From NCBI RefSeq assembly GCF_016598535.1, contig NZ_CP066779.1, positions 2,666,001-2,730,000 on the forward strand: a stretch of DNA of 64,000 bases, in the 5' to 3' direction. This stretch comes from Rhodococcus sp. P-2. GTDB taxonomy: Bacteria; Actinomycetota; Actinomycetes; Mycobacteriales; Mycobacteriaceae. Positions within the stretch are counted from its first letter, which is position 1. Every line of letters begins with the position of its first letter. The notes beneath the pieces were generated by a model. It ran no database searches. It was not told the origin of the DNA and worked only from the letters and a program-made list of their open reading frames with translations. A program made the translations under genes and the position numbers. Of this stretch, positions 1 through 64,000 are shown one piece after another.

Positions 1-106
1 GACTTCACACGCGGACGCCCAGGCTTTTGTCGCCCACCTCCAGGACATCGGCGAACTGCCTCGCCCGCCCTGGTATCAGAGGTTTCGAAAGGTCTTACGC
101 AAATGA
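1..106 (+). CDS. 3' end of an unidentified gene (partial)
   Basis: The first 106 bases keep one plus-strand frame open to a TGA at 104-106. It encodes about 34 residues ending in the basic tail RFRKVLRK. Codon choice is reasonable for this genome, with mostly G or C in third positions. The tail runs 12 bases past the encapsulin stop codon, so the two genes would be convergent and slightly overlapping. The rest of the gene lies outside the window, so no function can be given. Confidence 0.4.
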   Translation, partial: TSHADAQAFVAHLQDIGELPRPPWYQRFRKVLRK

Positions 107-889
107 GACAACGGCTTCGCTGGTGTACATGAGGAACGTCATCGATTCCTGGAAATACAGCTCGACGGAGTTCGCATCGTGCGAGAGATAGCCGATGGAC
201 AGGTCCTGGCCCAGATGCAGTTCGTAGTCGCCGCCACGTGTCGAGAGCAGGAAAGCGCCGTCGATGGCCGGGGCCCAGATGATCTCGCCGTCGAGGACGC
301 GTCGCAGGTGCTCGCGGATCGGGTAGCCGTGATCGGAGGTCTCGTTGATCGCGGTGAACGCGTCGGCGTTCAGGAGCAGTGAGTACGGTCCGTTGACACC
401 GGCCAGTCGCAGCGACGTGATCGCCTGGCTGATGGCTTCCGGGTAGTCCTTGGCGTCGACGGGGAGCTTCAGTTCCGGGTTGGAACCGCTGGCCCGCACG
501 CCGGTGATGCTGGCTGCGGGATATCCCTCGAAGATGGCGCGGTCCTCGGCGAACGCGATTTGCTTGGCCGCGTCCTTGACGGGCTGCCAGTCGGAGTCCT
601 TCGCGCCGCGTTCGACGTCGTCGATGGCCTGACGGCTGACGGTGAAGGGGACCCGCAGTTCGATGATCGGCTGCGACTGACGAGCGTGTGCGATGACGCC
701 GTCGGCCAAGGGATTGATCGGCACCTGATGCCCGAGCGGGATGGCCGCGAGATCGTCACCCGACGGTCCCTCCACATCCACGACACGACGACCGGCGACG
801 TGACGCTTGAAGGTGCGGCTGGCCTCTTCTTCGATCTCGGCCCAGGCTGCTGCCGAAATGGGTGCTAGGTCGCGGTGCAGGTTTGTCAT
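95..889 (-). CDS. enc: Type 1 encapsulin shell protein (linocin M18/CFP29 family)
   Basis: Encodes 264 residues, the usual length for a family 1 encapsulin, the HK97-fold subunit that self-assembles into a roughly 60-mer nanocompartment. The N-terminus (MTNLHRDLAPISAAAWAEIEEEA) and the later stretch PINPLADGVIAHARQSQPI are typical. I recognise it as the R. erythropolis-type encapsulin. The ATG overlaps the TGA of the upstream DyP peroxidase gene (ATGA), so shell and cargo are translationally coupled. The peroxidase carries the C-terminal loading peptide, which fixes the role of this protein as its container. The alternative name bacteriocin (linocin) is historical. Confidence 0.95.
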   Translation of the reverse strand: MTNLHRDLAPISAAAWAEIEEEASRTFKRHVAGRRVVDVEGPSGDDLAAIPLGHQVPINPLADGVIAHARQSQPIIELRVPFTVSRQAIDDVERGAKDSDWQPVKDAAKQIAFAEDRAIFEGYPAASITGVRASGSNPELKLPVDAKDYPEAISQAITSLRLAGVNGPYSLLLNADAFTAINETSDHGYPIREHLRRVLDGEIIWAPAIDGAFLLSTRGGDYELHLGQDLSIGYLSHDANSVELYFQESMTFLMYTSEAVVSFA

Positions 890-1944
890 TGCTGGGCACT
901 CCTTTTGAGGCTGCCGATTCCGAGAGAACCGTCAGAGATGGGCGCTGTGAACGTCGCTTCGGGAACGAGCCTGGTCGGCAGGTCCGGGGGATCGTCGAGA
1001 AAGTCCGCCGTCGGAACGAAGAAATTGATTCCGGTGACGGCCGTCGAGAAATCGAGAATGCGGTCGTAGTTGCCGACGGGATTCCCGATGAACATGTTGG
1101 TGAGCATCTGCTCGGTCACCGTCGGCGACGCCGAGTAACCGATGAAGTAGGTTCCCATTTCAGCGGAGCCGACGTGGCCGAACGGCATGTTGTCGCGCAG
1201 GATCTGGATCTGCTCACCGGTTTCGTCCTCGATGACGGTGAGTGCGGTGTGCGAGTTGGCCGGTTTGGTGTCGTCGTCCATCTCGAGGTCTTCGAGCTTG
1301 GAGCGCCCGATCACGTTCTCCTGCTCCTCGACGGGCAGGGAATTCCACTCCGACATGTCGTGGAGGTACTTCTGGACGATGACGTAACTGCTGCCCGCGA
1401 AGTCCGGATCCTCGTCACCGACGGTGACCGCGACGTATGCGGCCTGCCCGGACGGGTTCTCGGTGCCGTCGACAAAACCCATGAGGTCGCGTTGCTCGAA
1501 GTACTTGAACCCGTGGACCTCGTCGATCACCGACGCGGCGCCGGCCAACCTGTTGGTCACGACCGTGGCGAACTCGAAGCACAGGTCCATCTGACGGGCC
1601 CGGATGTGGAACAACAGATCGCCCGGTGTGCTGGGAGCGTGGTGTTTGTCACCGGTCAACTCGATGAACGGGTGCAATTCCGCCGGGCGCGGTCCGTCGA
1701 AAAGCCGGTCCCATGCGTCCGAACCGATGCCGACGACGGCAGCCAAGCCACCTGCGGGAACCCGGAATCCGATCGAGCGCTGCAGCCCGGAAATATCCGC
1801 CAGAACGTCGTGAACTGCCTGCTCACCACCCTCGTCGATGGTGAAAACCAGGAAGATCGCAGCTTCCGTGAGCGGGGTCAGCAACGGCTGCGGTATCGCG
1901 GGAAGGGCCACCTCGGCCTCGTCGATCTCACTCGTTTCCGCCAT
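886..1944 (-). CDS. dyp: DyP-type (DypB-like) heme peroxidase, encapsulin cargo
   Basis: Dye-decolorizing peroxidase of 352 residues; Rhodococcus DypB is about 350. The GFVDGTENP signature holds the distal Asp (residue 159). His232 (SHTAL) is the likely proximal heme ligand and Arg250 (ILRDNMP) the distal arginine. The extreme C-terminus DGSLGIGSLKRSAQQ matches the encapsulin-loading peptide, so the enzyme should be packaged in the shell encoded directly downstream. DypB enzymes use peroxide to oxidise dyes, Mn(II) and lignin-like compounds. The start is uncertain: ATG at 1944 is used here, but ATG at 1980 (12 extra residues) is possible, and neither has a clear ribosome-binding site. Confidence 0.93.
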   Translation of the reverse strand: MAETSEIDEAEVALPAIPQPLLTPLTEAAIFLVFTIDEGGEQAVHDVLADISGLQRSIGFRVPAGGLAAVVGIGSDAWDRLFDGPRPAELHPFIELTGDKHHAPSTPGDLLFHIRARQMDLCFEFATVVTNRLAGAASVIDEVHGFKYFEQRDLMGFVDGTENPSGQAAYVAVTVGDEDPDFAGSSYVIVQKYLHDMSEWNSLPVEEQENVIGRSKLEDLEMDDDTKPANSHTALTVIEDETGEQIQILRDNMPFGHVGSAEMGTYFIGYSASPTVTEQMLTNMFIGNPVGNYDRILDFSTAVTGINFFVPTADFLDDPPDLPTRLVPEATFTAPISDGSLGIGSLKRSAQQ

Positions 1945-2012
1945 GCAGACCAGTATGGACGATTCCGGCAGTCCCGGCATCAGTAGTGGGTAAGTCGCGT
2001 CAGGGTGTCGCG

Positions 2013-2969
2013 TTACGGGGTTGCCGCCTGGGCGCCCGCGTCGAAGCCGGCCGGAATCTCGAAGATCTTTCCGTCGAATCCGGCGCGGTAGAGATGCCCG
2101 GCCGCGAAACCGGAATTGCCACGCCCGTAGGTCAACACGCTCGACGCTTGCAGTCCGCTGGTGAGCGAGCAGTACTGGCCGGGTCCGTCGATCCGCCACA
2201 CCTCACCACTGATGTCCGTGGGAACGATTGCGCGATCGCGCGAATCCAAGGTCAAACCATCTGGGGCAGAGAAGGTTTCGAAACCGCCGAGATCGACCAA
2301 CGATTCCGAATACCCCGGATTGTCCACGGAGATGCGGCTGACGCCCGGGTTTGCGAACGTGCGCGACACGTAGAGCCAGCGATTATCGCCACTCAGGGCG
2401 GCGCCGTTTGCACTCGGGAAGGTTGCCCACGCCGGGTCGACGGCACCGCCTGGGCTGACCTTTCCGATCAGCGAACCGAAATCGTTGGTGGCATAAATCG
2501 TTCCGTCGTGCGCGACGGCGAGGCCGTTTGCAGCGCTCAGACCACCGGCTATAGGTGTCACGGCACCGGAGTTCACGTCCACCCGAGCGACCGACGCAGC
2601 CCGCGTCAGATCGCCGATCAGCACGCCGGCGTTTGCTCCGGTTCCCACCAGCAGTGAACCGTCCGGGCTCCACGCCAGCGCGCCCGCACCGCCGGGAACC
2701 GTCGCGATCGGAACTGCAGCCTGACCAGGCGCGTCGACGCGGAAGATTCGCCCACTCACCAGGTCTGTCGTGTACAGGCGCCCCTGCCCGTCCACCGTGA
2801 CACCCTCGAGAGCTGCGCCCGGAATCTGAACGCTGAGGACGGCGGGGGACGATCCGGGGCAGGGCGCCGCGGCGGCGGCACCGGACACACCTAGAGCCAG
2901 AAGCGAACCGGCAACAAGAGCACCGGTGACACCTACCCGAATACTGCGATCGAAGATCCTGGTGCGCAT
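2013..2969 (-). CDS. Secreted SMP-30/gluconolactonase-like beta-propeller protein
   Basis: Encodes 318 residues. The first 36 form a Sec-type signal peptide: basic MRTRIFDRSIRVGV, a hydrophobic core, then a Gly/Ala-rich stretch ending near AAAAAPCP. The Cys right after the Ala run could be a lipobox cysteine, but no clear LxxC is present. The mature part has repeated propeller blades such as GVTVDGQGRLYTTDLVSGRI and GLAVAHDGTIYATNDFGSLIG, as in SMP-30/NHL proteins. Such proteins are often lactonases or esterases needing a divalent metal; the substrate here is unknown. It lies 33 bases after the hydrolase gene and upstream of dyp on the same strand, so it may share their transcript. Confidence 0.75.
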   Translation of the reverse strand: MRTRIFDRSIRVGVTGALVAGSLLALGVSGAAAAAPCPGSSPAVLSVQIPGAALEGVTVDGQGRLYTTDLVSGRIFRVDAPGQAAVPIATVPGGAGALAWSPDGSLLVGTGANAGVLIGDLTRAASVARVDVNSGAVTPIAGGLSAANGLAVAHDGTIYATNDFGSLIGKVSPGGAVDPAWATFPSANGAALSGDNRWLYVSRTFANPGVSRISVDNPGYSESLVDLGGFETFSAPDGLTLDSRDRAIVPTDISGEVWRIDGPGQYCSLTSGLQASSVLTYGRGNSGFAAGHLYRAGFDGKIFEIPAGFDAGAQAATP

Positions 2970-3002
2970 CTGCGCAACGCTAGACCTTCTGCCCGATTTC
3001 GC

Positions 3003-3959
3003 CTAGAGAGACCGAAGGAAAGAGATCAAAAGTTCATTGACCTCGGCAGCACGTTCCTGTTGGACGAAGTGCCCCGCGCCACTGAGGAGGTGCACACCCC
3101 GCAGGTCGGGGACGGTGTCCTTCATCCGTTCCAGCGCCTTGGGGCCGCTCATCGCGATGACCGGATCTTCGGCTCCCGCGACGAAGAGCGTCGGGACGCC
3201 GATGTGCGCGCCGTCCAGATCCGCACTGCGTTCCCAGTTGGCGTCGTACGCCCGGTACCAGTTCAAGCCACCTGTGAAACCTGTTGCCGTAAAGGATTTT
3301 ACATAGACGTCCAGATCGCCCTCGGTGAGCCACGACCACGGCAATGCAGGCGCCTCGGGAAGTACGTCGAGGTAGCCGTTTCCTTCGGACGGATTCTTCC
3401 AGACGTCGAGGTACCGGCAAGCCCCGGACAAGGCATGGAAGAGCCGTTGAAGGAATTCACGTGGACGGGCGTCGAGTTCGCGCTCCGCGACACCCGGTTC
3501 CTGGAAATAGTGAATGTGCAGAAAGTGCTTGCGCGCCATGCCGGCGTAGATCGTCGACGGCTTGGCCGGGAACCGGTCGGGCGCATAGGGGACCGCCAAC
3601 GAGACCAGTCCCGCAACACGATCGGGGTGGCGCAGAGCAGTGGTCCACGCGACCGGCGCGCCGAAATCGTGACCGACGAATACCGCCTTGTCGATTCCGA
3701 GAGCATCGAGTAGGTCGATCAGCCGGTTCGCGACGGCATCGTTGGTGTAGTTCTCGATCGCGTCGGGGCGGGTAGTGCCGCCGTAACCGGGCATGTCGAG
3801 CGCAATCGCTCGAAAGCCGGCTTCCGCCAACGCCGCCGACTGATGGCGATAGCTGTATCCGAGGCCGGGAAAGCCGTGGCACATAACCACGGCTGTCCCA
3901 GAACCGGAATCGTCGATCTGCCAACGGAATCCGTCGACGTCGATCGTCTTCACCGTCAT
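3003..3959 (-). CDS. Alpha/beta hydrolase, epoxide hydrolase/haloalkane dehalogenase type
   Basis: Encodes 318 residues with the alpha/beta hydrolase plan. The oxyanion-hole motif HGFPG starts at His28. The nucleophile elbow is GHDFGAP with Asp98, an aspartate rather than serine, as in epoxide hydrolases and haloalkane dehalogenases. An acid lies in VAGAEDPV, and the catalytic His is residue 297 in GAGHFVQQE. The lid region is rich in aromatic residues. The ATG lies one base after the stop of the ketosteroid isomerase gene, so the two are almost certainly co-transcribed. The natural substrate may therefore be a steroid-derived or other lipophilic compound; that is inference from context only. 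Confidence 0.85.
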   Translation of the reverse strand: MTVKTIDVDGFRWQIDDSGSGTAVVMCHGFPGLGYSYRHQSAALAEAGFRAIALDMPGYGGTTRPDAIENYTNDAVANRLIDLLDALGIDKAVFVGHDFGAPVAWTTALRHPDRVAGLVSLAVPYAPDRFPAKPSTIYAGMARKHFLHIHYFQEPGVAERELDARPREFLQRLFHALSGACRYLDVWKNPSEGNGYLDVLPEAPALPWSWLTEGDLDVYVKSFTATGFTGGLNWYRAYDANWERSADLDGAHIGVPTLFVAGAEDPVIAMSGPKALERMKDTVPDLRGVHLLSGAGHFVQQERAAEVNELLISFLRSL

Positions 3960-3960
3960 A

Positions 3961-4335
3961 TCAGGCGGTGATCATGTCTTCCTGGTTCCAGAATGCGCGC
4001 ATCGACAGGATCTTGCCGTCGTCGTCGAAAGTCATGACGTCGATGGGTGCGATGGTCAGCGTCTGCTCGCCGAGCTTGGTGATCAGCGAGAAGTGGAATG
4101 CCGCTTCGTTTCCGGCGATGCGGAGGGTGTGAAGGTGAGCTTCCTGGTCGAAGTTCTCGATCACGGAGTAGAACTCGAGAATGGACTCGCGAGTGGTGCG
4201 CACGTCGGTGCCAACCGGGTCTTCGACGGTTGCACCCTCGGCGTACAGGGCCACAACCTGTGCGGCAGTGCCCGTGGCAACTGTCTCGATGTAGGCGTCG
4301 ACGGTCTTGCGGATTACCTCTGCGGACGGTGCCAT
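3961..4335 (-). CDS. Ketosteroid isomerase family protein (SnoaL-like fold)
   Basis: Encodes 124 residues, the standard size of bacterial delta5-3-ketosteroid isomerase. The three catalytic positions of that enzyme are all present at nearly the classic numbering: Tyr15, Asp39 in ATVEDPVGT, and Asp99 in APIDVMTFD. This supports real isomerase activity rather than just the common NTF2 fold. The reaction would move the C5-C6 double bond of a 3-keto steroid to C4-C5. The start codon has a good GAGGGGT ribosome-binding site and lies 17 bases after a KstR-type operator. First gene of a minus-strand run with the alpha/beta hydrolase. Confidence 0.85.
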   Translation of the reverse strand: MAPSAEVIRKTVDAYIETVATGTAAQVVALYAEGATVEDPVGTDVRTTRESILEFYSVIENFDQEAHLHTLRIAGNEAAFHFSLITKLGEQTLTIAPIDVMTFDDDGKILSMRAFWNQEDMITA

Positions 4336-4352
4336 GGTCTACCCCTCGTAGT

Positions 4353-4366
4353 TAGAACAGGTTCTA
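4353..4366 (-). promoter_or_regulatory. KstR-type operator upstream of the ketosteroid isomerase gene
   Basis: The sequence TAGAACAGGTTCTA is a perfect 6-2-6 inverted repeat and fits the published KstR consensus TNNAACNNGTTNNA exactly. KstR is the TetR-family repressor of cholesterol uptake and ring degradation in mycobacteria and rhodococci. The site sits 17 bases before the ATG, where a repressor would block transcription. Confidence 0.8.
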
Positions 4367-4400
4367 ATTCTGAGGATAACCTACGTCTCTGATCCACGGG

Positions 4401-5135
4401 TCAGGTTTCGAGCACCTTGCGCAGGCGGGCCTTCTTCCGGTTCTCCCGCACGATCCAGACGACATCGGCGTCGTCCGACGCCTCCAGGGAGACGAATGCC
4501 GACAGTGCATTCTTCGGGTCCGCTGCGACCGCGACGCTCCAGCAGTATCCGAGCGCCTGCCGGAGAGTGCGTGTGTCGGCTTCACGACGGGCATCAGCCG
4601 GTTGCGAGACAATCCATTCGGTAGCGTCTCGGCACACCTGAACTGCCAGCGCAGCGTTGGTCTTGTCCTTCAGCAACCGCGGCTCGCAGATCCCGGCGGC
4701 TGCTGCGCGCAGCGTCAATGGATGGGCGGAACGTGCCCACTGCTCGATGATCGCCCGCAACAATTCCGGATCCGTGTCACCTATCGCCTGAACGGCCATC
4801 GCGGCAGCTTCACGTGCACGCCACGACGCACTGGTGGTCGCCGCCGTCAGACTGTCCAGAACAGCCTCGTCGCGTGAACGAACAAGGATGAATCCGAGCC
4901 CGACGATCCCGCAGCAGCGGATGTATTCGTCTTCGGACTCCACCGCCTGCAGGATGTCGTCACTGTCGGCGCCGCGCGCGAACTCGAGCATGAGCGCGAG
5001 GTTCGCGCGCGGGCCGGGCAATCCTGAACGCTCCTGCAGATAACTCCACAGTTCGTCACCGTCAAGATCCGCGAACGTCATGGGGAGTCCTACTTTCTCG
5101 AGTGCGGGCGCACCCATCATTTCACCGAAGCCCAC
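4401..5135 (-). CDS. HEAT-repeat-like helical protein of unknown function
   Basis: Encodes 244 residues rich in Ala, Leu and Glu, with helical pairs that look like HEAT or Armadillo repeats, for example around SEDEYIRCCGIVGLGFILV and SWRAREAAAMAVQAIGDTD. No catalytic motif or membrane segment is visible. The GTG start follows the TGA of the upstream permease gene with no gap, which suggests translational coupling. An internal ATG at 5081 is an alternative start. I do not recognise a characterised homologue; a scaffold or regulatory role linked to the permease is only a guess. Confidence 0.65.
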   Translation of the reverse strand: MGFGEMMGAPALEKVGLPMTFADLDGDELWSYLQERSGLPGPRANLALMLEFARGADSDDILQAVESEDEYIRCCGIVGLGFILVRSRDEAVLDSLTAATTSASWRAREAAAMAVQAIGDTDPELLRAIIEQWARSAHPLTLRAAAAGICEPRLLKDKTNAALAVQVCRDATEWIVSQPADARREADTRTLRQALGYCWSVAVAADPKNALSAFVSLEASDDADVVWIVRENRKKARLRKVLET

Positions 5136-6566
5136 TCACGACGGGAGTTCGAAGCTCACTTGCTTCCGTCGACGCGCATAGAGGAACCCGCCGACAAACG
5201 CGAGCATCAGCACCCCGGTCATCACTACTGCCAGTACGTTGCCACCCAGAAGAAGCGGGAGGTTTCCGGCAATGGCGATCGCAAATCCGATGAGTCCGAC
5301 GAGCCCCAGGCTCGGGGCAAGTTTGGTGTGCCAGAAGCGCTGATCGACCTTCGTACGATGAAAGAAGACGAGAACTGCAAGGCACGTGAGCAACATGAGA
5401 GCCACGATCCCCACCGTTGCGACACCGGCGAACCACGCGAAGATCTGTGTCACCGGATCCAGACCGATGGCGATGCAAGCGCCGAGAAGCACCAGAGCAC
5501 AGCAGGACTGCACCACAGACGCGATGTGCGGCGAACCATGCACGCGGTGCGTACGCCCACCTGCACCTGGCAGAACGCCGGTGTTCGACAGAACAAAGAT
5601 GTACCTGGCCAAGACATTGTGGAGAGACAAAACTGCGGCAAAGAGACTGGACACCAACAGAATTTGAATCAGATGGGCCGTCACCGATCCGGCAAAGTCG
5701 GTGGCAGTGGTGATCAACATGCCGTCGGGGTCGGTGCCCGCAATGTCCACGGCACCCGTATCACCCCAAGCCGTCACGACCGCCCAACTGGAGAGAGCAT
5801 AGAAGCCTCCGATGAGGATCAAGGCAGCGTACGTCGCTCGTGGGATCGTCCGCGCCGGATCCTTCGCCTCGTCGCGGAAGATCGCCGTCGACTCGAAGCC
5901 GATGTAACCGGCAAGCGCGAATACCAATGCGACGCCGGGGGATCCGGAGAAGATTTCCGACGGAGAGAACATTGCCGTCGACGGGCCTTCGGGACCACCG
6001 TCGGCGATGATGAAAGCGTCGAGGACGACGACGATCCCAACCTCTGCGATCAACAGGATGCCGAGCACCTTGCCCGACAATTCGATATGACGAAATCCGA
6101 GGACTGCGACCAGAGCCAACGAGGCGAGCGAGAAGATCCACCACGGCACCTCCGGACCACCGTACGAGGTGATCAACGAACTCATTGCCGGGCCGAGGTA
6201 GCCGTAAACGGCCAATTGCACTGTGCTGTAACTGACAAGCGCCAACATCGCACTGCCAACGCCGGCACCACGGCCGAGGCCATGTCCGATGTAGAGATAG
6301 AACGCGCCGGTTCCCGGGATGTAACGCGACATCGCGGTGAATCCGACTGCGAAGAGCAGAAGCACACCGGTTGTCACGGCGAAGGTCATCGGGAAGCCTG
6401 CACCGTTACCCCCGGAAATGCCCAGCGGCACAAGCCCACTGATCACAGTCAGGGGAGCGGCCGCGGCAACGACCATAAGGACTATCGAACCGGTACCCAG
6501 CGAGCCTCGAAGAGTTCGGTCATCGCCGGATGCATCGCGTGAAGCATTGACGGAAGTATGGGTCAT
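5136..6566 (-). CDS. APC-family amino acid/amine permease
   Basis: Encodes 476 residues with about 12 hydrophobic segments. The first, SIVLMVVAAAAPLTVISGLVP, and the following SGGNGAGFP region match the substrate-binding start of APC transporters. It probably imports an amine or amino acid with protons. Position and shared upstream motif tie it to the gamma-glutamylation enzymes encoded from 7574 onward, so it is likely the uptake step of that pathway, comparable to PuuP or an ethanolamine permease. The upstream 13-bp motif at 6578-6590 ends 11 bases before the ATG. Confidence 0.85.
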   Translation of the reverse strand: MTHTSVNASRDASGDDRTLRGSLGTGSIVLMVVAAAAPLTVISGLVPLGISGGNGAGFPMTFAVTTGVLLLFAVGFTAMSRYIPGTGAFYLYIGHGLGRGAGVGSAMLALVSYSTVQLAVYGYLGPAMSSLITSYGGPEVPWWIFSLASLALVAVLGFRHIELSGKVLGILLIAEVGIVVVLDAFIIADGGPEGPSTAMFSPSEIFSGSPGVALVFALAGYIGFESTAIFRDEAKDPARTIPRATYAALILIGGFYALSSWAVVTAWGDTGAVDIAGTDPDGMLITTATDFAGSVTAHLIQILLVSSLFAAVLSLHNVLARYIFVLSNTGVLPGAGGRTHRVHGSPHIASVVQSCCALVLLGACIAIGLDPVTQIFAWFAGVATVGIVALMLLTCLAVLVFFHRTKVDQRFWHTKLAPSLGLVGLIGFAIAIAGNLPLLLGGNVLAVVMTGVLMLAFVGGFLYARRRKQVSFELPS

Positions 6567-6577
6567 ACCGGCGATGT

Positions 6578-6590
6578 TAGAACCATTGAA
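6578..6590 (-). promoter_or_regulatory. Shared upstream motif (candidate operator) of the permease gene
   Basis: Read on the minus strand the motif is TTCAATGGTTCTA. The identical 13-mer lies at 7550-7562 upstream of the gamma-glutamyl hydrolase gene, and in both cases exactly 11 bases separate it from ATGACC. It is a candidate binding site for the FadR-type regulator encoded between the two units. Confidence 0.6.
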
Positions 6591-6664
6591 GTTGATTCGG
6601 GACCCAATTCACAAAACTTTTACTTGCGAAAAACGGGACGCACCGTCCGTTCGTCGCGCTCCCG

Positions 6665-7387
6665 TCAGCCTTCTTCCTGCAGCGCCAAGCGTTTGAGCTC
6701 GTCTTTTGCGTGCAGAATGTGACGTTCCATCGCTTCCGCCGCGCGAGCGCTGTCGCCCCGCTTGATCGCCTCGAAGATCTCCTTGTGCTCCACCCTCGAA
6801 GCCTCGACCTGGTCTTCGAATACGAGATGATCGACGGGGACGAACATTTCGCCGCGAGCCTCGACCACAGCGGCCTCCAACCTGCTGTTTCCCGCCGCTC
6901 TGGCGATACCGCCGTGGAACCTGGCGTCACAAGCCCGGAACGATCCCCGACTTCCGGAAACCCCCAATTGCTCAATGGATTCGAGCAACTCGAGAAGATG
7001 ACGATCGGTTCGCCGGACCGCCGCGAGGCTCGCCGTGCGCATTTCCAACCCGATACGGAGGTCGACGATCTCGTCGATATCTGCCTCTCGCGCTTTCAAC
7101 TGGCCAACCCAGTCTTCATAAGGCCTGGTCAACTCCGAAACGAACGATCCGCCGGTGGCTCCTCGCCGAACCTCGATGTATCCCATCGCCTGAAGGATTC
7201 GGATCGCTTCTCGCACACTGACTCGACCGACTTCGAGTTGCTGAGACAGTTCACGCTCGGACGGCAGGCGATCACCGGGGCTGAGCGCGCCGCTGTGAAT
7301 GAGCAGTCGCAAGCGTCGAGCGATATCCTCCCCCAACGTCGGTGCACTGACCATGAATTCAATGGCCGGCAGCTTGTCGATCTGCAC
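6665..7387 (-). CDS. FadR/GntR-family transcriptional regulator
   Basis: Encodes 240 residues. The N-terminal winged helix-turn-helix is clear: DRLPSERELSQQLEVGRVSV, then REAIRILQAMGYIEVRRG. The C-terminal FCD domain contains the helical ligand pocket with RACDARFHGGIARAAGN, where Asp and His residues usually bind a metal. The GTG start at 7387 has an AGGGGG ribosome-binding site. It lies between the permease and the divergent catabolic operon and probably controls both, the ligand being the amine or a gamma-glutamyl intermediate. Binding at the shared TTCAATGGTTCTA motif is inferred, not shown. Confidence 0.85.
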   Translation of the reverse strand: MQIDKLPAIEFMVSAPTLGEDIARRLRLLIHSGALSPGDRLPSERELSQQLEVGRVSVREAIRILQAMGYIEVRRGATGGSFVSELTRPYEDWVGQLKAREADIDEIVDLRIGLEMRTASLAAVRRTDRHLLELLESIEQLGVSGSRGSFRACDARFHGGIARAAGNSRLEAAVVEARGEMFVPVDHLVFEDQVEASRVEHKEIFEAIKRGDSARAAEAMERHILHAKDELKRLALQEEG

Positions 7388-7546
7388 GTCTCGTACCCCC
7401 TACTCGGTGCCTGGACCGACTCTTACGCTTCGTCTTGACCTACGAAATCGAACGCTCCCATTCGCAACTGTCCTTGAATAGATACAGCAGCGCGCGGCAC
7501 TTCGAACCCGTTACCCCAACTTTACAAGCCAAACTCTAGCGAAAAG

Positions 7547-7562
7547 CCATTCAATGGTTCTA
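7547..7562 (+). promoter_or_regulatory. Shared motif/inverted repeat (candidate operator) of the gamma-glutamyl hydrolase operon
   Basis: The site holds a near-perfect inverted repeat CCATT-C-AATGG (7547-7557), extended to TTCAATGGTTCTA (7550-7562). The 13-mer recurs before the permease gene at the same distance from the start codon. This placement also supports ATG 7574, not ATG 7562, as the true start of the downstream gene. Confidence 0.6.
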
Positions 7563-7573
7563 TGCTCGCTCCT

Positions 7574-8380
7574 ATGACCCAATTCACGATGACGGCGGAG
7601 GCACTCCCCGCCATGCCCCTGATCGGAGTCACCGGCCGGGTCGACCGCGGCGGGCCGTCACTACCCAACGTCGTCGGCGACGCGTTGATGGAAATGTTCT
7701 TCACCGATTTTCCCTCGAAAATCCGCGCGGCCGGTGGTCAACCGATCCTGCTGAGTATCCACAGTGATCCGCGCCGAATCGTCGAGCATCTCGACGCCCT
7801 CGTACTCAGCGGTGGTTCCGACGTGGACCCCAGGCGATACGGGCGCACCCCCGGACCAAACTCCTCGATGATCGACCCCGCTCGGGACGAATTCGAGTTC
7901 TCCCTGGTCGATGCGGCCTGGGAAATCGGACTGCCGATCCTGGGTGTGTGTCGAGGACACCAGGTCGTCAACGTCGCGCGCGGGGGCACACTGATTGCCG
8001 ACCTTCCGACCGACGCCGGTGAGGCACACAGTTTCTTCGGTTACCCGCGTTCGTACCGACCGCAACACGTCGCTCTGGAATCCGGTTCCGTCCCACACAG
8101 TCTGTTCGGCAACAGCATTCACGTGAACAGCCTTCACCACCAAGCCGTGGACGCCCCGGGGAACGGCCTTCGGATCGTCGGACGCGCGCTCGACGGCGTC
8201 GCCGAAGCCATCCAGGCCGACGATCGCCCCGTGGTGGGCGTGCAGTGGCACCCCGAATTCTTCGTCGACATCGACCCGCTCTTCTCGTGGCTCGTCGACG
8301 CTGCAACCTCTCACCAGACCGATCCTTCACGCCAGACCGATCCTTACAGAATGGAAGACAACAATGTCACGTACGCATGA
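7574..8380 (+). CDS. Gamma-glutamyl-gamma-aminobutyrate hydrolase-like class I amidotransferase (PuuD-like)
   Basis: Encodes 268 residues of the peptidase C26/class I glutamine amidotransferase fold. The nucleophile is Cys126 in GVCRGHQ, and the His/Glu pair lies in VQWHPEFF near the C-terminus. PuuD-type enzymes split the gamma-glutamyl bond of pathway intermediates and release glutamate. ATG 7574 was chosen because an upstream motif has exactly the same spacing to the permease start. The C-terminus contains a small tandem repeat (QTDPSRQTDPYR) from a duplicated 13-bp segment. The last 17 bases overlap the SDR gene, so this is the first gene of a five-gene operon. Confidence 0.85.
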   Translation: MTQFTMTAEALPAMPLIGVTGRVDRGGPSLPNVVGDALMEMFFTDFPSKIRAAGGQPILLSIHSDPRRIVEHLDALVLSGGSDVDPRRYGRTPGPNSSMIDPARDEFEFSLVDAAWEIGLPILGVCRGHQVVNVARGGTLIADLPTDAGEAHSFFGYPRSYRPQHVALESGSVPHSLFGNSIHVNSLHHQAVDAPGNGLRIVGRALDGVAEAIQADDRPVVGVQWHPEFFVDIDPLFSWLVDAATSHQTDPSRQTDPYRMEDNNVTYA

Positions 8381-9137
8381 GAACAAGGTCGCCCTCATCA
8401 CCGGTGCAGGTTCCGGAATCGGCCGCGGTATCGCACTGCGCCTCGCCTCCGATGGTGCCCGCGTCGCGGTCGTTGACCTTCACATCGAAAGTGCAAAAGA
8501 GACCGTCGCACTGATCGAATCGCAGTACGGCACACCCGCGCTCGCTCTCGAGGCCGACGTGCGCGACCGCGCCGCCGTGAGCGCCGCTTTCGAGGCCACC
8601 GTCGCCGAATGGGGACGCTTCGACTACCTCGTCAACAACGCCGGTCTGATCACGATGAGTTCTCTGGAGAACCTCACCGACGAAGAGTGGGATCTCGTCC
8701 TCGACGTCAATCTCAAGGGCATGTTCATCGTCACGCAGATCGCCACCCCGTACTTCCGCGACGGCAACAGCGGCGCTGTGGTGAACTTGTCGACGGTGGA
8801 AGCGGACGTCGTCGTGTCCTCTCAGGGCTTCGCCCAGGTCCACTACAACGCGTCGAAGGGTGGAGTGAAGATGCTGACGAAGGCTCTGGCCGTCGAACTC
8901 TCGCGGTACAACGTACGGGTCAACGCAATCGCCCCGGGCCCGGTCCCCACCGCCTTCCTACCTGGCATCGACGTCTCCTCCGGCGAAGTTCTCGACTTCA
9001 TGAAGTCCAGGCTCCTGGTGCCGCGCGTCGGACGCCCCGAGGACATGGGTGCTGCAGTCTCCTTCCTCCTGTCCGACGACGCCTCCTACATCAGTGGGGT
9101 CCAGCTGCCCGTCGACGGCGGATGGCTCGCCCGATGA
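8364..9137 (+). CDS. Short-chain dehydrogenase/reductase
   Basis: Encodes 257 residues of a classical SDR. The cofactor motif TGAGSGIG begins at residue 13, Asp37 in VVDLH suggests NAD(H) preference, NNAG follows, and the catalytic Tyr and Lys are in HYNASKGG. The likely job is oxidation of an alcohol group on a gamma-glutamylated substrate, feeding the aldehyde dehydrogenase encoded two genes later. It overlaps the preceding hydrolase gene by 17 bases and shares ATGA with the ligase gene. Many SDRs look alike, so the substrate rests on context only. Confidence 0.88.
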   Translation: MSRTHENKVALITGAGSGIGRGIALRLASDGARVAVVDLHIESAKETVALIESQYGTPALALEADVRDRAAVSAAFEATVAEWGRFDYLVNNAGLITMSSLENLTDEEWDLVLDVNLKGMFIVTQIATPYFRDGNSGAVVNLSTVEADVVVSSQGFAQVHYNASKGGVKMLTKALAVELSRYNVRVNAIAPGPVPTAFLPGIDVSSGEVLDFMKSRLLVPRVGRPEDMGAAVSFLLSDDASYISGVQLPVDGGWLAR

Positions 9138-10510
9138 AAGGCCGGCTCACCACAGCCGAGCTGGCCGAGTCCGACATCGACACCGTCCTCATCGCCGGTA
9201 TCGACCTCTACGGACGATTGATCGGCAAGCGGGTCCCGACGCGAATTTTCCTCGGGAACATCGACGAGGGCCTGCATGTGTGCACCTGCGTATATGCCTG
9301 GGATGCCAACCAGCGCATGGACAAACTGGTTGTCGACTACGCCGGCGGGCACACCGGCTGGCACGACTTCCGCTTGCGCCCTGATCTGGGAACACTACGA
9401 CGCGCGTCGTGGCTGGAATCCACTGCCATCGTCATCGCCGACTCGGTAGACGAACACACCGGCGAGCTGGTCCCGATCGCACCGCGCACGATCCTGCGCA
9501 AACAGATCGACAAGCTCGAATCCGACGGTCACACCGTCTATGCGGCAACGGAACTCGAGTTTCACCTCTATCGGGGTACCCCCGACGCGTTGAGGCGAAG
9601 CGGCTATCGGGATCTCGAACCCACCACCCTGGTGCCCTCGGACTACACCATCACCGCCGGCAATGCGATGGAACCCTTCTTCCGCAAGGTACGAACCGCC
9701 CTGGAGGAGAGCGCAATTCCCGTCGAGGTCTCTCAGGTCGAGTACGGGCTGGGCCAGTGGGAGATCAACCTCGAATACGGAACGGCTCTCGAGATGGCCG
9801 ACCGCCATGTGCTCTTCAAGCAGGTGGTCCACGATGTCGCGGCGGCGGAAGGGCTCACTGCGACCTTCATGGCACGCCCGAGCACCGACGGCATGGGCTC
9901 GTCGTGTCATATTCACGCGTCCATGCGTAGCGACGACACCTTCCCGTTCCACGACGAAAACGCAGAAAACACGGCGAGTGCCGAACTGCTGCAAGCGGTC
10001 GGCGGCGTTCTCGAACATTGTCCGGAACTCATGCTGTTCTACACGCCGACCATCAACTCGATGCGCCGGACCAGAGCCAGCCACGACTTCTCGGGGAACG
10101 GCTTGACCTGGGGTTTCGACAACAGGACGACTACCTGCCGACTCATTACCGGGGCGCCGTCCGCCAACCGTCTCGAAATGAGGCTGCCAGGGGCGGACGC
10201 AAATCCGTATCTCGCACTCGCCGCCGTTCTGGCGTCGATGAACGACGGCCTGAGCCGAAAGCTCGATCCCGGCGCACCGGTACGACGCGACGGGTACAGC
10301 GACACGGACACACTCGAGAAGGTGAAGCAGCAACCGCTGCCCAGCACACTCGACGAGGCGGCGCGTGCGCTCGAAGCCAGTGAGTTCGCACTCGCGGCGT
10401 TCGGCGCCGAGGTCGTGTCGCACTACGCGGCTGTCGCCAAGGACGAATGGGATTCCTTCATGTCCGCGGTCACCGACTGGGAACGCGAACGCTACCTCGA
10501 CAACATCTGA
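9134..10510 (+). CDS. Glutamine-synthetase-family gamma-glutamyl-amine ligase
   Basis: Encodes 458 residues with glutamine synthetase motifs in order: ATELEFHLY (metal-binding glutamates), GLGQWEINLEYG, GSSCHIHASM, DNRTTTCRLI (glutamate and ATP binding), and EMRLPGADANPYLALAA. Sequence details place it with the catabolic GS-like enzymes (PuuA, IpuC, GlnA3/GlnA4) rather than GlnA1. It would join glutamate to an amine using ATP. The ATG overlaps the SDR stop codon. Its neighbours (permease, alcohol and aldehyde oxidation, hydrolase) suggest an amino alcohol such as ethanolamine as substrate. Confidence 0.88.
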   Translation: MKGRLTTAELAESDIDTVLIAGIDLYGRLIGKRVPTRIFLGNIDEGLHVCTCVYAWDANQRMDKLVVDYAGGHTGWHDFRLRPDLGTLRRASWLESTAIVIADSVDEHTGELVPIAPRTILRKQIDKLESDGHTVYAATELEFHLYRGTPDALRRSGYRDLEPTTLVPSDYTITAGNAMEPFFRKVRTALEESAIPVEVSQVEYGLGQWEINLEYGTALEMADRHVLFKQVVHDVAAAEGLTATFMARPSTDGMGSSCHIHASMRSDDTFPFHDENAENTASAELLQAVGGVLEHCPELMLFYTPTINSMRRTRASHDFSGNGLTWGFDNRTTTCRLITGAPSANRLEMRLPGADANPYLALAAVLASMNDGLSRKLDPGAPVRRDGYSDTDTLEKVKQQPLPSTLDEAARALEASEFALAAFGAEVVSHYAAVAKDEWDSFMSAVTDWERERYLDNI

Positions 10511-10541
10511 CCTACACACGATTTCGCCACGAAGGACAGTC

Positions 10542-12005
10542 ATGACCACTTCATGCTCACTCGTGCCCCAGAACAACACGATCGACGGAAACGTCGAACC
10601 ACCAGCTGTCGAACTCGGCGAATTTCTCACCGATCCCGACACCGGAGAGAAACTGCAAGCCCAACTCTCGTCTTCCGCCGATCAGGTGGAGAGGGCAATC
10701 ACCGCCGCGACAGAACTCCATCGATCGGGTGTCTGGACCCGTCGATCGGTAGCCGACCGAGTGCTCTTACTCGAGAGAACTGCCGAACTTGTCGAGGAAC
10801 GAACAACGGCGATCGCTCGTGAGGACTCAAAGAACAACGGTCTCCCCCTATCGATCAGCACGCTGTTCGCGGGCGGACTTCCCGATCTGTTCCGTAGTGC
10901 TGCAAAGCATCTGGAAGACTCCTCGGGGTTCGAGCAGTTGGCGTCGGGCGCACAATTACATCGGCTGGCTTGGGGCCCGACCGCTGTGATCGCACCGTGG
11001 AATGCACCGAGCTTCATCACCGCGAAGAAGACCGCATTCGCATTGGCCGCGGGCGCTCCTGTCATCGCCAAGCCCGCCAACTGGGCTCCGTCGGGCCCCA
11101 ATGTGCTCGCCGAGGCGATCTCGCGTGCCATTGCCGAACTCGACGCACCGAAAGCTCTGTTTCAACTCGTTCACGGCGGCGGGGACGTCGGGCATCTACT
11201 GGCCGCCGATCGACGAATCCGAGCACTGGCGTTCACCGGCGGCCGAGCAGCCGGCAGTTCCATCGCCGCTGCGGCCTCGGCCGACTTCAAGGCGCTTCAA
11301 CTCGAACTCGGCAGCAACAATCCCGTGATCGTCCGCGCCGACGCCGATATCGATCTGACTGCGACCGCACTCGTCGACGGGTTCACCAAACTCAACGGGC
11401 AATGGTGTGAGAGTCCGGGAAGCGTCTTCGTGCCACCACACCTTCACGACCGTCTTGTCGACGCAATACTCGACCGCACGGCTGAAATCGCGCTCGGGCG
11501 AACCGGTGACGACAACACTACGATGGGTCCGCAGGCGAACGAGCCTCAACTGCAACGAATGCGCGCGACTGTCGACTTCCTCCACGGCGTGGGCGGCACA
11601 GCTGTCTCGAGCACTCCTGTGCCGGACCTTTCCGGATGGTTCTTCCCTCCGACAGTGGTGCACGGGATCTCGTCGGAGCACACCAAGACGGAGACCTTCG
11701 GACCGATCCTGACCGTGCACCGCGCGTCAACCGACGAGCAGGCACTGCTCGAGGCGAACGCTCTCGATACCGGCCTGGCCGGTTACGTGTTCGGTGCGGA
11801 CGTCGACGCCGCTCGTGAACTTGCGACCCGGATCGAGTGCGGCGAGAACAAGATCAACAGCACCAGTCTCCTGGACCTCGACGACCACTCGACCCAGAGT
11901 TTCTGGGGCGGAAGCGGTATCGGCGCACACGGCGACAAAGAGCTTCTCGACTTCTTCCGGGGATCGCGAATCGTCGGTGTCGATGCGCCCGAACTGCCTC
12001 TCTGA
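10542..12005 (+). CDS. NAD(P)-dependent aldehyde dehydrogenase
   Basis: Encodes 487 residues of the ALDH superfamily. The catalytic Cys289 is in LNGQWCESPG and the general base Glu255 in LQLELGSNN; the 34-residue spacing between them is standard. WNAPSF is the cofactor-side motif usually written PWNFP. The start is fixed by GAAGGA seven bases upstream. It probably oxidises the gamma-glutamyl aldehyde made by the SDR to the acid that the PuuD-like enzyme then cleaves. It lies 31 bases after the ligase gene in the same operon. Confidence 0.88.
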   Translation: MTTSCSLVPQNNTIDGNVEPPAVELGEFLTDPDTGEKLQAQLSSSADQVERAITAATELHRSGVWTRRSVADRVLLLERTAELVEERTTAIAREDSKNNGLPLSISTLFAGGLPDLFRSAAKHLEDSSGFEQLASGAQLHRLAWGPTAVIAPWNAPSFITAKKTAFALAAGAPVIAKPANWAPSGPNVLAEAISRAIAELDAPKALFQLVHGGGDVGHLLAADRRIRALAFTGGRAAGSSIAAAASADFKALQLELGSNNPVIVRADADIDLTATALVDGFTKLNGQWCESPGSVFVPPHLHDRLVDAILDRTAEIALGRTGDDNTTMGPQANEPQLQRMRATVDFLHGVGGTAVSSTPVPDLSGWFFPPTVVHGISSEHTKTETFGPILTVHRASTDEQALLEANALDTGLAGYVFGADVDAARELATRIECGENKINSTSLLDLDDHSTQSFWGGSGIGAHGDKELLDFFRGSRIVGVDAPELPL

Positions 12006-12024
12006 GCCGAAAGAGGTCGTGGGA

Positions 12025-12522
12025 ATGGGTGAACCGACACGGGTTGGCACCATGGTCGTCGAATGCCATGACACCGCAGCAGTTCTCGCCCGTATTTCTT
12101 CGCTGGGGTGGAAGCTCGGCGTCGAGGTCGTCAGTCTGTCGACGTGGGTGTCCGTGACATCGCCGGGAGTCAGCGGGATGTCGATCGCATACAGTTGCCC
12201 GGCAACGATTTCCGACGCCATGTTGATCAAGCGTCTCAACAAGATCGTCGGGATAGTTCGAATCAAGACGGACCACGGTCCGTTCGTTCCGGTGACACCA
12301 CAGGTCGGCCTACACGTCACCGCGACTTTCCAACGCGTCGATCCAGTCGCGCTCGTGGCGTACCGGCACGGCGCAACCGTGTGCAGTCAGGCGAACAACG
12401 TTCTGTCGGTTCAACTCACCACTACCCGATCGATCGCGGACACATTCGTCTCTGATCTGGCACAAGTTGCAGAGCGTCCGCTGCGGGGTGAGATCTCGCT
12501 GCAGAAGATTCATCTTGCATGA
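12025..12522 (+). CDS. ACT-domain protein resembling the acetolactate synthase regulatory subunit
   Basis: Encodes 165 residues with no enzyme motif. Residues 8-75 look like one ACT domain (VGTMVVECHDTAAVLARISS is the first strand and helix). The second half resembles the C-terminal part of IlvN-type subunits, but the fit is loose. It follows the aldehyde dehydrogenase gene by 19 bases with an AGAGG ribosome-binding site. An IlvN-like protein at the end of an amine catabolic operon, with no catalytic partner, is odd. It could sense an amino acid product such as glycine or glutamate. Confidence 0.6.
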   Translation: MGEPTRVGTMVVECHDTAAVLARISSLGWKLGVEVVSLSTWVSVTSPGVSGMSIAYSCPATISDAMLIKRLNKIVGIVRIKTDHGPFVPVTPQVGLHVTATFQRVDPVALVAYRHGATVCSQANNVLSVQLTTTRSIADTFVSDLAQVAERPLRGEISLQKIHLA

Positions 12523-12547
12523 CGTCGAGGTGCGACCATGGAGACGT

Positions 12548-12575
12548 GCGGCTACGGGCGTTGGCTCGTAGCCGC
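12548..12575. terminator. Hairpin terminator between convergent genes
   Basis: GCGGCTACG (12548-12556) pairs perfectly with CGTAGCCGC (12567-12575). Two further pairs, one G-U, leave a six-base loop. It lies between the stops of the convergent ACT-domain and MFS genes and can serve both. There is no T-run, as is common for actinobacterial terminators. Confidence 0.65.
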
Positions 12576-12589
12576 AGGTCATCGCATGA

Positions 12590-14095
12590 TCAGTGAGCCG
12601 GAAGGAGGGACGTCTCCTGCGCCGCGCCGTCCTCCGCACCGATCTGGACGATATTTCGCGGCAGGAACACAGCTGCGATCGCGCCGAGAACCGCTGCAGC
12701 AGCACCGATCAGGAACGCGATGCGCATGCCCTCGTCGGTGTAGAACACAGCACCCTCCATCGCCATCGCGATGTGCGAGTTCAAGACCGTGAAAGCGATG
12801 ACAGGAAGCACCGCGGGGAAGATGCTCTGGAAGACCGCAACCATGCTCGCCGTGGTTGCCTGCAACTGCGGCGGCACTGCTTCGATGAGCAGGTTCGGGA
12901 TGGAGGCGTAGCCCATACCCATACCGACGCCGAATATTCCGGCAAAGATGATGAGCAGCGGCTTGTTGTCGTGAATGGTAGCCGTCAAGGTGAATCCGAC
13001 TGCCATGAGGATCATTCCGATGATCATCAGCAAGCGCGGCCGGATGTTGCGGCCCACGAGGAAGCCCACGATCAAACCACCGACCACCACCATGCCACCC
13101 AGCGGCGCCTGGAAGATCGCGAATCCTTCTGCCGTGACACCGAATCCGTATCCCAGGCCGAGAACTGCGGGGGTCATCACCATCATCGGCAGCAGAATCG
13201 TGAAGACTCCCGACGCGCCGTAGCAGAACCCGGCTCCGACGGCGGTGAGCATCACCGAACGCTTGCCGAAGTAGCGCAGGTCGATCAAGGGTTCACGGAT
13301 GGCCCGGGCAGAGGCAACCCACGCCACCAGCAGTGCGACGCCGCCGATCAGATAGGCCAGTGTCGAGCCGTTCTTCCAGCCCCAGGTCGGCCCGAAGCTG
13401 ACGCCGATCAGAATTCCGGCGATGCCCGATCCGAGCAGTACCGCACCGATCAGATCCAGCGAAGAGCGCAGTCGCACAGCTGATTCCGCCGTCGAAGCGA
13501 AAATCATTCCACCGAGCAGAACCAAACCGATGACGAAGAACCAGAAGATGCTCCGGAACCCGTGGTTGTCGATCAACCAACCGGTGAGGAACGGCGCCGG
13601 AATAGCGATCAGGCCCATGCCGGAGGTCGCGATACTGACCGCCAGAGCAACGGTTTTCGGCGGAAACACGTCGCGGATGAGGGAGTAGCTCAAGAACAGG
13701 CAGGGGACTAGTAGGCCCGTCAGCGACCGGCCCAGAATCAGGACGGCATAACTGGGCGCAACCGCCGAAATGAAGGATCCGACCGCCGCGCCGGCGACCG
13801 CCAGGAGCAGGACTTTTCGTTTGCCGTACATATCGGCGAGCTTGCCGAGCAGTGGAGACGCTACCGCGCCGAGCAGCAGGAACGACGTGAGCAGCCAGGC
13901 TCCCTGCGTCGTTTGATAATGCACCGAGATGGCGGGCAGCGCAGTGGAAATCATCATGTAGCTCACCGCGAGCATTTCGAGAAGTAGAACGATCGACGCC
14001 AGCGAGAACACCAGTCGCGGAGTCCACCGCTCCGGCATCGACGTCGATTCGGGCAGACTGGGAGACGAACCGTCGCTGTGGACATGAGACGCCAT
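12590..14095 (-). CDS. MFS transporter, drug:H+ antiporter family (EmrB/QacA-like)
   Basis: Encodes 501 residues with about 14 hydrophobic segments. The motif A region reads GKLADMYGKRK after the second helix, and the family-typical GRSLTGLLVPCLFLSYSLIRD follows. The first 32 residues are a polar, His- and Ser-rich cytoplasmic tail. ATG 14095 is chosen because AAAGGA sits at normal distance; ATG 14119 would add eight residues. An inverted repeat lies about 175 bases upstream (14269-14294). No substrate is suggested by neighbours. Confidence 0.85.
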   Translation of the reverse strand: MASHVHSDGSSPSLPESTSMPERWTPRLVFSLASIVLLLEMLAVSYMMISTALPAISVHYQTTQGAWLLTSFLLLGAVASPLLGKLADMYGKRKVLLLAVAGAAVGSFISAVAPSYAVLILGRSLTGLLVPCLFLSYSLIRDVFPPKTVALAVSIATSGMGLIAIPAPFLTGWLIDNHGFRSIFWFFVIGLVLLGGMIFASTAESAVRLRSSLDLIGAVLLGSGIAGILIGVSFGPTWGWKNGSTLAYLIGGVALLVAWVASARAIREPLIDLRYFGKRSVMLTAVGAGFCYGASGVFTILLPMMVMTPAVLGLGYGFGVTAEGFAIFQAPLGGMVVVGGLIVGFLVGRNIRPRLLMIIGMILMAVGFTLTATIHDNKPLLIIFAGIFGVGMGMGYASIPNLLIEAVPPQLQATTASMVAVFQSIFPAVLPVIAFTVLNSHIAMAMEGAVFYTDEGMRIAFLIGAAAAVLGAIAAVFLPRNIVQIGAEDGAAQETSLLPAH

Positions 14096-14268
14096 GGCTG
14101 GAGAATCCTTTCGGGACATCTGCGAATTCGATTGACCCCCTGCCGAATACCGTCGGCCGGGGCCTTGCGGGGAAGTGCAGTGGAACGACAGCTACCGTTC
14201 TCGGCAACGTGTTACCTGCATCACAGCCCTCGCGTCGAACACGCGCTACAGAATGTTCCGCGGAGCGG

Positions 14269-14294
14269 GACAATCAGGACAAGGTCTGATTGTC
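14269..14294. repeat. Inverted repeat, possible operator
   Basis: GACAATCAG (14269-14277) and CTGATTGTC (14286-14294) form a perfect 9-bp inverted repeat around eight bases. It lies between the MFS gene start and the leuS terminator. It may be a repressor site for the MFS gene or a second hairpin after leuS. Confidence 0.45.
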
Positions 14295-14319
14295 GCCCCA
14301 GATGCAGCCCCAGATACGA

Positions 14320-14363
14320 CTGTGCGCCGTTTCGGTAGCGGTAACTACCAAAACGGCGCACAG
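14320..14363 (-). terminator. Terminator hairpin downstream of leuS
   Basis: Arms at 14320-14338 and 14345-14363 pair over 19 positions with a single mismatch and a six-base loop. It begins 12 bases after the leuS stop codon. The stem carries an AAAA/TTT segment but no T-run follows. Confidence 0.75.
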
Positions 14364-14375
14364 AGGCCGAAGGCC

Positions 14376-17222
14376 TTAGAGAACTATGTTCACCATCTTG
14401 CCCGGCACAACGATCACCTTGCGTGGTGCGTTGCCCTCGAGCAGCGCGACGATCTTCTCGTCGGCCAGGGCGATCTCCTCGACAGCCTTGCGATCGGCAT
14501 CCGCCGGCACGCTGATGCGGCTACGAACCTTGCCGTTGACCTGGATCGGGTACTCGACGGTGTCCTCGACAAGCCACTTCTCCTCGACAGCGGGGAAGGG
14601 GCCGTGCGCAAGAGATTCCGTGTGTCCCAGACGCGACCACAGCTCCTCCGCGAGGTGCGGCGCCAGGGGAGCGAGCATCAGCACCAAAGGTTCGACGGCA
14701 GCACGGGGCGCGCCACCCGGGAAGGCCTTGGTGAGGTGGTTGTTGTACTCGATCAGCTTCGCAGCGGCCGTGTTGTCGCGCAGCGCCGTGTAATCCTCGA
14801 TGACACCGGAAATCGCCTTGTTGAGCGCACGCAGCGTCTCCTCACCGGGTGCTTCGTCGGTGACACGGGGCTTGCCGGTTTCCTCGTCGATGACGACGCG
14901 CCACACGCGCTGCAGGAATCGCGCAGCACCGACGACATCCTTGGTCGCCCACGGACGCGAGGTGTCCAGCGGACCCATCGACATCTCGTACACACGCAGG
15001 GTGTCTGCACCGAACTCGGCGCAGATCTCGTCCGGCGCAACGGCATTCTTCAGGCTCTTGCCCATCTTGCCGTACTCGCGGTTGACCTCGGCGCCCTCGT
15101 AGAAGAACTTGCCGTCACGCTCGACGACGTCTTCTGCGGGCACGTAGACGCCGCGGGCATCGGTGTACGCGAATGCCTGGATGTAGCCCTGGTTGTAGAG
15201 GCGGCGGTACGGCTCGCTCGAGGACACGTAGCCCAGGTCGAACAGGACCTTGTGCCAGAAGCGCGAGTACAGCAGATGCAGCACCGCATGCTCGACGCCG
15301 CCGACGTACAGGTCGACTCCACCGGGATCGTTGGGGCCGTGCAGTTCCGGACGGGGACCCGTCCAGTACGCCTCGTTCTGCGGGTCGCAGAAGGCGTCCT
15401 GGTTGGTGGGGTCGATGTAACGCAGCTGGTACCACGAGCTGCCCGCCCACTGCGGCATGACATTGGTGTCGCGGTGGTAGGTCTGCAGTCCGTCGCCGAG
15501 ATCGAGCTCGACGTTGACCCAGTCGGTCGCCTTGTTCAGCGGGGGAGAGGGCTCGGAGTTGGCGTCGTCCGGATCGAAGGACACGGGTGCGTAGTCCTCG
15601 ACCTCCGGAAGCACCACGGGCAGAGCCGAATCCGGCAGGGCGTGCGCGTTGCCGTCCGCGTCGTAGACGATCGGGAAAGGCTCACCCCAGTAACGCTGAC
15701 GCGCGAAGAGCCAGTCGCGCAGCTTGTACTGGATGGTGCCCTTGCCCTGCCCGCTCTCCTCGAGGCGGCTGATGACGGTCGCCTTGGCCTCGGCCACGTC
15801 CAGACCGTCGAGGTAGTCGGAGTTCACCAGCGCGCCGTCGCCCGAATACGGCGCCTCCGAAACATTGCCACCGGCAATAACTTCGAGAATCTCCAGACCG
15901 AACGCGTTCGCGAACTCCCAGTCACGGTGATCGTGTCCCGGAACTGCCATGATCGCGCCGGTGCCGTAGCCGGTCAGCACGTAGTCGGCGATGAAGATCG
16001 GGACCTTGTGGCCGTTGACCGGATTGACGGCGTAGGAACCGAGGAAGACGCCCGTCTTCTCCTTGTTTTCCTGACGCTCCAGGTCGGTCTTGGCGGCAAT
16101 CGACTTACGGTATGCAGCAACAGCTTCCGCCGGCGTCGTGGCACCGCCGGTCCAGCGTGCGTCGACACCTTCGGGCCACTCGTCCGCGACGAGCTTGTCC
16201 ACCAAGTCGTGCTCAGGAGCCAGCGTCACATAGGTGGCGCCGAATAGCGTGTCAGGGCGCGTCGTGAACACATCGACGCCGTACTGGCCTGCGGCAAAGG
16301 TAACTTCGGCGCCGTAGGAGCGTCCGATCCAGTTGCGCTGCATGGCCTTGACCTTGTCCGGCCAATCCAGGTACTCCAGGTCGTCGACCAGGCGATCGGA
16401 GTACGCGGTGATGCGCATCATCCACTGCTGGAGGTGCTTGCGGAAGACCGGGAAGTTTCCGCGGTCACTACGACCGTCGGCGGTAACTTCCTCGTTGGCC
16501 AGCACGGTCCCCAAACCGGGGCACCAGTTGACCATCGAATCCGACTGGTAGACAAGGCGGTACGAATCCAGAACCTTGGCCTTTTCGGCCACTGTCAGCG
16601 ATGTCCACTCGCGTCCGTCTTCCAGAGCGCGCTCACCGGAATCGAACTCGGCTTCCAGCTCGGAGATACGACGGGCCTTACCGGCGGCCTTGTCGTACCA
16701 GGCGCCGTGGATCTGCAGGAAGATCCACTGCGTCCAGTGGTAGAAGTCGACGTCGGTGGTCGCGAGGCTACGACGCTCGTCGTGTCCCAGACCCAGGCGT
16801 CGCAGCTGGCGCTTCATGTTGGCGATGTTGGACTCGGTGGTGGTCCGCGGGTGGGTGCCCGTCTGCACGGCGTACTGCTCGGCCGGGAGCCCGAAGGCGT
16901 CGTAGCCGAGGGTGTGCAGGACATTGCGGCCCTGCATGCGATGGAAGCGCGCGAAGACGTCCGTGGCGATGTATCCGAGTGGGTGACCGACGTGCAGGCC
17001 CGAACCCGAGGGGTACGGGAACATGTCCTGAACGAAGAGCTTGTCGGCAGGAACACCGTCGGGCGAGGAGAGCGGACCGACCGGATTGGGCGCGTTGAAC
17101 GTGCCTTCCTCACTCCAGCGGTCCTGCCAGTGCTGCTCGATCTGGCCGGCGAGCTCCGCGGTGTAGCGGTGCTGCGGAGTTGCGTCGGCTGGTGAATCGG
17201 GGGACTGCGGAGACTCGGTCAC
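14376..17222 (-). CDS. leuS: Leucyl-tRNA synthetase
   Basis: Encodes 948 residues, the normal length. It charges tRNA-Leu in the cytoplasm. The class I HIGH signature appears as HVGH in [16 protein letters not shown], and the KMSKS loop as KMGKS. The editing domain sits in the middle, including [13 protein letters not shown] and [18 protein letters not shown]. The first about 30 residues are a polar extension seen in related actinobacteria. The start is GTG at 17222. The gene is divergent from the SdpI-like gene at 17324 and ends at a strong hairpin. Confidence 0.97.
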
Positions 17223-17323
17223 TGTGGTCGCTATCTACTTGGCTGACGGAAATACCGATAACCAGGGTAGAGCCTGCGCGACCCTGGCATACCATCAACT
17301 CCACTCGCGCCTATCCTGTATGG

Positions 17324-17818
17324 GTGATCGTTGTCGCTGTGGTGCTATTCGTGCTCGCTGTCGCCGTCGGTGGAGTTGCTGTCGCCGGACTGATCGGCAA
17401 ACTCCCGCGCAACCGCTGGGCCGGTGTCCGCACCGAAGATTCCCTGCGGAGCGAGGAGTCGTTCGCCCTCGCCAACAAGGTGGCCGGTCCGACCATGCTC
17501 GCGGCCGCCGGAATGTTGGTCATCGGCGGAGTCGCAGCATTGACCATCGGCGGAGTCTTCGGCGTCGCGGTCGCGATCATCGCCGTCGTCGTCGCCGTTC
17601 TCACGGCCGGTTTCGGTGGAGGCATCGGTGCCCGCGCTGCCGCCGCACTCCCACAGCAGAGCGGATGCGGTAACGACTGCAACTGCGGCGGACACTCCGA
17701 GCCTGCCGCAGACGAGCCGGTGGCGGAGACCCCCGAGGCCAAGGCGAACGCTGCCGCTTGCGGCACCGCTTCCTGCGGTGCCTGCGCGCTCAAGGATGCT
17801 TGCCAGCCGGCTCATTGA
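17324..17818 (+). CDS. SdpI-family membrane protein with cysteine-rich C-terminal tail
   Basis: Encodes 164 residues. Residues 1-25 form one transmembrane helix. The motif KLPRNRWAGVRTEDSLRSEE is the SdpI-family signature. Two further helices lie near residues 55-105. The rest is a soluble tail with seven cysteines in two clusters (GCGNDCNCGGH and ACGTASCGAC plus DAC), which is not part of the usual SdpI fold and looks like a metal-binding or redox tail. The GTG start is six bases after a TATCCT -10 element, so the mRNA may be leaderless. The stop codon lies inside a parS-like site shared with the next gene. Confidence 0.7.
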   Translation: MIVVAVVLFVLAVAVGGVAVAGLIGKLPRNRWAGVRTEDSLRSEESFALANKVAGPTMLAAAGMLVIGGVAALTIGGVFGVAVAIIAVVVAVLTAGFGGGIGARAAAALPQQSGCGNDCNCGGHSEPAADEPVAETPEAKANAAACGTASCGACALKDACQPAH

Positions 17819-17831
17819 TTCACGTGAAACA
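17816..17831. promoter_or_regulatory. parS-like site far from parAB
   Basis: TGATTCACGTGAAACA differs from the parS consensus TGTTTCACGTGAAACA at one base (position 3). It overlaps the TGA of the SdpI-like gene and the probable GTG start of the DUF1648-like gene, about 28 kb from the parAB cluster. Confidence 0.6.
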
Positions 17832-18783
17832 TCGCGTGGTCGACCCGGCCGGGGTCGTATTCGGGCTAGTCGTTCCGCTGTTGTGTGCGGTCTTCGGCTT
17901 CGTCCTGACAAAAATGTGGGAGCCTCGCCTCCCGGAGCAGATCGCGACTCACTGGACCACTACCTCGCCGGACGGCTTCTCCACCCCGTCTTCCAACGCG
18001 TGGACCATCGCACTTCTGACGCTGCTCTTCGGTGGCGGTCTCAGCGCAATTGCCGCTCTTGCTCCCGCGATGTTGATGATGCGTCGATTCATGTTGGTTG
18101 TCGGACTGAGCCTGGTCGGGCTCATCACGACAGTGAACTTCGCTCTGCTCTACACCCAACTCGATGTCACCGATCCGACTACGACGTCACTCCCGCTGTG
18201 GTCTCTCGGTGTCGGCTTTGTCGTCGGCGCGGTGCTGGGTTGGATCGGTGCCTCATTCCTGCGCGACTACCGCGGCCGCACGCTTGCCGCGACCAAACCA
18301 TCGGCCGGGTTGCCTCGAAGCAGCTGCCCCCTACCCATCTCCGACGACGTCGGATTCAGCACCAAAGGCTCGGCGATCCTCACTGCGATCACTCTGGCAC
18401 CCGGAGTCGTCATGGCGTTGTCGATGCGGTCACTCTGGCCGCTGTTCATCTTCGGTGCACTCGGACTGCTCGTCGTCAGCCTGGTTCGCTTCCGGGTGAT
18501 CGTCGACGAACGGGAAATTCGGGTGATCAACATGGGGATGGCTGCGATGACCTACGGCATCGACGAAGTTGTCGAAGCCGACGTCGCGGAGATCAAACCG
18601 TTCGCGGACTTCGGCGGCTGGGGACTCAAGACCAAGGGTCGTCGCAACTACGGCGTCGTCACCCGCACCGGGCCGGCGGTGGTTGTCACCTTCGCTGGTG
18701 GCGACCGGCTCACGATCACGACACCGAAGGCCGAAGACATCGCCGGGTCCCTCAACCGAGTGGCCGACGCCCGGACTCGGTAA
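17824..18783 (+). CDS. DUF1648-like multi-pass membrane protein
   Basis: Encodes 319 residues from GTG 17824 (GTG 17836 is an alternative; neither has a ribosome-binding site). The N-terminal region has a helix followed by LPEQIATHWTTTSPDGFST, the DUF1648 pattern of one helix plus an extracytoplasmic segment. About six helices follow, up to residue 225. The C-terminal 90 residues form a soluble domain with a bPH2/YdbT-like pattern of strands. It directly follows the SdpI-like gene and the two are probably translated together. SdpI-type proteins often give immunity to secreted peptides; whether this pair does is unknown. Confidence 0.65.
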   Translation: MKHRVVDPAGVVFGLVVPLLCAVFGFVLTKMWEPRLPEQIATHWTTTSPDGFSTPSSNAWTIALLTLLFGGGLSAIAALAPAMLMMRRFMLVVGLSLVGLITTVNFALLYTQLDVTDPTTTSLPLWSLGVGFVVGAVLGWIGASFLRDYRGRTLAATKPSAGLPRSSCPLPISDDVGFSTKGSAILTAITLAPGVVMALSMRSLWPLFIFGALGLLVVSLVRFRVIVDEREIRVINMGMAAMTYGIDEVVEADVAEIKPFADFGGWGLKTKGRRNYGVVTRTGPAVVVTFAGGDRLTITTPKAEDIAGSLNRVADARTR

Positions 18784-19447
18784 CCGCCGAGCCTGAGCCG
18801 ATCGCTTCCTGAGTCTTTTCCAGGTACCCACACGCCGCCGCCCTGGCTTTGCTGACATCTCGTTCGGCAATTGCTTCGGCGACTCCCCGGTGATGCGAGG
18901 ACGTCAGCGACGGCGGATGCACCCCTTCGGTCACCTCGTAGGTGGCGCGAACGGTTTCGAGGATCCCAGCAAACAGATCTTTCAGAACCGGATTGTGAGC
19001 GGCATCGACGACGGCAATGTGAAATGCGAGATCCACGTCGACGAAGTTCTCCGCTGGGACGTCACGCTTGGCGGCCAGCTCACGAAGTGTCCGAACATCG
19101 TCGGCGCTGCGACGCTCACACGCCAAGCGGACTGCTTCCATCTCGAGCGCACGACGCACTTCGAAGACGTATTTCATCTCGTCGACGGACGCGTGTTTGC
19201 CGAGCAGGCCGCCGATGTCGGTCCGAGCACGCACGAAGGTCCCTGATCCGCGACGGATCTCGAGGACTCCCGTCGACGTCAGTGTCTTGATCGCTTCGCG
19301 CACGGTGTTCCGGCCGACGCCGAGAACACTCATCAACTCCGGCTCGGTCGGAACCCGGTTGCCGACGGTCCAGGCGCCGTCGGAGATCTGCGCGCGCATC
19401 CAGTCGAGGGATTGCTCGTACGCGGACTCCTTGCGAACAACGGTCAT
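18752..19447 (-). CDS. FadR/GntR-family transcriptional regulator
   Basis: Encodes 231 residues. The winged helix-turn-helix covers residues 10-75 (VPTEPELMSVLGVGRNTV, then REAIKTLTSTGVLEIRRGSG). The FCD ligand domain follows, with DVDLAFHIAVVDAAHNPVL and two later histidines (SSHHRGV) as likely metal ligands. Its 3' end overlaps the DUF1648-like gene by 32 bases on the opposite strand. It is divergent from the MFS gene at 19610, and a perfect palindrome lies between them, so it probably represses that transporter and itself. Confidence 0.85.
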   Translation of the reverse strand: MTVVRKESAYEQSLDWMRAQISDGAWTVGNRVPTEPELMSVLGVGRNTVREAIKTLTSTGVLEIRRGSGTFVRARTDIGGLLGKHASVDEMKYVFEVRRALEMEAVRLACERRSADDVRTLRELAAKRDVPAENFVDVDLAFHIAVVDAAHNPVLKDLFAGILETVRATYEVTEGVHPPSLTSSHHRGVAEAIAERDVSKARAAACGYLEKTQEAIGSGSAVTESGRRPLG

Positions 19448-19487
19448 CTACTCATCCTCACAGCATTCGCGGCGATCATTCCACTCA

Positions 19488-19502
19488 CCTACGATACGTA
19501 GG
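19488..19502. promoter_or_regulatory. Palindromic operator between GntR regulator and MFS gene
   Basis: CCTACGATACGTAGG is a perfect 6-3-6 inverted repeat. It lies 41 bases from the regulator start and about 45 bases before the MFS ribosome-binding site. It is the only strong palindrome in this divergent gap and is the natural binding site for the adjacent regulator. Confidence 0.65.
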
Positions 19503-19609
19503 ACGACCCACGTATTTTCGAACTCAGTCTTCAGGAGGGGCTTCCCACGTCCGCCACCGCTGTCGCTACCGAACAACGCACACGCCGCACCAACCGACAC
19601 TTCTACGGC

Positions 19610-20779
19610 GTGGGCTATGCCCTCACCGTGATCCTTCTGGGCGCGAACATGCCCACCTCCGTCTACGGGCTGTACCGGACCGAGTTCGGGTTCACGCCCA
19701 CCGTCCAGACGCTCATCTACGGCGTCTACGTCGCCGGCCTCGTTCCGGCGTTGCTCTTCTTCGGACCGCTGTCCGACGCCCTCGGTCGACGCACCGTGCT
19801 TCTGGCTGCGCTCGCACTGAGCGTCGTCGGCACGCTCGTCCTGGCATTCGCCGACGCGACGGTGTGGTTGTTCGTCGGACGCGTCGCTCAGGGCATCGCG
19901 GTTGGCGCGGCCAGTGCGGCGGGTAGTGCCGCACTGGTGGAGCAGGAACCGACGTTCGATCACCGGCGGGCAGCGCTCGTCTCGACGGTGACGGGTGCGC
20001 TGGGCGGTGCACTCGGACCACTCGTGTCCGGTGCGATCGCCCAGTACCTTCCGCAGCCACTGCGGTTGCCGTATCTGATCTTCCTTGTCGCGTTCATCCC
20101 GGCACTGATCGTGTTGCTGCTGCTGCCGCGGATCGGGGACGTCACACGCCCGAAGCGGTTCTTCCAGATGCCGCATGTTCCCGCCACCATTCGAGAGACG
20201 TTCTGGCTCAGCTCGCTCGCCGTCGCGCTGTCGTGGGGCGCAGTCGGGCTCTTCCAGTCGGTGGTCCCGTCGTGGATGACCAGCCTGCTGAACATCGACA
20301 ACCTTCTGCTCGGCGGTGGGGCAGCCGCACTGGTCATGATCTGCTCGGTGATCGCGCAACTCGGCGGAAGCCGCATGGACCCGAGGGCGTCCGTCACCGT
20401 CGGCCTGGGAATCCTCGCCCTCGGAATGATCGGGTTGCCCGTGGTCGATCTCGTACCCAGCCTCGCGCTGCTGGGCGCCATCACCGTCGTGGTCGGCGCC
20501 GGGCACGGTCTGGCGTTTGCCGGCGGCATGAAGCGCGTCAACGCCGCCGCCCGGACCCACGCACGCGAGAGCCACGGCGGAGTTCTGGCCGCGTTCTTCA
20601 CCGTCAGCTACGCGGGACTCGCGATCCCGTCGATCATCGCGGGTATCGCCATCACCATCCAAGGAATGCAGACGGCCATCATCGAGCTGTCGATCGTCGG
20701 GACGCTGCTGTGCCTGGCCGTGATGGGCTTCAACCTTCGTGGGGCTCGAGAGCCCGTCGACGCACGCCGTTATCCTTAG
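19610..20779 (+). CDS. MFS transporter (possible ACG start at 19547)
   Basis: Encodes 389 residues from GTG 19610, with about 12 helices and the motif GPLSDALGRRTVLL after helix 2. The GTG start would place the initiator at the first residue of helix 1 and has no ribosome-binding site. The same frame stays open upstream. A perfect AGGAGG (19533-19538) sits eight bases before ACG 19547, which would add 21 residues (TSATAVATEQRTRRTNRHFYG), a typical polar MFS N-terminus. No ATG, GTG or TTG lies between. ACG may be a rare start, or this strain may have lost the ATG. The gene faces its likely GntR-family regulator. Confidence 0.8.
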   Translation: MGYALTVILLGANMPTSVYGLYRTEFGFTPTVQTLIYGVYVAGLVPALLFFGPLSDALGRRTVLLAALALSVVGTLVLAFADATVWLFVGRVAQGIAVGAASAAGSAALVEQEPTFDHRRAALVSTVTGALGGALGPLVSGAIAQYLPQPLRLPYLIFLVAFIPALIVLLLLPRIGDVTRPKRFFQMPHVPATIRETFWLSSLAVALSWGAVGLFQSVVPSWMTSLLNIDNLLLGGGAAALVMICSVIAQLGGSRMDPRASVTVGLGILALGMIGLPVVDLVPSLALLGAITVVVGAGHGLAFAGGMKRVNAAARTHARESHGGVLAAFFTVSYAGLAIPSIIAGIAITIQGMQTAIIELSIVGTLLCLAVMGFNLRGAREPVDARRYP

Positions 20780-20783
20780 CCAG

Positions 20784-21764
20784 GTGAAGTTTCTCAGTAG
20801 GTTCTACATCGACGGGTTCATCCTCGGCATCATCATCGCCGGCGTGCTCGGAAGTGTGTTCCCGGTATCGGGTACCGCGGAGAGCATTCTGAACTGGGCC
20901 ACCAAGATCGCCATCGGCTTCCTGTTCCTGCTCTACGGCGCACGGCTCTCACCGCAGGAAGCCTGGAAGGGCGTCAAGCACTGGCGACTGCACACCGTCG
21001 TCCTTGCCGCGACATTTGTGCTCTTCCCGTTGATCGGCCTAGCTCTGCGATTCCTGTCGCCGACCCTGATCAGCGACGACCTCTACACCGGCCTCCTCTA
21101 CATGTGCCTCGTTCCGTCGACGGTTCAGTCGTCGATCGCGTTCACCTCGATCGCCAAGGGAAACGTCGCCGGCGCGATCGTCAGTGCGTCGTTCTCCAAC
21201 CTGATCGGCGTCTTCGTCACGCCGCTGCTGGTGGTTCTGCTGATGAACACCACCGGCCAGGCGACCGTCGACTTCTCGTCGATCCTCGACATCGTCGTGC
21301 AGCTGCTGATCCCGTTCATCGTCGGTCAGCTGATCCGCCCGCTGGTGATCGGATGGCTGCAGAAGTACGCCGAACCCACCAAGTACGTCGATCGTGGATC
21401 GATCATCCTTGTTGTCTTCGCCGCCTTCAGTGAAAGCATGAAAGAGGGGATCTGGAGCACCGTCACGATCTGGCAGATCGTGATCCTCACAATCGTGTGC
21501 TGCCTGATCCTCGCGCTGGTTCTCGGCGTCACTGCCTTCGCGGGGCGCAAACTCGGCTTCGATCTTCCCGATCAGATCGTCATCATCTTCTGCGGGTCGA
21601 AGAAGTCCTTGGCAACGGGCCTACCGATGGCGGCCGTGCTGTTCGCGGGCCAGCCCGTCGGCCTGATCGTGTTGCCGCTGATGATCTTCCATCAGATCCA
21701 ACTGATCGTCTGTGCTGCCATGGCGCAACGCTTCGCGAATCGGGATCCGGTGAGCGTCAGCTAG
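20784..21764 (+). CDS. Bile acid:sodium symporter family carrier (SBF-like)
   Basis: Encodes 326 residues with about ten hydrophobic helices. The pattern FLLYGARLSPQEAWKGVKHW near residue 50 and the later DLPDQIVIIFCGSKKSLATG match the SBF-like (YfeH) branch of the bile acid:sodium symporter superfamily. Substrates of this branch are mostly unknown organic anions. The GTG start lies four bases after the MFS stop codon, so the two carriers are probably co-expressed under the GntR-family regulator. The last eight bases overlap the convergent small gene. Confidence 0.8.
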   Translation: MKFLSRFYIDGFILGIIIAGVLGSVFPVSGTAESILNWATKIAIGFLFLLYGARLSPQEAWKGVKHWRLHTVVLAATFVLFPLIGLALRFLSPTLISDDLYTGLLYMCLVPSTVQSSIAFTSIAKGNVAGAIVSASFSNLIGVFVTPLLVVLLMNTTGQATVDFSSILDIVVQLLIPFIVGQLIRPLVIGWLQKYAEPTKYVDRGSIILVVFAAFSESMKEGIWSTVTIWQIVILTIVCCLILALVLGVTAFAGRKLGFDLPDQIVIIFCGSKKSLATGLPMAAVLFAGQPVGLIVLPLMIFHQIQLIVCAAMAQRFANRDPVSVS

Positions 21765-21975
21765 CGAGCAACGCGTCCCGGGTCGCGTCGACGCAGCCAC
21801 AACCGCGCTGCAGTTCAGCACAATCGATGGACAACGCATGGCGACTCGATGCCAGGTCGACACAGTTCACCCCGGTGCATTCGAGCGATCCGTCGACATG
21901 TCGCAGCAGAGAATCGTGGCAGTGATCGACATCCGAAACACAATCCGCGCACTGGATCTGACGCTCAGCGATCAT
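21757..21975 (-). CDS. Small cysteine-rich protein, possible zinc-ribbon type
   Basis: Encodes 72 residues with seven cysteines and several histidines (CADCVSDVDHCHDSLLRH, CTGVNCVDL, then DCAELQRGCGCV). The spacing suggests metal binding. ATG 21975 has a GAGAGGTGG ribosome-binding site; ATG 22005 would add ten residues. I believe similar short proteins occur in other actinobacteria but no function is known to me. It is convergent with the SBF-like carrier gene and overlaps it by eight bases. Confidence 0.6.
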   Translation of the reverse strand: MIAERQIQCADCVSDVDHCHDSLLRHVDGSLECTGVNCVDLASSRHALSIDCAELQRGCGCVDATRDALLAS

Positions 21976-22030
21976 TACTGCCACCTCTCTCGAAAACGAT
22001 GACACAGGAATATCATCGACCTCCGACAGA

Positions 22031-22636
22031 TCAGTTCCGTTCGACCTCGATGGGGTGACTGGCCAGCATCGCTACGGGCAGCGGCTGGCGTCGTAGCACC
22101 CGTGCCCAGAAATCGACTCGGGGCGGCGTCAGCACATCCGACGGCAGTGAGCTGATCACCATCCAGTCTTCACGCTCGAGCTCCGAATCCAGCTGCCCCA
22201 GAGTCCAACCCGAGTACCCGGCAAAAATGCGGATCCCTTCGACCAGAGGAGCGATCACCTCCGGGTCCGAGTCCAGATCCACCATGACTACCTTGCCGTC
22301 CACCCGCCGCAGGCCGGCGACGCCGTCGATCCGTGCACCGTTGCGAGCGATTCCCAGGCAAAGCGCCGAGTCACGCTTGACTGGTCCACCGATGTACAGC
22401 GCCGAAGGATGCGCGGTCAACGGCGCCCACTGCGGCAACACGTTCTGCACGGCCGTCTCACTCGGCCGATTGACGACGACGCCCAAGCTCCCGGCGTCGT
22501 TGTGCTCGATCATGTAGATGACGGTGCGGCGAAATGCAGGTTCCGTGAGATCGGTCGACGACACCAACAAACTGCCCGGACGAACCTCCGGTTCTATCCA
22601 GGCCATTCGATCCTCGGGTTCTTCTGCGTGCGCCAC
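22031..22636 (-). CDS. YqgE/AlgH family protein (DUF179)
   Basis: Encodes 201 residues. The N-terminal GSLLVSSTDLTEPAFRRTVI and HNDAGSLGVVVNRP are the hallmarks of this widely conserved family. The structure is a small alpha/beta protein whose biochemical role remains unclear. In mycobacteria and rhodococci it normally lies close to leuS, as it does here at 5 kb distance. Nothing in the sequence is unusual. Confidence 0.9.
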   Translation of the reverse strand: MAHAEEPEDRMAWIEPEVRPGSLLVSSTDLTEPAFRRTVIYMIEHNDAGSLGVVVNRPSETAVQNVLPQWAPLTAHPSALYIGGPVKRDSALCLGIARNGARIDGVAGLRRVDGKVVMVDLDSDPEVIAPLVEGIRIFAGYSGWTLGQLDSELEREDWMVISSLPSDVLTPPRVDFWARVLRRQPLPVAMLASHPIEVERN

Positions 22637-22689
22637 AAAGACATCATCTCACCGACAACTGCGTGCGGAGGAACGAGACACAGGCGTGT

Positions 22690-23385
22690 TCAGGTCAGAC
22701 CCGCCACATCGGCAAGTAGTGCCAGATGCCGCTCGAAAATCTCGCTCGCGTCGGTGAACGTATCGCTTCCGTACTGCCCGAACACCTCGAAGTTCACCGA
22801 GCCGAACAGGGATACCCAGACGAGAGTTGCGCGCACTGCGGCATCCGGCGGCAGGTCGGTGCCCAGTTCTTTCCGCACTCCCTCGAGGTCCATTGCCAGC
22901 GTGTCACTCAGGTCCGGACCCTCTCGCACCGTGAGTGCACCCGCGCGATGTGCGGCGTCGATGATCCCGATCAGCCGGGTCACGACGAGGGTGCCAGGGC
23001 CGGTGGTCTGCTCGCCCGGAGCGTCGTAACCGGGGACGGGGCTGCCGAACAGCAGACCGTAGCGGGCCGGTTCCCGAATCGCCCAACTCCGGACGGCACG
23101 TCCGAGAGCAACGAACTGTCCGCGAAAATCTTCTGCTGCAACGGCATTCACGGCGGCGTCCACTTCCGAGCCCAGTTCCGTGTACCCGTCCACCACCAGC
23201 AAGGTCAGCAGTTCGTCGCGACTGGCGACGTAGCGGTACACCGCTGAGGACACGACTCCCAGGTCACGTGCGACGGCCCGCAGAGACAAAGCTGCGGCGC
23301 CGACGGCAGCAAGATGCTCGCGTCCGATCCGGGTGATGTCCTGCAGCGTCTGTTCGCGCGCCCGCTCACGGGGAGTCCCAACCAT
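22690..23385 (-). CDS. TetR-family transcriptional regulator
   Basis: Encodes 231 residues from ATG 23385 (ATG 23403 would add six). The helix-turn-helix covers LSLRAVARDLGVVSSAVYRY, followed by the usual VASRDELL. The C-terminal domain resembles the TetR_C_13/WHG group with AIREPARYGLLFGSPVPGY. It is divergent from the epimerase gene at 23520. The gap holds two near-identical palindromes around a consensus promoter, plus a half-site close to its own start, so it likely represses both genes. Confidence 0.88.
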   Translation of the reverse strand: MVGTPRERAREQTLQDITRIGREHLAAVGAAALSLRAVARDLGVVSSAVYRYVASRDELLTLLVVDGYTELGSEVDAAVNAVAAEDFRGQFVALGRAVRSWAIREPARYGLLFGSPVPGYDAPGEQTTGPGTLVVTRLIGIIDAAHRAGALTVREGPDLSDTLAMDLEGVRKELGTDLPPDAAVRATLVWVSLFGSVNFEVFGQYGSDTFTDASEIFERHLALLADVAGLT

Positions 23386-23427
23386 GAGTCCATCTTGCCC
23401 CATGATCGAGAGCAGTATCAACAAAAG

Positions 23428-23490
23428 AGAGCACTGCTCTTGACAGCGCTAGGGCGCGGGTGCATTCTTGAAAACGAGAGCAGTGCTCTC
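23428..23490 (+). promoter_or_regulatory. Consensus promoter flanked by twin TetR operators
   Basis: Operator 1 is AGAGCACTGCTCT (23428-23440). A perfect -35 TTGACA (23440-23445) and a -10 CATTCT (23463-23468) are separated by 17 bases. Operator 2 is the perfect 7-1-7 palindrome GAGAGCAGTGCTCTC (23476-23490), covering the expected transcription start. A half-site GAGAGCAGT lies at 23408-23416. The centres of the two operators are 49 bases apart. Confidence 0.78.
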
Positions 23491-23519
23491 ATTTCACCCG
23501 AAACGAGAAGGAGCACACC

Positions 23520-24461
23520 ATGTCGAACCTCGAAATCGTCACCGGAGCAGGACCCGTCGGATCCGCCGTCGCGCTACAGCTCGCCGAGCAGGGCATCAAT
23601 GTCCGCCTCCTGACCAGGTCCGGCAGCGGGCCGGAGCACCCGTTGATCGAACGTCGACGCGTCGACGTCTCGGATTCCGAGGCCCTGCGTTCCGTCAGCG
23701 AAGGCGCCACGGCCATCTACCACTGCATCCACGCCGCCTACAACGCAGCCGATTGGGAGCGGGAACTCCCGGCGGCCGAGAAGGTCGTGCTCGACGCGGC
23801 CGCATCCATCGGCGCCGTCGTGGTCTTCCCCGAAAGCCTCTACGCCTACAACTCCGACACCCTGATGACCGAATCCGATCCACGCAACGCCACCGGCGGC
23901 AAGCGTGGCGTGCGGACCGCGCTGCTGCGTGCTCGCGAGGCTTCGGCAACACCTACCGTCAGCGTCGTCGCCTCGGACTTCTTCGGCCCCCGCGTCCGCA
24001 CCGCCCACGCCGGCGAGCGCATGGTTCCGAAGATCATGGCAGGTAAGAAGATTCGTGTCATCGGTTCCGCAGACCAGCCGCACTCCTTCACCTACATCCC
24101 CGATCTCGCCGCAGCGATGATCGCCGCAGCACACAACCCCGAACTCTGGAACTCCGTCATCCACGCACCCACCGGCCCCGCGCTCACCCAACGCAAGATC
24201 GCCGAAGCCTTCGCCCGAGCCGCCGGGACATCCCCCGCCAAGGTGGGCGTCCTGCCCGCCTGGGTGCTCGACGCAGTCGGCAAGGTCAACACCGACACCC
24301 GCGAGCTCGCGGAGATGAACTACCAGTTCACCAAGCCGTTTGTCATGGACTCGAGTGCCAGTGATGTGCTCCTCGGACTCTCACCGACACCGCTCGATCA
24401 GGCCGCCGAGGAGACCGTCGCGTGGTGGCGCGCGGAACAGGCTCGCACCGCTGCTGCCTGA
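23520..24461 (+). CDS. NAD(P)-dependent epimerase/dehydratase family protein (extended SDR, NmrA-like)
   Basis: Encodes 313 residues. The Rossmann motif is TGAGPVGSAVA at residue 8 (GxGxxG-like variant GAGPVG). The usual YxxxK catalytic pair of extended SDRs is not clear: ESLYAYNSDTL has Tyr but Lys comes later in GGKRGVR. It may bind NADPH as a quinone or aldehyde reductase-like protein. The ribosome-binding site GAGAAGGAG is strong. Expression is controlled by the twin operators just upstream, so its substrate may also be the ligand of the TetR protein. Confidence 0.8.
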   Translation: MSNLEIVTGAGPVGSAVALQLAEQGINVRLLTRSGSGPEHPLIERRRVDVSDSEALRSVSEGATAIYHCIHAAYNAADWERELPAAEKVVLDAAASIGAVVVFPESLYAYNSDTLMTESDPRNATGGKRGVRTALLRAREASATPTVSVVASDFFGPRVRTAHAGERMVPKIMAGKKIRVIGSADQPHSFTYIPDLAAAMIAAAHNPELWNSVIHAPTGPALTQRKIAEAFARAAGTSPAKVGVLPAWVLDAVGKVNTDTRELAEMNYQFTKPFVMDSSASDVLLGLSPTPLDQAAEETVAWWRAEQARTAAA

Positions 24462-24515
24462 ACCTGCAGGCAGGGGCTCTTGACGCAAGAACGGAACGGG
24501 TGTTCACTTCTTCAC

Positions 24516-25139
24516 ATGGCCTATCGCCGCACTCCGGCAGTACAGGAACGATTGGACGCCCAACGCGCCCGACTGCTCGAGGCCGCCACGACGGCAGTGG
24601 CAACCCACGGCTATGCGGGGTGTTCCATCGCCGCGGTGGCCAAGAACGCCGGCGTCGGCACCGGGACGCTGTATCGACATTTCGACGGCAAGGGCGAACT
24701 GTTCGCCGAAGTATTCCAATCAGTCTGCAGCCGTGAGGTATCCGCGGCTCGGGACGCCGGAGACAGCGCCCGAATCCTGGAAGGCAACCATCGCTCCGCC
24801 GTATCAGCGTCGGTTCGCACGTTCGCCGAACGCGCCATGCGTGCACCGGTTCTCGCCTATGCACTGCTGGTGGAACCGGTGGATCCACTCGTCGACGAAC
24901 AGCGACTCATGTTTCGCGAATCGTTCCGCGATTGCCTGGCCACCGCAATCCGCTCGGCCGTAGACACCGGTGAGATACCTCCGCAGGACGCCACTCTGAC
25001 GGCAGCGTGCATCGTCGGGGCAATCGGTGAGGCCCTGATCCTTCCGTTGCGCGGCGGCACCACGGATCCCGCTGCGATCGATGCCATCCTCGCCTTCACC
25101 CTTCGATCGTTAGGGAGTTTCGATGACACCCACGCATGA
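24516..25139 (+). CDS. TetR-family transcriptional regulator
   Basis: Encodes 207 residues. The helix-turn-helix includes CSIAAVAKNAGVGTGTLYRH followed by FDGKGELF. The start ATG 24516 lies close behind a TTGACG element (24479-24484) and a GAAC-4-GTTC repeat (GAACGGGTGTTC) that could be its own operator. The 3' end overlaps the acyl-CoA dehydrogenase gene by 17 bases, so regulator and enzyme form one transcript that is likely autoregulated by an acyl-CoA or related ligand. Confidence 0.86.
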   Translation: MAYRRTPAVQERLDAQRARLLEAATTAVATHGYAGCSIAAVAKNAGVGTGTLYRHFDGKGELFAEVFQSVCSREVSAARDAGDSARILEGNHRSAVSASVRTFAERAMRAPVLAYALLVEPVDPLVDEQRLMFRESFRDCLATAIRSAVDTGEIPPQDATLTAACIVGAIGEALILPLRGGTTDPAAIDAILAFTLRSLGSFDDTHA

Positions 25140-26760
25140 AGTCACCAATCAGGTGCCGCCCCTGATCGATTACGATGCAGCCGAATACGCGCCGATCCTC
25201 GAGGCACTGCACCGTGAGGGAGCATCGGACGCGCTCGAAGAGGTTCATCGCGTCGGGGTCCGCGCCGGAAGCGCGCAAGCCCAGGAGTGGGGCGATCTGG
25301 CCGAGGAGCACCCGCCCGTCCTGCGAACCCACGACCGCTACGGCAACCGTATCGACGAGGTCCGCTACGACCCCGCCTATCACCAACTCATGAGCACCGC
25401 AGTCGAATTGGGACTGCACGGTGCTCCGTGGGCTGACCCGGACCCACACGCACACCTCGTCCGAGCCGCGAAGATGGCCGTGTGGGGTCAAACCGACGCC
25501 GGCCACGGCTGCCCCATCTCGATGACGTACGCGGTGGTGCCCGCGCTGCGGCACAACACCGAGCTGGCAGAGCAGTACGAACCACTCCTGACCGCCCGGC
25601 ACTACGATCCAGAGCTGAAAGCTCCCCTCACCAAGCCCGGATTGATCGCCGGTATGTCGATGACGGAAAAGCAGGGCGGTTCGGACGTTCGTGCCGGAAC
25701 CACAAGAGCGGTACCACAATCCGACGGCAGCTACCTGCTGACGGGTCACAAGTGGTTCACCTCCGCGCCGATGTCGGACGTGTTCCTCGTCCTCGCCCAG
25801 GCACCGGGTGGCCTGTCGTGCTTCTTCCTTCCGCGGATCCTGCCGGACGGCTCGCTCAACAACATGTACCTACAGCGCCTGAAGGACAAGTTGGGGAATC
25901 ATTCCAACGCGAGCAGCGAGGTCGAGTACCGCGACGCTCTCGCGTGGATGGTCGGCGAGGAAGGCCGGGGCGTGCGCACCATCATCGAGATGGTCAACAT
26001 GACCAGGCTGGACTGCACGATCGGCACGGCCACCGGCATGCGCGTCGGCACTCTGCAGGCAGTTCACCATGCGAATCACCGAAGTGCGTTCGGCGCCAAC
26101 CTGATCGACCAACCTTTGATGCGCAATGTTCTGGCTGATCTGGCGGTGGAATCGGAGGCGTCGACTACCGTCGCGATGTGGCTGGCCGCTCTGACCGATC
26201 GCGCAACCGCAGGCGATCCCCACGCCACCGCACTACGACGCATTTCGTTGGCCGTGAGCAAGTACTTCGTCTGCAAGCGCGGACCGATCCACGCTGCCGA
26301 GGCACTCGAATGTCTGGGCGGAAACGGATACGTGGAGGAATCCCGGATGCCGCGCCTCTATCGCGAGGCTCCGCTGCTCTCGGTGTGGGAGGGGTCGGGC
26401 AACGTCGCGGCGCTCGACACACTCCGGGCGATGGCGAAGCAACCCGAAACACTGCAGGTGTTCTTCGACGAACTGAAAGAAGCGAGCGGCGTGGACGCCC
26501 GCTTCGATCAGGCAGTGCGGGATCTCGAAGCGGCATTCGGCGATTTCGGCGACATCGAATACCGGGCGCGAAAGATCGTCGGTGACATGGCACTCGCACT
26601 GCAAGCCTCGCTGCTGCTCCGCTACGGGCACCCCGCGGTGGCCGACGCGTTCTGTGCGAGTCGACTCGGAAGCGACTGGGGGAGCGTGTTCGGAACGCTG
26701 CCGAGGGGAATCGACATCGCGCCGATCCTCGAGCGGGCGACCGTCAAGATCGGCGCCTGA
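25123..26760 (+). CDS. AidB-like acyl-CoA dehydrogenase family flavoprotein
   Basis: Encodes 545 residues, the length of the AidB branch, longer than ordinary acyl-CoA dehydrogenases (about 390). The motif GMSMTEKQGGSDVRAGTT is typical of AidB, followed by GHKWFTSAPMSD and later ECLGGNGYVEESRMPRLYRE, which carries the FAD contacts and catalytic region. AidB has weak isovaleryl-CoA dehydrogenase activity and is linked to alkylation damage protection in E. coli. The gene overlaps its likely TetR regulator by 17 bases. Whether it acts on acyl-CoA or in protection cannot be decided from sequence. Confidence 0.87.
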   Translation: MTPTHEVTNQVPPLIDYDAAEYAPILEALHREGASDALEEVHRVGVRAGSAQAQEWGDLAEEHPPVLRTHDRYGNRIDEVRYDPAYHQLMSTAVELGLHGAPWADPDPHAHLVRAAKMAVWGQTDAGHGCPISMTYAVVPALRHNTELAEQYEPLLTARHYDPELKAPLTKPGLIAGMSMTEKQGGSDVRAGTTRAVPQSDGSYLLTGHKWFTSAPMSDVFLVLAQAPGGLSCFFLPRILPDGSLNNMYLQRLKDKLGNHSNASSEVEYRDALAWMVGEEGRGVRTIIEMVNMTRLDCTIGTATGMRVGTLQAVHHANHRSAFGANLIDQPLMRNVLADLAVESEASTTVAMWLAALTDRATAGDPHATALRRISLAVSKYFVCKRGPIHAAEALECLGGNGYVEESRMPRLYREAPLLSVWEGSGNVAALDTLRAMAKQPETLQVFFDELKEASGVDARFDQAVRDLEAAFGDFGDIEYRARKIVGDMALALQASLLLRYGHPAVADAFCASRLGSDWGSVFGTLPRGIDIAPILERATVKIGA

Positions 26761-26783
26761 CCCACCCACTACAGTTTCCGCTT

Positions 26784-28091
26784 ATGAACCGAGCCTCGAA
26801 CCGCCGCGAGGCCTGGCAGCGCGTACTGCACACCCTGCGTGAATCACCCGGCCTCGGAAGGCTGGCGCTCGTCCGCTTTTCCAGCCAGTTCGGCGACGGA
26901 ATGTTCCAGGCCGCGCTCGGCGGCGCAATCCTCTTCAACCCGGAACGCGAAACCGATCCGGTGGCGATAGCTGCCGGCTTTGCCGTACTGCTCCTTCCCT
27001 ATTCGGTGATCGGCCCCTTTGCCGGGGCCCTGCTGGATCGTTGGGACCGCCGCCTGGTGCTCCTGTGGGCGAGCGCGCTCCGCGGGCTCTTCATTCTGAC
27101 CACCGCGGTGTTGTTGGTGGCCGGCGGCGGTGACACTCTGCTGTTGACGTGTGCGCTTGCTGCCATCGGAGTCAGCCGCTTCGTCGGGGCAGGGGTATCC
27201 GCAGCCCTGCCGAAGGTCGTCCGACAATCGTGGCTGGTGGCAACCAATTCCGTTCTCACAACGGCTGGTTCGGTGGTAGCTGCTCTGGGCGCTTCGGCTG
27301 CGGTGGCGATCATCGGTGTGATCGGCGCCGTGGATCGAGCGTCGGGCGCAGCCGTGGCGATCGCAGCGCTGGGGTCGGTGATTGCTGCCCTCGCCGCGGC
27401 CAGGTTCACGGCCCGCTCGCTTGGTCCGGTGGCCGACGAGGTGGTCCGCGCCAGCGCCGTTCGTTCGGTAACAGCCGGACTGCGCACCGGTGCAACCGCT
27501 GTCTGGGAGGCGCCCGGCGTCACCACGGCAATGATCGGAATCGGCGCACACCGCATCTGCTTCGGCATAAACACCCTCATCATGGTGCTGGTCCTACGCG
27601 ACACCTCGAACGGCTCCCAATTACCTGGAGGGATGGCCGGATTCGGCGTCGCCGTCGGTGCCACGGCCATCGGAATGCTGATCGCGGCCTTGATCACACC
27701 GTTCCTCATTCCGCGGATCGGCCGCTCACGGACGATCACGTACGCCCTGGTGTGCGCGGTTCTCGTCCAGCTCGTCTTCGTGACCACCCTGACGCAAGGC
27801 TCGCTGCTGATCGCCGCATTCCTGCTCGGCATCGCCGGCCAGTCCGTGAAACTCAGCGGCGACGCGGCCATGCAGATCGACATCGACGACGACCGTCGTG
27901 GCCAGGTATTCGCCTTGCAGGACACCGTGTTCAACGTCGCGTTCATCGGTGCGATCGCGGCGGCGTCGACGGTGATCGCGCCCGACGGCAAGAGCGTCGG
28001 CCTTGCCCTTGCCGGCGCGGGCGTCTACGCCGCGGGGTTGTCGGCGGTACTGATCAACCGCAAGAAACGAGAAACCAGCCCTACTGGGTAG
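26784..28091 (+). CDS. MFS transporter (DUF894/enterobactin exporter-like)
   Basis: Encodes 435 residues with 12 predicted helices. The motif FAGALLDRWDRRLVLLWAS after helix 2 is an MFS motif A variant. The opening LRESPGLGRLALVRFSSQFG resembles EntS-type exporters. The start lies 23 bases after the acyl-CoA dehydrogenase stop, so it may be in the same operon. The stop codon region overlaps the convergent pcnA gene by 11 bases. No substrate can be named. Confidence 0.82.
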   Translation: MNRASNRREAWQRVLHTLRESPGLGRLALVRFSSQFGDGMFQAALGGAILFNPERETDPVAIAAGFAVLLLPYSVIGPFAGALLDRWDRRLVLLWASALRGLFILTTAVLLVAGGGDTLLLTCALAAIGVSRFVGAGVSAALPKVVRQSWLVATNSVLTTAGSVVAALGASAAVAIIGVIGAVDRASGAAVAIAALGSVIAALAAARFTARSLGPVADEVVRASAVRSVTAGLRTGATAVWEAPGVTTAMIGIGAHRICFGINTLIMVLVLRDTSNGSQLPGGMAGFGVAVGATAIGMLIAALITPFLIPRIGRSRTITYALVCAVLVQLVFVTTLTQGSLLIAAFLLGIAGQSVKLSGDAAMQIDIDDDRRGQVFALQDTVFNVAFIGAIAAASTVIAPDGKSVGLALAGAGVYAAGLSAVLINRKKRETSPTG

Positions 28092-29526
28092 CCCACCACT
28101 TCAGCAGTTCGGCTTCGGCCTCGTCCCGTTCGAGCGGCCCGCGATCCAGACGTAGTTCCTTGAGGAACGTCCATGCCTTGCCCACCTGCGGGCCGGCCGG
28201 GATGCCGAGCAGTTCCATGATGGCGTTGCCATCGAGATCCGGACGCACTCGAGCGAGGTCTTCCTGCTCCGCGATGCGCGCGATCCGCTCTTCGATGTCG
28301 TCGTACGTGGCCTGCAACTGCGCGGCGCGGCGCTTGTTGCGCGTGGTGCAGTCGGCCCGGACGAGCTTGTGCAGTCGGGGGAGCAACTCGCCCGCGTCGG
28401 TGACGTACCGCCGCACCGCCGAATCGGTCCACTGCCCCTTGCCGTAGCCGTGAAAACGCAAGTGCAGGAACACGAGCTGCGAAACGTCGTCGACCATCTG
28501 CTTCGAGAACTTCAAGGCCCGCATGCGCTTGCGCACCAGCTTGGCACCGACCACCTCGTGGTGGTGGAAGCTGACGCCGCCGCCCGGCTCGTTGCGCTTG
28601 GTGTCCGGCTTTCCGATGTCGTGGAGCAGTGCAGCCCAACGCAATACGAGGTCGGGATCGCCTTCTTCGAGGTCGATCGCCTGCTGGAGCACGGTGAGAG
28701 AGTGCTGGTAGACGTCCTTGTGCTGGTGATGCTCGTCGATCTCGAGCTTCATCTGCGGAACCTCGGGCAGCACGTACGCGGCCAGCCCGGAGTCGACCAT
28801 CATGTTGATGCCGTCCACCGGGTACATGCCCAGCATCAGTTTGTTCAGCTCCACCTGCACGCGCTCGGCGGTGATCCGCTCGATCTGCGACGCCATCTCC
28901 TTGATGGCCTCGAAAACACGATTGTTCAACGTGAAACCAAGCTGCGAGACGAACCGGGCTGCGCGCAGCATCCGCAACGGATCGTCGTTGAACGAGTTCT
29001 CCGGCGCCGACGGCGTATCGAGCTCTCCGGCCAGCAGGGCGTCCATGCCGTTCAGCGGATCGACAAAAGTGTAGGAACCGTCCGCGCCGATCTTCATCGC
29101 CATCGCGTTGACGGTGAAATCGCGGCGCACCAGATCGTCGGCCAACGTCGTGCCGTACTCGACTATCGGATTGCGGGAGACGCGGTCGTAAGCGTCGGCC
29201 CGGAAGGTCGTGATCTCGATCTCCTGGCCGTGCTTGATGGCGCTGATGGTCCCGAACTCGATGCCGGTGTCCCACTGCTTGTCCACCCAGCCCTTGAGCA
29301 GAGCCTGAACCTTCTCCGGCCTCGCGTCCGTCGTGAAGTCCAGATCGCCACTGAAGCGGCCGAGGATCGCGTCGCGAACACTGCCACCCACCAGGAACAG
29401 CTCGTGACCGGCCGCAGCAAAACGCTCACCGAGCGGGTTCAACACGTCGGACAACGTGCCGAGCGTTGCAGTGGCGTCGGCAAGCAGTCGTAGGCGGCGA
29501 TCAGCGTCGGAGGTAGGGACAGTCAC
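28081..29526 (-). CDS. pcnA: CCA tRNA nucleotidyltransferase
   Basis: Encodes 481 residues. The class II nucleotidyltransferase head has LVGGSVRDAILGR and DLDFTTDARPE, the metal-binding Asp pair. RNA-binding helices follow (DDPLRMLRAARF). The C-terminal half holds an HD domain with HHQHKDVYQHSL and LLHDIGK, as in other actinobacterial CCA-adding enzymes. It adds or repairs the 3' CCA of tRNAs. The position, divergent from mutT4, matches Rv3907c of M. tuberculosis. The GTG/ATG region at 29526 is preceded by an AAGTAAGCTCC stretch with GGAG-like pairing (minus strand). Confidence 0.95.
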   Translation of the reverse strand: MTVPTSDADRRLRLLADATATLGTLSDVLNPLGERFAAAGHELFLVGGSVRDAILGRFSGDLDFTTDARPEKVQALLKGWVDKQWDTGIEFGTISAIKHGQEIEITTFRADAYDRVSRNPIVEYGTTLADDLVRRDFTVNAMAMKIGADGSYTFVDPLNGMDALLAGELDTPSAPENSFNDDPLRMLRAARFVSQLGFTLNNRVFEAIKEMASQIERITAERVQVELNKLMLGMYPVDGINMMVDSGLAAYVLPEVPQMKLEIDEHHQHKDVYQHSLTVLQQAIDLEEGDPDLVLRWAALLHDIGKPDTKRNEPGGGVSFHHHEVVGAKLVRKRMRALKFSKQMVDDVSQLVFLHLRFHGYGKGQWTDSAVRRYVTDAGELLPRLHKLVRADCTTRNKRRAAQLQATYDDIEERIARIAEQEDLARVRPDLDGNAIMELLGIPAGPQVGKAWTFLKELRLDRGPLERDEAEAELLKWWATQ

Positions 29527-29637
29527 GTGAAAGGAGCTTACTTAAGGTGCGCAAATAGCAGAACGCGCATACGAACGCGATAGACCGCTTTGCGCGGGTT
29601 ACCGGGCAACGCAGCAAGGCCAACTAGTATCGATGAG

Positions 29638-30210
29638 GTGTCTGGTGCCGAACGAACAAACAGGAGTCGCCGCAACCCGCGGCGTCGACCTGCCGTCGGC
29701 AACCCCGATAAACCTTTGATGCGAACCGTCCGTGAAACTTCTGCGGGCGGCTTGGTCGTCGATGGCTGGGGAGGACCCCCGGAACGCCTCTGCGCTGCAC
29801 TGATCGGCCGTACCGACCGCCGTGGACGCTTGCTCTGGTCGCTACCCAAGGGCCATATCGAGCAGGGTGAGACCGCCGAGCAGACCGCGATGCGTGAGGT
29901 CGAAGAAGAAACCGGCATTCAGGGAACTGTCCTGGCACCGCTGGGCAGCATCGACTACTGGTTCGTGACCGAAGGTCGACGCGTCCACAAGACCGTGCAC
30001 CACTATCTCCTCCGCTTTCTCGGCGGTGAACTCTCCGACGAGGACATCGAGGTCACCGAAGTCGCCTGGGTGCCACTGACGGAACTGCACTCGAGACTCG
30101 CGTACGCCGACGAGCGCAAGCTGGCCGAACTCGCATCGCAGATGATCGCCGAAATGCCGCGAACGGAAATACGACAAGAACAGCACCCGAAGGAACCGGA
30201 CGCCGGATGA
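29638..30210 (+). CDS. mutT4: NUDIX hydrolase, MutT4-like
   Basis: Encodes 190 residues. The Nudix box [23 protein letters not shown] is complete (GX5EX7REUXEEXGU). The family hydrolyses nucleoside diphosphate derivatives; M. tuberculosis Rv3908 is the positional counterpart. The GTG start at 29638 is chosen because the basic N-terminus [17 protein letters not shown] resembles that of Rv3908 and because a TAGTAT -10 element ends seven bases before it, which implies a leaderless mRNA. ATG 29719 would give a shorter protein. The stop overlaps the next start (ATGA). Confidence 0.9.
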
Positions 30211-32561
30211 GAATGGCTCTGCGGCGGGCCGGTGTGGCCGCTCTGGTGATGGCCGCTGTCGGTTTCGGGCCTGCAACGACTGCCGTCTCCTGGGCCGCTC
30301 CGTCCAGCCAGCCCAGTGAGCGCGCCCCGGCGCGAAACACCAACGATGCCAAATTTCTGCAGCTGACCATCGACTCCACCGCACCGACCACGGTGACGAC
30401 CACCAGTGACCGCAACGTCGTGGTCAAAGGCACGGTGAAGAATGTCGGTGACCGTCCCGTCGAGGACGTCGGAGTGAGGCTGCAACGCGCTCCCGCGATC
30501 GACTCCAGTTCGGACGTGCGCGCAGCACTCGATTTCGATCAGGCTGTTTTCGACACGGTCGGCGAATTCGACACCGTTGCCACCACCCTCGACACCGGAC
30601 AATCCAAACAGTTCACTCTTACCTTGCCGCTCCGAAGCACCACCGGTCTGTCTCTCGACATCACCGAACCCGGCGTGTACCCGATGCTCGTCAACGTCAA
30701 CGGCACCCCCGAGTACGGCGGTGCCGCCCGGCTCGACGACGCACGCTTCCTGCTCCCCGTCCTCGGTGTGCCGGCCGCAGCCGAATCGAACGCCACATCC
30801 GGAACACCCAGTTCGTCGGCGACGGCCGTCGTTCCCCCCGACACGTCCGCCCCGATCGGCGTCACGCTCATGTGGCCGCTGGCCGACTCTCCCCGACTCG
30901 TCGGCGGAATCCCCGGCTCGGTCAACGAGCCCGTCCGCCTGATCGACGACGAACTTGCCACCGAACTTTCCGACGGCGGCCGCCTGGACGCGTTGGTAGA
31001 TGCGGTGGAGAGCGCCACCAAGCCCGAGAGCGACACCGATCGCCGCGTCACCGACGCCCTCTGCTTGGCAATCGACCCGGATCTTCTGATCACCGTCGAG
31101 AACATGACTCGCGGATACCTCGTGGCCGACAACTCGTCCGATCCCACCGGGCCGTCGCACGAAGGCCGTGGCAGCGACGCCGCCAACCAATGGCTCGGCC
31201 GAGTGAAGACTCTCGCGTCCTCGATGTGCACGACGGCGGTTCCGTTCGCGCAGGCCGATCTCGCCGCGGTCACCTCGGTGGCCAATCCGGAACTGACGGC
31301 TACCGCGCTCGCACGCCCGGCAGACATCGTCGACAACATCCTCGGCGTGACTTCACTGCGAGATTTCGTCTGGCCCGATTCGGGTGTCCTCGACTCGGCC
31401 ACCGCAGAGGTGCTGAGCGTGAATCCCACCACAGCGATGGTGGCTGACACCTCCGTCGACTCGGCAGCCCCGCAACTGTCGTCGCGGATAACCGGCTCAC
31501 TCGACGCACTTGCCTTCGACACCTCGGCAGCCGCAGCATTGGCAGCCACCGGCTCGGAACCGCAGGTCCCGTCGTACATCCCCGACGACACCGCGCCGAC
31601 CATCGACATCGAATCGCGCAGCGCCCGGCGTCAGGACGCGCTGGGAGCGATGGCCTGGGCGGCGCTGACGCCGACGTCGCTGCCGCGGAATCAGATCTTC
31701 GCGCCGCCGCAGTTGTGGACCGCAGACAGCAACGACGCCACCGCGGTGCTCTCGATGCTCGCGACCCTCATCCGCTCCGGTCTCGCCTCACCGCAGGCCC
31801 TGCCGGCGCTGCTCGGCAGACAACCGGGCGCCACGGACGCAGCCACGCTCGACTACCCGGACCGAGCTACCCAGGACGGCCCGCAGACGTCCGTCGTCGA
31901 GACCGCAACCACCCAACTTCCGCGTATCGACGGGCTCGAAGCTTCGCTCGTGGACGATCCGGCGGTGTTGCTCACCCCCCGGGGATTCACGGCGCCGCTC
32001 CGCGAAGATCTACTCCGCTCGATGACTTTGGCCGATCGCCGCAACGTCGACTCCGCCTCGGTCAATCGGGCGGAGCGCGCCGCGACCATCCGCGCCGACA
32101 ACGTCACCGAAGCCGTAGACGGGATGTACCGGGCCGTAAGTGTCGTGTCGCCGGGCGGCGTCTACACCCTCGCGTCGGGGCAGAGTCCGCTCCTGCTGGT
32201 GGCGCGCAACGAGCTGCCCATCGCCATCAACGTCGACCTGCGTGTGGAAGCGCCACCCGAGATGCAGATCAGTGACATCGGTCCCAAACAGCTGCCGCCG
32301 CGAGGTAGCCGACAGTTGACTGTGCCCGCGGAAATGAACGATTCTCGCAAGCTGGAAGTCAACTTCTCGCTGACCACGACAGATGGCCGCCAATTGGGTA
32401 CGCCGACCAGCGTGACCGTACGGTCGAATGCGTACGGTCGTCCCCTGGCCGCCGTGACGGCGACAGCGGGAGGGTTGCTGCTGTTCCTGGCAGGGCGACG
32501 GCTGTGGCATCGATTCAAGGGTCAGCCGGACCCAGCAGATGAAGGGTACGAACGCTCATGA
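30207..32561 (+). CDS. DUF6049-like secreted, membrane-anchored protein (Rv3909-like)
   Basis: Encodes 784 residues. A signal peptide occupies about residues 1-31 (ending near SWAAPSSQ). A long extracytoplasmic part with beta-rich segments such as [21 protein letters not shown] follows. One transmembrane helix lies at about residues 748-768 ([20 protein letters not shown]), with a short cytoplasmic tail. The function is unknown, but the gene always sits just before murJ in mycobacteria and relatives, and here it overlaps murJ by four bases, so a role in cell envelope synthesis with MurJ is likely. Confidence 0.85.
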
Positions 32562-35500
32562 CCGGGAATCCACCCGAGGAGGGTCGCCGCTCGGCGATCA
32601 CCCGCAAGAGTGCCACGACCCGCTCGCATCCTCGGATGCCACCGTGGGAGCGCGGTTACCCGATTCAGCCGGTCAACCCGGACGCACGTTTCGACGACGC
32701 ACCCACCATGACCATCCCGGTGATCCGCGACTACCCCAGGTACCGCGAAGCCGAGATGGAGTTCGCGGACCGGCAGACCACCAAGTCGGACGAGTTCGAC
32801 ACCGACGCCCATGTCCAGGTCGGGGAACGCAAGGAGACGAACTCTCGACTCCTCGCGGCAACGGGTTCCATCGCGATCGCGACGCTGACGAGTCGCATCA
32901 CTGGATTCGCCAAGCAATTGATGATCCTGATGGTCCTCGGTCCGGCCATCGCCAGCTCGTTCACCGTCGCCAGCCAGATCCCGAACATGATCGCGGAACT
33001 GGTTCTGGGCGCCGTGCTCACCGCCATCGTCGTCCCCGTGTTGGTTCGCGCCGAGCGGGAGGACGCCGATCACGGCGAAGCGTTCGTCCGACGCCTCTTC
33101 ACGGCGTCGCTAGTTCTACTCGGCATGGCCGCGCTGCTCGCGACCCTGGCAGCACCCGTACTCACCAAATACGTCTTCCTGTCCGAAGACGGCAAGGTCA
33201 GCACCGACCTGACCACCGCGCTGTCGTATCTGCTTCTGCCGGCGATCCTGTTCTACGGGCTGTCGGCGCTGTTCACAGCGTTTCTGAACACCAGACAGAT
33301 CTTCAAGCCCGGAGCCTGGGCTCCCGTACTCAACAATGTCGTCGTCCTCGTGGTGCTCGTGGTCTACCGCCTGACTCCGGGAGAGATCTCGCTTGATCCG
33401 GTCTCGATGGGCGATGCAAAGCTGCTCACCCTCGGCATCGGCATCACCATCGGCGTCATCGTGCAGGCAGCCAGCCTGATCCCCGCGCTTCGCCGCGAGA
33501 AGATCTCGCTCAAGCCGCTGTGGGGTCTCGACGATCGCCTGCGCCAGTTCGGCGGCATGGCCGTCGCCATCGTCTTGTACGTCCTGATCAGCCAGATGGG
33601 CATGATCTTCGCGACCAAGATCTCCTCCCACGCCGACGAAGCCGGCCCTGCCATCTACAGCCAGGCCTGGCTACTCCTGCAGCTCCCGTACGGCGTGCTC
33701 GGAGTGACGGTACTGACGGCGATCATGCCGCGCCTGAGCCGCAACGCAGCTGCCGACGACACCCCGGCTGTCGTGGACGATTTGTCGGTCGCGACGCGTC
33801 TGACGATGATCACGCTGGTTCCGATCATCATGTTCCTGACCTTCATGGGTCCGCAGGTCGGTGAAGCGCTCTACGGTTACGGACGCTTCGGGCCCGAACA
33901 GGCCGAACGACTCGGTACCGCCGTGAGTTGGTCGGCATTCACGTTGATTCCGTACGCGCTGGTCCTGATCCAACTTCGAGTGTTCTACGCCCGCGAACAG
34001 GCCTGGACGCCGACGTGGATCGTTCTCGGCATCACTGCAGTGAAGATCGCTTTCTCGGCGCTGGCTCCGGTCTTCGCCTCCAACAGCGATCAGGTGGTGA
34101 TCCTGCTCGGTGCGGCCAACGGTCTCGGCTACATCACTGGCGCCGTCATCGGCGGATACCTCCTGCACCGCAGCCTCGGAAACCTGCAGATGGCCAACGT
34201 GGGCAAGACGGTCTGGTCCGTCGTACTCGCCTCGCTGGCCGGTTCGCTGACCATGCTCGCGGTCGACCGAGTCCTCGGATTCGATCAACTCACCGAGCGT
34301 TTCGGCGGACCTGGCTCGATGGTTCGCGTCGCCGTCGGCGGCATCCTGATGCTCGCGATCACCTTCACGATTCTCTACTTCAAGAAGGTTCCGGAGGTTC
34401 TGTCGGTAACGGTTGCGGTCTCCCGCAAGATTCGTTCACTGACAGGTCGCGCCGAACCGGACACACGTAACAACACCGACGACGACGTCACCGAGCTGAT
34501 TCCTGCAATCAGAACGGAATCAAACGAGCAAGAACGACCGGGTGCGCTCCCGTACCCTGGTCATGGGCGTACAGGATCGCAACCCGCGCGTATTCGGGGA
34601 CGGGCTATCGATGGAGAAGGAGCGAGGGTGAGCGACGACAACGTTTCCGGCAACAATAGTGCCGGGACTTCTGCCGTGAAAGCGTCCGAACAGAAGTCAA
34701 CGGCATCGTCGGGCACACCTGCATCCACGAGTTCCTCCGCCTCTGCCGGCCAGAAGCCGCAGCAGGGTCAGAAGCCTGTGCAGCGACCGCAGCAGGGCCA
34801 AAGCCCGCAGGGTCAGAAGCCACAGCAGCCGGTGCAGAAGGCCGCTCCGCCGGTGCCTCCGGTCAGTGTGTCGAAGACACCTTCAGCACCCGTGTCGAAG
34901 ACACCTTCGGCACCCGTGTCGAAGGCACCTGCTCCGGACAAGAAGGCACCCGAACCTCAGAAGACGGCTGCCGCTCAGGCACCGCCGACCGCTGCGCCTC
35001 GCACACCTGCCGCCGGATCCGCATCACGACCGGCCCAGCGACCGATGCCCCGTGGACCCAATCTCATCCCGGGCGCCTCAGTCGCCGGCGGACGCTACCG
35101 TCTGCTCGCGCCGCACGGCGGAACCCGCGGACTGCAGTTCTGGGAAGCTCTCGACGTCAAGCTCGACCGTGAAGTAGCCCTGACGTTCGTCGACGCCGAT
35201 CAGCGCGGCGACGACGACAGCCAGTCCGGACCACAGGCGGTTCTCTCGCGCACGCTGCGCCTGGGACGGATCAACTCGCCCGGTCTGGCTCGCGTCCTCG
35301 ACGTCGTCCGCGGAAGCTCGGGCGGCATCGTCGTCGCCGAATGGACTCCCGGTCGCTCGCTGCGGGAGATGGCCGAGACCACGCCGTCACCGATCGGTGC
35401 TGCCCGCGCCATTCGCGCCCTCGCGGCCGCTGCCGAAGCCGCTCACCGCACCGGCGGCGCGCTGTCCATCGATCACCCGGACCGCGTTCGCATCAGCATC

Positions 35501-36556
35501 AACGGTGACGCCGTACTGGCGTTCCCGGCGACGCTTGCCGACGCCGATTCCACCAGCGACGTTCGCGGTCTCGGCGCCATGCTGTACTCGCTCATCACGG
35601 CGCGCTGGCCGCTGGCCGAACCGTCCGCCGGTCCTGTCGGTGGTTTGCTTCCCGCCGGACGCGGCGCCGACGGCAACATCGTCGAGCCTCGAGTCGTCCG
35701 TCCGGAGGTTCCGTTCGACATCTCGGCCGTGGCAGTTCGAGCGTTGCAGTCGGAGAGCGGAATCCGCACTGCTGCCACCGTGCAGCACATCCTCGATCAG
35801 GCATCCGTCGTCAACGACAAGACAGAAATGATTCCGGCACTTCGTCTCGGCCACCGCGAACAGGGAGCGTCCGGTCATGCACTGAACGACCCCGAAGCCA
35901 TCGAGGCCGAGAAGAAGAAGTCGACGCGGATGCTCGCGGCACTGACGGCGCTCGGTGTCTTCACCGTGATCGTCCTGATTCTCCTTGTGGTGTGGGTGGC
36001 GAGCTTCCTCTCGGGTGGTAGTAACGACACCCCTCTCAGCGAGCAGAGTTTCGGATTGACCACCGAAGCCACTGCGCCCGAGAACAATTCACCCGCGCCC
36101 GCACCGGCGGCGGCAACCGTGCCGGTAGCTGCCTCGGCCGTAACGGTGTTCTCACCCCAGGGCACGCCGGATCAACCGGCAACGGCCAAGAACGCCATCG
36201 ACGGCAATCCGGCCACTGCGTGGTCGTCGGACTCGTACTTCCAGCCGTTCCCGTCACTGAAGAACGGTGTCGGCCTGATGGTGAGTCTTGCCGATGCCGC
36301 CAACCTGAAGAACGTTGCGATCACGTCTGATTCGCCGGGAACCGTCGTTGAAATCCGTTCTGCCCCTTCTGCGAATACTTCACTGGATCAGACCAAGGAA
36401 ATCGGATCCGGTGTCCTGAAGAACGGTGTGACGGACATTCCAGTCACTTCGGATGGCTCGGGTCAGTATGTCCTGGTTTGGATTACGCAGCTCAGCACCG
36501 AATCCGGACAAAACCAGACATCCATCTCGGAGATTGCTTTCACTGCTGCAAAGTGA
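32558..36556 (+). CDS. murJ: MurJ lipid II flippase fused to pseudokinase and extracytoplasmic domain
   Basis: Encodes 1332 residues. Residues 1-95 are a polar cytoplasmic tail. Residues 96-625 hold the roughly 14 helices of MurJ (MviN), which flips lipid II across the membrane. A disordered, Gln/Pro/Ser-rich linker (about 690-830) leads to a kinase-like domain (about 840-1090). This has lost the catalytic HRD loop (IDHPDRVRISINGD instead) and so is a pseudokinase, as in Rv3910. A helix at about 1125-1152 and a discoidin-like outer domain follow. In mycobacteria the phosphorylated pseudokinase region recruits FhaA. An in-frame GTG at 34628 with a strong ribosome-binding site may give a shorter product. 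Confidence 0.93.
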   Translation: MTGNPPEEGRRSAITRKSATTRSHPRMPPWERGYPIQPVNPDARFDDAPTMTIPVIRDYPRYREAEMEFADRQTTKSDEFDTDAHVQVGERKETNSRLLAATGSIAIATLTSRITGFAKQLMILMVLGPAIASSFTVASQIPNMIAELVLGAVLTAIVVPVLVRAEREDADHGEAFVRRLFTASLVLLGMAALLATLAAPVLTKYVFLSEDGKVSTDLTTALSYLLLPAILFYGLSALFTAFLNTRQIFKPGAWAPVLNNVVVLVVLVVYRLTPGEISLDPVSMGDAKLLTLGIGITIGVIVQAASLIPALRREKISLKPLWGLDDRLRQFGGMAVAIVLYVLISQMGMIFATKISSHADEAGPAIYSQAWLLLQLPYGVLGVTVLTAIMPRLSRNAAADDTPAVVDDLSVATRLTMITLVPIIMFLTFMGPQVGEALYGYGRFGPEQAERLGTAVSWSAFTLIPYALVLIQLRVFYAREQAWTPTWIVLGITAVKIAFSALAPVFASNSDQVVILLGAANGLGYITGAVIGGYLLHRSLGNLQMANVGKTVWSVVLASLAGSLTMLAVDRVLGFDQLTERFGGPGSMVRVAVGGILMLAITFTILYFKKVPEVLSVTVAVSRKIRSLTGRAEPDTRNNTDDDVTELIPAIRTESNEQERPGALPYPGHGRTGSQPARIRGRAIDGEGARVSDDNVSGNNSAGTSAVKASEQKSTASSGTPASTSSSASAGQKPQQGQKPVQRPQQGQSPQGQKPQQPVQKAAPPVPPVSVSKTPSAPVSKTPSAPVSKAPAPDKKAPEPQKTAAAQAPPTAAPRTPAAGSASRPAQRPMPRGPNLIPGASVAGGRYRLLAPHGGTRGLQFWEALDVKLDREVALTFVDADQRGDDDSQSGPQAVLSRTLRLGRINSPGLARVLDVVRGSSGGIVVAEWTPGRSLREMAETTPSPIGAARAIRALAAAAEAAHRTGGALSIDHPDRVRISINGDAVLAFPATLADADSTSDVRGLGAMLYSLITARWPLAEPSAGPVGGLLPAGRGADGNIVEPRVVRPEVPFDISAVAVRALQSESGIRTAATVQHILDQASVVNDKTEMIPALRLGHREQGASGHALNDPEAIEAEKKKSTRMLAALTALGVFTVIVLILLVVWVASFLSGGSNDTPLSEQSFGLTTEATAPENNSPAPAPAAATVPVAASAVTVFSPQGTPDQPATAKNAIDGNPATAWSSDSYFQPFPSLKNGVGLMVSLADAANLKNVAITSDSPGTVVEIRSAPSANTSLDQTKEIGSGVLKNGVTDIPVTSDGSGQYVLVWITQLSTESGQNQTSISEIAFTAAK

Positions 36557-36603
36557 TCGCCCTTGGCCCTTCCGAAACCTACCGACTGGGCTAATATCCG
36601 CCC

Positions 36604-37230
36604 GTGCACAGTTATCGGGGGGGCACCGGGGGCGGAGCCGGAAATTTCGAATCCAGAAGTCTCGAGAACAAAAATCTCGAGGCGACGGATTTCGAATTGT
36701 TGACCGCTCATGTCGCGGGCGATCGACACGCGTTCCGTGAACTACTGCTCCGGCATCAGGATCATCTGTGGCACGTTGCCCGGCGAACGAGCTACTCGGA
36801 CGAGGACGCGGCAGACGCTCTCCAGGAGGGTCTGCTGTCCGCGCACCGCAAGGCGGCGAAGTTTCGCGGTGACGCGGCGGTGCGTAGCTGGCTCCACACC
36901 ATCGTGGTCAATGCCTGCCTCGACCGGATCCGACGCAACAAATCGCGGGCCGCATTCTCTCTGTCTTCCGAGAATGCGGAAGAACCCCGTGATCACCGCG
37001 ATTACGCGGCAGGAGTGGACATGAGCCTGACCGTCGAACAGGCACTGGCATCGCTGCCCCCTGAGCAGCGTGCTGCCGTCGTCGCCGTCGATGTCGAGGG
37101 GTATCCGGTGGCCGAGGCCGCCGAGAGGTTGGGAGTGCCCGTAGGGACCGTGAAGAGTCGCTGCGCCCGCGCGCGTAAGCGCCTCGCCACCCAGTTGGAA
37201 GACTTTCGCGAAGGCGGGAACCATTCGTGA
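36604..37230 (+). CDS. sigM: ECF RNA polymerase sigma factor SigM
   Basis: Encodes 208 residues. Sigma region 2 is seen in FRELLLRHQDHLWHVARRTS and EDAADALQEGLLSAHRKAAKF, and region 4 in SLPPEQRAAVVAVDVEGYPV followed by AEAAERLGVPVGTVKSR. About 30 glycine- and charge-rich residues precede region 2. GTG 36604 begins seven bases after a TAATAT -10 element, so a leaderless transcript is likely. Position after murJ and before an anti-sigma gene equals Rv3911 of M. tuberculosis. SigM controls a stationary-phase and surface-protein set there. Confidence 0.93.
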   Translation: MHSYRGGTGGGAGNFESRSLENKNLEATDFELLTAHVAGDRHAFRELLLRHQDHLWHVARRTSYSDEDAADALQEGLLSAHRKAAKFRGDAAVRSWLHTIVVNACLDRIRRNKSRAAFSLSSENAEEPRDHRDYAAGVDMSLTVEQALASLPPEQRAAVVAVDVEGYPVAEAAERLGVPVGTVKSRCARARKRLATQLEDFREGGNHS

Positions 37231-37283
37231 ACCGGACGCGTCCTATCTTGTAAGCGTCCACACCGACTGCCGAGGGAGGGTTC

Positions 37284-38000
37284 ATGACAGATCCGTCTGT
37301 TCGTGTTCCGTCGCCTCCGTATTCGGAAGACCTACTAGCGGATCTTCACGCCGGGGTTCTCGATCCCGAAACCAGTGCAGCCCTGTGGCCGCGGGTGCAC
37401 GCAGACCCCGACGCCCATGCATTTGTCACTACTCTCGACAGCGTCACGGCATCACTCGCGACACTGAACTCGCGCGAGGCCACTCACGAACGGATTCCGA
37501 ATTCGCTTGCCGAGCGAATCAATTCGGCACTGGATAAACAGTCCAGCCAGGTCGAGCCGCCAGCAGAGACAACCGTCGTGCCGTTCCGGCGACGCCCACA
37601 AGCGTGGGTGCTCGGTGCCGCAGCAGCCGTGTTGGTGGCCTTCGTGATCGTTGTGGTCGGAACCCGAGATTCCGAGCCTGCCGAAAGCGTTGTCGCTCAA
37701 CCAAGCACACCGGCGACGTCTGCTGTCGACGATCCGGATTCGGCGTCCCTTCTCTCACTCATCGGCTCCGAAAACCTTGGACCACTGGAAGATCCGCCCA
37801 AGCTTGCCGGCTGCCTCAGTGCCAATGGCATCGACGAGGGCAGGCCTGTCCTCGGCTCCGGTGAGGTTCGCATCGACGGTGCACCTGCGATAGTCCTCCT
37901 CTTCGCGGGGTCGCAGCCGCGTCAGATCACCGCACTGACTGTTGGCATCAACTGCAGCGACGAGAATCCGAATACGTTGTCAATCAAGAACATCGGTTGA
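37284..38000 (+). CDS. Anti-sigma-M factor, single-pass membrane protein
   Basis: Encodes 238 residues. The N-terminal cytoplasmic part (1-105) would bind the sigma factor. One transmembrane helix lies at about residues 109-126 (VLGAAAAVLVAFVIVVVG). The external part is about 110 residues. It follows sigM by 53 bases with an AGGGAGGG ribosome-binding site and corresponds to Rv3912. No HXXXCXXC zinc motif is present, so it is not a ZAS-type anti-sigma factor. Release of SigM is expected through proteolysis of this protein. Confidence 0.85.
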   Translation: MTDPSVRVPSPPYSEDLLADLHAGVLDPETSAALWPRVHADPDAHAFVTTLDSVTASLATLNSREATHERIPNSLAERINSALDKQSSQVEPPAETTVVPFRRRPQAWVLGAAAAVLVAFVIVVVGTRDSEPAESVVAQPSTPATSAVDDPDSASLLSLIGSENLGPLEDPPKLAGCLSANGIDEGRPVLGSGEVRIDGAPAIVLLFAGSQPRQITALTVGINCSDENPNTLSIKNIG

Positions 38001-38005
38001 CGGTG

Positions 38006-38572
38006 TCAGCGCGGCGTTGCCGCGGGAAGCAGGAGCTCGAGGATTCTCCCGCGCAATGCATCCGTATCGTCCTCGACCGCTATCAGACTCGAAAACATCG
38101 CTGCTCCGGCCGCCAACACCAGCACAGCCTTGGCATCGAGCAGTGCAGATTCGGGATCTTCGGCATTCTGACGGAACAGTTGCGTGCTCGGCCCACTGAA
38201 ACCGCGCCACAATTCGTTGCGTAAGTCGTCATGGTCGCGCAGCGCAGCCAGCAGTCCCGGCGACGCGGCGCGAACCTCGGGCCGCGAGAACAGCTGAGCA
38301 CTTCCCTCCACCACCCAACGGATCCAACCGTCACGGTCGGTGCCCTCGAACGGTGTCAGGTCTGGTGTCGCGCCCAGAATGGACCCGAGAACAAGATGCG
38401 CCTTCGACGGCCATCGCCGTGACATCGAAGCTCGGCTGACCCCTGCCCGTGCCGCGATCGCCCGGAGACTGAGTTGCTCCCATCCGACCTCGAGGAGCAT
38501 CGCTCGGGTGACCTCGAGGACTGTGTCGTCGATGCGTGGGTCTCGTGGGCGACCTGATCCTGTGGCGTTCAT
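38006..38572 (-). CDS. TetR-family transcriptional regulator
   Basis: Encodes 188 residues. The helix-turn-helix is LSLRAIAARAGVSRASMSRR followed by WPSKAHLV. The C-terminal domain resembles TetR_C_16-like ligand domains, with no obvious ligand. It is divergent from the flavin oxidoreductase gene at 38672, and a palindrome TCGTA-GT-TACGA lies between. The pair is inserted between the anti-sigma and trxB genes, which are neighbours in M. tuberculosis. Confidence 0.85.
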   Translation of the reverse strand: MNATGSGRPRDPRIDDTVLEVTRAMLLEVGWEQLSLRAIAARAGVSRASMSRRWPSKAHLVLGSILGATPDLTPFEGTDRDGWIRWVVEGSAQLFSRPEVRAASPGLLAALRDHDDLRNELWRGFSGPSTQLFRQNAEDPESALLDAKAVLVLAAGAAMFSSLIAVEDDTDALRGRILELLLPAATPR

Positions 38573-38614
38573 CGTGTCGAATTGTCGGACAGATTGGGAG
38601 TAGGCGCTATATCG

Positions 38615-38626
38615 TCGTAGTTACGA
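38615..38626. promoter_or_regulatory. Palindrome between TetR and flavin oxidoreductase genes
   Basis: TCGTAGTTACGA is a 5-2-5 inverted repeat located 43 bases from the TetR start and 46 bases from the oxidoreductase start. It is a plausible operator for the TetR protein, but it is short. Confidence 0.4.
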
Positions 38627-38671
38627 GTCCACTGGCATCGTAAAGATCAGGCCGCCGCAGGAAAGTTGAAA

Positions 38672-39883
38672 ATGACCACAGCGCCCACACCGTCGATATT
38701 CGAACCCGCACGTCTCGGCCCCCTGACCTTGCGCAACCGCATCGTCAAGGCTGCGACGTTCGAGGGCGTCATGCCCAGGGGAGCGGTCTCGGACGATCTG
38801 ATCAACTTCCACGCCGAAGTGGCTCGGGGCGGGGCCGCGATGACCACTGTCGCCTACTGCGCCGTCTCACCAGGTGGACGCGTCCACCGCGACACCCTTG
38901 TCATGGACGAGCGCGCGCTGCCGGGACTGCGCAGGCTGACCGACGCCGTCCACGCCGAAGGCGCACTTGCCGCGGCGCAGATCGGCCACGCGGGACTGGT
39001 CGCCAACACTCTTTCCAACAAGACGAAGACTCTGGCGCCGTCGACCCGGCTGAGTCCGCCCGCGATGGGCCTCGTCAAAGGCGCGACACTTGCCGAACTC
39101 GACGGTGTCGTCTCCGACTTCGAACGGACCGCTCGCGTCGCAGTGGACGCAGGATTCGACGCCATCGAGGTCCATCTCGGTCACAACTATCTACTCAGTT
39201 CTTTCATGAGCCCCAATCTGAACAAGCGCCACGATCGATACGGTGGCAGCGTCGCCAGGCGCGCCGAGTATCCGCGTCGAGTCATCGAAGCGGTGCGAAG
39301 GGCCGCTGGATCCAGCGTGGCGGTCACCGCGAAATTCAACATGTCCGACGGGGTGCCGAAAGGTCTGTGGCTCGACCAGAGTCTGCCGATCGCACAGATC
39401 CTCGAAGGCGACGGCCACCTGGACGCGATGCAATTGACCGGTGGCAGTTCACTTCTCAACGGAATGTACTTCTTCCGTGGCGAGGTACCACTGGCTGAAT
39501 TCGTCGCCTCCCAACCGAAACTCGTCGGGTACGGGTTGAAGTTCTACGGTCCCAAACTCTTTCCGACGTACCCGTTCGAGGAGGGCTTCTTCCTGCCCTT
39601 CGCCCGTCAGTTCCGGCAGGCACTGAGGATGCCGCTGATCCTGCTCGGCGGCATCAACCGCGTCGACACCGTCAACCACGCACTGGATGAAGGATTCGAA
39701 TTCGTCGCCATGGCGCGTGCGCTCCTCAGGGACCCGCAACTGGTCAACAAATTCCAGGCCGAGAGCGCCGACGAGGGACTGTGCATCCACTGCAACAAGT
39801 GCATGCCCACCATCTACACCGGCACGCGCTGTGTGGTTCGGGACGCGCTGGTGGTTCGGGAGGCACTGCGCCCCGCCCAGTGA
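38672..39883 (+). CDS. NADH:flavin oxidoreductase, old yellow enzyme family
   Basis: Encodes 403 residues of a TIM-barrel FMN enzyme. IFEPARLGPLTLRNRIVKAA opens the barrel; AAAQIGHAG, DAIEVHLGHNYLLSSFMSP and RYGGSVARR are the OYE core; the FMN phosphate site is LGGINRV plus EFVAMARALLRDPQLVNK. The C-terminus has CIHCNKCM and one further Cys, like the 4Fe-4S motif of 2,4-dienoyl-CoA reductases but without the extra FAD domain. It probably reduces an activated double bond. ATG 38672 follows a GGAAAG ribosome-binding site. Divergent from its likely TetR regulator. Confidence 0.86.
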   Translation: MTTAPTPSIFEPARLGPLTLRNRIVKAATFEGVMPRGAVSDDLINFHAEVARGGAAMTTVAYCAVSPGGRVHRDTLVMDERALPGLRRLTDAVHAEGALAAAQIGHAGLVANTLSNKTKTLAPSTRLSPPAMGLVKGATLAELDGVVSDFERTARVAVDAGFDAIEVHLGHNYLLSSFMSPNLNKRHDRYGGSVARRAEYPRRVIEAVRRAAGSSVAVTAKFNMSDGVPKGLWLDQSLPIAQILEGDGHLDAMQLTGGSSLLNGMYFFRGEVPLAEFVASQPKLVGYGLKFYGPKLFPTYPFEEGFFLPFARQFRQALRMPLILLGGINRVDTVNHALDEGFEFVAMARALLRDPQLVNKFQAESADEGLCIHCNKCMPTIYTGTRCVVRDALVVREALRPAQ

Positions 39884-40014
39884 GCCCCGCGCTGTGAGCT
39901 GCGGACTGTGAGCCACTTTCCAGCCGAGTGCGGGAACAACACCCCTTATCCTGGTGTTGATCGGTACGGCTCTCCAAGAAGCGGAGGGTCTGCACTCACT
40001 ATTGGAAGGCTCGC

Positions 40015-41022
40015 ATGACCACCCAGCTGGAAAACACGCCCGCGGTCCATGACGTCATCATTGTCGGTTCCGGACCGGCCGGCTACACCGCTGGTGTCTA
40101 CACCGCGCGCGCTGAGCTCCAGCCCCTGCTCTTCGAGGGAACCCAGTTCGGTGGCGCCCTCATGACCACCACCGAGGTCGAGAACTTCCCCGGATTCCGC
40201 GAAGGAATCATGGGCCCCGACCTGATGGAACAGATGCGTGAGCAGGCACTTCGCTTCGACACCGACATCCGCACCGAGGACGTCGAGGAGATCGATCTCA
40301 GCGGCCCGATCAAGACGGTTGTCGCGAACGGCGAAACATACGCCGCGCACGCGATCATCCTCGCCATGGGTGCGGCTGCCCGTTACCTCGGCATTCCCGG
40401 TGAAGAACGCCTCCTCGGCCGCGGCGTCAGCGCCTGCGCCACCTGCGACGGCTTCTTCTTCCGTGACCAGGACATCGTCGTGGTCGGCGGCGGCGACTCC
40501 GCGATGGAAGAAGCAACCTTCCTCACCCGCTTCGCTCGCTCGGTCACCCTGGTGCACCGCCGCGAGGAGTTCCGCGCCTCACGGATCATGCTCGAGCGCG
40601 CCAAGGCCAACGAGAAGATCCGCTTCCTGACCAATGCAGAGCCCGTCGAGGTGCTCGGCGAGAACAGCGTCACCGGCCTCGTCGTGCGCGACACTGTCAC
40701 CGGCGAGACCTCCACACTCGAGATCACCGGCATGTTCGTCGCCATCGGCCACGACCCGCGCAGTGAGCTCGTCAAGGGCCAGGTAGACCTCGACGACGCC
40801 GGATACGTCCGCGTCGCCCCCGGTTCCACCGCGACCTCCGTCGACGGCGTCTTCGCTGCCGGTGACCTGGTCGATCACACGTACCGTCAGGCGATCACCG
40901 CTGCCGGCACCGGATGCTCCGCAGCTATCGACGCCGAACGCTGGCTGGCCGACCGCGGCGACATCACCGCCAACACGCTCGACGCAGCCGGCCACACCGT
41001 CGACGTCGTCGGCGCTCCCTGA
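40015..41022 (+). CDS. trxB: Thioredoxin reductase
   Basis: Encodes 335 residues. The FAD site is [19 protein letters not shown], the redox-active pair is Cys141-Ala-Thr-Cys144 ([11 protein letters not shown]), and the NADPH motif is [12 protein letters not shown]. It passes electrons from NADPH to thioredoxin. It matches Rv3913 (trxB2), which is essential in M. tuberculosis. trxA follows 38 bases later in the same operon. A 15-residue polar N-terminal extension is typical. Confidence 0.96.
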
Positions 41023-41060
41023 TTCACAAAGCTGTCGTACCCAACCCTCGAGGAGTAACA

Positions 41061-41384
41061 GTGTCGAATACCGTCACCATCACCGACGATTCCTTCAAGC
41101 AGGACGTCCTGGGCAGCGACAAGCCCGTTCTGGTCGATTTCTGGGCAACCTGGTGCGGCCCGTGCAAGATGGTCGCCCCGGTCCTCGAGGAGATCGCCGG
41201 CGAGAACAGCGAGAAGCTGACCGTCGCGAAGCTCGACATCGATGCCAACCCGGCAGCCGCGCGCGATTTCCAGGTCATGTCGATCCCGACGATGATCCTG
41301 TTCAAGGACGGCAAGCCGATCAAGACGATCGTCGGCGCCAAGGGCAAGGCCGCGCTGCTCAAGGACCTCGCAGACGTTCTCTGA
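41061..41384 (+). CDS. trxA: Thioredoxin
   Basis: Encodes 107 residues with the active site Trp31-Cys32-Gly33-Pro34-Cys35 and the cis-proline in SIPTMILFKDG. It is the substrate of the reductase encoded just upstream and supplies reducing power to target proteins. The GTG start at 41061 has a GAGGAG site six bases upstream. It corresponds to Rv3914 (trxC). Two hairpins follow the stop codon. Confidence 0.96.
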   Translation: MSNTVTITDDSFKQDVLGSDKPVLVDFWATWCGPCKMVAPVLEEIAGENSEKLTVAKLDIDANPAAARDFQVMSIPTMILFKDGKPIKTIVGAKGKAALLKDLADVL

Positions 41385-41400
41385 CGGGCGAGTGAGCATC

Positions 41401-41480
41401 GTGGATTCTCGCAATCCACAGAATTTCTGAGATAATCGATCGATGTGCCTGATCGGGTCTACGACCAGGCACATCGATCG
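41401..41480 (+). terminator. Tandem hairpins after trxA
   Basis: The first hairpin (41401-41419) pairs GTGGATT with AATCCAC around five bases. The second has 15 perfect pairs, 41437-41451 with 41466-41480, around a 14-base loop. They lie between trxA and cwlM and probably end the trxBA transcript or attenuate readthrough into cwlM. Confidence 0.65.
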
Positions 41481-41512
41481 AATTCGTTAACCGATCCGAG
41501 AGGCTTTCACGC

Positions 41513-42703
41513 ATGCACAGACTCCGACACGGCGATCACGGCCCGGCCGTCGCCGAGATTCGGGGCACATTGACGAAGCTGGGATACCTCCATCACGGAA
41601 CTTCCGGCATTCGACGTGAAAGCGCCGACGGTGCCCACTGGGTTGCACCCGACGCCATCTTCGATCATCAACTCGACAGCGCCGTTCGTGCCTTCCAACA
41701 GCAGCGTGGGCTCCTTGTCGACGGCATTGTGGGTCCGGCAACCTATCGGTCACTTCGTGAGGCCTCGTACCGCTTGGGTGCCCGTACGTTGATTTACCAG
41801 TTGTCAGCGCCGCTCTACGGCGACGACGTCGCAGCTCTGCAGGCCAAACTGCAGGACCTCGGCTTCTACGCAGGCCGGGTCGACGGTTTCTTCGGCCCGC
41901 AGACCCACGAATCTCTCTCGTCTTTCCAGCGGGAAATCGGGATTGCGGCCGACGGTATCTGCGGACCGCAGACACTGCGCTCACTGGAACTGCTGGGAAC
42001 TCGCGTCACCGGCGGATCGCCACATGCGATCAGCGAAGAGGAATTGGTCAGGCGCAAGGGCCCGCAGCTGGGTGGAAAGCGCATCGTCATCGATCCCGGC
42101 CTCGGTGGGCCGTCCACCGGCACCATCGTCAACGGCATCTCCGAAGCCGACATCCTCTGGGATCTGGCCATGCGCCTCGAGGGGCGGATGGCTGCAACCG
42201 GGATGGAAACCTTCCTCTCCCGACCGCACAACGCCGATCCGACCGAGGCCGAGCGCGCACTGACGTCCAACGCATTCGACGCCGATCTGATGATCTCGCT
42301 GCGCTGCGACAGCAACTCGAGCCCATCGGCGAACGGCGTCGCGAGCTTCCACTTCGGCAATTCGCACGGTTCGGTCTCGATGATCGGGCAGGTGTTGACC
42401 GGTTTCGTTCAGCGCGAGATCGTTGCGCGAACCCCGTTGCGGGACTGCAGAACTCACGGTCGGACGTGGGAGTTGTTGCGCCTCACCAACATGCCGACGG
42501 TGCAGATCGATCTCGGCTACCTGTCAAACGCGTCCGACGTTGCGGTACTGACGAATCCGCGGATGCGTGACACCATCGCCGAAGCCATCTTGATCTCGGT
42601 CAAGCGGCTGTATCTGCTGGGTCAAGACGATCAGCCGACCGGCACCTTCACCTTCGCCGAGCTTCTCGCAGAAGAACTTTCGGTAGCCGACCGCATTTCG
42701 TAG
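41513..42703 (+). CDS. cwlM: CwlM-like peptidoglycan regulator with amidase_3 fold
   Basis: Encodes 396 residues. Two peptidoglycan-binding repeats come first (LRHGDHGPAVAEIRGTLTKL and GDDVAALQAKLQDLGFYAGR), then an N-acetylmuramoyl-L-alanine amidase domain from about residue 185 (IVIDPGLGGPSTG). The usual amidase zinc His in DPGHGG is replaced by Leu (DPGLGG), which fits a protein that regulates rather than cuts. In mycobacteria CwlM is cytoplasmic, phosphorylated by PknB, and activates MurA; no signal peptide is present here either. It corresponds to Rv3915. Confidence 0.93.
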   Translation: MHRLRHGDHGPAVAEIRGTLTKLGYLHHGTSGIRRESADGAHWVAPDAIFDHQLDSAVRAFQQQRGLLVDGIVGPATYRSLREASYRLGARTLIYQLSAPLYGDDVAALQAKLQDLGFYAGRVDGFFGPQTHESLSSFQREIGIAADGICGPQTLRSLELLGTRVTGGSPHAISEEELVRRKGPQLGGKRIVIDPGLGGPSTGTIVNGISEADILWDLAMRLEGRMAATGMETFLSRPHNADPTEAERALTSNAFDADLMISLRCDSNSSPSANGVASFHFGNSHGSVSMIGQVLTGFVQREIVARTPLRDCRTHGRTWELLRLTNMPTVQIDLGYLSNASDVAVLTNPRMRDTIAEAILISVKRLYLLGQDDQPTGTFTFAELLAEELSVADRIS

Positions 42704-42723
42704 GTCCTGCGGTCGGCACCTGT

Positions 42724-43407
42724 TCACACTCTGGCGAGTTCGCTGATCTCCACCATCTCGAGAGCTGCGGCCTTCAGTAGACGGTCGAGGGCTTCTTCGA
42801 CGTCGACTTTCCATTCGTGGTCTCGATTGAGCTCGAGGCGAAGGCGCGGGTAACGATGGTGCGGTGCCACAACCTCGAAACCGTAATCCTCGAGGAACTC
42901 GGCACTGATCATGCATTCTGCGGGTGAACATTCCAGAGCTGCCGTTGCACTGGCCACGTCGGAAGCAGGTCCCAGGTCGTCGCTACGGATACCGAATGCT
43001 TCGAGCGCACGAACTCCGCGTCGAACCAGATCTGTCACGACAGCGGCCAGCAGGCTTGGCCCTAGCTCTTCCTCTATGCCCGAGGGCTCGAGGCGAAGGC
43101 TTGTGAGAAGCACTGCGTCCGAACTGACCGGACTGGTGGGAAACAGTTGCGCGCGTGGGATCATGCGGGGAGGGGCGTACAGCGCGCTGCCGAGCGGCTT
43201 TCCGTCGCGGACGGCCACCTGGCCGCACGAACCCCACTCGAGCATGACCATCGACAGCCAGGCTTCCTTCTCGAATTCCTGATCGCAGAATCCTCGGGCG
43301 TCGTGAAGCGCGCCCGGGTCCATCTCCCAGAACACGCATCGACGCGCATGGGCGGAAAGCTGATCGAGGCTGTCGAGCGTGAGAGAGGTGATGACGTGAG
43401 TCGACAC
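42724..43407 (-). CDS. GNAT-family acetyltransferase-like protein (Rv3916c-like)
   Basis: Encodes 227 residues. The central region GQVAVRDGKPLGSALYAPPR and the later SDAVLLTSLRLEPSGIEEELG, followed by LAAVVTDLVRRGVRALEAFG, fit the GNAT strand-helix pattern, although the acetyl-CoA loop is weak. It is convergent with cwlM and follows parB on the minus strand, as in M. tuberculosis (Rv3916c). No substrate is known. Confidence 0.75.
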   Translation of the reverse strand: MSTHVITSLTLDSLDQLSAHARRCVFWEMDPGALHDARGFCDQEFEKEAWLSMVMLEWGSCGQVAVRDGKPLGSALYAPPRMIPRAQLFPTSPVSSDAVLLTSLRLEPSGIEEELGPSLLAAVVTDLVRRGVRALEAFGIRSDDLGPASDVASATAALECSPAECMISAEFLEDYGFEVVAPHHRYPRLRLELNRDHEWKVDVEEALDRLLKAAALEMVEISELARV

Positions 43408-43581
43408 TGACTAACTCACTCTCCGTAGGTCCCCGAAGCGGTTTCGATGCTCGCCCGCCGCTTTTTTCTTCTCCAGGATAGGCCAGCTGTACCGAGTCGG
43501 CAGTGGCGCGAGAGTTGATCGCTCTAATGTATTGCTGTTCAACATCTTTCGTCCCGGTTCAAGATTTCGAGAAGCTCGGAT

Positions 43582-43614
43582 CACCTATTTTCGTCACAGT
43601 GACGAAAATAGGTG
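43582..43614. repeat. 33-bp perfect palindrome between parB and the GNAT gene
   Basis: Arms of 16 bases (43582-43597 and 43599-43614) are exact inverse complements around one central base. The core TCACAGTGACGAAA recurs at 46739-46752. It may be a bidirectional terminator (14-15 bp AT-containing stem) or a dimeric protein site. The surrounding gap 43408-43662 holds nothing else recognisable. Confidence 0.7.
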
Positions 43615-43662
43615 GTGTGCCCGGTCATCGTCATTACGTCACCAAACGGGCGTCCGAGTTCA

Positions 43663-44703
43663 CTACGTCGATTTCTGCGCTTCCATCATTCCGACGATGC
43701 GTTGCAGGTCGTCGACCGAGCCGAATTCGACCACAATCTTTCCCTTCCGCTTGCCCAGACTGACAGTCACCCGGGTGTCGAACGAGTCCGACAGACGCTC
43801 GGCCACATCCTGCAGACCCGGCATCACGATGGGCTTGCGCTTCTGCGGGGGAGCGATCTCATTGTCCGCCCGGTTGGCAAGAGTGACGGCTTCCTCCGTC
43901 GCCCGAACCGACATTCCTTCCGCGACGATGCGCGCCGCCATGACTTCCTGCGCGTCGGCACCCGCCTCGAGGGACAGTAGTGCGCGAGCATGGCCGGCCG
44001 AAAGTACGCCGGCCGCCACACGGCGCTGAACCGCCACCGGCAGCTTCAGCAGACGAATCATGTTGGTCACGACGGGACGCGAACGTCCGATCCGATTGGC
44101 CAATTCTTCGTGCGTTACTTCGAACTCCTCGAGCAACTGCTGATACGCCGCTGCCTCCTCGAGGGGATTCAACTGCACTCGATGGATGTTCTCGAGGAGC
44201 GCGTCGCGCAACATCGAGTCGTCATCAGTTTCGCGAATGATCGCCGGAATCTTCTCCAGTCCGGCTTCCTGGCTCGCACGCCAGCGACGCTCACCCATGA
44301 CAAGTTGGTACTTGTCACCGTGACGACGGACCACGATCGGCTGCATCAAGCCGAACTCGCGGATCGAGTGAACCAACTCCGCGAGTGCTTCCTCGTCGAA
44401 AACGCTGCGAGGCTGCTTCGGGTTCGTCTCGATCAGGCTCGGTTCGATCTCGAGATAGACCGCGCCGGTCGGCTCGAGTTCTGTCTCCGGCGCCGCTTCG
44501 ACGGCGGCCTTGGCAGCCGGCGCCTTGGTAGCTTTCAGCGTTTTCGGGGCGGCCTTCGTCGGTGGGGGAGGGGAGGGGTTGCGCTTGTCGACGCCGATTA
44601 CGACGTCCGCTGCAGCCGATCCCAGACCCGGCGCCGTCGCCGGCCCAGTGGGAATGAGAGCAGCCAAGCCGCGGCCCAATCCACCTTTGCGTGCTTGACT
44701 CAT
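43663..44703 (-). CDS. parB: Chromosome partitioning protein ParB
   Basis: Encodes 346 residues. The ParB/Srx CTPase domain has [20 protein letters not shown] and the C-motif [13 protein letters not shown]; the helix-turn-helix includes [20 protein letters not shown]. The C-terminal dimer domain is at the end. It loads on parS sites and slides as a CTP clamp to organise the origin region. ATG 44703 lies one base after the parA stop codon. The linker near residues 42-47 (NPSPPPPTK) is encoded by the G-rich 15-mer repeat. Confidence 0.95.
44564..44578. repeat. G-rich 15-mer repeat, copy 1 (inside parB)
   Basis: GGGGGAGGGGAGGGG occurs three times in 4 kb: here within parB, at 46615-46629 and at 48367-48381. 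Copies 2 and 3 lie beside parS sites. Confidence 0.75.
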
Positions 44704-44704
44704 C

Positions 44705-45706
44705 TCACTGCTCCTGGGTCGTCGTGGTGGCAGAGCGGGCGGCAAGTTCGCGTCCGGCGTCGAGGTAACTCATGGCGCCACGTGAACCTGGGTCGTAATC
44801 GAGAACTGTCATTCCGTATCCGGGAGCCTCGGAAACCTTCACGCTGCGCGGAATCACTGCGCGCAGGACGGCCTCACCGAAGTGTTTGCGTACTTCTTCG
44901 GCGACCTGATCGGCCAGCTTGGTACGCCCGTCGTACATCGTCAGAAGGACGGTGGAGACATGCAGATCCGGGTTCAGATGAGCCTGGACGAGTTCGATGT
45001 TGCGGAGCAGCTGACCGACCCCCTCGAGGGCGTAGTACTCGCACTGGATCGGGATCAGAACTTCCTTGGCAGCGACCATCGCGTTGACGGTCAGCAGTCC
45101 CAGCGAGGGTGGGCAGTCGATGAGGACGAAGTCGACGTCGAGCTCTGCGAGCACCTTGTCGTTGAGCGCCCCTTTGAGTCGATTCTCGCGGGCAACCATG
45201 GAGACCAATTCGATCTCGGCGCCTGCCAGATCGATCGTCGCGGGAATGCAGAGAAGCCGCTCACTGTGCGGGCTGGTCTGGATCGCCTCCGGGGCCTTCA
45301 CTTCGCCTATGAGCAACTCGTAGCTCGACGGGGTGCCCGAGGTATGGACGACGCCCAGCGCCGTGCTGGCGTTGCCCTGAGGGTCCAAATCGACTACCAG
45401 GACCGTGAGTCCTTGAAGAGCGAGCGCCGACGCAAGGTTCACTGTGGTCGTCGTCTTACCGACGCCACCCTTCTGGTTCGCGATGGTGATTACGCGACGG
45501 AACGCCGGTTTCGGCAGTGTCACCGAATGTGGATGAAGCACCTGGCTCGCTCGATGCGCGGCCGCCCCGATGGGAGTCTCCTCCGAAGAGATCGCCGCGT
45601 AGGGGGCGGTGAAATTGTCGTCGTCGTTGACAATCTGATCCGCACCCGCGCTGGTGTGCTGCTTCGGTGTTTCACGTGAAACGGCGGATTCAGATCGACC
45701 CGACAT
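44705..45706 (-). CDS. parA: Chromosome partitioning ATPase ParA
   Basis: Encodes 333 residues. The deviant Walker A motif [14 protein letters not shown] begins near residue 87, with [15 protein letters not shown] and [13 protein letters not shown] following. About 80 polar residues precede the ATPase core. It moves origin regions with ParB. ATG 45706 has a strong GAAGGAG site. A parS site lies inside codons for VSRET near residue 9. parB follows with one base between. Confidence 0.95.
45668..45683. promoter_or_regulatory. parS site 1 (within parA)
   Basis: TGTTTCACGTGAAACG matches the parS consensus at 15 of 16 positions. It lies inside the parA N-terminal coding region. Confidence 0.9.
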
Positions 45707-45787
45707 TGACTGCTCCTTCGATTGGGAATCGATCACTAGGTGCTCTCATCATCTGTACATTGCTCTCGATTGCATGCGTGTAAATCA

Positions 45788-46468
45788 TCAACGCTGGCGA
45801 CGCTTCGGGAGACGTTCGGCCTTCACCACCACGGTGGGGGTGCGGAGAATCTTGGCTCCACATTCGAGTATTTCCAACTTACCTGCGCCCAATTTGGTGA
45901 GCGCCGTTCGGTCCCGCTCGATCTCCTCGGCGGCGCTCGAGCCCTTGAGTGCCAGCATCCGACCGTGCTCGTGGATGAGCGGAAGGGACCAACGTGCGAG
46001 CTTCTCCAGAGGCGCCACGGCCCGCGAGGTGACTACGTCCGCACCGCCTGCTTCCTTCACGACACCCGATTCCTCGGCTCGCCCTCGGACAACCAATACG
46101 TCCAATCCGTTGGACTCGATGAACTCCGCGAGGTACACCGAGCGTCGAAGCAACGGTTCGACGAGAGTCACCTTAAGGTCCGGGCGGGCGATCGCGAGAG
46201 GGATTCCGGGTAGGCCGGCGCCGCTTCCTACGTCCACAACCGACTCACCTTCGGCGATCAGTTCACCGATCACTGCGCAATTGAGAAGGTGGCGCTCCCA
46301 CAGCCGAGGAACCTCACGGGGACCAATGAGCCCGCGCTCGACACCATCCGTCGCAAGGGATTGGTAGTACCGTTCCGCGATCTCGTATCTGTCACCGAAC
46401 ACTGCGCGCGCAGTCTCTTGTTCGTCCCAGTCAACCGACGCCGCACCATTCTGTTCCACGTGAAACAT
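45788..46468 (-). CDS. rsmG: 16S rRNA (guanine527-N7)-methyltransferase RsmG
   Basis: Encodes 226 residues. The SAM motif is [31 protein letters not shown] precedes it, and the second family motif is [12 protein letters not shown]. It methylates G527 of 16S rRNA; loss gives low-level streptomycin resistance. The first codons (MFHVEQ) are part of a parS site that overlaps the start. It is located upstream of parA on the same strand, as in Rv3919c. Confidence 0.94.
46452..46467. promoter_or_regulatory. parS site 2 (over the rsmG start codon)
   Basis: TGTTCCACGTGAAACA matches parS at 15 of 16 positions and encodes the first five residues of RsmG on the minus strand. Confidence 0.88.
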
Positions 46469-46614
46469 CCTCCCGCGTAAACCGCGAAATCAACAATCAA
46501 GACCGAAATCATTATCCGCTCTGAAGCCGACATGTGTTCGCTTCTGCACACCGACTCGCTGTGAGTCTGCCGACTCGTTCATTCTTTGGGAAGTATTCAG
46601 ACCAAAATTCAAGC

Positions 46615-46629
46615 GGGGGAGGGGAGGGG
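46615..46629. repeat. G-rich 15-mer repeat, copy 2
   Basis: GGGGGAGGGGAGGGG, four bases before parS site 3. Three runs of four or five G could take part in an intermolecular or three-tract G-quadruplex. Confidence 0.75.
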
Positions 46630-46633
46630 TTCA

Positions 46634-46649
46634 CGTTCCACGTGAAACA
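46634..46649. promoter_or_regulatory. parS site 3
   Basis: CGTTCCACGTGAAACA matches parS at 14 of 16 positions. Intergenic, 167 bases upstream of rsmG. Confidence 0.8.
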
Positions 46650-46677
46650 TCGCGCTGAGAAATCTTGCAATCTGACG

Positions 46678-46693
46678 AGTTTCACGTGAAACA
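46678..46693. promoter_or_regulatory. parS site 4
   Basis: AGTTTCACGTGAAACA matches parS at 15 of 16 positions. It lies 44 bases from site 3 (centre to centre), close to four helical turns. Confidence 0.9.
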
Positions 46694-47040
46694 TACCCGG
46701 GCGATCGAATGCGGATAGCAGCGCGATTCTTAGTATCATCACAGTGACGAAACTCCCATCGGTAGTTACATGGATGGAATTCTGACCCAAAATGGGCAAT
46801 TTTCAACGAAAAAGTGGTTGCAGAAAATCGCGGGCGTCGGGCTGCCGAGCCGACTCGGTCAGTCTGACGCAGTCCATCTTTTGACGCGGATGTTCTTCGG
46901 TACCAAGTCTCGGACAGTTCCGATATCTCATCGCCGGTTGCAGCGAGCCATTCATCCGTCGGCTTGACTCGCCCGCTGCGGGGGACCGGAGACTTGGCAT
47001 CACAAACCGCGAATCAATCCACAGAGCTCCGCAACACATA

Positions 47041-47637
47041 TTGCGCATCGGAGAGTTCGCCCTCGATGTGGAGACCGGTGTCGGCGGGAAGATCAAAGTC
47101 GAGCAGGTGCCCCTGCCCTATGCGCAGGATGAATTCCTGCGCCTGGATTCGAAAGCGCTGCAGGCTCTGCGCGATTACGATCCGCGCTTGGAGCAGGAGT
47201 TGTTGGACGGCAAGGACTACGACCATCTGTTGGTGCATACCGAACCCGGAACCAACAAGATCACCGCTTACTAGTTCGATCCGGGCACCGCCAAGTCATT
47301 CCACCTCGAACAGCCCGGACCCGCTCTCGTGCCGACACCAGCAGTGGGTGTGGGCGCGACGCCGATCGCGCACACCCCGCGAGTCAACCGAGCTCAGGGC
47401 GGTCCCGTGATTACCCCGACCCGGTCCGCAGTGTATTGACCGGAGCCCTTTTTAAATGAGGTCGATTCCTGCTTGCTCGGCAAAGTAGTCGCCGCCGATC
47501 TCACCCCCGAAGCACACAACAGCATCATCGACTTTGCGTGGCGACGAAGCCCATTCGATGTGAGTGGTCCGATTCGTGTGAGGAGCGCGCAAACCTGTTC
47601 CCGCACCGGATGCGATCTCGCCGACCTCGATCGCTAG
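47041..47637 (+). pseudogene. Decayed gene: one frame with two internal stop codons
   Basis: A single plus-strand frame of 199 codons reads as protein throughout with G/C-rich third positions, but is cut by TAG at 47272 and TGA at 47437 before the final TAG at 47635. The first part (IGEFALDVETGVGGKIKVEQ and onward) is acidic and globular-looking. The middle is Pro/Val-rich, and the last part includes GKVVAADLTPEAHNSIIDFA. No start codon with a ribosome-binding site precedes it, so the 5' end is also lost. I do not recognise the family. The final stop overlaps the stop of the convergent gene. Confidence 0.45.
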
Positions 47638-48125
47638 TCCTCGTTCTCGTACTCCGGTTCGGGCACATCCACCCATGCCTGATATCCCGGACTCGTCAGA
47701 CGCAAGTCGATCGCATTGACACCCAGGTGCAGTGAAATGACCGCTTTCGGCAGGTCCCACCGGAGAGCTGCCTTTGGTTCGAGTTCGGCGCTCGTGGCTG
47801 TCCCCAGGAGTGCGGTAAATGCCACATCGAGGTTCGTGAACCCTTCGTCCAGCAGCGGGCGCACCACTGTCATGGGCGTAGCGTCATCTGCCACGTCCGT
47901 GACGAAGATCGAGATCCAATTCATTCTGTGTTGCCGCCCGAACATTATCGATTCGGGCCGACCGACACGGAGTCCGGTCCGAATTGAGGCGCCGGTTTGA
48001 TCCAATTCAACGACCTCCCATCCAGCTCGTGCGCAGAAGGGTTCCAGGTCGTCGACGGCCCAGGTCCAGTCGAATTCTGCGGCGAGGCGGGCGATACGGG
48101 TGGCGCCTTCGATGTCGACGTGCAT
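47634..48125 (-). CDS. Hypothetical protein, possibly DUF6301-like
   Basis: Encodes 163 residues. The opening HVDIEGATRIARLAAEFDWT and the phrase DDLEPFCARAGWEV resemble small actinobacterial proteins of the DUF6301 type that occur in nocardial genomes, often beside secretion or toxin loci; this assignment is from memory and weak. No membrane helix, signal or catalytic motif is visible. The C-terminus is acidic (PEPEYENED). It is convergent with the decayed gene at 47041-47637, so it may be a leftover partner of that gene. Confidence 0.55.
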   Translation of the reverse strand: MHVDIEGATRIARLAAEFDWTWAVDDLEPFCARAGWEVVELDQTGASIRTGLRVGRPESIMFGRQHRMNWISIFVTDVADDATPMTVVRPLLDEGFTNLDVAFTALLGTATSAELEPKAALRWDLPKAVISLHLGVNAIDLRLTSPGYQAWVDVPEPEYENED

Positions 48126-48331
48126 GTGTGGATGCTACTTACTTCTTGATCGTTGTTGACGACGGCCCGATCGGGAGGCGGAGGAGGTGAAGGCTGGCGG
48201 GTTGTCGGTCATCGGATGCCAGCGCCGAAGGTGACGACCTTGCCAGCAGGCCTGACGACGTCACGTCGGTGATCCATTGTGGCGGCAATCTGGGGCGGAG
48301 ATCGAGGGCGTGGGGCAACAACCATCGATCT

Positions 48332-48347
48332 GGTTTCACGTGAAACG
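48332..48347. promoter_or_regulatory. parS site 5
   Basis: GGTTTCACGTGAAACG keeps the perfect 14-base palindromic core GTTTCACGTGAAAC. It lies in the 257-base gap between the DUF6301-like and membrane protein genes, which otherwise holds only the third G-rich repeat. Confidence 0.88.
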
Positions 48348-48366
48348 AAGGCCGGCTATTCGGTCT

Positions 48367-48381
48367 GGGGGAGGGGAGGGG
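48367..48381. repeat. G-rich 15-mer repeat, copy 3
   Basis: GGGGGAGGGGAGGGG, 19 bases after parS site 5 and ending just before the stop codon of the next minus-strand gene. Confidence 0.75.
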
Positions 48382-48382
48382 C

Positions 48383-48727
48383 TCACATGTAGTACGGCAT
48401 GTTGTCGATCGAATATCCGAACATGCACAGTGCACCCCCGACAAACAAGAAGGCAATCGCGAAGCTGAGCATGACCGATCTCCCGGATCGCCATGCCAGT
48501 GCAAGTGGAATGAATACGACGGCGACTACTCCCAGCGGCAACAACCAACAGAGCCAATACTTCAGACCGCCCGGCGGGAAAGACTGGACTTCCATTTTCT
48601 GCTGCAGTTCGAAGACCACGGGCCAATAACTCAGGCCACACACGAGAATCCCTATCAAGGCCCCAAGGGTCATCAATCCGAGAGGGAATCCGGAGCGCTC
48701 GTAGGACATGTCGACAACGATAGGCAC
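48383..48727 (-). CDS. Small three-helix membrane protein of unknown function
   Basis: Encodes 114 residues from GTG 48727 (ATG 48709 is an alternative). Three hydrophobic segments lie at about residues 15-38, 55-77 and 84-106. No conserved motif is recognised. A GAAGG sequence precedes the GTG, and parS site 6 lies 27 bases upstream. It is an addition to the conserved jag-rsmG order of mycobacteria. Confidence 0.55.
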   Translation of the reverse strand: MPIVVDMSYERSGFPLGLMTLGALIGILVCGLSYWPVVFELQQKMEVQSFPPGGLKYWLCWLLPLGVVAVVFIPLALAWRSGRSVMLSFAIAFLFVGGALCMFGYSIDNMPYYM

Positions 48728-48753
48728 CCAACCTTCACCGTGCCGAGAGATTC

Positions 48754-48769
48754 GGTTTCACGTGAAACA
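48754..48769. promoter_or_regulatory. parS site 6
   Basis: GGTTTCACGTGAAACA matches parS at 15 of 16 positions. It lies between jag and the small membrane protein gene. Confidence 0.9.
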
Positions 48770-48785
48770 CCTCTCGGACACAAAA

Positions 48786-48812
48786 GCGGGCCCCGGAAAA
48801 TCCGGGGCCCGC
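48786..48812 (-). terminator. Rho-independent terminator after jag
   Basis: GCGGGCCCCGG (48786-48796) pairs perfectly with CCGGGGCCCGC (48802-48812) around five bases. On the minus strand it is followed by TTTTG, giving a classic intrinsic terminator 18 bases after the jag stop codon. Confidence 0.88.
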
Positions 48813-48830
48813 ATTCGATCAAGGGGAGTG

Positions 48831-49394
48831 TCAGTCCTTGAGGACAACCACTCGGCGAGACGGCTCAGCGCCTTCGCTCTCGCTGGAAACACCGGCGACC
48901 TTGGCGACGGCGTCGTGCACGATCTTGCGTTCGAACGGCGTCATCGGAGCAAGCTCTTCGCGTTCGCCGGTCTCGAGAACACGCTGTGCAGCTTCCGCAC
49001 CGAGAGCACTGAGTGCCTCGCGCCGGCCCGCACGCCACCCGGCGATGTCGAGCATCAAGCGGCTGCGCTCTCCGGTCGACTGCTGAACAGCCAGACGAGT
49101 CAGCTCCTGGAGAGCATCCAGAACCTCACCTTTGCGTCCCACGAGCTTGGTCAGGTCGTCGCCGCCGTCGATGCTGACGATCGCCCGATCGCCCTCGACG
49201 TCAAGGTCGATGTCTCCGTCGAAATCGAGAACGTCGAGCAACTGCTCGAGGTAGTCGCCGGCGATCTCGCCCTCTTCGATCAAATCGTCATCGGAATCGT
49301 CGATGTCTACATCCACATCGGTAACCGGCGCAGTGGTCTCGGTGCTCACGTCTGCGTTCTCTCCATCCACAACGATGTCAGCTTCACTGGACAT
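48831..49394 (-). CDS. jag: Jag/KhpB RNA-binding protein (KH and R3H domains)
   Basis: Encodes 187 residues. The first 45 are very acidic. The KH domain holds LTKLVGRKGEVLDALQEL, and the R3H domain contains PFERKIVHDAV. KhpB-type proteins bind RNA and affect cell envelope growth. The gene lies 20 bases after yidC and ends at a strong terminator, so it closes the rnpA-yidD-yidC-jag operon. Counterpart of Rv3920c. Confidence 0.92.
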   Translation of the reverse strand: MSSEADIVVDGENADVSTETTAPVTDVDVDIDDSDDDLIEEGEIAGDYLEQLLDVLDFDGDIDLDVEGDRAIVSIDGGDDLTKLVGRKGEVLDALQELTRLAVQQSTGERSRLMLDIAGWRAGRREALSALGAEAAQRVLETGEREELAPMTPFERKIVHDAVAKVAGVSSESEGAEPSRRVVVLKD

Positions 49395-49414
49395 TGGTCG
49401 TTCTCTTTCCTGGA

Positions 49415-50521
49415 TCAGCGCCGTTTATTGCGCTTGGGGGAGTTGCCGCGGTTGCTCTGTGGCCGGTTCTGTTTCGGTTTCGACGTGGAACCACCACTGG
49501 AACCCGAGGGCTTCGGCTGTGGCTTCTTGAGCGAAACTTCCGGGGCATCGCCGTCGTCGTCGGCTGAATCCGCGGTCTTCAGCGCAGCCGGGGATCCCTT
49601 CTTCTTACTGGGATCGGGACGGGCACCGGGCTTGGGCGCATTGTCATTGCGGCGGGTGATCGCTTCCTGCTTCTTGGCTTCTTCTTCGGCGTCGATCTTG
49701 CGGAAGACGAGGTGCTGCTGACCGTAGGTCCAGATGTTGTTCGACACCCAGTACAGGAGGATCGCGATCGGAAGGAACGGTCCACCGACCAGAACGCCGA
49801 GCGGGAAGACGTACAGCGCGAGCTTGTTCATGATCGCGGACTGCGGGTTCGCGGCAGCTGCTTCGCTCTGACGTGCAACCGAAGCGCGGGAGTTGAAGTG
49901 CGTCGCGATGCTGGCGATGATCATCAGCGGAGCTGCCACGAGAATGATGTTCAGGCGTGACGGAAGCTCGGGAACGTTCTCGGTGACGTAAGCCTGGAGC
50001 TGAGCAACCGGCGTCGTGATTGCCGCCGAGATGGGTGCGCCGAACAGACGAGCATCCAGGAACGACTGGACGTCGGTGGCCGAGAAGACGTAGTTCGGGG
50101 TGTTGAGGTTGTCCTCGGCGCTCATGCCCAGCTGGCCCATGCCGGTGCCGGTGCGGTTGAACGAGCGCAGGACGTGGAACAGACCGATGAAAACCGGTGC
50201 CTGAGCCAGGACCGGCAGACAGCCCATGATCGGGTTGAATCCGTGCTCCTTCTGGAGCTTCTGCATCTCGACGGCCTGGCGCTGACGGTCGCCCGAATAC
50301 TTCTTCTGCAATGCCTTGATCTGTGGCTGCAGTTCCTGCATCTGTCGGGTCGTGCGGACCTGCTTCACGAACGGCTTGTACAGAACCGCACGCAAGGTGA
50401 ACACCAGGAACACCACGGAAAGCGCCCAGGCTATTCCGTTGTCCGGGCCGAGAATGAACCCGAAGACCTTGTGCCAGACCCACAGAATCGCGGATACCGG
50501 ATAGTAGATGAAATTGAGCAC
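49415..50521 (-). CDS. yidC: Membrane protein insertase YidC
   Basis: Encodes 368 residues from GTG 50521, which follows AGGAG. Hydrophobic segments include [18 protein letters not shown] and the later [12 protein letters not shown] and [20 protein letters not shown]. The conserved hydrophilic-groove Arg is in [10 protein letters not shown]. The cytoplasmic C-terminal tail (about 90 residues) is long and basic, rich in Lys, Pro and Ser, and may contact ribosomes. It inserts membrane proteins alone or with SecYEG. Counterpart of Rv3921c. Confidence 0.94.
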
Positions 50522-50525
50522 GGCT

Positions 50526-50906
50526 CTAAGTACTCCTCTGTTCGTCCGTCGGACTGTGACACGCTGCGCGTGCTTCCGGACAGCTATGGCGGCTACCCGC
50601 ATCACGGTCACGACGGGCAGGGACAGGGTCCCACCCTCCAGAATGCCAGGGGGCACACTTCGCCAACCGCACCACAGTCAAGAAAAGGCCTTTGATCGCC
50701 CCGTGAGTGCGCAGCGCTTCGACTGCGTATTCACTGCAGGTGGGGGTGAACCGGCAGGTCGGCATCCTCAAGGGCGACACATACGTCCGGTACAACTCGA
50801 TACAGAAGATGAGAACAGTGGCGGGAGCGCGACGCACAGCCTTCAACACCGTGATGACACGGGAGGCTCTGGGAGTCTCGATCTGCTCAGAGAGCGGAGT
50901 ACTCAT
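50526..50906 (-). CDS. yidD: Membrane protein insertion efficiency factor YidD
   Basis: Encodes 126 residues. The family core [20 protein letters not shown] followed by [12 protein letters not shown] and [14 protein letters not shown] is complete, including the three cysteines. A short amphipathic N-terminus and a 25-residue polar C-terminal tail flank it. It overlaps rnpA by four bases and ends five bases before the yidC start. It helps YidC-dependent insertion. Confidence 0.93.
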
Positions 50907-51283
50907 GGCTCTTCACTTACCGACACCAATAGGTTCATTTTGGTCAGGCCCCCACGCAACTGCTTGGCCAGTTCAGCTGAACTGGCGGTAGCTGCGCCCG
51001 GAAGTGCGCGGATTACCACGTCCGTCTCCGGTGAAACCTGTCCGACGAAATCTGCACAGATATGACGAAGCCGGCGTGCGACTCGATGTCGAATCACCGC
51101 CGGCCCGACAGCCTTGCTCACGATCAGCCCGAAACGGGGACCGTGATTTGTTACTACCAGCGCCTCTACTTGCTCGCGATCGAACGCGTGCACGACAAGG
51201 TCGCGTCTTCCCATACGACGTCCACGTCGCACCGCCACGGAGAAATCCGCGTGGCGACGCAACCGGAACGGCTCAGGCAACAC
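50903..51283 (-). CDS. rnpA: Ribonuclease P protein component
   Basis: Encodes 126 residues. The RNA-binding RNR-type motif reads [15 protein letters not shown], preceded by [15 protein letters not shown]. The basic N-terminus [20 protein letters not shown] binds the pre-tRNA leader. It supports the catalytic RNA in 5' maturation of tRNA. GTG 51283 starts the gene 26 bases after the rpmH stop codon. Confidence 0.94.
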
Positions 51284-51309
51284 CCCGAGCTCCTGAACTC
51301 GAAATCAGA

Positions 51310-51453
51310 TCAGGCGGTGAGGGAATCGCGGCCCTTACGGCGACGCGCCGAAACGATTGCACGACCCGCACGGGTACGCATACGAAGACGGAAGCCGTGA
51401 ACACGCGCGCGGCGGCGATTATTCGGCTGGAACGTCCGCTTGCCCTTGGCCAC
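51310..51453 (-). CDS. rpmH: 50S ribosomal protein L34
   Basis: Encodes 47 residues, highly basic: [20 protein letters not shown], then [13 protein letters not shown] and [13 protein letters not shown]. All L34 hallmarks are present. The GTG start at 51453 has an AGGAG site. It is the first gene of the operon rpmH-rnpA-yidD-yidC-jag. Two GNRA-capped hairpins lie in its leader. Confidence 0.96.
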
Positions 51454-52233
51454 GGTCAACACTCCTCGAAGTTCATTGACGCCTCCCGGCGTCATTCAGT
51501 GATCGACGCCTTACGGCGTCTTTGGATCCAACAGGTACAGAACAATCAACTTCACTCGTTGCGGCTTGGAAGACCGATCCGACCTGACATATGTAGCCAG
51601 CACGAAGCGATCACCACCAGCGGGTGACCGTTCGAGGTTACTTACCACCGTTGCCAAGGTCAAACCAGCCCGATTCGGAGCCCTTCCGCGGCAACTGCGG
51701 CGACACGCCGACACTTCCATTATTCCGCAGATTCCATTCTCGGTGTGCATACGGCCGTGACCTCGAGCGAGGCAGCAAGTGTGACCTTGGCAACAGTTCC
51801 GCTACGGACCACAGGTGGCCTGCAGGCAACCCTGACAGTTCCACCTGCGCGTGCTCTCGACAAGGCCTCATCAGCACATACGGGGATGAGCGCCGGACGC
51901 GACCCCGAATCCCGAGTTTCCACATTCATCCACAGGGCTGTGAGTGTTGACGCATCCCCGACACCAAGTGGCGAACGCCTCGAGTTCCAGCAAAGTTGCA
52001 GGTAGATCAATTTCTCGATCACTTTGACGAATTTGGTTGACGAAAAAACCGACTCAGTGCAGGTTTGTCCACATCTGTGGATAATTGTGTGGAAACACAG
52101 CCCAGGTGGCATATTCGTAGCCTGTTACGGGGTTCTCACCCCGGGTGGTAATCCACCGAATCATTCGACGCCGCAGCCATACGCTCGGCAGCTGCAGCAC
52201 ACCCACTGTCGGCGAAACACGGGAAGGAACCAC
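51454..52233. other. rpmH-dnaA intergenic region with DnaA boxes
   Basis: This 780-base gap separates the divergent rpmH and dnaA genes. DnaA boxes near dnaA are TTGTCCACA (52065-52073) and TGTGGATAA (52076-52084, a perfect box inverted), with weaker copies GTTTCCACA (51916-51924), TCATCCACA (51926-51934) and TGTGGAAAC (52088-52096). They suit DnaA autoregulation. TTGACGAA is repeated at 52024 and 52038. A candidate rpmH promoter is TTGACC-17-TAACCT on the minus strand around 51640-51665. No gene is seen. Confidence 0.7.
51478..51520 (-). promoter_or_regulatory. Tandem GNRA-tetraloop hairpins in the rpmH leader
   Basis: Two hairpins share the same 6-bp stem GACGCC/GGCGTC: 51505-51520 with loop GTAA and 51478-51493 with loop GGGA when read as rpmH RNA. 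Both loops fit the GNRA tetraloop rule. They end 24 bases before the GTG start codon. Confidence 0.6.
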
Positions 52234-53796
52234 GTGAACGACGATCCCAACGCGCTCGCACGGGTCTGGGTCGACGTGGTTGCAGAACTCACGAGTGATG
52301 ACCCCGGAAGTAATCTTCCGGCTTTGAGCAGCAAGCAGAAGGCATTCGTCCGTCTGGTGAGGCCTCTCACACTTGCTCAGGGTTTTGCACTCCTCTCGGT
52401 TCCATCGCCATTTGCTCAAGAAACGATCGAGCGCGATCTCCGCGAGCCGATCCTGCAGGCACTCGGCCGCCACCTCGGCGGCCAGGTCGAGGGACTCGGT
52501 GTCCGCATCGCACTCGAAGACGATGCCGACGCACCCGCCGAACCGGTCGAGGAGCGCACGGGCAGCCGTCAGTTCGAGTCGGTCAACTCCTCCGGCGCAT
52601 ACCGTCGTCGACGGTTCACCGAAGGCGACGGCGAACCGTCGGACTCCGAGACTGCCGAGTCCGAAGAAGTCGACGACGACCGCGAAGCACTGGCAAGCGT
52701 TCACGAATCGTGGCCGTCGTACTTCACGAAGCCGCCTGCTACTCCTTCTGCTTCGGGGTCCGGCGCGAACAGTCTCAACGCGAAGTACACCTTCGACACT
52801 TTCGTGATCGGATCGTCCAACCGATTCGCGCATGCCGCTGCGGTCGCGATCGCGGAGGCGCCGGCGCGTGCGTACAACCCGTTGTTCATCTGGGGAGCTT
52901 CAGGACTGGGCAAGACCCACCTTCTTCACGCCGCCGGCCACTACGCGCAGCGACTGTTCCCCGGCATGCGGGTCAAGTACGTCTCGACCGAAGAATTCAC
53001 CAACGACTTCATCAACAGTCTTCGTGACGACCGCAAGGTCGCGTTCAAGCGTCGATACCGGGAAACGGACGTCCTGCTGGTCGACGACATCCAGTTCATC
53101 GAGGGCAAGGAAGGTATCCAGGAGGAGTTCTTCCATACCTTCAACACCTTGCACAACGCGAACAAGCAGATCGTCGTCTCCTCGGACCGTCCGCCCAAGC
53201 AGTTGGCAACCCTCGAGGAGCGTCTGCGGACGCGCTTCGAATGGGGCCTGATCACCGACGTTCAGCCGCCTGAGCTCGAGACGCGTATCGCGATTCTGAG
53301 CAAGAAGGCGAGGATGGATCGCCTCGAGGTCCCGCACGACGTCCTCGAGTTGATCGCCAGCCGTATCGAGCGCAACATTCGTGAACTCGAGGGCGCGTTG
53401 ATCCGCGTCACCGCTTTTGCCTCGCTCAACCGCCAGCCGTTGGATCTGACGTTGGCCGAGGTGGTCCTGCGCGATCTGATGCCCGATTCGTCGAGCCTCG
53501 AGATCAACGCGGCGACGATCATGGCGGTGACGGCCGAATACTTCAACATGTCGATCGACGACCTGTGTGGGCCGGGTAAGGCCCGGCCACTCGCTCAGGC
53601 CCGCCAGATCTCGATGTATTTGTGCCGTGAGCTCACCGATTTGTCATTGCCGAAGATCGGTCAGACGTTCGGCCGTGACCACACGACGGTCATGTACGCA
53701 GACAAGAAGATCCGTAAGGAAATGACGGAACGCCGCAAGGTGTACGACCAGGTTCAGGAGTTGACCGCAAGGATCAAGCAGCGCTCCAAGCGCTGA
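52234..53796 (+). CDS. dnaA: Chromosomal replication initiator DnaA
   Basis: Encodes 520 residues. Domain I is at the N-terminus; an acidic linker (about 110-160) follows. The AAA+ domain has Walker [15 protein letters not shown] and Walker [10 protein letters not shown]. Domain IV carries the signature [13 protein letters not shown], which reads the DnaA box. GTG 52234 follows a GGAAGGAA site. It opens the origin at the boxes found on both sides of the gene. A 15-bp hairpin follows the stop. Confidence 0.98.
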
Positions 53797-53813
53797 CCTG
53801 CACTTATTTCGAT

Positions 53814-53852
53814 CGATGCCGCTCGAGGCAGAGGTTCCCTCGAGCGGCATCG
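53814..53852 (+). terminator. Hairpin terminator after dnaA
   Basis: Fifteen perfect pairs between 53814-53828 and 53838-53852 around a nine-base loop, starting 17 bases after the dnaA stop codon. Each arm contains a CTCGAG palindrome. Confidence 0.7.
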
Positions 53853-54134
53853 GTGTATTCGAAGGGTTCCACGTGCGGTCCCCTCGAGGGCGGTTGTCCA
53901 CCTCGAGGGACGACACGCCGGAGTCGGACACGCCGATGAGAACAAACTCTTCGTTTCTTGTGAAAAGTATTCACATCTGTGGATAACTGTGTTGATAACT
54001 CTCAAAGTCTGTGGAGTTCTCGAGGAGGAATCCAAAAACTTTCAGAGAGTGCACAGAGGGGGCCGATTGGTCCTCGAGTCTGTCCTCGAGAAGTGCACAG
54101 GCCCTCGAGGGGACCTACCAGCGTCGACAACCGT

Positions 54135-54210
54135 TGCTCCACAGATTGCACAGGACTTATTACTACTACTGAGAATTTCCTAGGAAAAGCTCTTTGAAAA
54201 TAGTTCTGGG
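54135..54210. promoter_or_regulatory. DnaA-trio-like unwinding element
   Basis: A DnaA box variant (54135-54143) is followed after 13 bases by TTATTACTACTACTGA (54157-54172). On the lower strand this reads outward from the box as 3'-AAT-AAT-GAT-GAT-GA, the polarity and pattern described for DnaA-trios. The next 40 bases are AT-rich and include the palindrome TTTCCTAGGAAA. Confidence 0.55.
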
Positions 54211-54380
54211 GACAACTCCTGTTGAGAACCTCGCCTCAGACTGCGCTCGTCCCGGCTTCGGCTTTCCACTTGCGCCCTCGAGGGCATACGGTGGGCATCG
54301 CTTGGTCTGTGTCAGACTTCAAGTGAGCTGATGCAGATCCGCAGCAGACGAACATGCCTACCGAGAGGAATAACCCGGCG

Positions 54381-55565
54381 ATGGAGCTTGGAAGCCTGAA
54401 GTTTCGCGTTTCCCGGGAAGAGTTCGCTGATTCAGTAGCGTGGGTTGCTCGTAGCCTGCCCTCGAGGCCGCCTGTGCCGGTTCTCGGCGGAGTTCTTCTC
54501 GACGCAACCGAAGCCGGCCTCACCGTTTCCGGGTTCGACTACGAGGTATCTGCGCAGGTCCGCGTCTCGGCAGATGTCACAACTGCAGGTCAGGCACTCG
54601 TCTCGGGTCGCCTCCTTGCCGATATCACCAAGTCGCTTCCCAACAAGCCGGTCGATGTGACCCTCGAGGGCACTCGCGTGCTCATCTCGTGCGGAAGCGC
54701 CAAGTTCTCCCTGCCCACGATGCCGGTCGAGGACTACCCCCAGCTTCCGACGCTTCCGCAGCAGTCCGGGTCCATTCCCGTCGACCTGTTCTCCGAAGCC
54801 ATCAGCCAGGTAGCCGTTGCAGCCGGCAAGGACGACACCCTTCCGATGCTCACGGGTATCCGTGTCGAGATCGAACAGAATTCGATCGTCCTCGCCGCTA
54901 CCGACCGTTTCCGTCTCGCCGTGCGTGAACTCGAGTGGACTCCGGCAAATCCCGACGTCCAAGCTGCTGTTCTCATCCCGGCCAAGACTCTGTCGGAGTC
55001 CGCGAAAACGCTTGCCGGCAATGCAAATTCGCCGGTCGAGTTGGCTCTCGGTTCCGGCACGACCATCGGAAACGACGGACTTCTCGGCATCGTCAACGAC
55101 GGACGCCGCACCACGACGCGTCTCCTCGACGCCGAGTTCCCGAAGTTCCGTCAGCTGCTGCCCGCTCAGCACACCGCGATGGCAACGGTCGAGGTCACGC
55201 CTCTCATCGAGGCCATCAAGCGTGTGGCACTCGTCGCCGAGCGTGGCGCACAGGTTCGCATGCAGTTCTCCGCTGACGGCCTGCTCCTCTCCGCTGGTGG
55301 CGACGACGCCGGCCGCGCGGAAGAGACGCTCAACGCCTCGTTCCAGGGCGAAGCACTCACCATTGCGTTCAACCCCGGTTACCTGATCGACGGGTTGAAC
55401 TCGCTTCACAGCGAAAACGTTCTGTTCGGCTTCACCACTCCCAGCCGCCCGGCTGTTCTTCGCCCCGCGGCCGAGGAAGAGCCCACGGCAGACGAGTCCG
55501 GTAACTTCGCTGCGCCCTCGAGCGAGTACACGTACCTGCTGATGCCGGTTCGACTTCCGGGCTGA
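54381..55565 (+). CDS. dnaN: DNA polymerase III beta sliding clamp
   Basis: Encodes 394 residues in three clamp domains. The N-terminus [20 protein letters not shown], the central [20 protein letters not shown], and the C-terminal [12 protein letters not shown] are typical. It forms the ring that tethers the polymerase. ATG 54381 is used; the frame is open further upstream but without better starts. It follows oriC and precedes gnd, as in related genera. Confidence 0.97.
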
Positions 55566-55609
55566 GTGGTACCCCGCACTTCAGTTCGCGCCTGACCAGG
55601 GAGAACAGT

Positions 55610-56518
55610 ATGAAGATCGGACTCGTAGGTCTCGGCAAGATGGGCTTCAACATGCGTGAGCGCTTGCGCGCGCATGGCCTCGAGGTGATCGGATACGACC
55701 CTCGACCTGAAGTCACCGACGTCGGGTCTCTTGCCGAACTCGCTGCTTCCCTCGAGGGACCTCGAGTCGTGTGGGTGATGGTTCCTGCCGGCGAAATCAC
55801 TCAGAGCACCATTGCCGAACTGGCGGATGCCCTCGAGGGCGGCGATCTGGTCATCGACGGTGGAAACTCTCGCTTCACCGACGACGCCGTTCATGCCGAG
55901 CTGTTGGGCGCCCGTGAGATCGGTTTCCTCGACTGCGGTGTCTCCGGTGGCATCTGGGGCCGTGAGAACGGCTACGGACTGATGGTGGGCGGATCCGAAC
56001 CCGACGTGGCGAAGGCAATGCCGATCTTCGACGCCCTTCGCCCCGACGGCGACGCGGCCGACGGTTTTGTCCATGCCGGCCCGGTCGGTGCTGGTCATTA
56101 CGCAAAGATGGTGCACAACGGCATCGAATACGGCCTGATGCAGGCGTATGCCGAAGGGTACGAGCTCCTCGAGGCGGAAAGCCTGATCGCGGACGTTCCC
56201 GGTGTGCTCCGAGCCTGGTCGAAGGGAACCGTCGTACGTTCGTGGTTGCTCGATCTGCTTGTCGACGCCCTCGAGGAGGATCCGGAGCTTGCGCAGATCA
56301 CGGGCTATACCGAGGATTCCGGCGAGGGCCGCTGGACCGTCGAGGAAGCCATCAAGCACGCTGTCCCCGCTCCCGTCATCTCCGCTGCTCTGTTCGCGAG
56401 ATTTGCTTCACGACAGGATGATTCACCGGCCATGAAGGCTGTGTCCGCCTTGCGCAATCAGTTCGGCGGTCACGCGGTCAAGAGCGCTTCGCCCAAGAAT
56501 TCGGCTTCTGGAAGCTAA
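55610..56518 (+). CDS. gnd: 6-phosphogluconate dehydrogenase (decarboxylating), short GndA/YqeC type
   Basis: Encodes 302 residues, the short form, against about 470 for the classic enzyme. The cofactor motif is GLVGLGKMGFNM. Catalytic residues are in CGVSGGIWGRENGYGLMVGG and VGAGHYAKMVHNGIEYGLMQ, with Lys as base. It converts 6-phosphogluconate to ribulose 5-phosphate. Asp32 after the second strand (GYDPRPE) suggests NAD rather than NADP use. Its place between dnaN and recF is common in mycobacteria and rhodococci. Confidence 0.92.
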   Translation: MKIGLVGLGKMGFNMRERLRAHGLEVIGYDPRPEVTDVGSLAELAASLEGPRVVWVMVPAGEITQSTIAELADALEGGDLVIDGGNSRFTDDAVHAELLGAREIGFLDCGVSGGIWGRENGYGLMVGGSEPDVAKAMPIFDALRPDGDAADGFVHAGPVGAGHYAKMVHNGIEYGLMQAYAEGYELLEAESLIADVPGVLRAWSKGTVVRSWLLDLLVDALEEDPELAQITGYTEDSGEGRWTVEEAIKHAVPAPVISAALFARFASRQDDSPAMKAVSALRNQFGGHAVKSASPKNSASGS

Positions 56519-57748
56519 GTGTTCGTTCGTAGATTTTCGCTGCGGGACTTCCGATCCTGGGATTCGCTGACGCTCGACCTCACACCGGGAACAACTGTCT
56601 TCCTCGGTTCGAACGGGCACGGTAAAACCAACGTCCTCGAGTCACTCGGGTATCTGTCGACACTGTCGTCTCATCGAGTGTCCACGGACGCACCGATGAT
56701 CCGCAGCGGTTCCGCGAGTGCTTTTGCCGGTGCAACGGTGGTCAACAACGGGCGCGAACTGACCATCGATGTCGAACTGATCGAGGGAAAGTCCAACCGC
56801 GCCAGGATAAATCAGTCTCCGACGCGTCGCCCACGCGAAGTGCTGGGGATTTTGCAGTCGGTGATGTTCGCGCCGGAAGATCTGTCGTTGGTACGTGGTG
56901 ATCCTGGTGATCGTCGACGCTATCTCGACGAGTTGTTGACGTCGCGGATTCCCCGAATGGCTGCTGTCCGTGCGGATTACGACAAAGTTTTACGCCAGCG
57001 TTCGGCGCTGCTCAAAACTGCCGGTGCGGCTTTGCGCCGCGGTTCTCGTGGTGGTGAGTCGGACAACGTCCTCTCCACCCTCGAGGTGTGGGACGGGCAT
57101 CTGGCCGCTCACGGCGCACAATTGTTGGCTGGGCGCCTCGAGTTGGTCCACGATCTGGCGCCGCACCTGGCGGAGTCGTATCGTTCCATCGCGCCCGAAT
57201 CCCGGCCGGCCTCGATCCGATACAAGAGCAGCCTGGGTGCGTCGTTGGATCCCGAATTCACCGACCCTGCAAGGATTTCCGGTATCGACGACGTTGCGTA
57301 CCTCGAGGAGCGATTCCATCTCGAGTTGGCGCAGATGCGTTCGAAGGAAATCGATCGCGGAGTGTGTCTGGTCGGTCCGCATCGGGACGACCTGGAGCTG
57401 ATTCTCGGCGACAGTCCGGCGAAAGGCTTTGCCAGTCATGGTGAATCGTGGTCTTTCGCGCTTTCGCTGAGACTGGCAGGTTTCGCCCTGCTACGCGCCG
57501 ACGGCAGCGACCCGGTATTGATGCTCGACGACGTGTTCGCGGAATTGGACCGTCGTCGGCGTCGTGCGCTCGCCACCGTTGCCGCCACCGCAGAACAGGT
57601 GCTGATCACGGCCGCTGTTCCCGAGGACGTGCCGGACGAACTCGAGGCGACCAAGTTCGGCGTCGAAGCTTCCGATACCGGAGACGGTCGGATATCCCGG
57701 ATAGTGCCCGTAGGCTCGACGGATCAGGAGGTCGAGATCGATGACTGA
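56519..57748 (+). CDS. recF: DNA replication and repair protein RecF
   Basis: Encodes 409 residues. Walker A is [14 protein letters not shown], the ABC signature region reads [15 protein letters not shown], and Walker B is [11 protein letters not shown]. RecF helps load RecA at gaps with RecO and RecR. GTG 56519 follows the gnd stop codon directly, and its 3' end overlaps dciA by eight bases. Confidence 0.96.
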
Positions 57749-58286
57749 AGACAGCAGCGCGGCTCCGGAGCCCGAGCTCAAGGGGATCGATCTGGCGCGC
57801 CGTGCCCTCGAGGAGGCGCGCGCGACAGCCAAGGCCAACGGCAAGGCCGTCGGGCAGGGGCGTTCTTCGCCCAAATACGGAAGCGGCCGCCCGCGTCGGC
57901 GCAGCGGTTGGTCCGGCCCCGGCCCGGATGCGCGGGACCCTCAGCCGTTCGGTGCTCTCACCAGCGCTATCTCCAAGTCGCGTGGGTGGTCCCCCAAGGT
58001 GTCCGAGGGCACGGTCCTCGGTCGGTGGCCGCAGGTCGTCGGTGAAGACATCTCCGCGCACGCCGAGCCGATTTCTCTGAAAGAAGGTGTTCTCAGTATC
58101 TCCGCCGAGTCGACGGCATGGGCTACTCAGTTGCGCATGATGCAGTCCCAGATCCTGGCCAAGATCGCTGCTGCCGTCGGTGACGGTGTCGTGAAGACGC
58201 TGCGCATCACCGGTCCGAGCGCGCCTAGCTGGCGCAAGGGTGAAAGGCATGTGAAAGGCCGCGGACCTCGCGATACGTACGGCTGA
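57741..58286 (+). CDS. dciA: DciA-type replicative helicase loader/operator (DUF721)
   Basis: Encodes 181 residues. The first 75 are charged and Gly/Arg-rich. The DUF721 core starts at about residue 76 with [20 protein letters not shown], then [15 protein letters not shown] and [16 protein letters not shown]. In mycobacteria the counterpart Rv0004 interacts with DnaB and is needed for replication. It overlaps recF, while in M. tuberculosis gyrB comes next; here three extra genes intervene. Confidence 0.9.
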
Positions 58287-58338
58287 GGAAAACTCAACCA
58301 GGCCCTGGTTCTACCTATTACTTCGTGTTACAGTTAAA

Positions 58339-58352
58339 ACTCGCTAGTGAGT
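58339..58352. promoter_or_regulatory. Operator-like inverted repeat before the inserted redox operon
   Basis: ACTCGCTAGTGAGT is an imperfect palindrome (12 of 14 positions symmetric), a shape common to TetR-family operators. It sits inside a wider imperfect repeat, GTGTTACAGTT and AACTGTGTCAC, about 60 bases before the first gene. No regulator gene is adjacent. Confidence 0.45.
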
Positions 58353-58410
58353 GAACTGTGTCACAAGGCTGTCGTTCCCTACCGATCGGCAGGCATGAAG
58401 GAGTAGCTAG

Positions 58411-59322
58411 ATGTCGCAGAAGATATCGACACCCGCTTCGTCGTTCGCCGAGCCGGATCACATCCTGTTGCAGGCTCGCAATGTCGAGTTCGACTGGTCC
58501 GATCTACCCATGCACTGGATTCCGGGCGATCCGTTCAGCACACACGTTCTCAACGTGCTCCATCTTCTTCTCCCTGCCGGTGAGGAATGGTTTGTCGAGA
58601 CCTTCAAGGAAGCTCTTCCTCTCATCGAGGACGAGAAACTCCGTGAAGACGTCGTCGGATTCATCGGTCAAGAGGCGATGCACTCCAACGCGCACTCGGG
58701 CGTCCTGGTCCATCTCAAGGAAAACGGGCTCGATCCGACGCCGTACACGCAGCAGATGGAGTGGACCTTCTCGAAACTGCTCGGACCGCGTCCGATGACA
58801 GGACTGCGTGCCGAGAATCACCTGGTGGAGCGCTTGGCGATCATCGCGGCCATCGAACACATCACGGCTTTCCTCGGTGACTGGGTGCTCAACGCCAAGG
58901 GGCTCGACAAAGCCGGTATGCACCCGACCATGCTCGATCTGCTCCGCTGGCACGGCGCCGAAGAGGTCGAACACCGCTCCGTCGCGTACGACGTGATGCG
59001 CTACTTCGACAAGCGCGAGACACGCCGCATCCGAACGCAGATCGTCGTCACGCCGGTACTGGTGTGGCTGTGGATTCGTGGCACCAGGTTCCTCATGCGC
59101 AACGATCCCGAACTGGCCGCTCAGGCTCCCAGCCGTCGACGCCCTCACCTGTCCGATTTCATCGCGGCGGGTAAACGAGGCACGGTTCCCACGTCGTTCG
59201 AGCTGGCCAAACGGATGTCGACGTACTTCAGCAAGTCGTACCACCCCAGCAAAGAGGGCTCGACCGCCCAGGCGGTGCAATACCTGGCGTCGTCACCCGC
59301 AGCGCAGGCGGCCGCACGGTGA
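58411..59322 (+). CDS. Putative diiron metal-dependent hydrolase (PF10118-like)
   Basis: Encodes 303 residues. Ferritin-like metal motifs are visible: FIGQEAMHSNAH, AIIAAIEHITAF and GAEEVEHRSVAY give Glu-xx-His pairs that could hold two irons. The family is annotated as predicted metal-dependent hydrolases, but the helices and ligands look like a diiron oxygenase or desaturase relative. It is followed by a 2Fe-2S reductase gene overlapping by four bases, which fits an electron-fed oxygenase. No signal peptide; one helix near residue 215 (VVTPVLVWLWIRG) is hydrophobic. Confidence 0.82.
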   Translation: MSQKISTPASSFAEPDHILLQARNVEFDWSDLPMHWIPGDPFSTHVLNVLHLLLPAGEEWFVETFKEALPLIEDEKLREDVVGFIGQEAMHSNAHSGVLVHLKENGLDPTPYTQQMEWTFSKLLGPRPMTGLRAENHLVERLAIIAAIEHITAFLGDWVLNAKGLDKAGMHPTMLDLLRWHGAEEVEHRSVAYDVMRYFDKRETRRIRTQIVVTPVLVWLWIRGTRFLMRNDPELAAQAPSRRRPHLSDFIAAGKRGTVPTSFELAKRMSTYFSKSYHPSKEGSTAQAVQYLASSPAAQAAAR

Positions 59323-60443
59323 TTTCACTCTCGAGGGTCAAGGACGTCATCTCCGGTCACGACGGGTTGCCGCGTTTTCCGGCGCCACCCGATCTGTCCG
59401 GCAAGAGCCGTCCCGACCGCGCCATGCGCATCACGGAATTGTTGGCGGACAAGTACCTTCGGGTGTTGACGGCCTACGACTACAACCCCGAGATCGCGGG
59501 CCACAACCCCGACACGGCCATGACCATGGTGGTCACCACGCGTGAGGTGGTGGCCACCGACGAGAACGTCGTTCGCCTCCGTTTCGAATCTGCCGACGGT
59601 TCAGCGATCCCGCAGTGGCATCCGGGTTCGCACTTGGACTTCCATCTACCTTCGGGTCTGCGGCGGCAGTACTCGCTGTGCGGCGACCCTGCCGATCGCA
59701 CGGGATACAGCGTCGCGGTGCGCCGAATCCCCGACGGCGGTGGCGGTTCCATCGAGATGCACGCCCTGCAGCCCGGCGAGCACGTCACTGTTCGCGGCCC
59801 TCGTAACGGATTCCCGTTCGTCGGAGAAGGTAGCGCTCTGTTCGTTGCCGGTGGCATCGGCATCACGCCGATCATCGCAATGGTCCGTGCAGCAAGAGAA
59901 TTGGGAATGGACTGGTACTTCGTGTACTCGGGCCGCTCCCGTGAATCCATGCCGTTCCTCGACGAGATCGCAACCTGGGATCCCGAGCGTGTCTTCGTGC
60001 GTCCGGACGACGAGTTCGGATTGCCCACCACCGCAGACCTTCTCGGGCGAGCACCGGTCGGCGGTGCCGTGTACTGCTGTGGCCCGACGCCCATGCTCGA
60101 CGCCGTCCGCCGGGGTTTCCGCGATACACCATCCACTGCTTTGCATTTCGAGCGGTTCGGGGCTCCGCCGGTGATCGACGGCAAAGAATTCGAAGTGCAG
60201 CTGGTCAATTCGGGACAGGTGCTCACCGTGCCCGCCGACGAGTCCGCGCTCGACGTCATCAAGAAGACGTTGCCCGGTGTCGGGTACTCGTGTCAGCAGG
60301 GTTTCTGCGGAACCTGTCGCGTGAAGGTGCTCGCGGGTAAACCCGATCACCGCGAAAGGCGTCTGACCGACACCGAACAGGAAACGGAAATGCTCATCTG
60401 CGTATCCCGTTCCGACGGTGGACGTCTCGTTCTCGATCTCTAG
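59319..60443 (+). CDS. Flavin and 2Fe-2S oxidoreductase (ferredoxin-NADP reductase/PDR type)
   Basis: Encodes 374 residues. The flavin domain has RQYSLCGDP, the NAD(P)H domain GGIGITPIIAM and YCCGPTPMLDAV, and the C-terminal plant-type ferredoxin domain holds CQQGFCGTC plus a fourth Cys in MLICVS (pattern C-x4-C-x2-C-xn-C). The order matches phthalate dioxygenase reductase. It would carry electrons from NAD(P)H to an oxygenase, most likely the diiron protein encoded just before. The ATGA-type overlap couples the two genes. Confidence 0.88.
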   Translation: MISLSRVKDVISGHDGLPRFPAPPDLSGKSRPDRAMRITELLADKYLRVLTAYDYNPEIAGHNPDTAMTMVVTTREVVATDENVVRLRFESADGSAIPQWHPGSHLDFHLPSGLRRQYSLCGDPADRTGYSVAVRRIPDGGGGSIEMHALQPGEHVTVRGPRNGFPFVGEGSALFVAGGIGITPIIAMVRAARELGMDWYFVYSGRSRESMPFLDEIATWDPERVFVRPDDEFGLPTTADLLGRAPVGGAVYCCGPTPMLDAVRRGFRDTPSTALHFERFGAPPVIDGKEFEVQLVNSGQVLTVPADESALDVIKKTLPGVGYSCQQGFCGTCRVKVLAGKPDHRERRLTDTEQETEMLICVSRSDGGRLVLDL

Positions 60444-60470
60444 ATATTCCCGACTCCGAAGGGTTCGACA

Positions 60471-61394
60471 ATGTCGAAGCACTCTCCTGTCCATGCCGTG
60501 ACCGCGCGTCGTGTGACCAACGGTTCCGTCAGCCTGGCTGTGTTCGAGCAGGGCAAAGCGGACGGCGAGACCATCGTCCTGGTGCATGGTTGGCCCGACA
60601 CCCATGAATTGTGGAACCGCATCGTGCCGTTGCTGGCGGACGATTTCCGCGTCGTCAGCTACGACAGCCGCGGGGCCGGCGAGAGCACGATCCCCTCGAG
60701 GGTGCAGGACTACCAACTGAGCGCACTGGCCGGCGATCTGTTTGCCGTCATCGACGCGGTCAGCCCCGGCAAGCCGGTGCACGTCCTGGCGCATGACTGG
60801 GGGTCAGTCGAAACCTGGGAAGCGGTCTGCGAGCCGGGTGCCGAGGAGAAGATCGCGTCGTTCTCGTCCATCTCGGGCCCGAATCTCGATCATCTCGGCA
60901 AGTGGATCCGGGCGAGCGCGTCCAAGCGTCGTTTCCTCGGTCCGGCGGCGCAGGGAATCGCGTCGGCCTACACCGTTCTGTTCCAGATTCCGGGCCTCTG
61001 CACGCTTCCGTTGCGTCTGTGGTTCTCCAAGCACTGGCCGGCATTTCTGGGCTTCTTCGACGGTCTGGACCCCCGTGTGGTCAACACCGCGCCCACCATC
61101 GCGGACGACATGGTGAACGGACTCAAGCTCTATCGCGCGAATATCCGGCCGTCTCTCGGCAAGCCGCGGGATCGGTACACGGACGTGCCTGTTCAGCTCA
61201 TTTTGAACAAGTACGACAAAGCCGTTCGTCCGGTGGGATACGAAGACACCGAAAAATGGGTCTCCGACCTGCAGCGACGTGAAATTGCCGCGGGACACTG
61301 GTCGCCGTTTTCACATCCGGGCGAGGTTGCCGAACATGCGCGGGCATTTATCGCGAGCCTGAGAGAGCGTCGCTCGGAGAAGCAAAGTTCCTAG
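60471..61394 (+). CDS. Alpha/beta hydrolase, epoxide-hydrolase-like
   Basis: Encodes 307 residues. Motifs are HGWPDTHELW (oxyanion hole), the nucleophile elbow AHDWGSVETW with Asp rather than Ser, and a late AAGHWSPFSHP with the catalytic His. A similar hydrolase is found fused to an SDR in mycobacteria; here it stands alone. It is 27 bases after the reductase gene and likely forms one operon with the diiron protein and reductase. It may act on an oxygenated product of those two. Confidence 0.82.
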   Translation: MSKHSPVHAVTARRVTNGSVSLAVFEQGKADGETIVLVHGWPDTHELWNRIVPLLADDFRVVSYDSRGAGESTIPSRVQDYQLSALAGDLFAVIDAVSPGKPVHVLAHDWGSVETWEAVCEPGAEEKIASFSSISGPNLDHLGKWIRASASKRRFLGPAAQGIASAYTVLFQIPGLCTLPLRLWFSKHWPAFLGFFDGLDPRVVNTAPTIADDMVNGLKLYRANIRPSLGKPRDRYTDVPVQLILNKYDKAVRPVGYEDTEKWVSDLQRREIAAGHWSPFSHPGEVAEHARAFIASLRERRSEKQSS

Positions 61395-61495
61395 CGTTTC
61401 ACCTTCAGGGGATCGTAAAAATTCGTCTGCGGCGCAGCCAGGGGTGTCATTGGCCGCTTCTAGTCGGTGCTTACCAGTAAGATGGTCAACGGTAA

Positions 61496-63628
<2,133 letters not shown>

Positions 63629-63635
63629 GGCCTGC

Positions 63636-63688
63636 AGCCCTGTGCGCGGTTGAGGAGTCCCTGGACTCCCTTTCCGCGCACAGGGGCT
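63636..63688 (+). terminator. Compound hairpin between gyrB and gyrA
   Basis: Outer stem CCTGTGCGCGG (63639-63649) pairs perfectly with CCGCGCACAGG (63674-63684). Inside it GGAGTC (63654-63659) pairs with GACTCC (63664-63669) around four bases. A CTCTTTTAAG stretch follows. It may be an attenuator or terminator ahead of gyrA. Confidence 0.65.
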
Positions 63689-63715
63689 TGCCCCCTCTTT
63701 TAAGAAAGTGAGCTC

Positions 63716-64000
63716 ATGACCGACACCACGTTGCCACCGGACGGTCCGCAACACGACCGGATCGAACCGGTCGACATCCAGCAGGAAATGCAGAACAGCT
63801 ACATCGACTACGCCATGAGCGTCATCGTCGGTCGCGCTCTGCCGGATGTCCGCGACGGACTGAAGCCGGTGCACCGCCGCGTGCTCTACGCGATGTACGA
63901 CAACGGATATCGCCCAGACCGCGGATACGTGAAGTCTGCCCGACCGGTCGCCGAGACCATGGGTAACTACCACCCCCACGGCGACTCCTCGATCTACGAC
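63716..64000 (+). CDS. gyrA: DNA gyrase subunit A (5' part)
   Basis: The first 95 codons are in the window. ATG 63716 follows an AAGAAAGTGAG stretch. The start has [20 protein letters not shown], then [20 protein letters not shown], and the last residues [12 protein letters not shown] belong to the quinolone-resistance region. At the first QRDR positions it has Gly-Asp-Ser-Ser, the usual sensitive-like state for this region. The rest lies beyond the window. Confidence 0.97.

Follow-up and report, generated by a model that had tools for sequence, protein, structure and literature searches.

In Escherichia coli, the distribution of GATC sites at oriC follows the pairing rule of SeqA, with pairs of sites facing one side of the helix. 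The role of SeqA is covered in the consulted part of a 2026 review (PMC13076061), whose main text contains neither ‘Nocardia’ nor ‘Rhodococcus’. In Bacillus subtilis, BsuMI is described in the consulted part of PMC7261158 as generating m5C at CTCGARB. The closest case is that of Blow et al. 2016 (PMC4752239), where the consulted text reports CTCGAG clusters in the interval that separates dnaA from the DNA polymerase III gene in Nocardiaceae, a correlation of these clusters with an orphan CTCGAG methyltransferase and a proposed role in replication control. Judged by titles, this was the only relevant one among the papers found for CTCGAG, Nocardia and methylation, and a literature search found no match for CTCGAG with oriC in Rhodococcus. 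The motif, its place, the bacterial family and the correlation with a methyltransferase are all shared with the case presented below, whereas helical phasing, offsets from DnaA boxes, a spread by codon choice and a nuclease/Vsr neighbourhood go beyond the consulted text of Blow et al. The pattern itself was predicted in 2016; what the present work adds is the likely writer enzyme and the layout of the array.

The window, i.e. the whole stretch of 64,000 nucleotides of Rhodococcus sp. P-2 DNA that was analysed, contains 98 CTCGAG where 39 are expected. Its origin region is laid out as follows (strand given where the feature has one):

52234..53796, forward strand: dnaA, with six CTCGAG, every one in-frame Leu-Glu codons
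53797..54380: dnaA–dnaN gap (oriC), 584 bp, with nine CTCGAG
53814..53852, forward strand: perfect 15-bp inverted repeat, a terminator-like hairpin after dnaA, containing CTCGAG 53822 and 53839
53881..53890: CCCTCGAGGG decamer
53902..53907: CTCGAG
53978..53998, reverse strand: pair of DnaA boxes 12 bp apart (53978-53986 perfect, 53990-53998 with one mismatch), anchor of the conserved layout
54019..54024: CTCGAG, +41 from the DnaA-box pair
54073..54090: core CTCGAG pair 54073/54085 with a spacing of 12 bp, at offsets +95 and +107 relative to the DnaA-box pair
54102..54111: CCCTCGAGGG decamer
54150..54190: A+T-rich stretch (A+T 0.60-0.68) with TTACTACTACT
54275..54284: CCCTCGAGGG decamer
54381..55565, forward strand: dnaN, with four CTCGAG and a decamer at 54661
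55610..56518, forward strand: gnd (6-phosphogluconate dehydrogenase family), with six CTCGAG and decamers at 55749 and 55830
56519..57748, forward strand: recF, with six CTCGAG
57741..58286, forward strand: dciA (PF05258), where the dense zone ends

The nine copies in the gap (53822, 53839, 53883, 53902, 54019, 54073, 54085, 54104 and 54277) correspond to a density of 15.4/kb, which compares with 6.5/kb for positions 53816-57820 and 0.85/kb for positions 1-40000. The first-pass annotation of this DNA had described nine CTCGAG in a 584-base gap, six decamers at the positions listed above, a density staying high through dnaN, gnd and recF, and about one copy per kb in the first 40 kb, and our counts reproduce all four statements. 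Twenty stretches of 20 kb from the same genome (400 kb) hold 317 CTCGAG, i.e. 0.79/kb, with at most four in any 585-bp window, and the Poisson probability of at least nine in the gap is approximately 6e-10. The density is thus non-uniform, and the first-pass proposal of an origin protein or methylation mark survives on this point. Furthermore, the complete 6,340,135-bp contig has only 18 copies of CCCTCGAGGG, six of which fall within 2 kb at the origin (2719881 to 2721839, window 53881-55839); the window has two more outside this cluster, at 45021 and 60693. Chance or base composition as the source of this cluster, which stands above background and includes non-coding origin DNA, was rejected after comparison with shuffles, with the genome sample and with the decamer count of the entire genome.

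The supposed alternation of palindromes with DnaA boxes did not hold in any strict sense: CTCGAG 53883 and 53902 are next to one weak DnaA box (53894), and most other copies in the gap are grouped downstream of the DnaA-box pair 53978/53990. The A+T-rich stretch at 54150-54190, which we take to resemble a DnaA-trio, is likely the unwinding region.

Several organisms share the cluster at the orthologous position. Among 78 readable named origins, 53 carry 6-16 CTCGAG (in Rhodococcus, Prescottella, Nocardia and Aldersonia, including all 26 readable named Nocardia) and 24 carry 0-2. As to loss in close relatives, which had been named as evidence that could overturn the proposal, the outcome is mixed, since the array is kept in these 53 and lost elsewhere (Rhodococcoides, Antrihabitans and the R. 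oryzae group, among others), which makes it dispensable somewhere within the family. Arrays were read in 52 of the 91 panel genomes, the other 39 belonging mostly to other families of the order or having no readable gap; a contig edge truncates the gap in G004 and G026, and in G049, where dnaA was not located, the count covers the 600 bp before dnaN. In 25 Nocardia genomes, GANTCCTCGAGGANTC is present in one to four copies per genome (reversed control, zero), which form a single cluster apart from one additional site in G203.

With exceptions, pairs of sites face the same side of the helix, as expected for a SeqA-type arrangement. In 20 automatically picked representative gaps, 75 of 98 neighbour distances between 7 and 40 bp are 10-12, 21-23 or 31-33 bp, and 93 of 128 are in phase in 23 hand-picked gaps; the latter include the 15-bp array of L033, which the automatic set omits as near-identical to another gap. 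Positions are also fixed relative to the DnaA-box pair, with sites at +63/64 in 19, at +95/96 in 23 and at +107/108 in 22 of the 25 array-bearing Rhodococcus-side gaps that have this anchor (L025 and L033 being anchored on a neighbouring box, and the array-bearing L051 and L055, which have no anchor, being dropped). The core pair 54073/54085 occupies the most conserved positions among Rhodococcus relatives.

Which enzyme could write a mark on these sites? In a genome-wide search that covered methyltransferase families other than PF02086 (D12), the only conserved candidate writer found in the own genome is a cytosine-5 methyltransferase (C1:3091105-3092397; PF00145, 160 bits). An orthologue is encoded by 28 of 29 genomes with at least six sites vs 4 of 22 with two or fewer, with few independent changes on the tree; a phylogeny-aware test, which lacks power, had only 4-6 independent contrasts, none of them opposing, and was not significant. 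G062, with three sites in 1.5 kb, was set aside when the orthologue table was repeated and counted as array-bearing in the phylogeny-aware test. The exceptions are G009, a 75%-complete genome with an array and no detected methyltransferase, and G032, G212, G221 and G223, which have the enzyme, with a near-identical recognition region, and no array. The CTCGAG sites at oriC are dense, mostly phased, fixed relative to the DnaA boxes and almost confined to methyltransferase-encoding genomes among those read. Labels and the literature are what point to CTCGAG as the target of this enzyme: two of its listed relatives are automatically labelled ‘putative BsuMI modification methylase subunit YdiP’, another ‘Modification methylase BanI’. 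Background CTCGAG is neither avoided nor enriched in any group (observed/expected 0.81-1.16) and thus provides no genome-wide tie between enzyme and motif.

In the own genome, a restriction-enzyme-like protein and Vsr (PF03852) adjoin the candidate, which does not look like an orphan there. Of the 34 panel genomes with an orthologue, 19 showed no nuclease gene in the examined stretch beside the methyltransferase, and 18 of these 19 relatives carry a full array. In genomes of this kind a cytosine-5 methyltransferase gene is followed by a Vsr gene, as in Dcm-Vsr, from which the present case differs in the associated origin array and presumably in the recognition region. The BsuMI name borne by two relatives is a likeness; the make-up found here, a single methyltransferase, one nuclease-like gene and Vsr, differs from that of BsuMI, and no origin array is mentioned for BsuMI in the consulted part of PMC7261158. 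Other potential writers were considered and set aside: a type-IIG-like protein (PF07669) at ~46-50 kb, an island at ~2.770-2.774 Mb with type-III-like and D12 methyltransferases and an McrB-like ATPase, and an XRE plus C5 methyltransferase at 5.976 Mb with orthologues of at least 95% identity in just 5 of 91 genomes, including the own one. A PF02384 profile search gave nothing above cut-off.

Based on these data, we lean towards the array being an origin-specific DNA-methylation mark. The first-pass annotation had proposed either such a mark or an origin protein other than DnaA, an interpretation that is borne out in part. The idea of methylation agrees with the conserved methyltransferase and with the prediction published by Blow et al. 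for this motif and position in Nocardiaceae (PMC4752239, consulted part). A binding protein at the array is suggested by the phasing and the long flanking palindromes.

An explanation without methylation, which we regard as rather unlikely though worth serious attention, is that a DNA-binding protein indifferent to methylation, either a helper of the initiator or a nucleoid protein, occupies one face of oriC cooperatively, with CTCGAG as its half-site or core, and that the link to the methyltransferase is due to shared ancestry. Helical phasing despite varied spacers would fit such a protein, as would palindromes that extend past the hexamer, the Nocardia 16-mer and the decamer of the own genome both being longer than a CTCGAG methyltransferase requires; the four genomes with methyltransferase and no array and the weak phylogeny-aware support for the correlation point in the same direction. 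However, an array without the methyltransferase is rare (one of 29, from a genome that is incomplete), Blow et al. reported a CTCGAG methyltransferase in the same family (PMC4752239, consulted part), and no gene within ~10 kb of dnaN convincingly tracks the array in crude gene models. This screen covered 24 of 26 Nocardia and 22 of 24 array-less loci; an alpha/beta-hydrolase gene, for instance, is present at 17 of 24 array-bearing Rhodococcus-side, 15 of 24 Nocardia and 4 of 22 array-less loci. In the same screen, a 106-aa ORF was seen at 21 of 24, 8 of 24 and 6 of 22 of these loci, respectively.

That the copies are a side effect of codon usage and of tandem duplication, with CTC and GAG as preferred codons and the gap arrays as old functionless slippage repeats, seems very improbable to us. 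Coding copies are indeed mostly in-frame Leu-Glu, this dipeptide is written as CTCGAG ~2.3x as often as expected from separate codons even at a distance from the origin, both in Rhodococcus-side loci with an array and in those without, and some arrays have a constant 12- or 15-bp spacing. Nine copies are non-coding, however, and hexamers stay conserved while the spacer sequence diverges; in eight aligned erythropolis-group gaps, invariant columns make up 43 of 54 in the sites vs 313 of 495 elsewhere (P 0.016). Moreover, CTCGAG has spread into dnaA-recF of Rhodococcus relatives via synonymous codon choice: in a comparison of loci other than L023, L031, L063 and L091, it writes 306 of 366 Leu-Glu near the origin vs 404 of 607 farther out in 24 array-bearing loci, whereas 24 array-less loci, with 187 of 320 vs 251 of 453, have no significant local rise in the same region. 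In dnaA-dnaN-gnd-recF of the own genome, the fraction is 19 of 21 vs 227 of 544 in the genome sample. Nocardia loci exhibit no significant local rise of CTCGAG-written Leu-Glu. Least probable of all, in our view, is that the palindromes are transcription elements of dnaA and dnaN, such as a terminator or promoter operators. Two of the nine copies (53822 and 53839) do lie in the arms of the stable inverted repeat 53814-53852 right after dnaA (-35.3 kcal/mol, z -4.3), which gives that pair an ordinary terminator-like explanation, but each of the remaining seven, including two spaced by 12 bp, is an isolated palindrome in the surroundings of the DnaA boxes and the A+T-rich stretch, and in relatives the pattern is found again, its positions fixed by the DnaA boxes.

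If the array is a methylation mark, the candidate methyltransferase would methylate CTCGAG on both strands, and replication would leave the array hemimethylated. A putative reader, for which the genes within ~10 kb of dnaN gave no convincing candidate, could then bind cooperatively to these phased sites in their hemimethylated or fully methylated state, in the segment from the DnaA boxes to the A+T-rich stretch. It might thereby delay or time the following initiation, much as SeqA acts on GATC in E. coli. Control of initiation by the array would thus resemble the Dam/GATC/SeqA system in using a short, origin-enriched palindrome paired on one side of the helix, with hemimethylation as a potential timer; in contrast to m6A at a 4-bp site, the modification here is likely m5C at a 6-bp site, and the candidate writer resides in a putative restriction-modification operon. 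The enzyme probably originated in a restriction-modification system, of which several lineages may have lost the nuclease and kept methyltransferase and Vsr. The full version of this idea, i.e. a once-per-cycle origin timer of Nocardiaceae that relies on cytosine-5 rather than adenine methylation, a writer recruited from a restriction-modification–Vsr operon and a dedicated reader acting cooperatively along phased CTCGAG beside the DnaA boxes, is put forward tentatively, as a possibility.

Little is known about initiation regulators besides DnaA in Actinobacteria. Sister genera that encode the enzyme but have no array, as well as lineages that lack the enzyme, can serve as natural controls, and R. 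erythropolis is amenable to laboratory work. If the array is indeed a methylation mark with its own reader, it would represent an independently evolved counterpart of Dam/SeqA in Nocardiaceae, derived from a restriction-modification system and based on a different modified base.

At the replication origin of Rhodococcus sp. P-2, CTCGAG is strongly concentrated in the 584-bp dnaA-dnaN gap (window 53797-54380), which carries nine copies, three of them within the decamer CCCTCGAGGG; a recount places them exactly as in the first-pass annotation. The window covers 2,666,001-2,730,000 of a single contig of 6,340,135 bp. Twenty control stretches of the same genome (400 kb) have a background of 0.79 CTCGAG per kb and never more than four copies in a 585-bp window. 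It is the longer palindrome that is concentrated most strongly: the octamer CCTCGAGG occurs 468 times genome-wide, CCCTCGAGGG only 18 times, with six of these sites inside 1,959 bp at the origin. The DnaN of the window is 100% identical to those of R. qingshengii IEGM 1359 and R. erythropolis NBRC 15567. A weaker second CTCGAG-rich zone covers parB and an adjoining unassigned ORF (window 42724-44703; Leu-Glu written as CTCGAG in 11/14 cases), and parA contains a CCCTCGAGGG decamer at 45021. Four exact GTTTCACGTGAAAC sites, which we take to be parS-like, lie at 45669, 46679, 48333 and 48755, with one-mismatch copies at 46453 and 46635, the group spanning 45669-48768, i.e. 5-8 kb before oriC.

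Within the gap, a perfect 15-bp inverted repeat directly 3' of dnaA, which looks like an ordinary terminator hairpin, holds two of the nine CTCGAG in its arms. The seven remaining copies surround the following features (window positions):

53978 and 53990, DnaA-box pair
54150-54190 (approximate), A+T-rich stretch

54073/54085, core CTCGAG pair among these seven, spacing 12 bp

This layout recurs in relatives. Counted from the DnaA-box pair, the 25 anchored array-bearing Rhodococcus-side gaps have CTCGAG at +63/64 in 19, at +95/96 in 23 and at +107/108 in 22 cases. In the opacus group the gap positions are 87, 99, 111, 123, 135, 147 and 159, and in Nocardia many copies are spaced by 11 or 22 bp. 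Neighbour distances correspond to one, two or three helical turns in 75 of 98 cases (20 representative gaps), a proportion whose significance presupposes independent distances and is thus compromised by shared ancestry, and in 93 of 128 cases in 23 hand-chosen gaps. The latter include Prescottella agglutinans, where six CTCGAG exactly 15 bp apart form the clearest departure from helical phasing. The 16-mer GANTCCTCGAGGANTC occurs one to four times in each of 25 Nocardia genomes, in which its reversed control has zero matches; apart from one extra site in genome G203, its sites fall inside about 220 bp on a single contig per genome, adjoining dnaN in the two genomes checked (G062 and G096).

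Of 80 named dnaN loci, 78 had readable gaps, with 6-16 CTCGAG in 53, four in one (R. fascians A44A) and 0-2 in 24; wherever at least six copies are present, here termed an array, CTCGAG is the commonest palindromic hexamer of the gap. Arrays occur in the erythropolis, opacus, rhodochrous and rhodnii groups, in Prescottella and Aldersonia and in all 26 readable Nocardia. They are absent from most Rhodococcoides, the R. oryzae/spelaei/RD6.2 and 1168/H36-A4/G-MC3 groups and Antrihabitans, whose two loci each retain one CTCGAG at core position +95. Among the further family and order members read, those outside Nocardia, Aldersonia and the array-bearing groups above, some of them probably Mycobacterium, have 0-2 copies.

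The dense zone extends into coding sequence. In dnaA, dnaN, gnd and recF, Leu-Glu is written as CTCGAG in 19/21 cases versus 227/544 in a genome sample (P = 5e-6), the share predicted from separate codon use in these four genes being 17%. An expectation of this kind is, however, surpassed about 2.3-fold even distant from the origin, equally in array-bearing and array-less Rhodococcus-side loci, so that a local near-versus-far comparison is fairer. The shares near and further out are 306/366 versus 404/607 in 24 array-bearing Rhodococcus-side loci (P = 3e-9), 187/320 versus 251/453 in 24 array-less loci (P = 0.42) and 84/219 versus 225/637 in Nocardia (P = 0.46), all P values being rough because of kinship among the genomes. 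By these shares, the dense zone looks selected through the origin genes in Rhodococcus and is confined to the gap in Nocardia.

The array is associated with a conserved cytosine-5 methyltransferase, the candidate writer, encoded near a restriction-enzyme-like protein and Vsr. Among 52 panel genomes, at least eight CTCGAG are found in 18/19 with methyltransferase and Vsr (the exception, Nocardia G062, has three in the 1.5 kb examined), and an array in 10/14 with methyltransferase, nuclease and Vsr and in 1/19 without a close methyltransferase orthologue (G009, a genome 75% complete). The naive count, with G062 set aside, is 28 with and 4 without array when the methyltransferase is present and 1 versus 18 when it is absent (P = 4e-9); on the DnaN tree, these reduce to 4-6 independent contrasts, on average 1.5 in the same direction and 0 in the opposite one, without significance. 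The methyltransferase seems necessary for the array yet not sufficient. Genome-background CTCGAG shows neither avoidance nor excess in any group and therefore lends no support to restriction pressure or Vsr bias on the motif.

Other methyltransferase loci exist in this genome. A defence-like island near glutamate synthase genes (L012:166-4217, about 2.770-2.774 Mb) encodes a McrB-like ATPase, a D12 adenine methyltransferase and a type-III-like methyltransferase. An XRE-HTH domain fused to a C5 methyltransferase (L194:7969-9303, 5.976 Mb) has no evident nuclease neighbour; of 91 genomes searched, just five have orthologues of at least 95% identity, and each of these belongs to the erythropolis group. 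An Eco57I-type methyltransferase-like protein of 1386 aa (L196:5923-10083, about 46-50 kb), encoded where third-position GC is low and with, by eye, an integrase-like ORF a few kb away, is possibly a type IIG or phage-defence system.

The core of this pattern is already published. In Blow et al. 2016 (PMC4752239), four origin motif clusters are tied to orphan methyltransferases, one of them CTCGAG in Nocardia/Nocardiaceae between dnaA and a polymerase III gene, and a replication role is proposed; the cluster seen in the first pass is a rediscovery of it. A literature search, mostly at listing level, found no experimental follow-up. The array itself, its phasing and layout, the codon spread and the link to the enzyme are seen directly in the data. 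As to mechanism, we somewhat favour the view that the array marks the origin by methylation and is bound by a reader: its sites would carry m5C, a reader protein would bind there, and initiation may be affected; these steps are inferred. The main rival, a DNA-binding protein occupying the array independently of methylation, seems less probable. For specialists, the interest would lie in a writer originating from m5C restriction-modification and in the helical layout, which would open the question to tests in a laboratory species.
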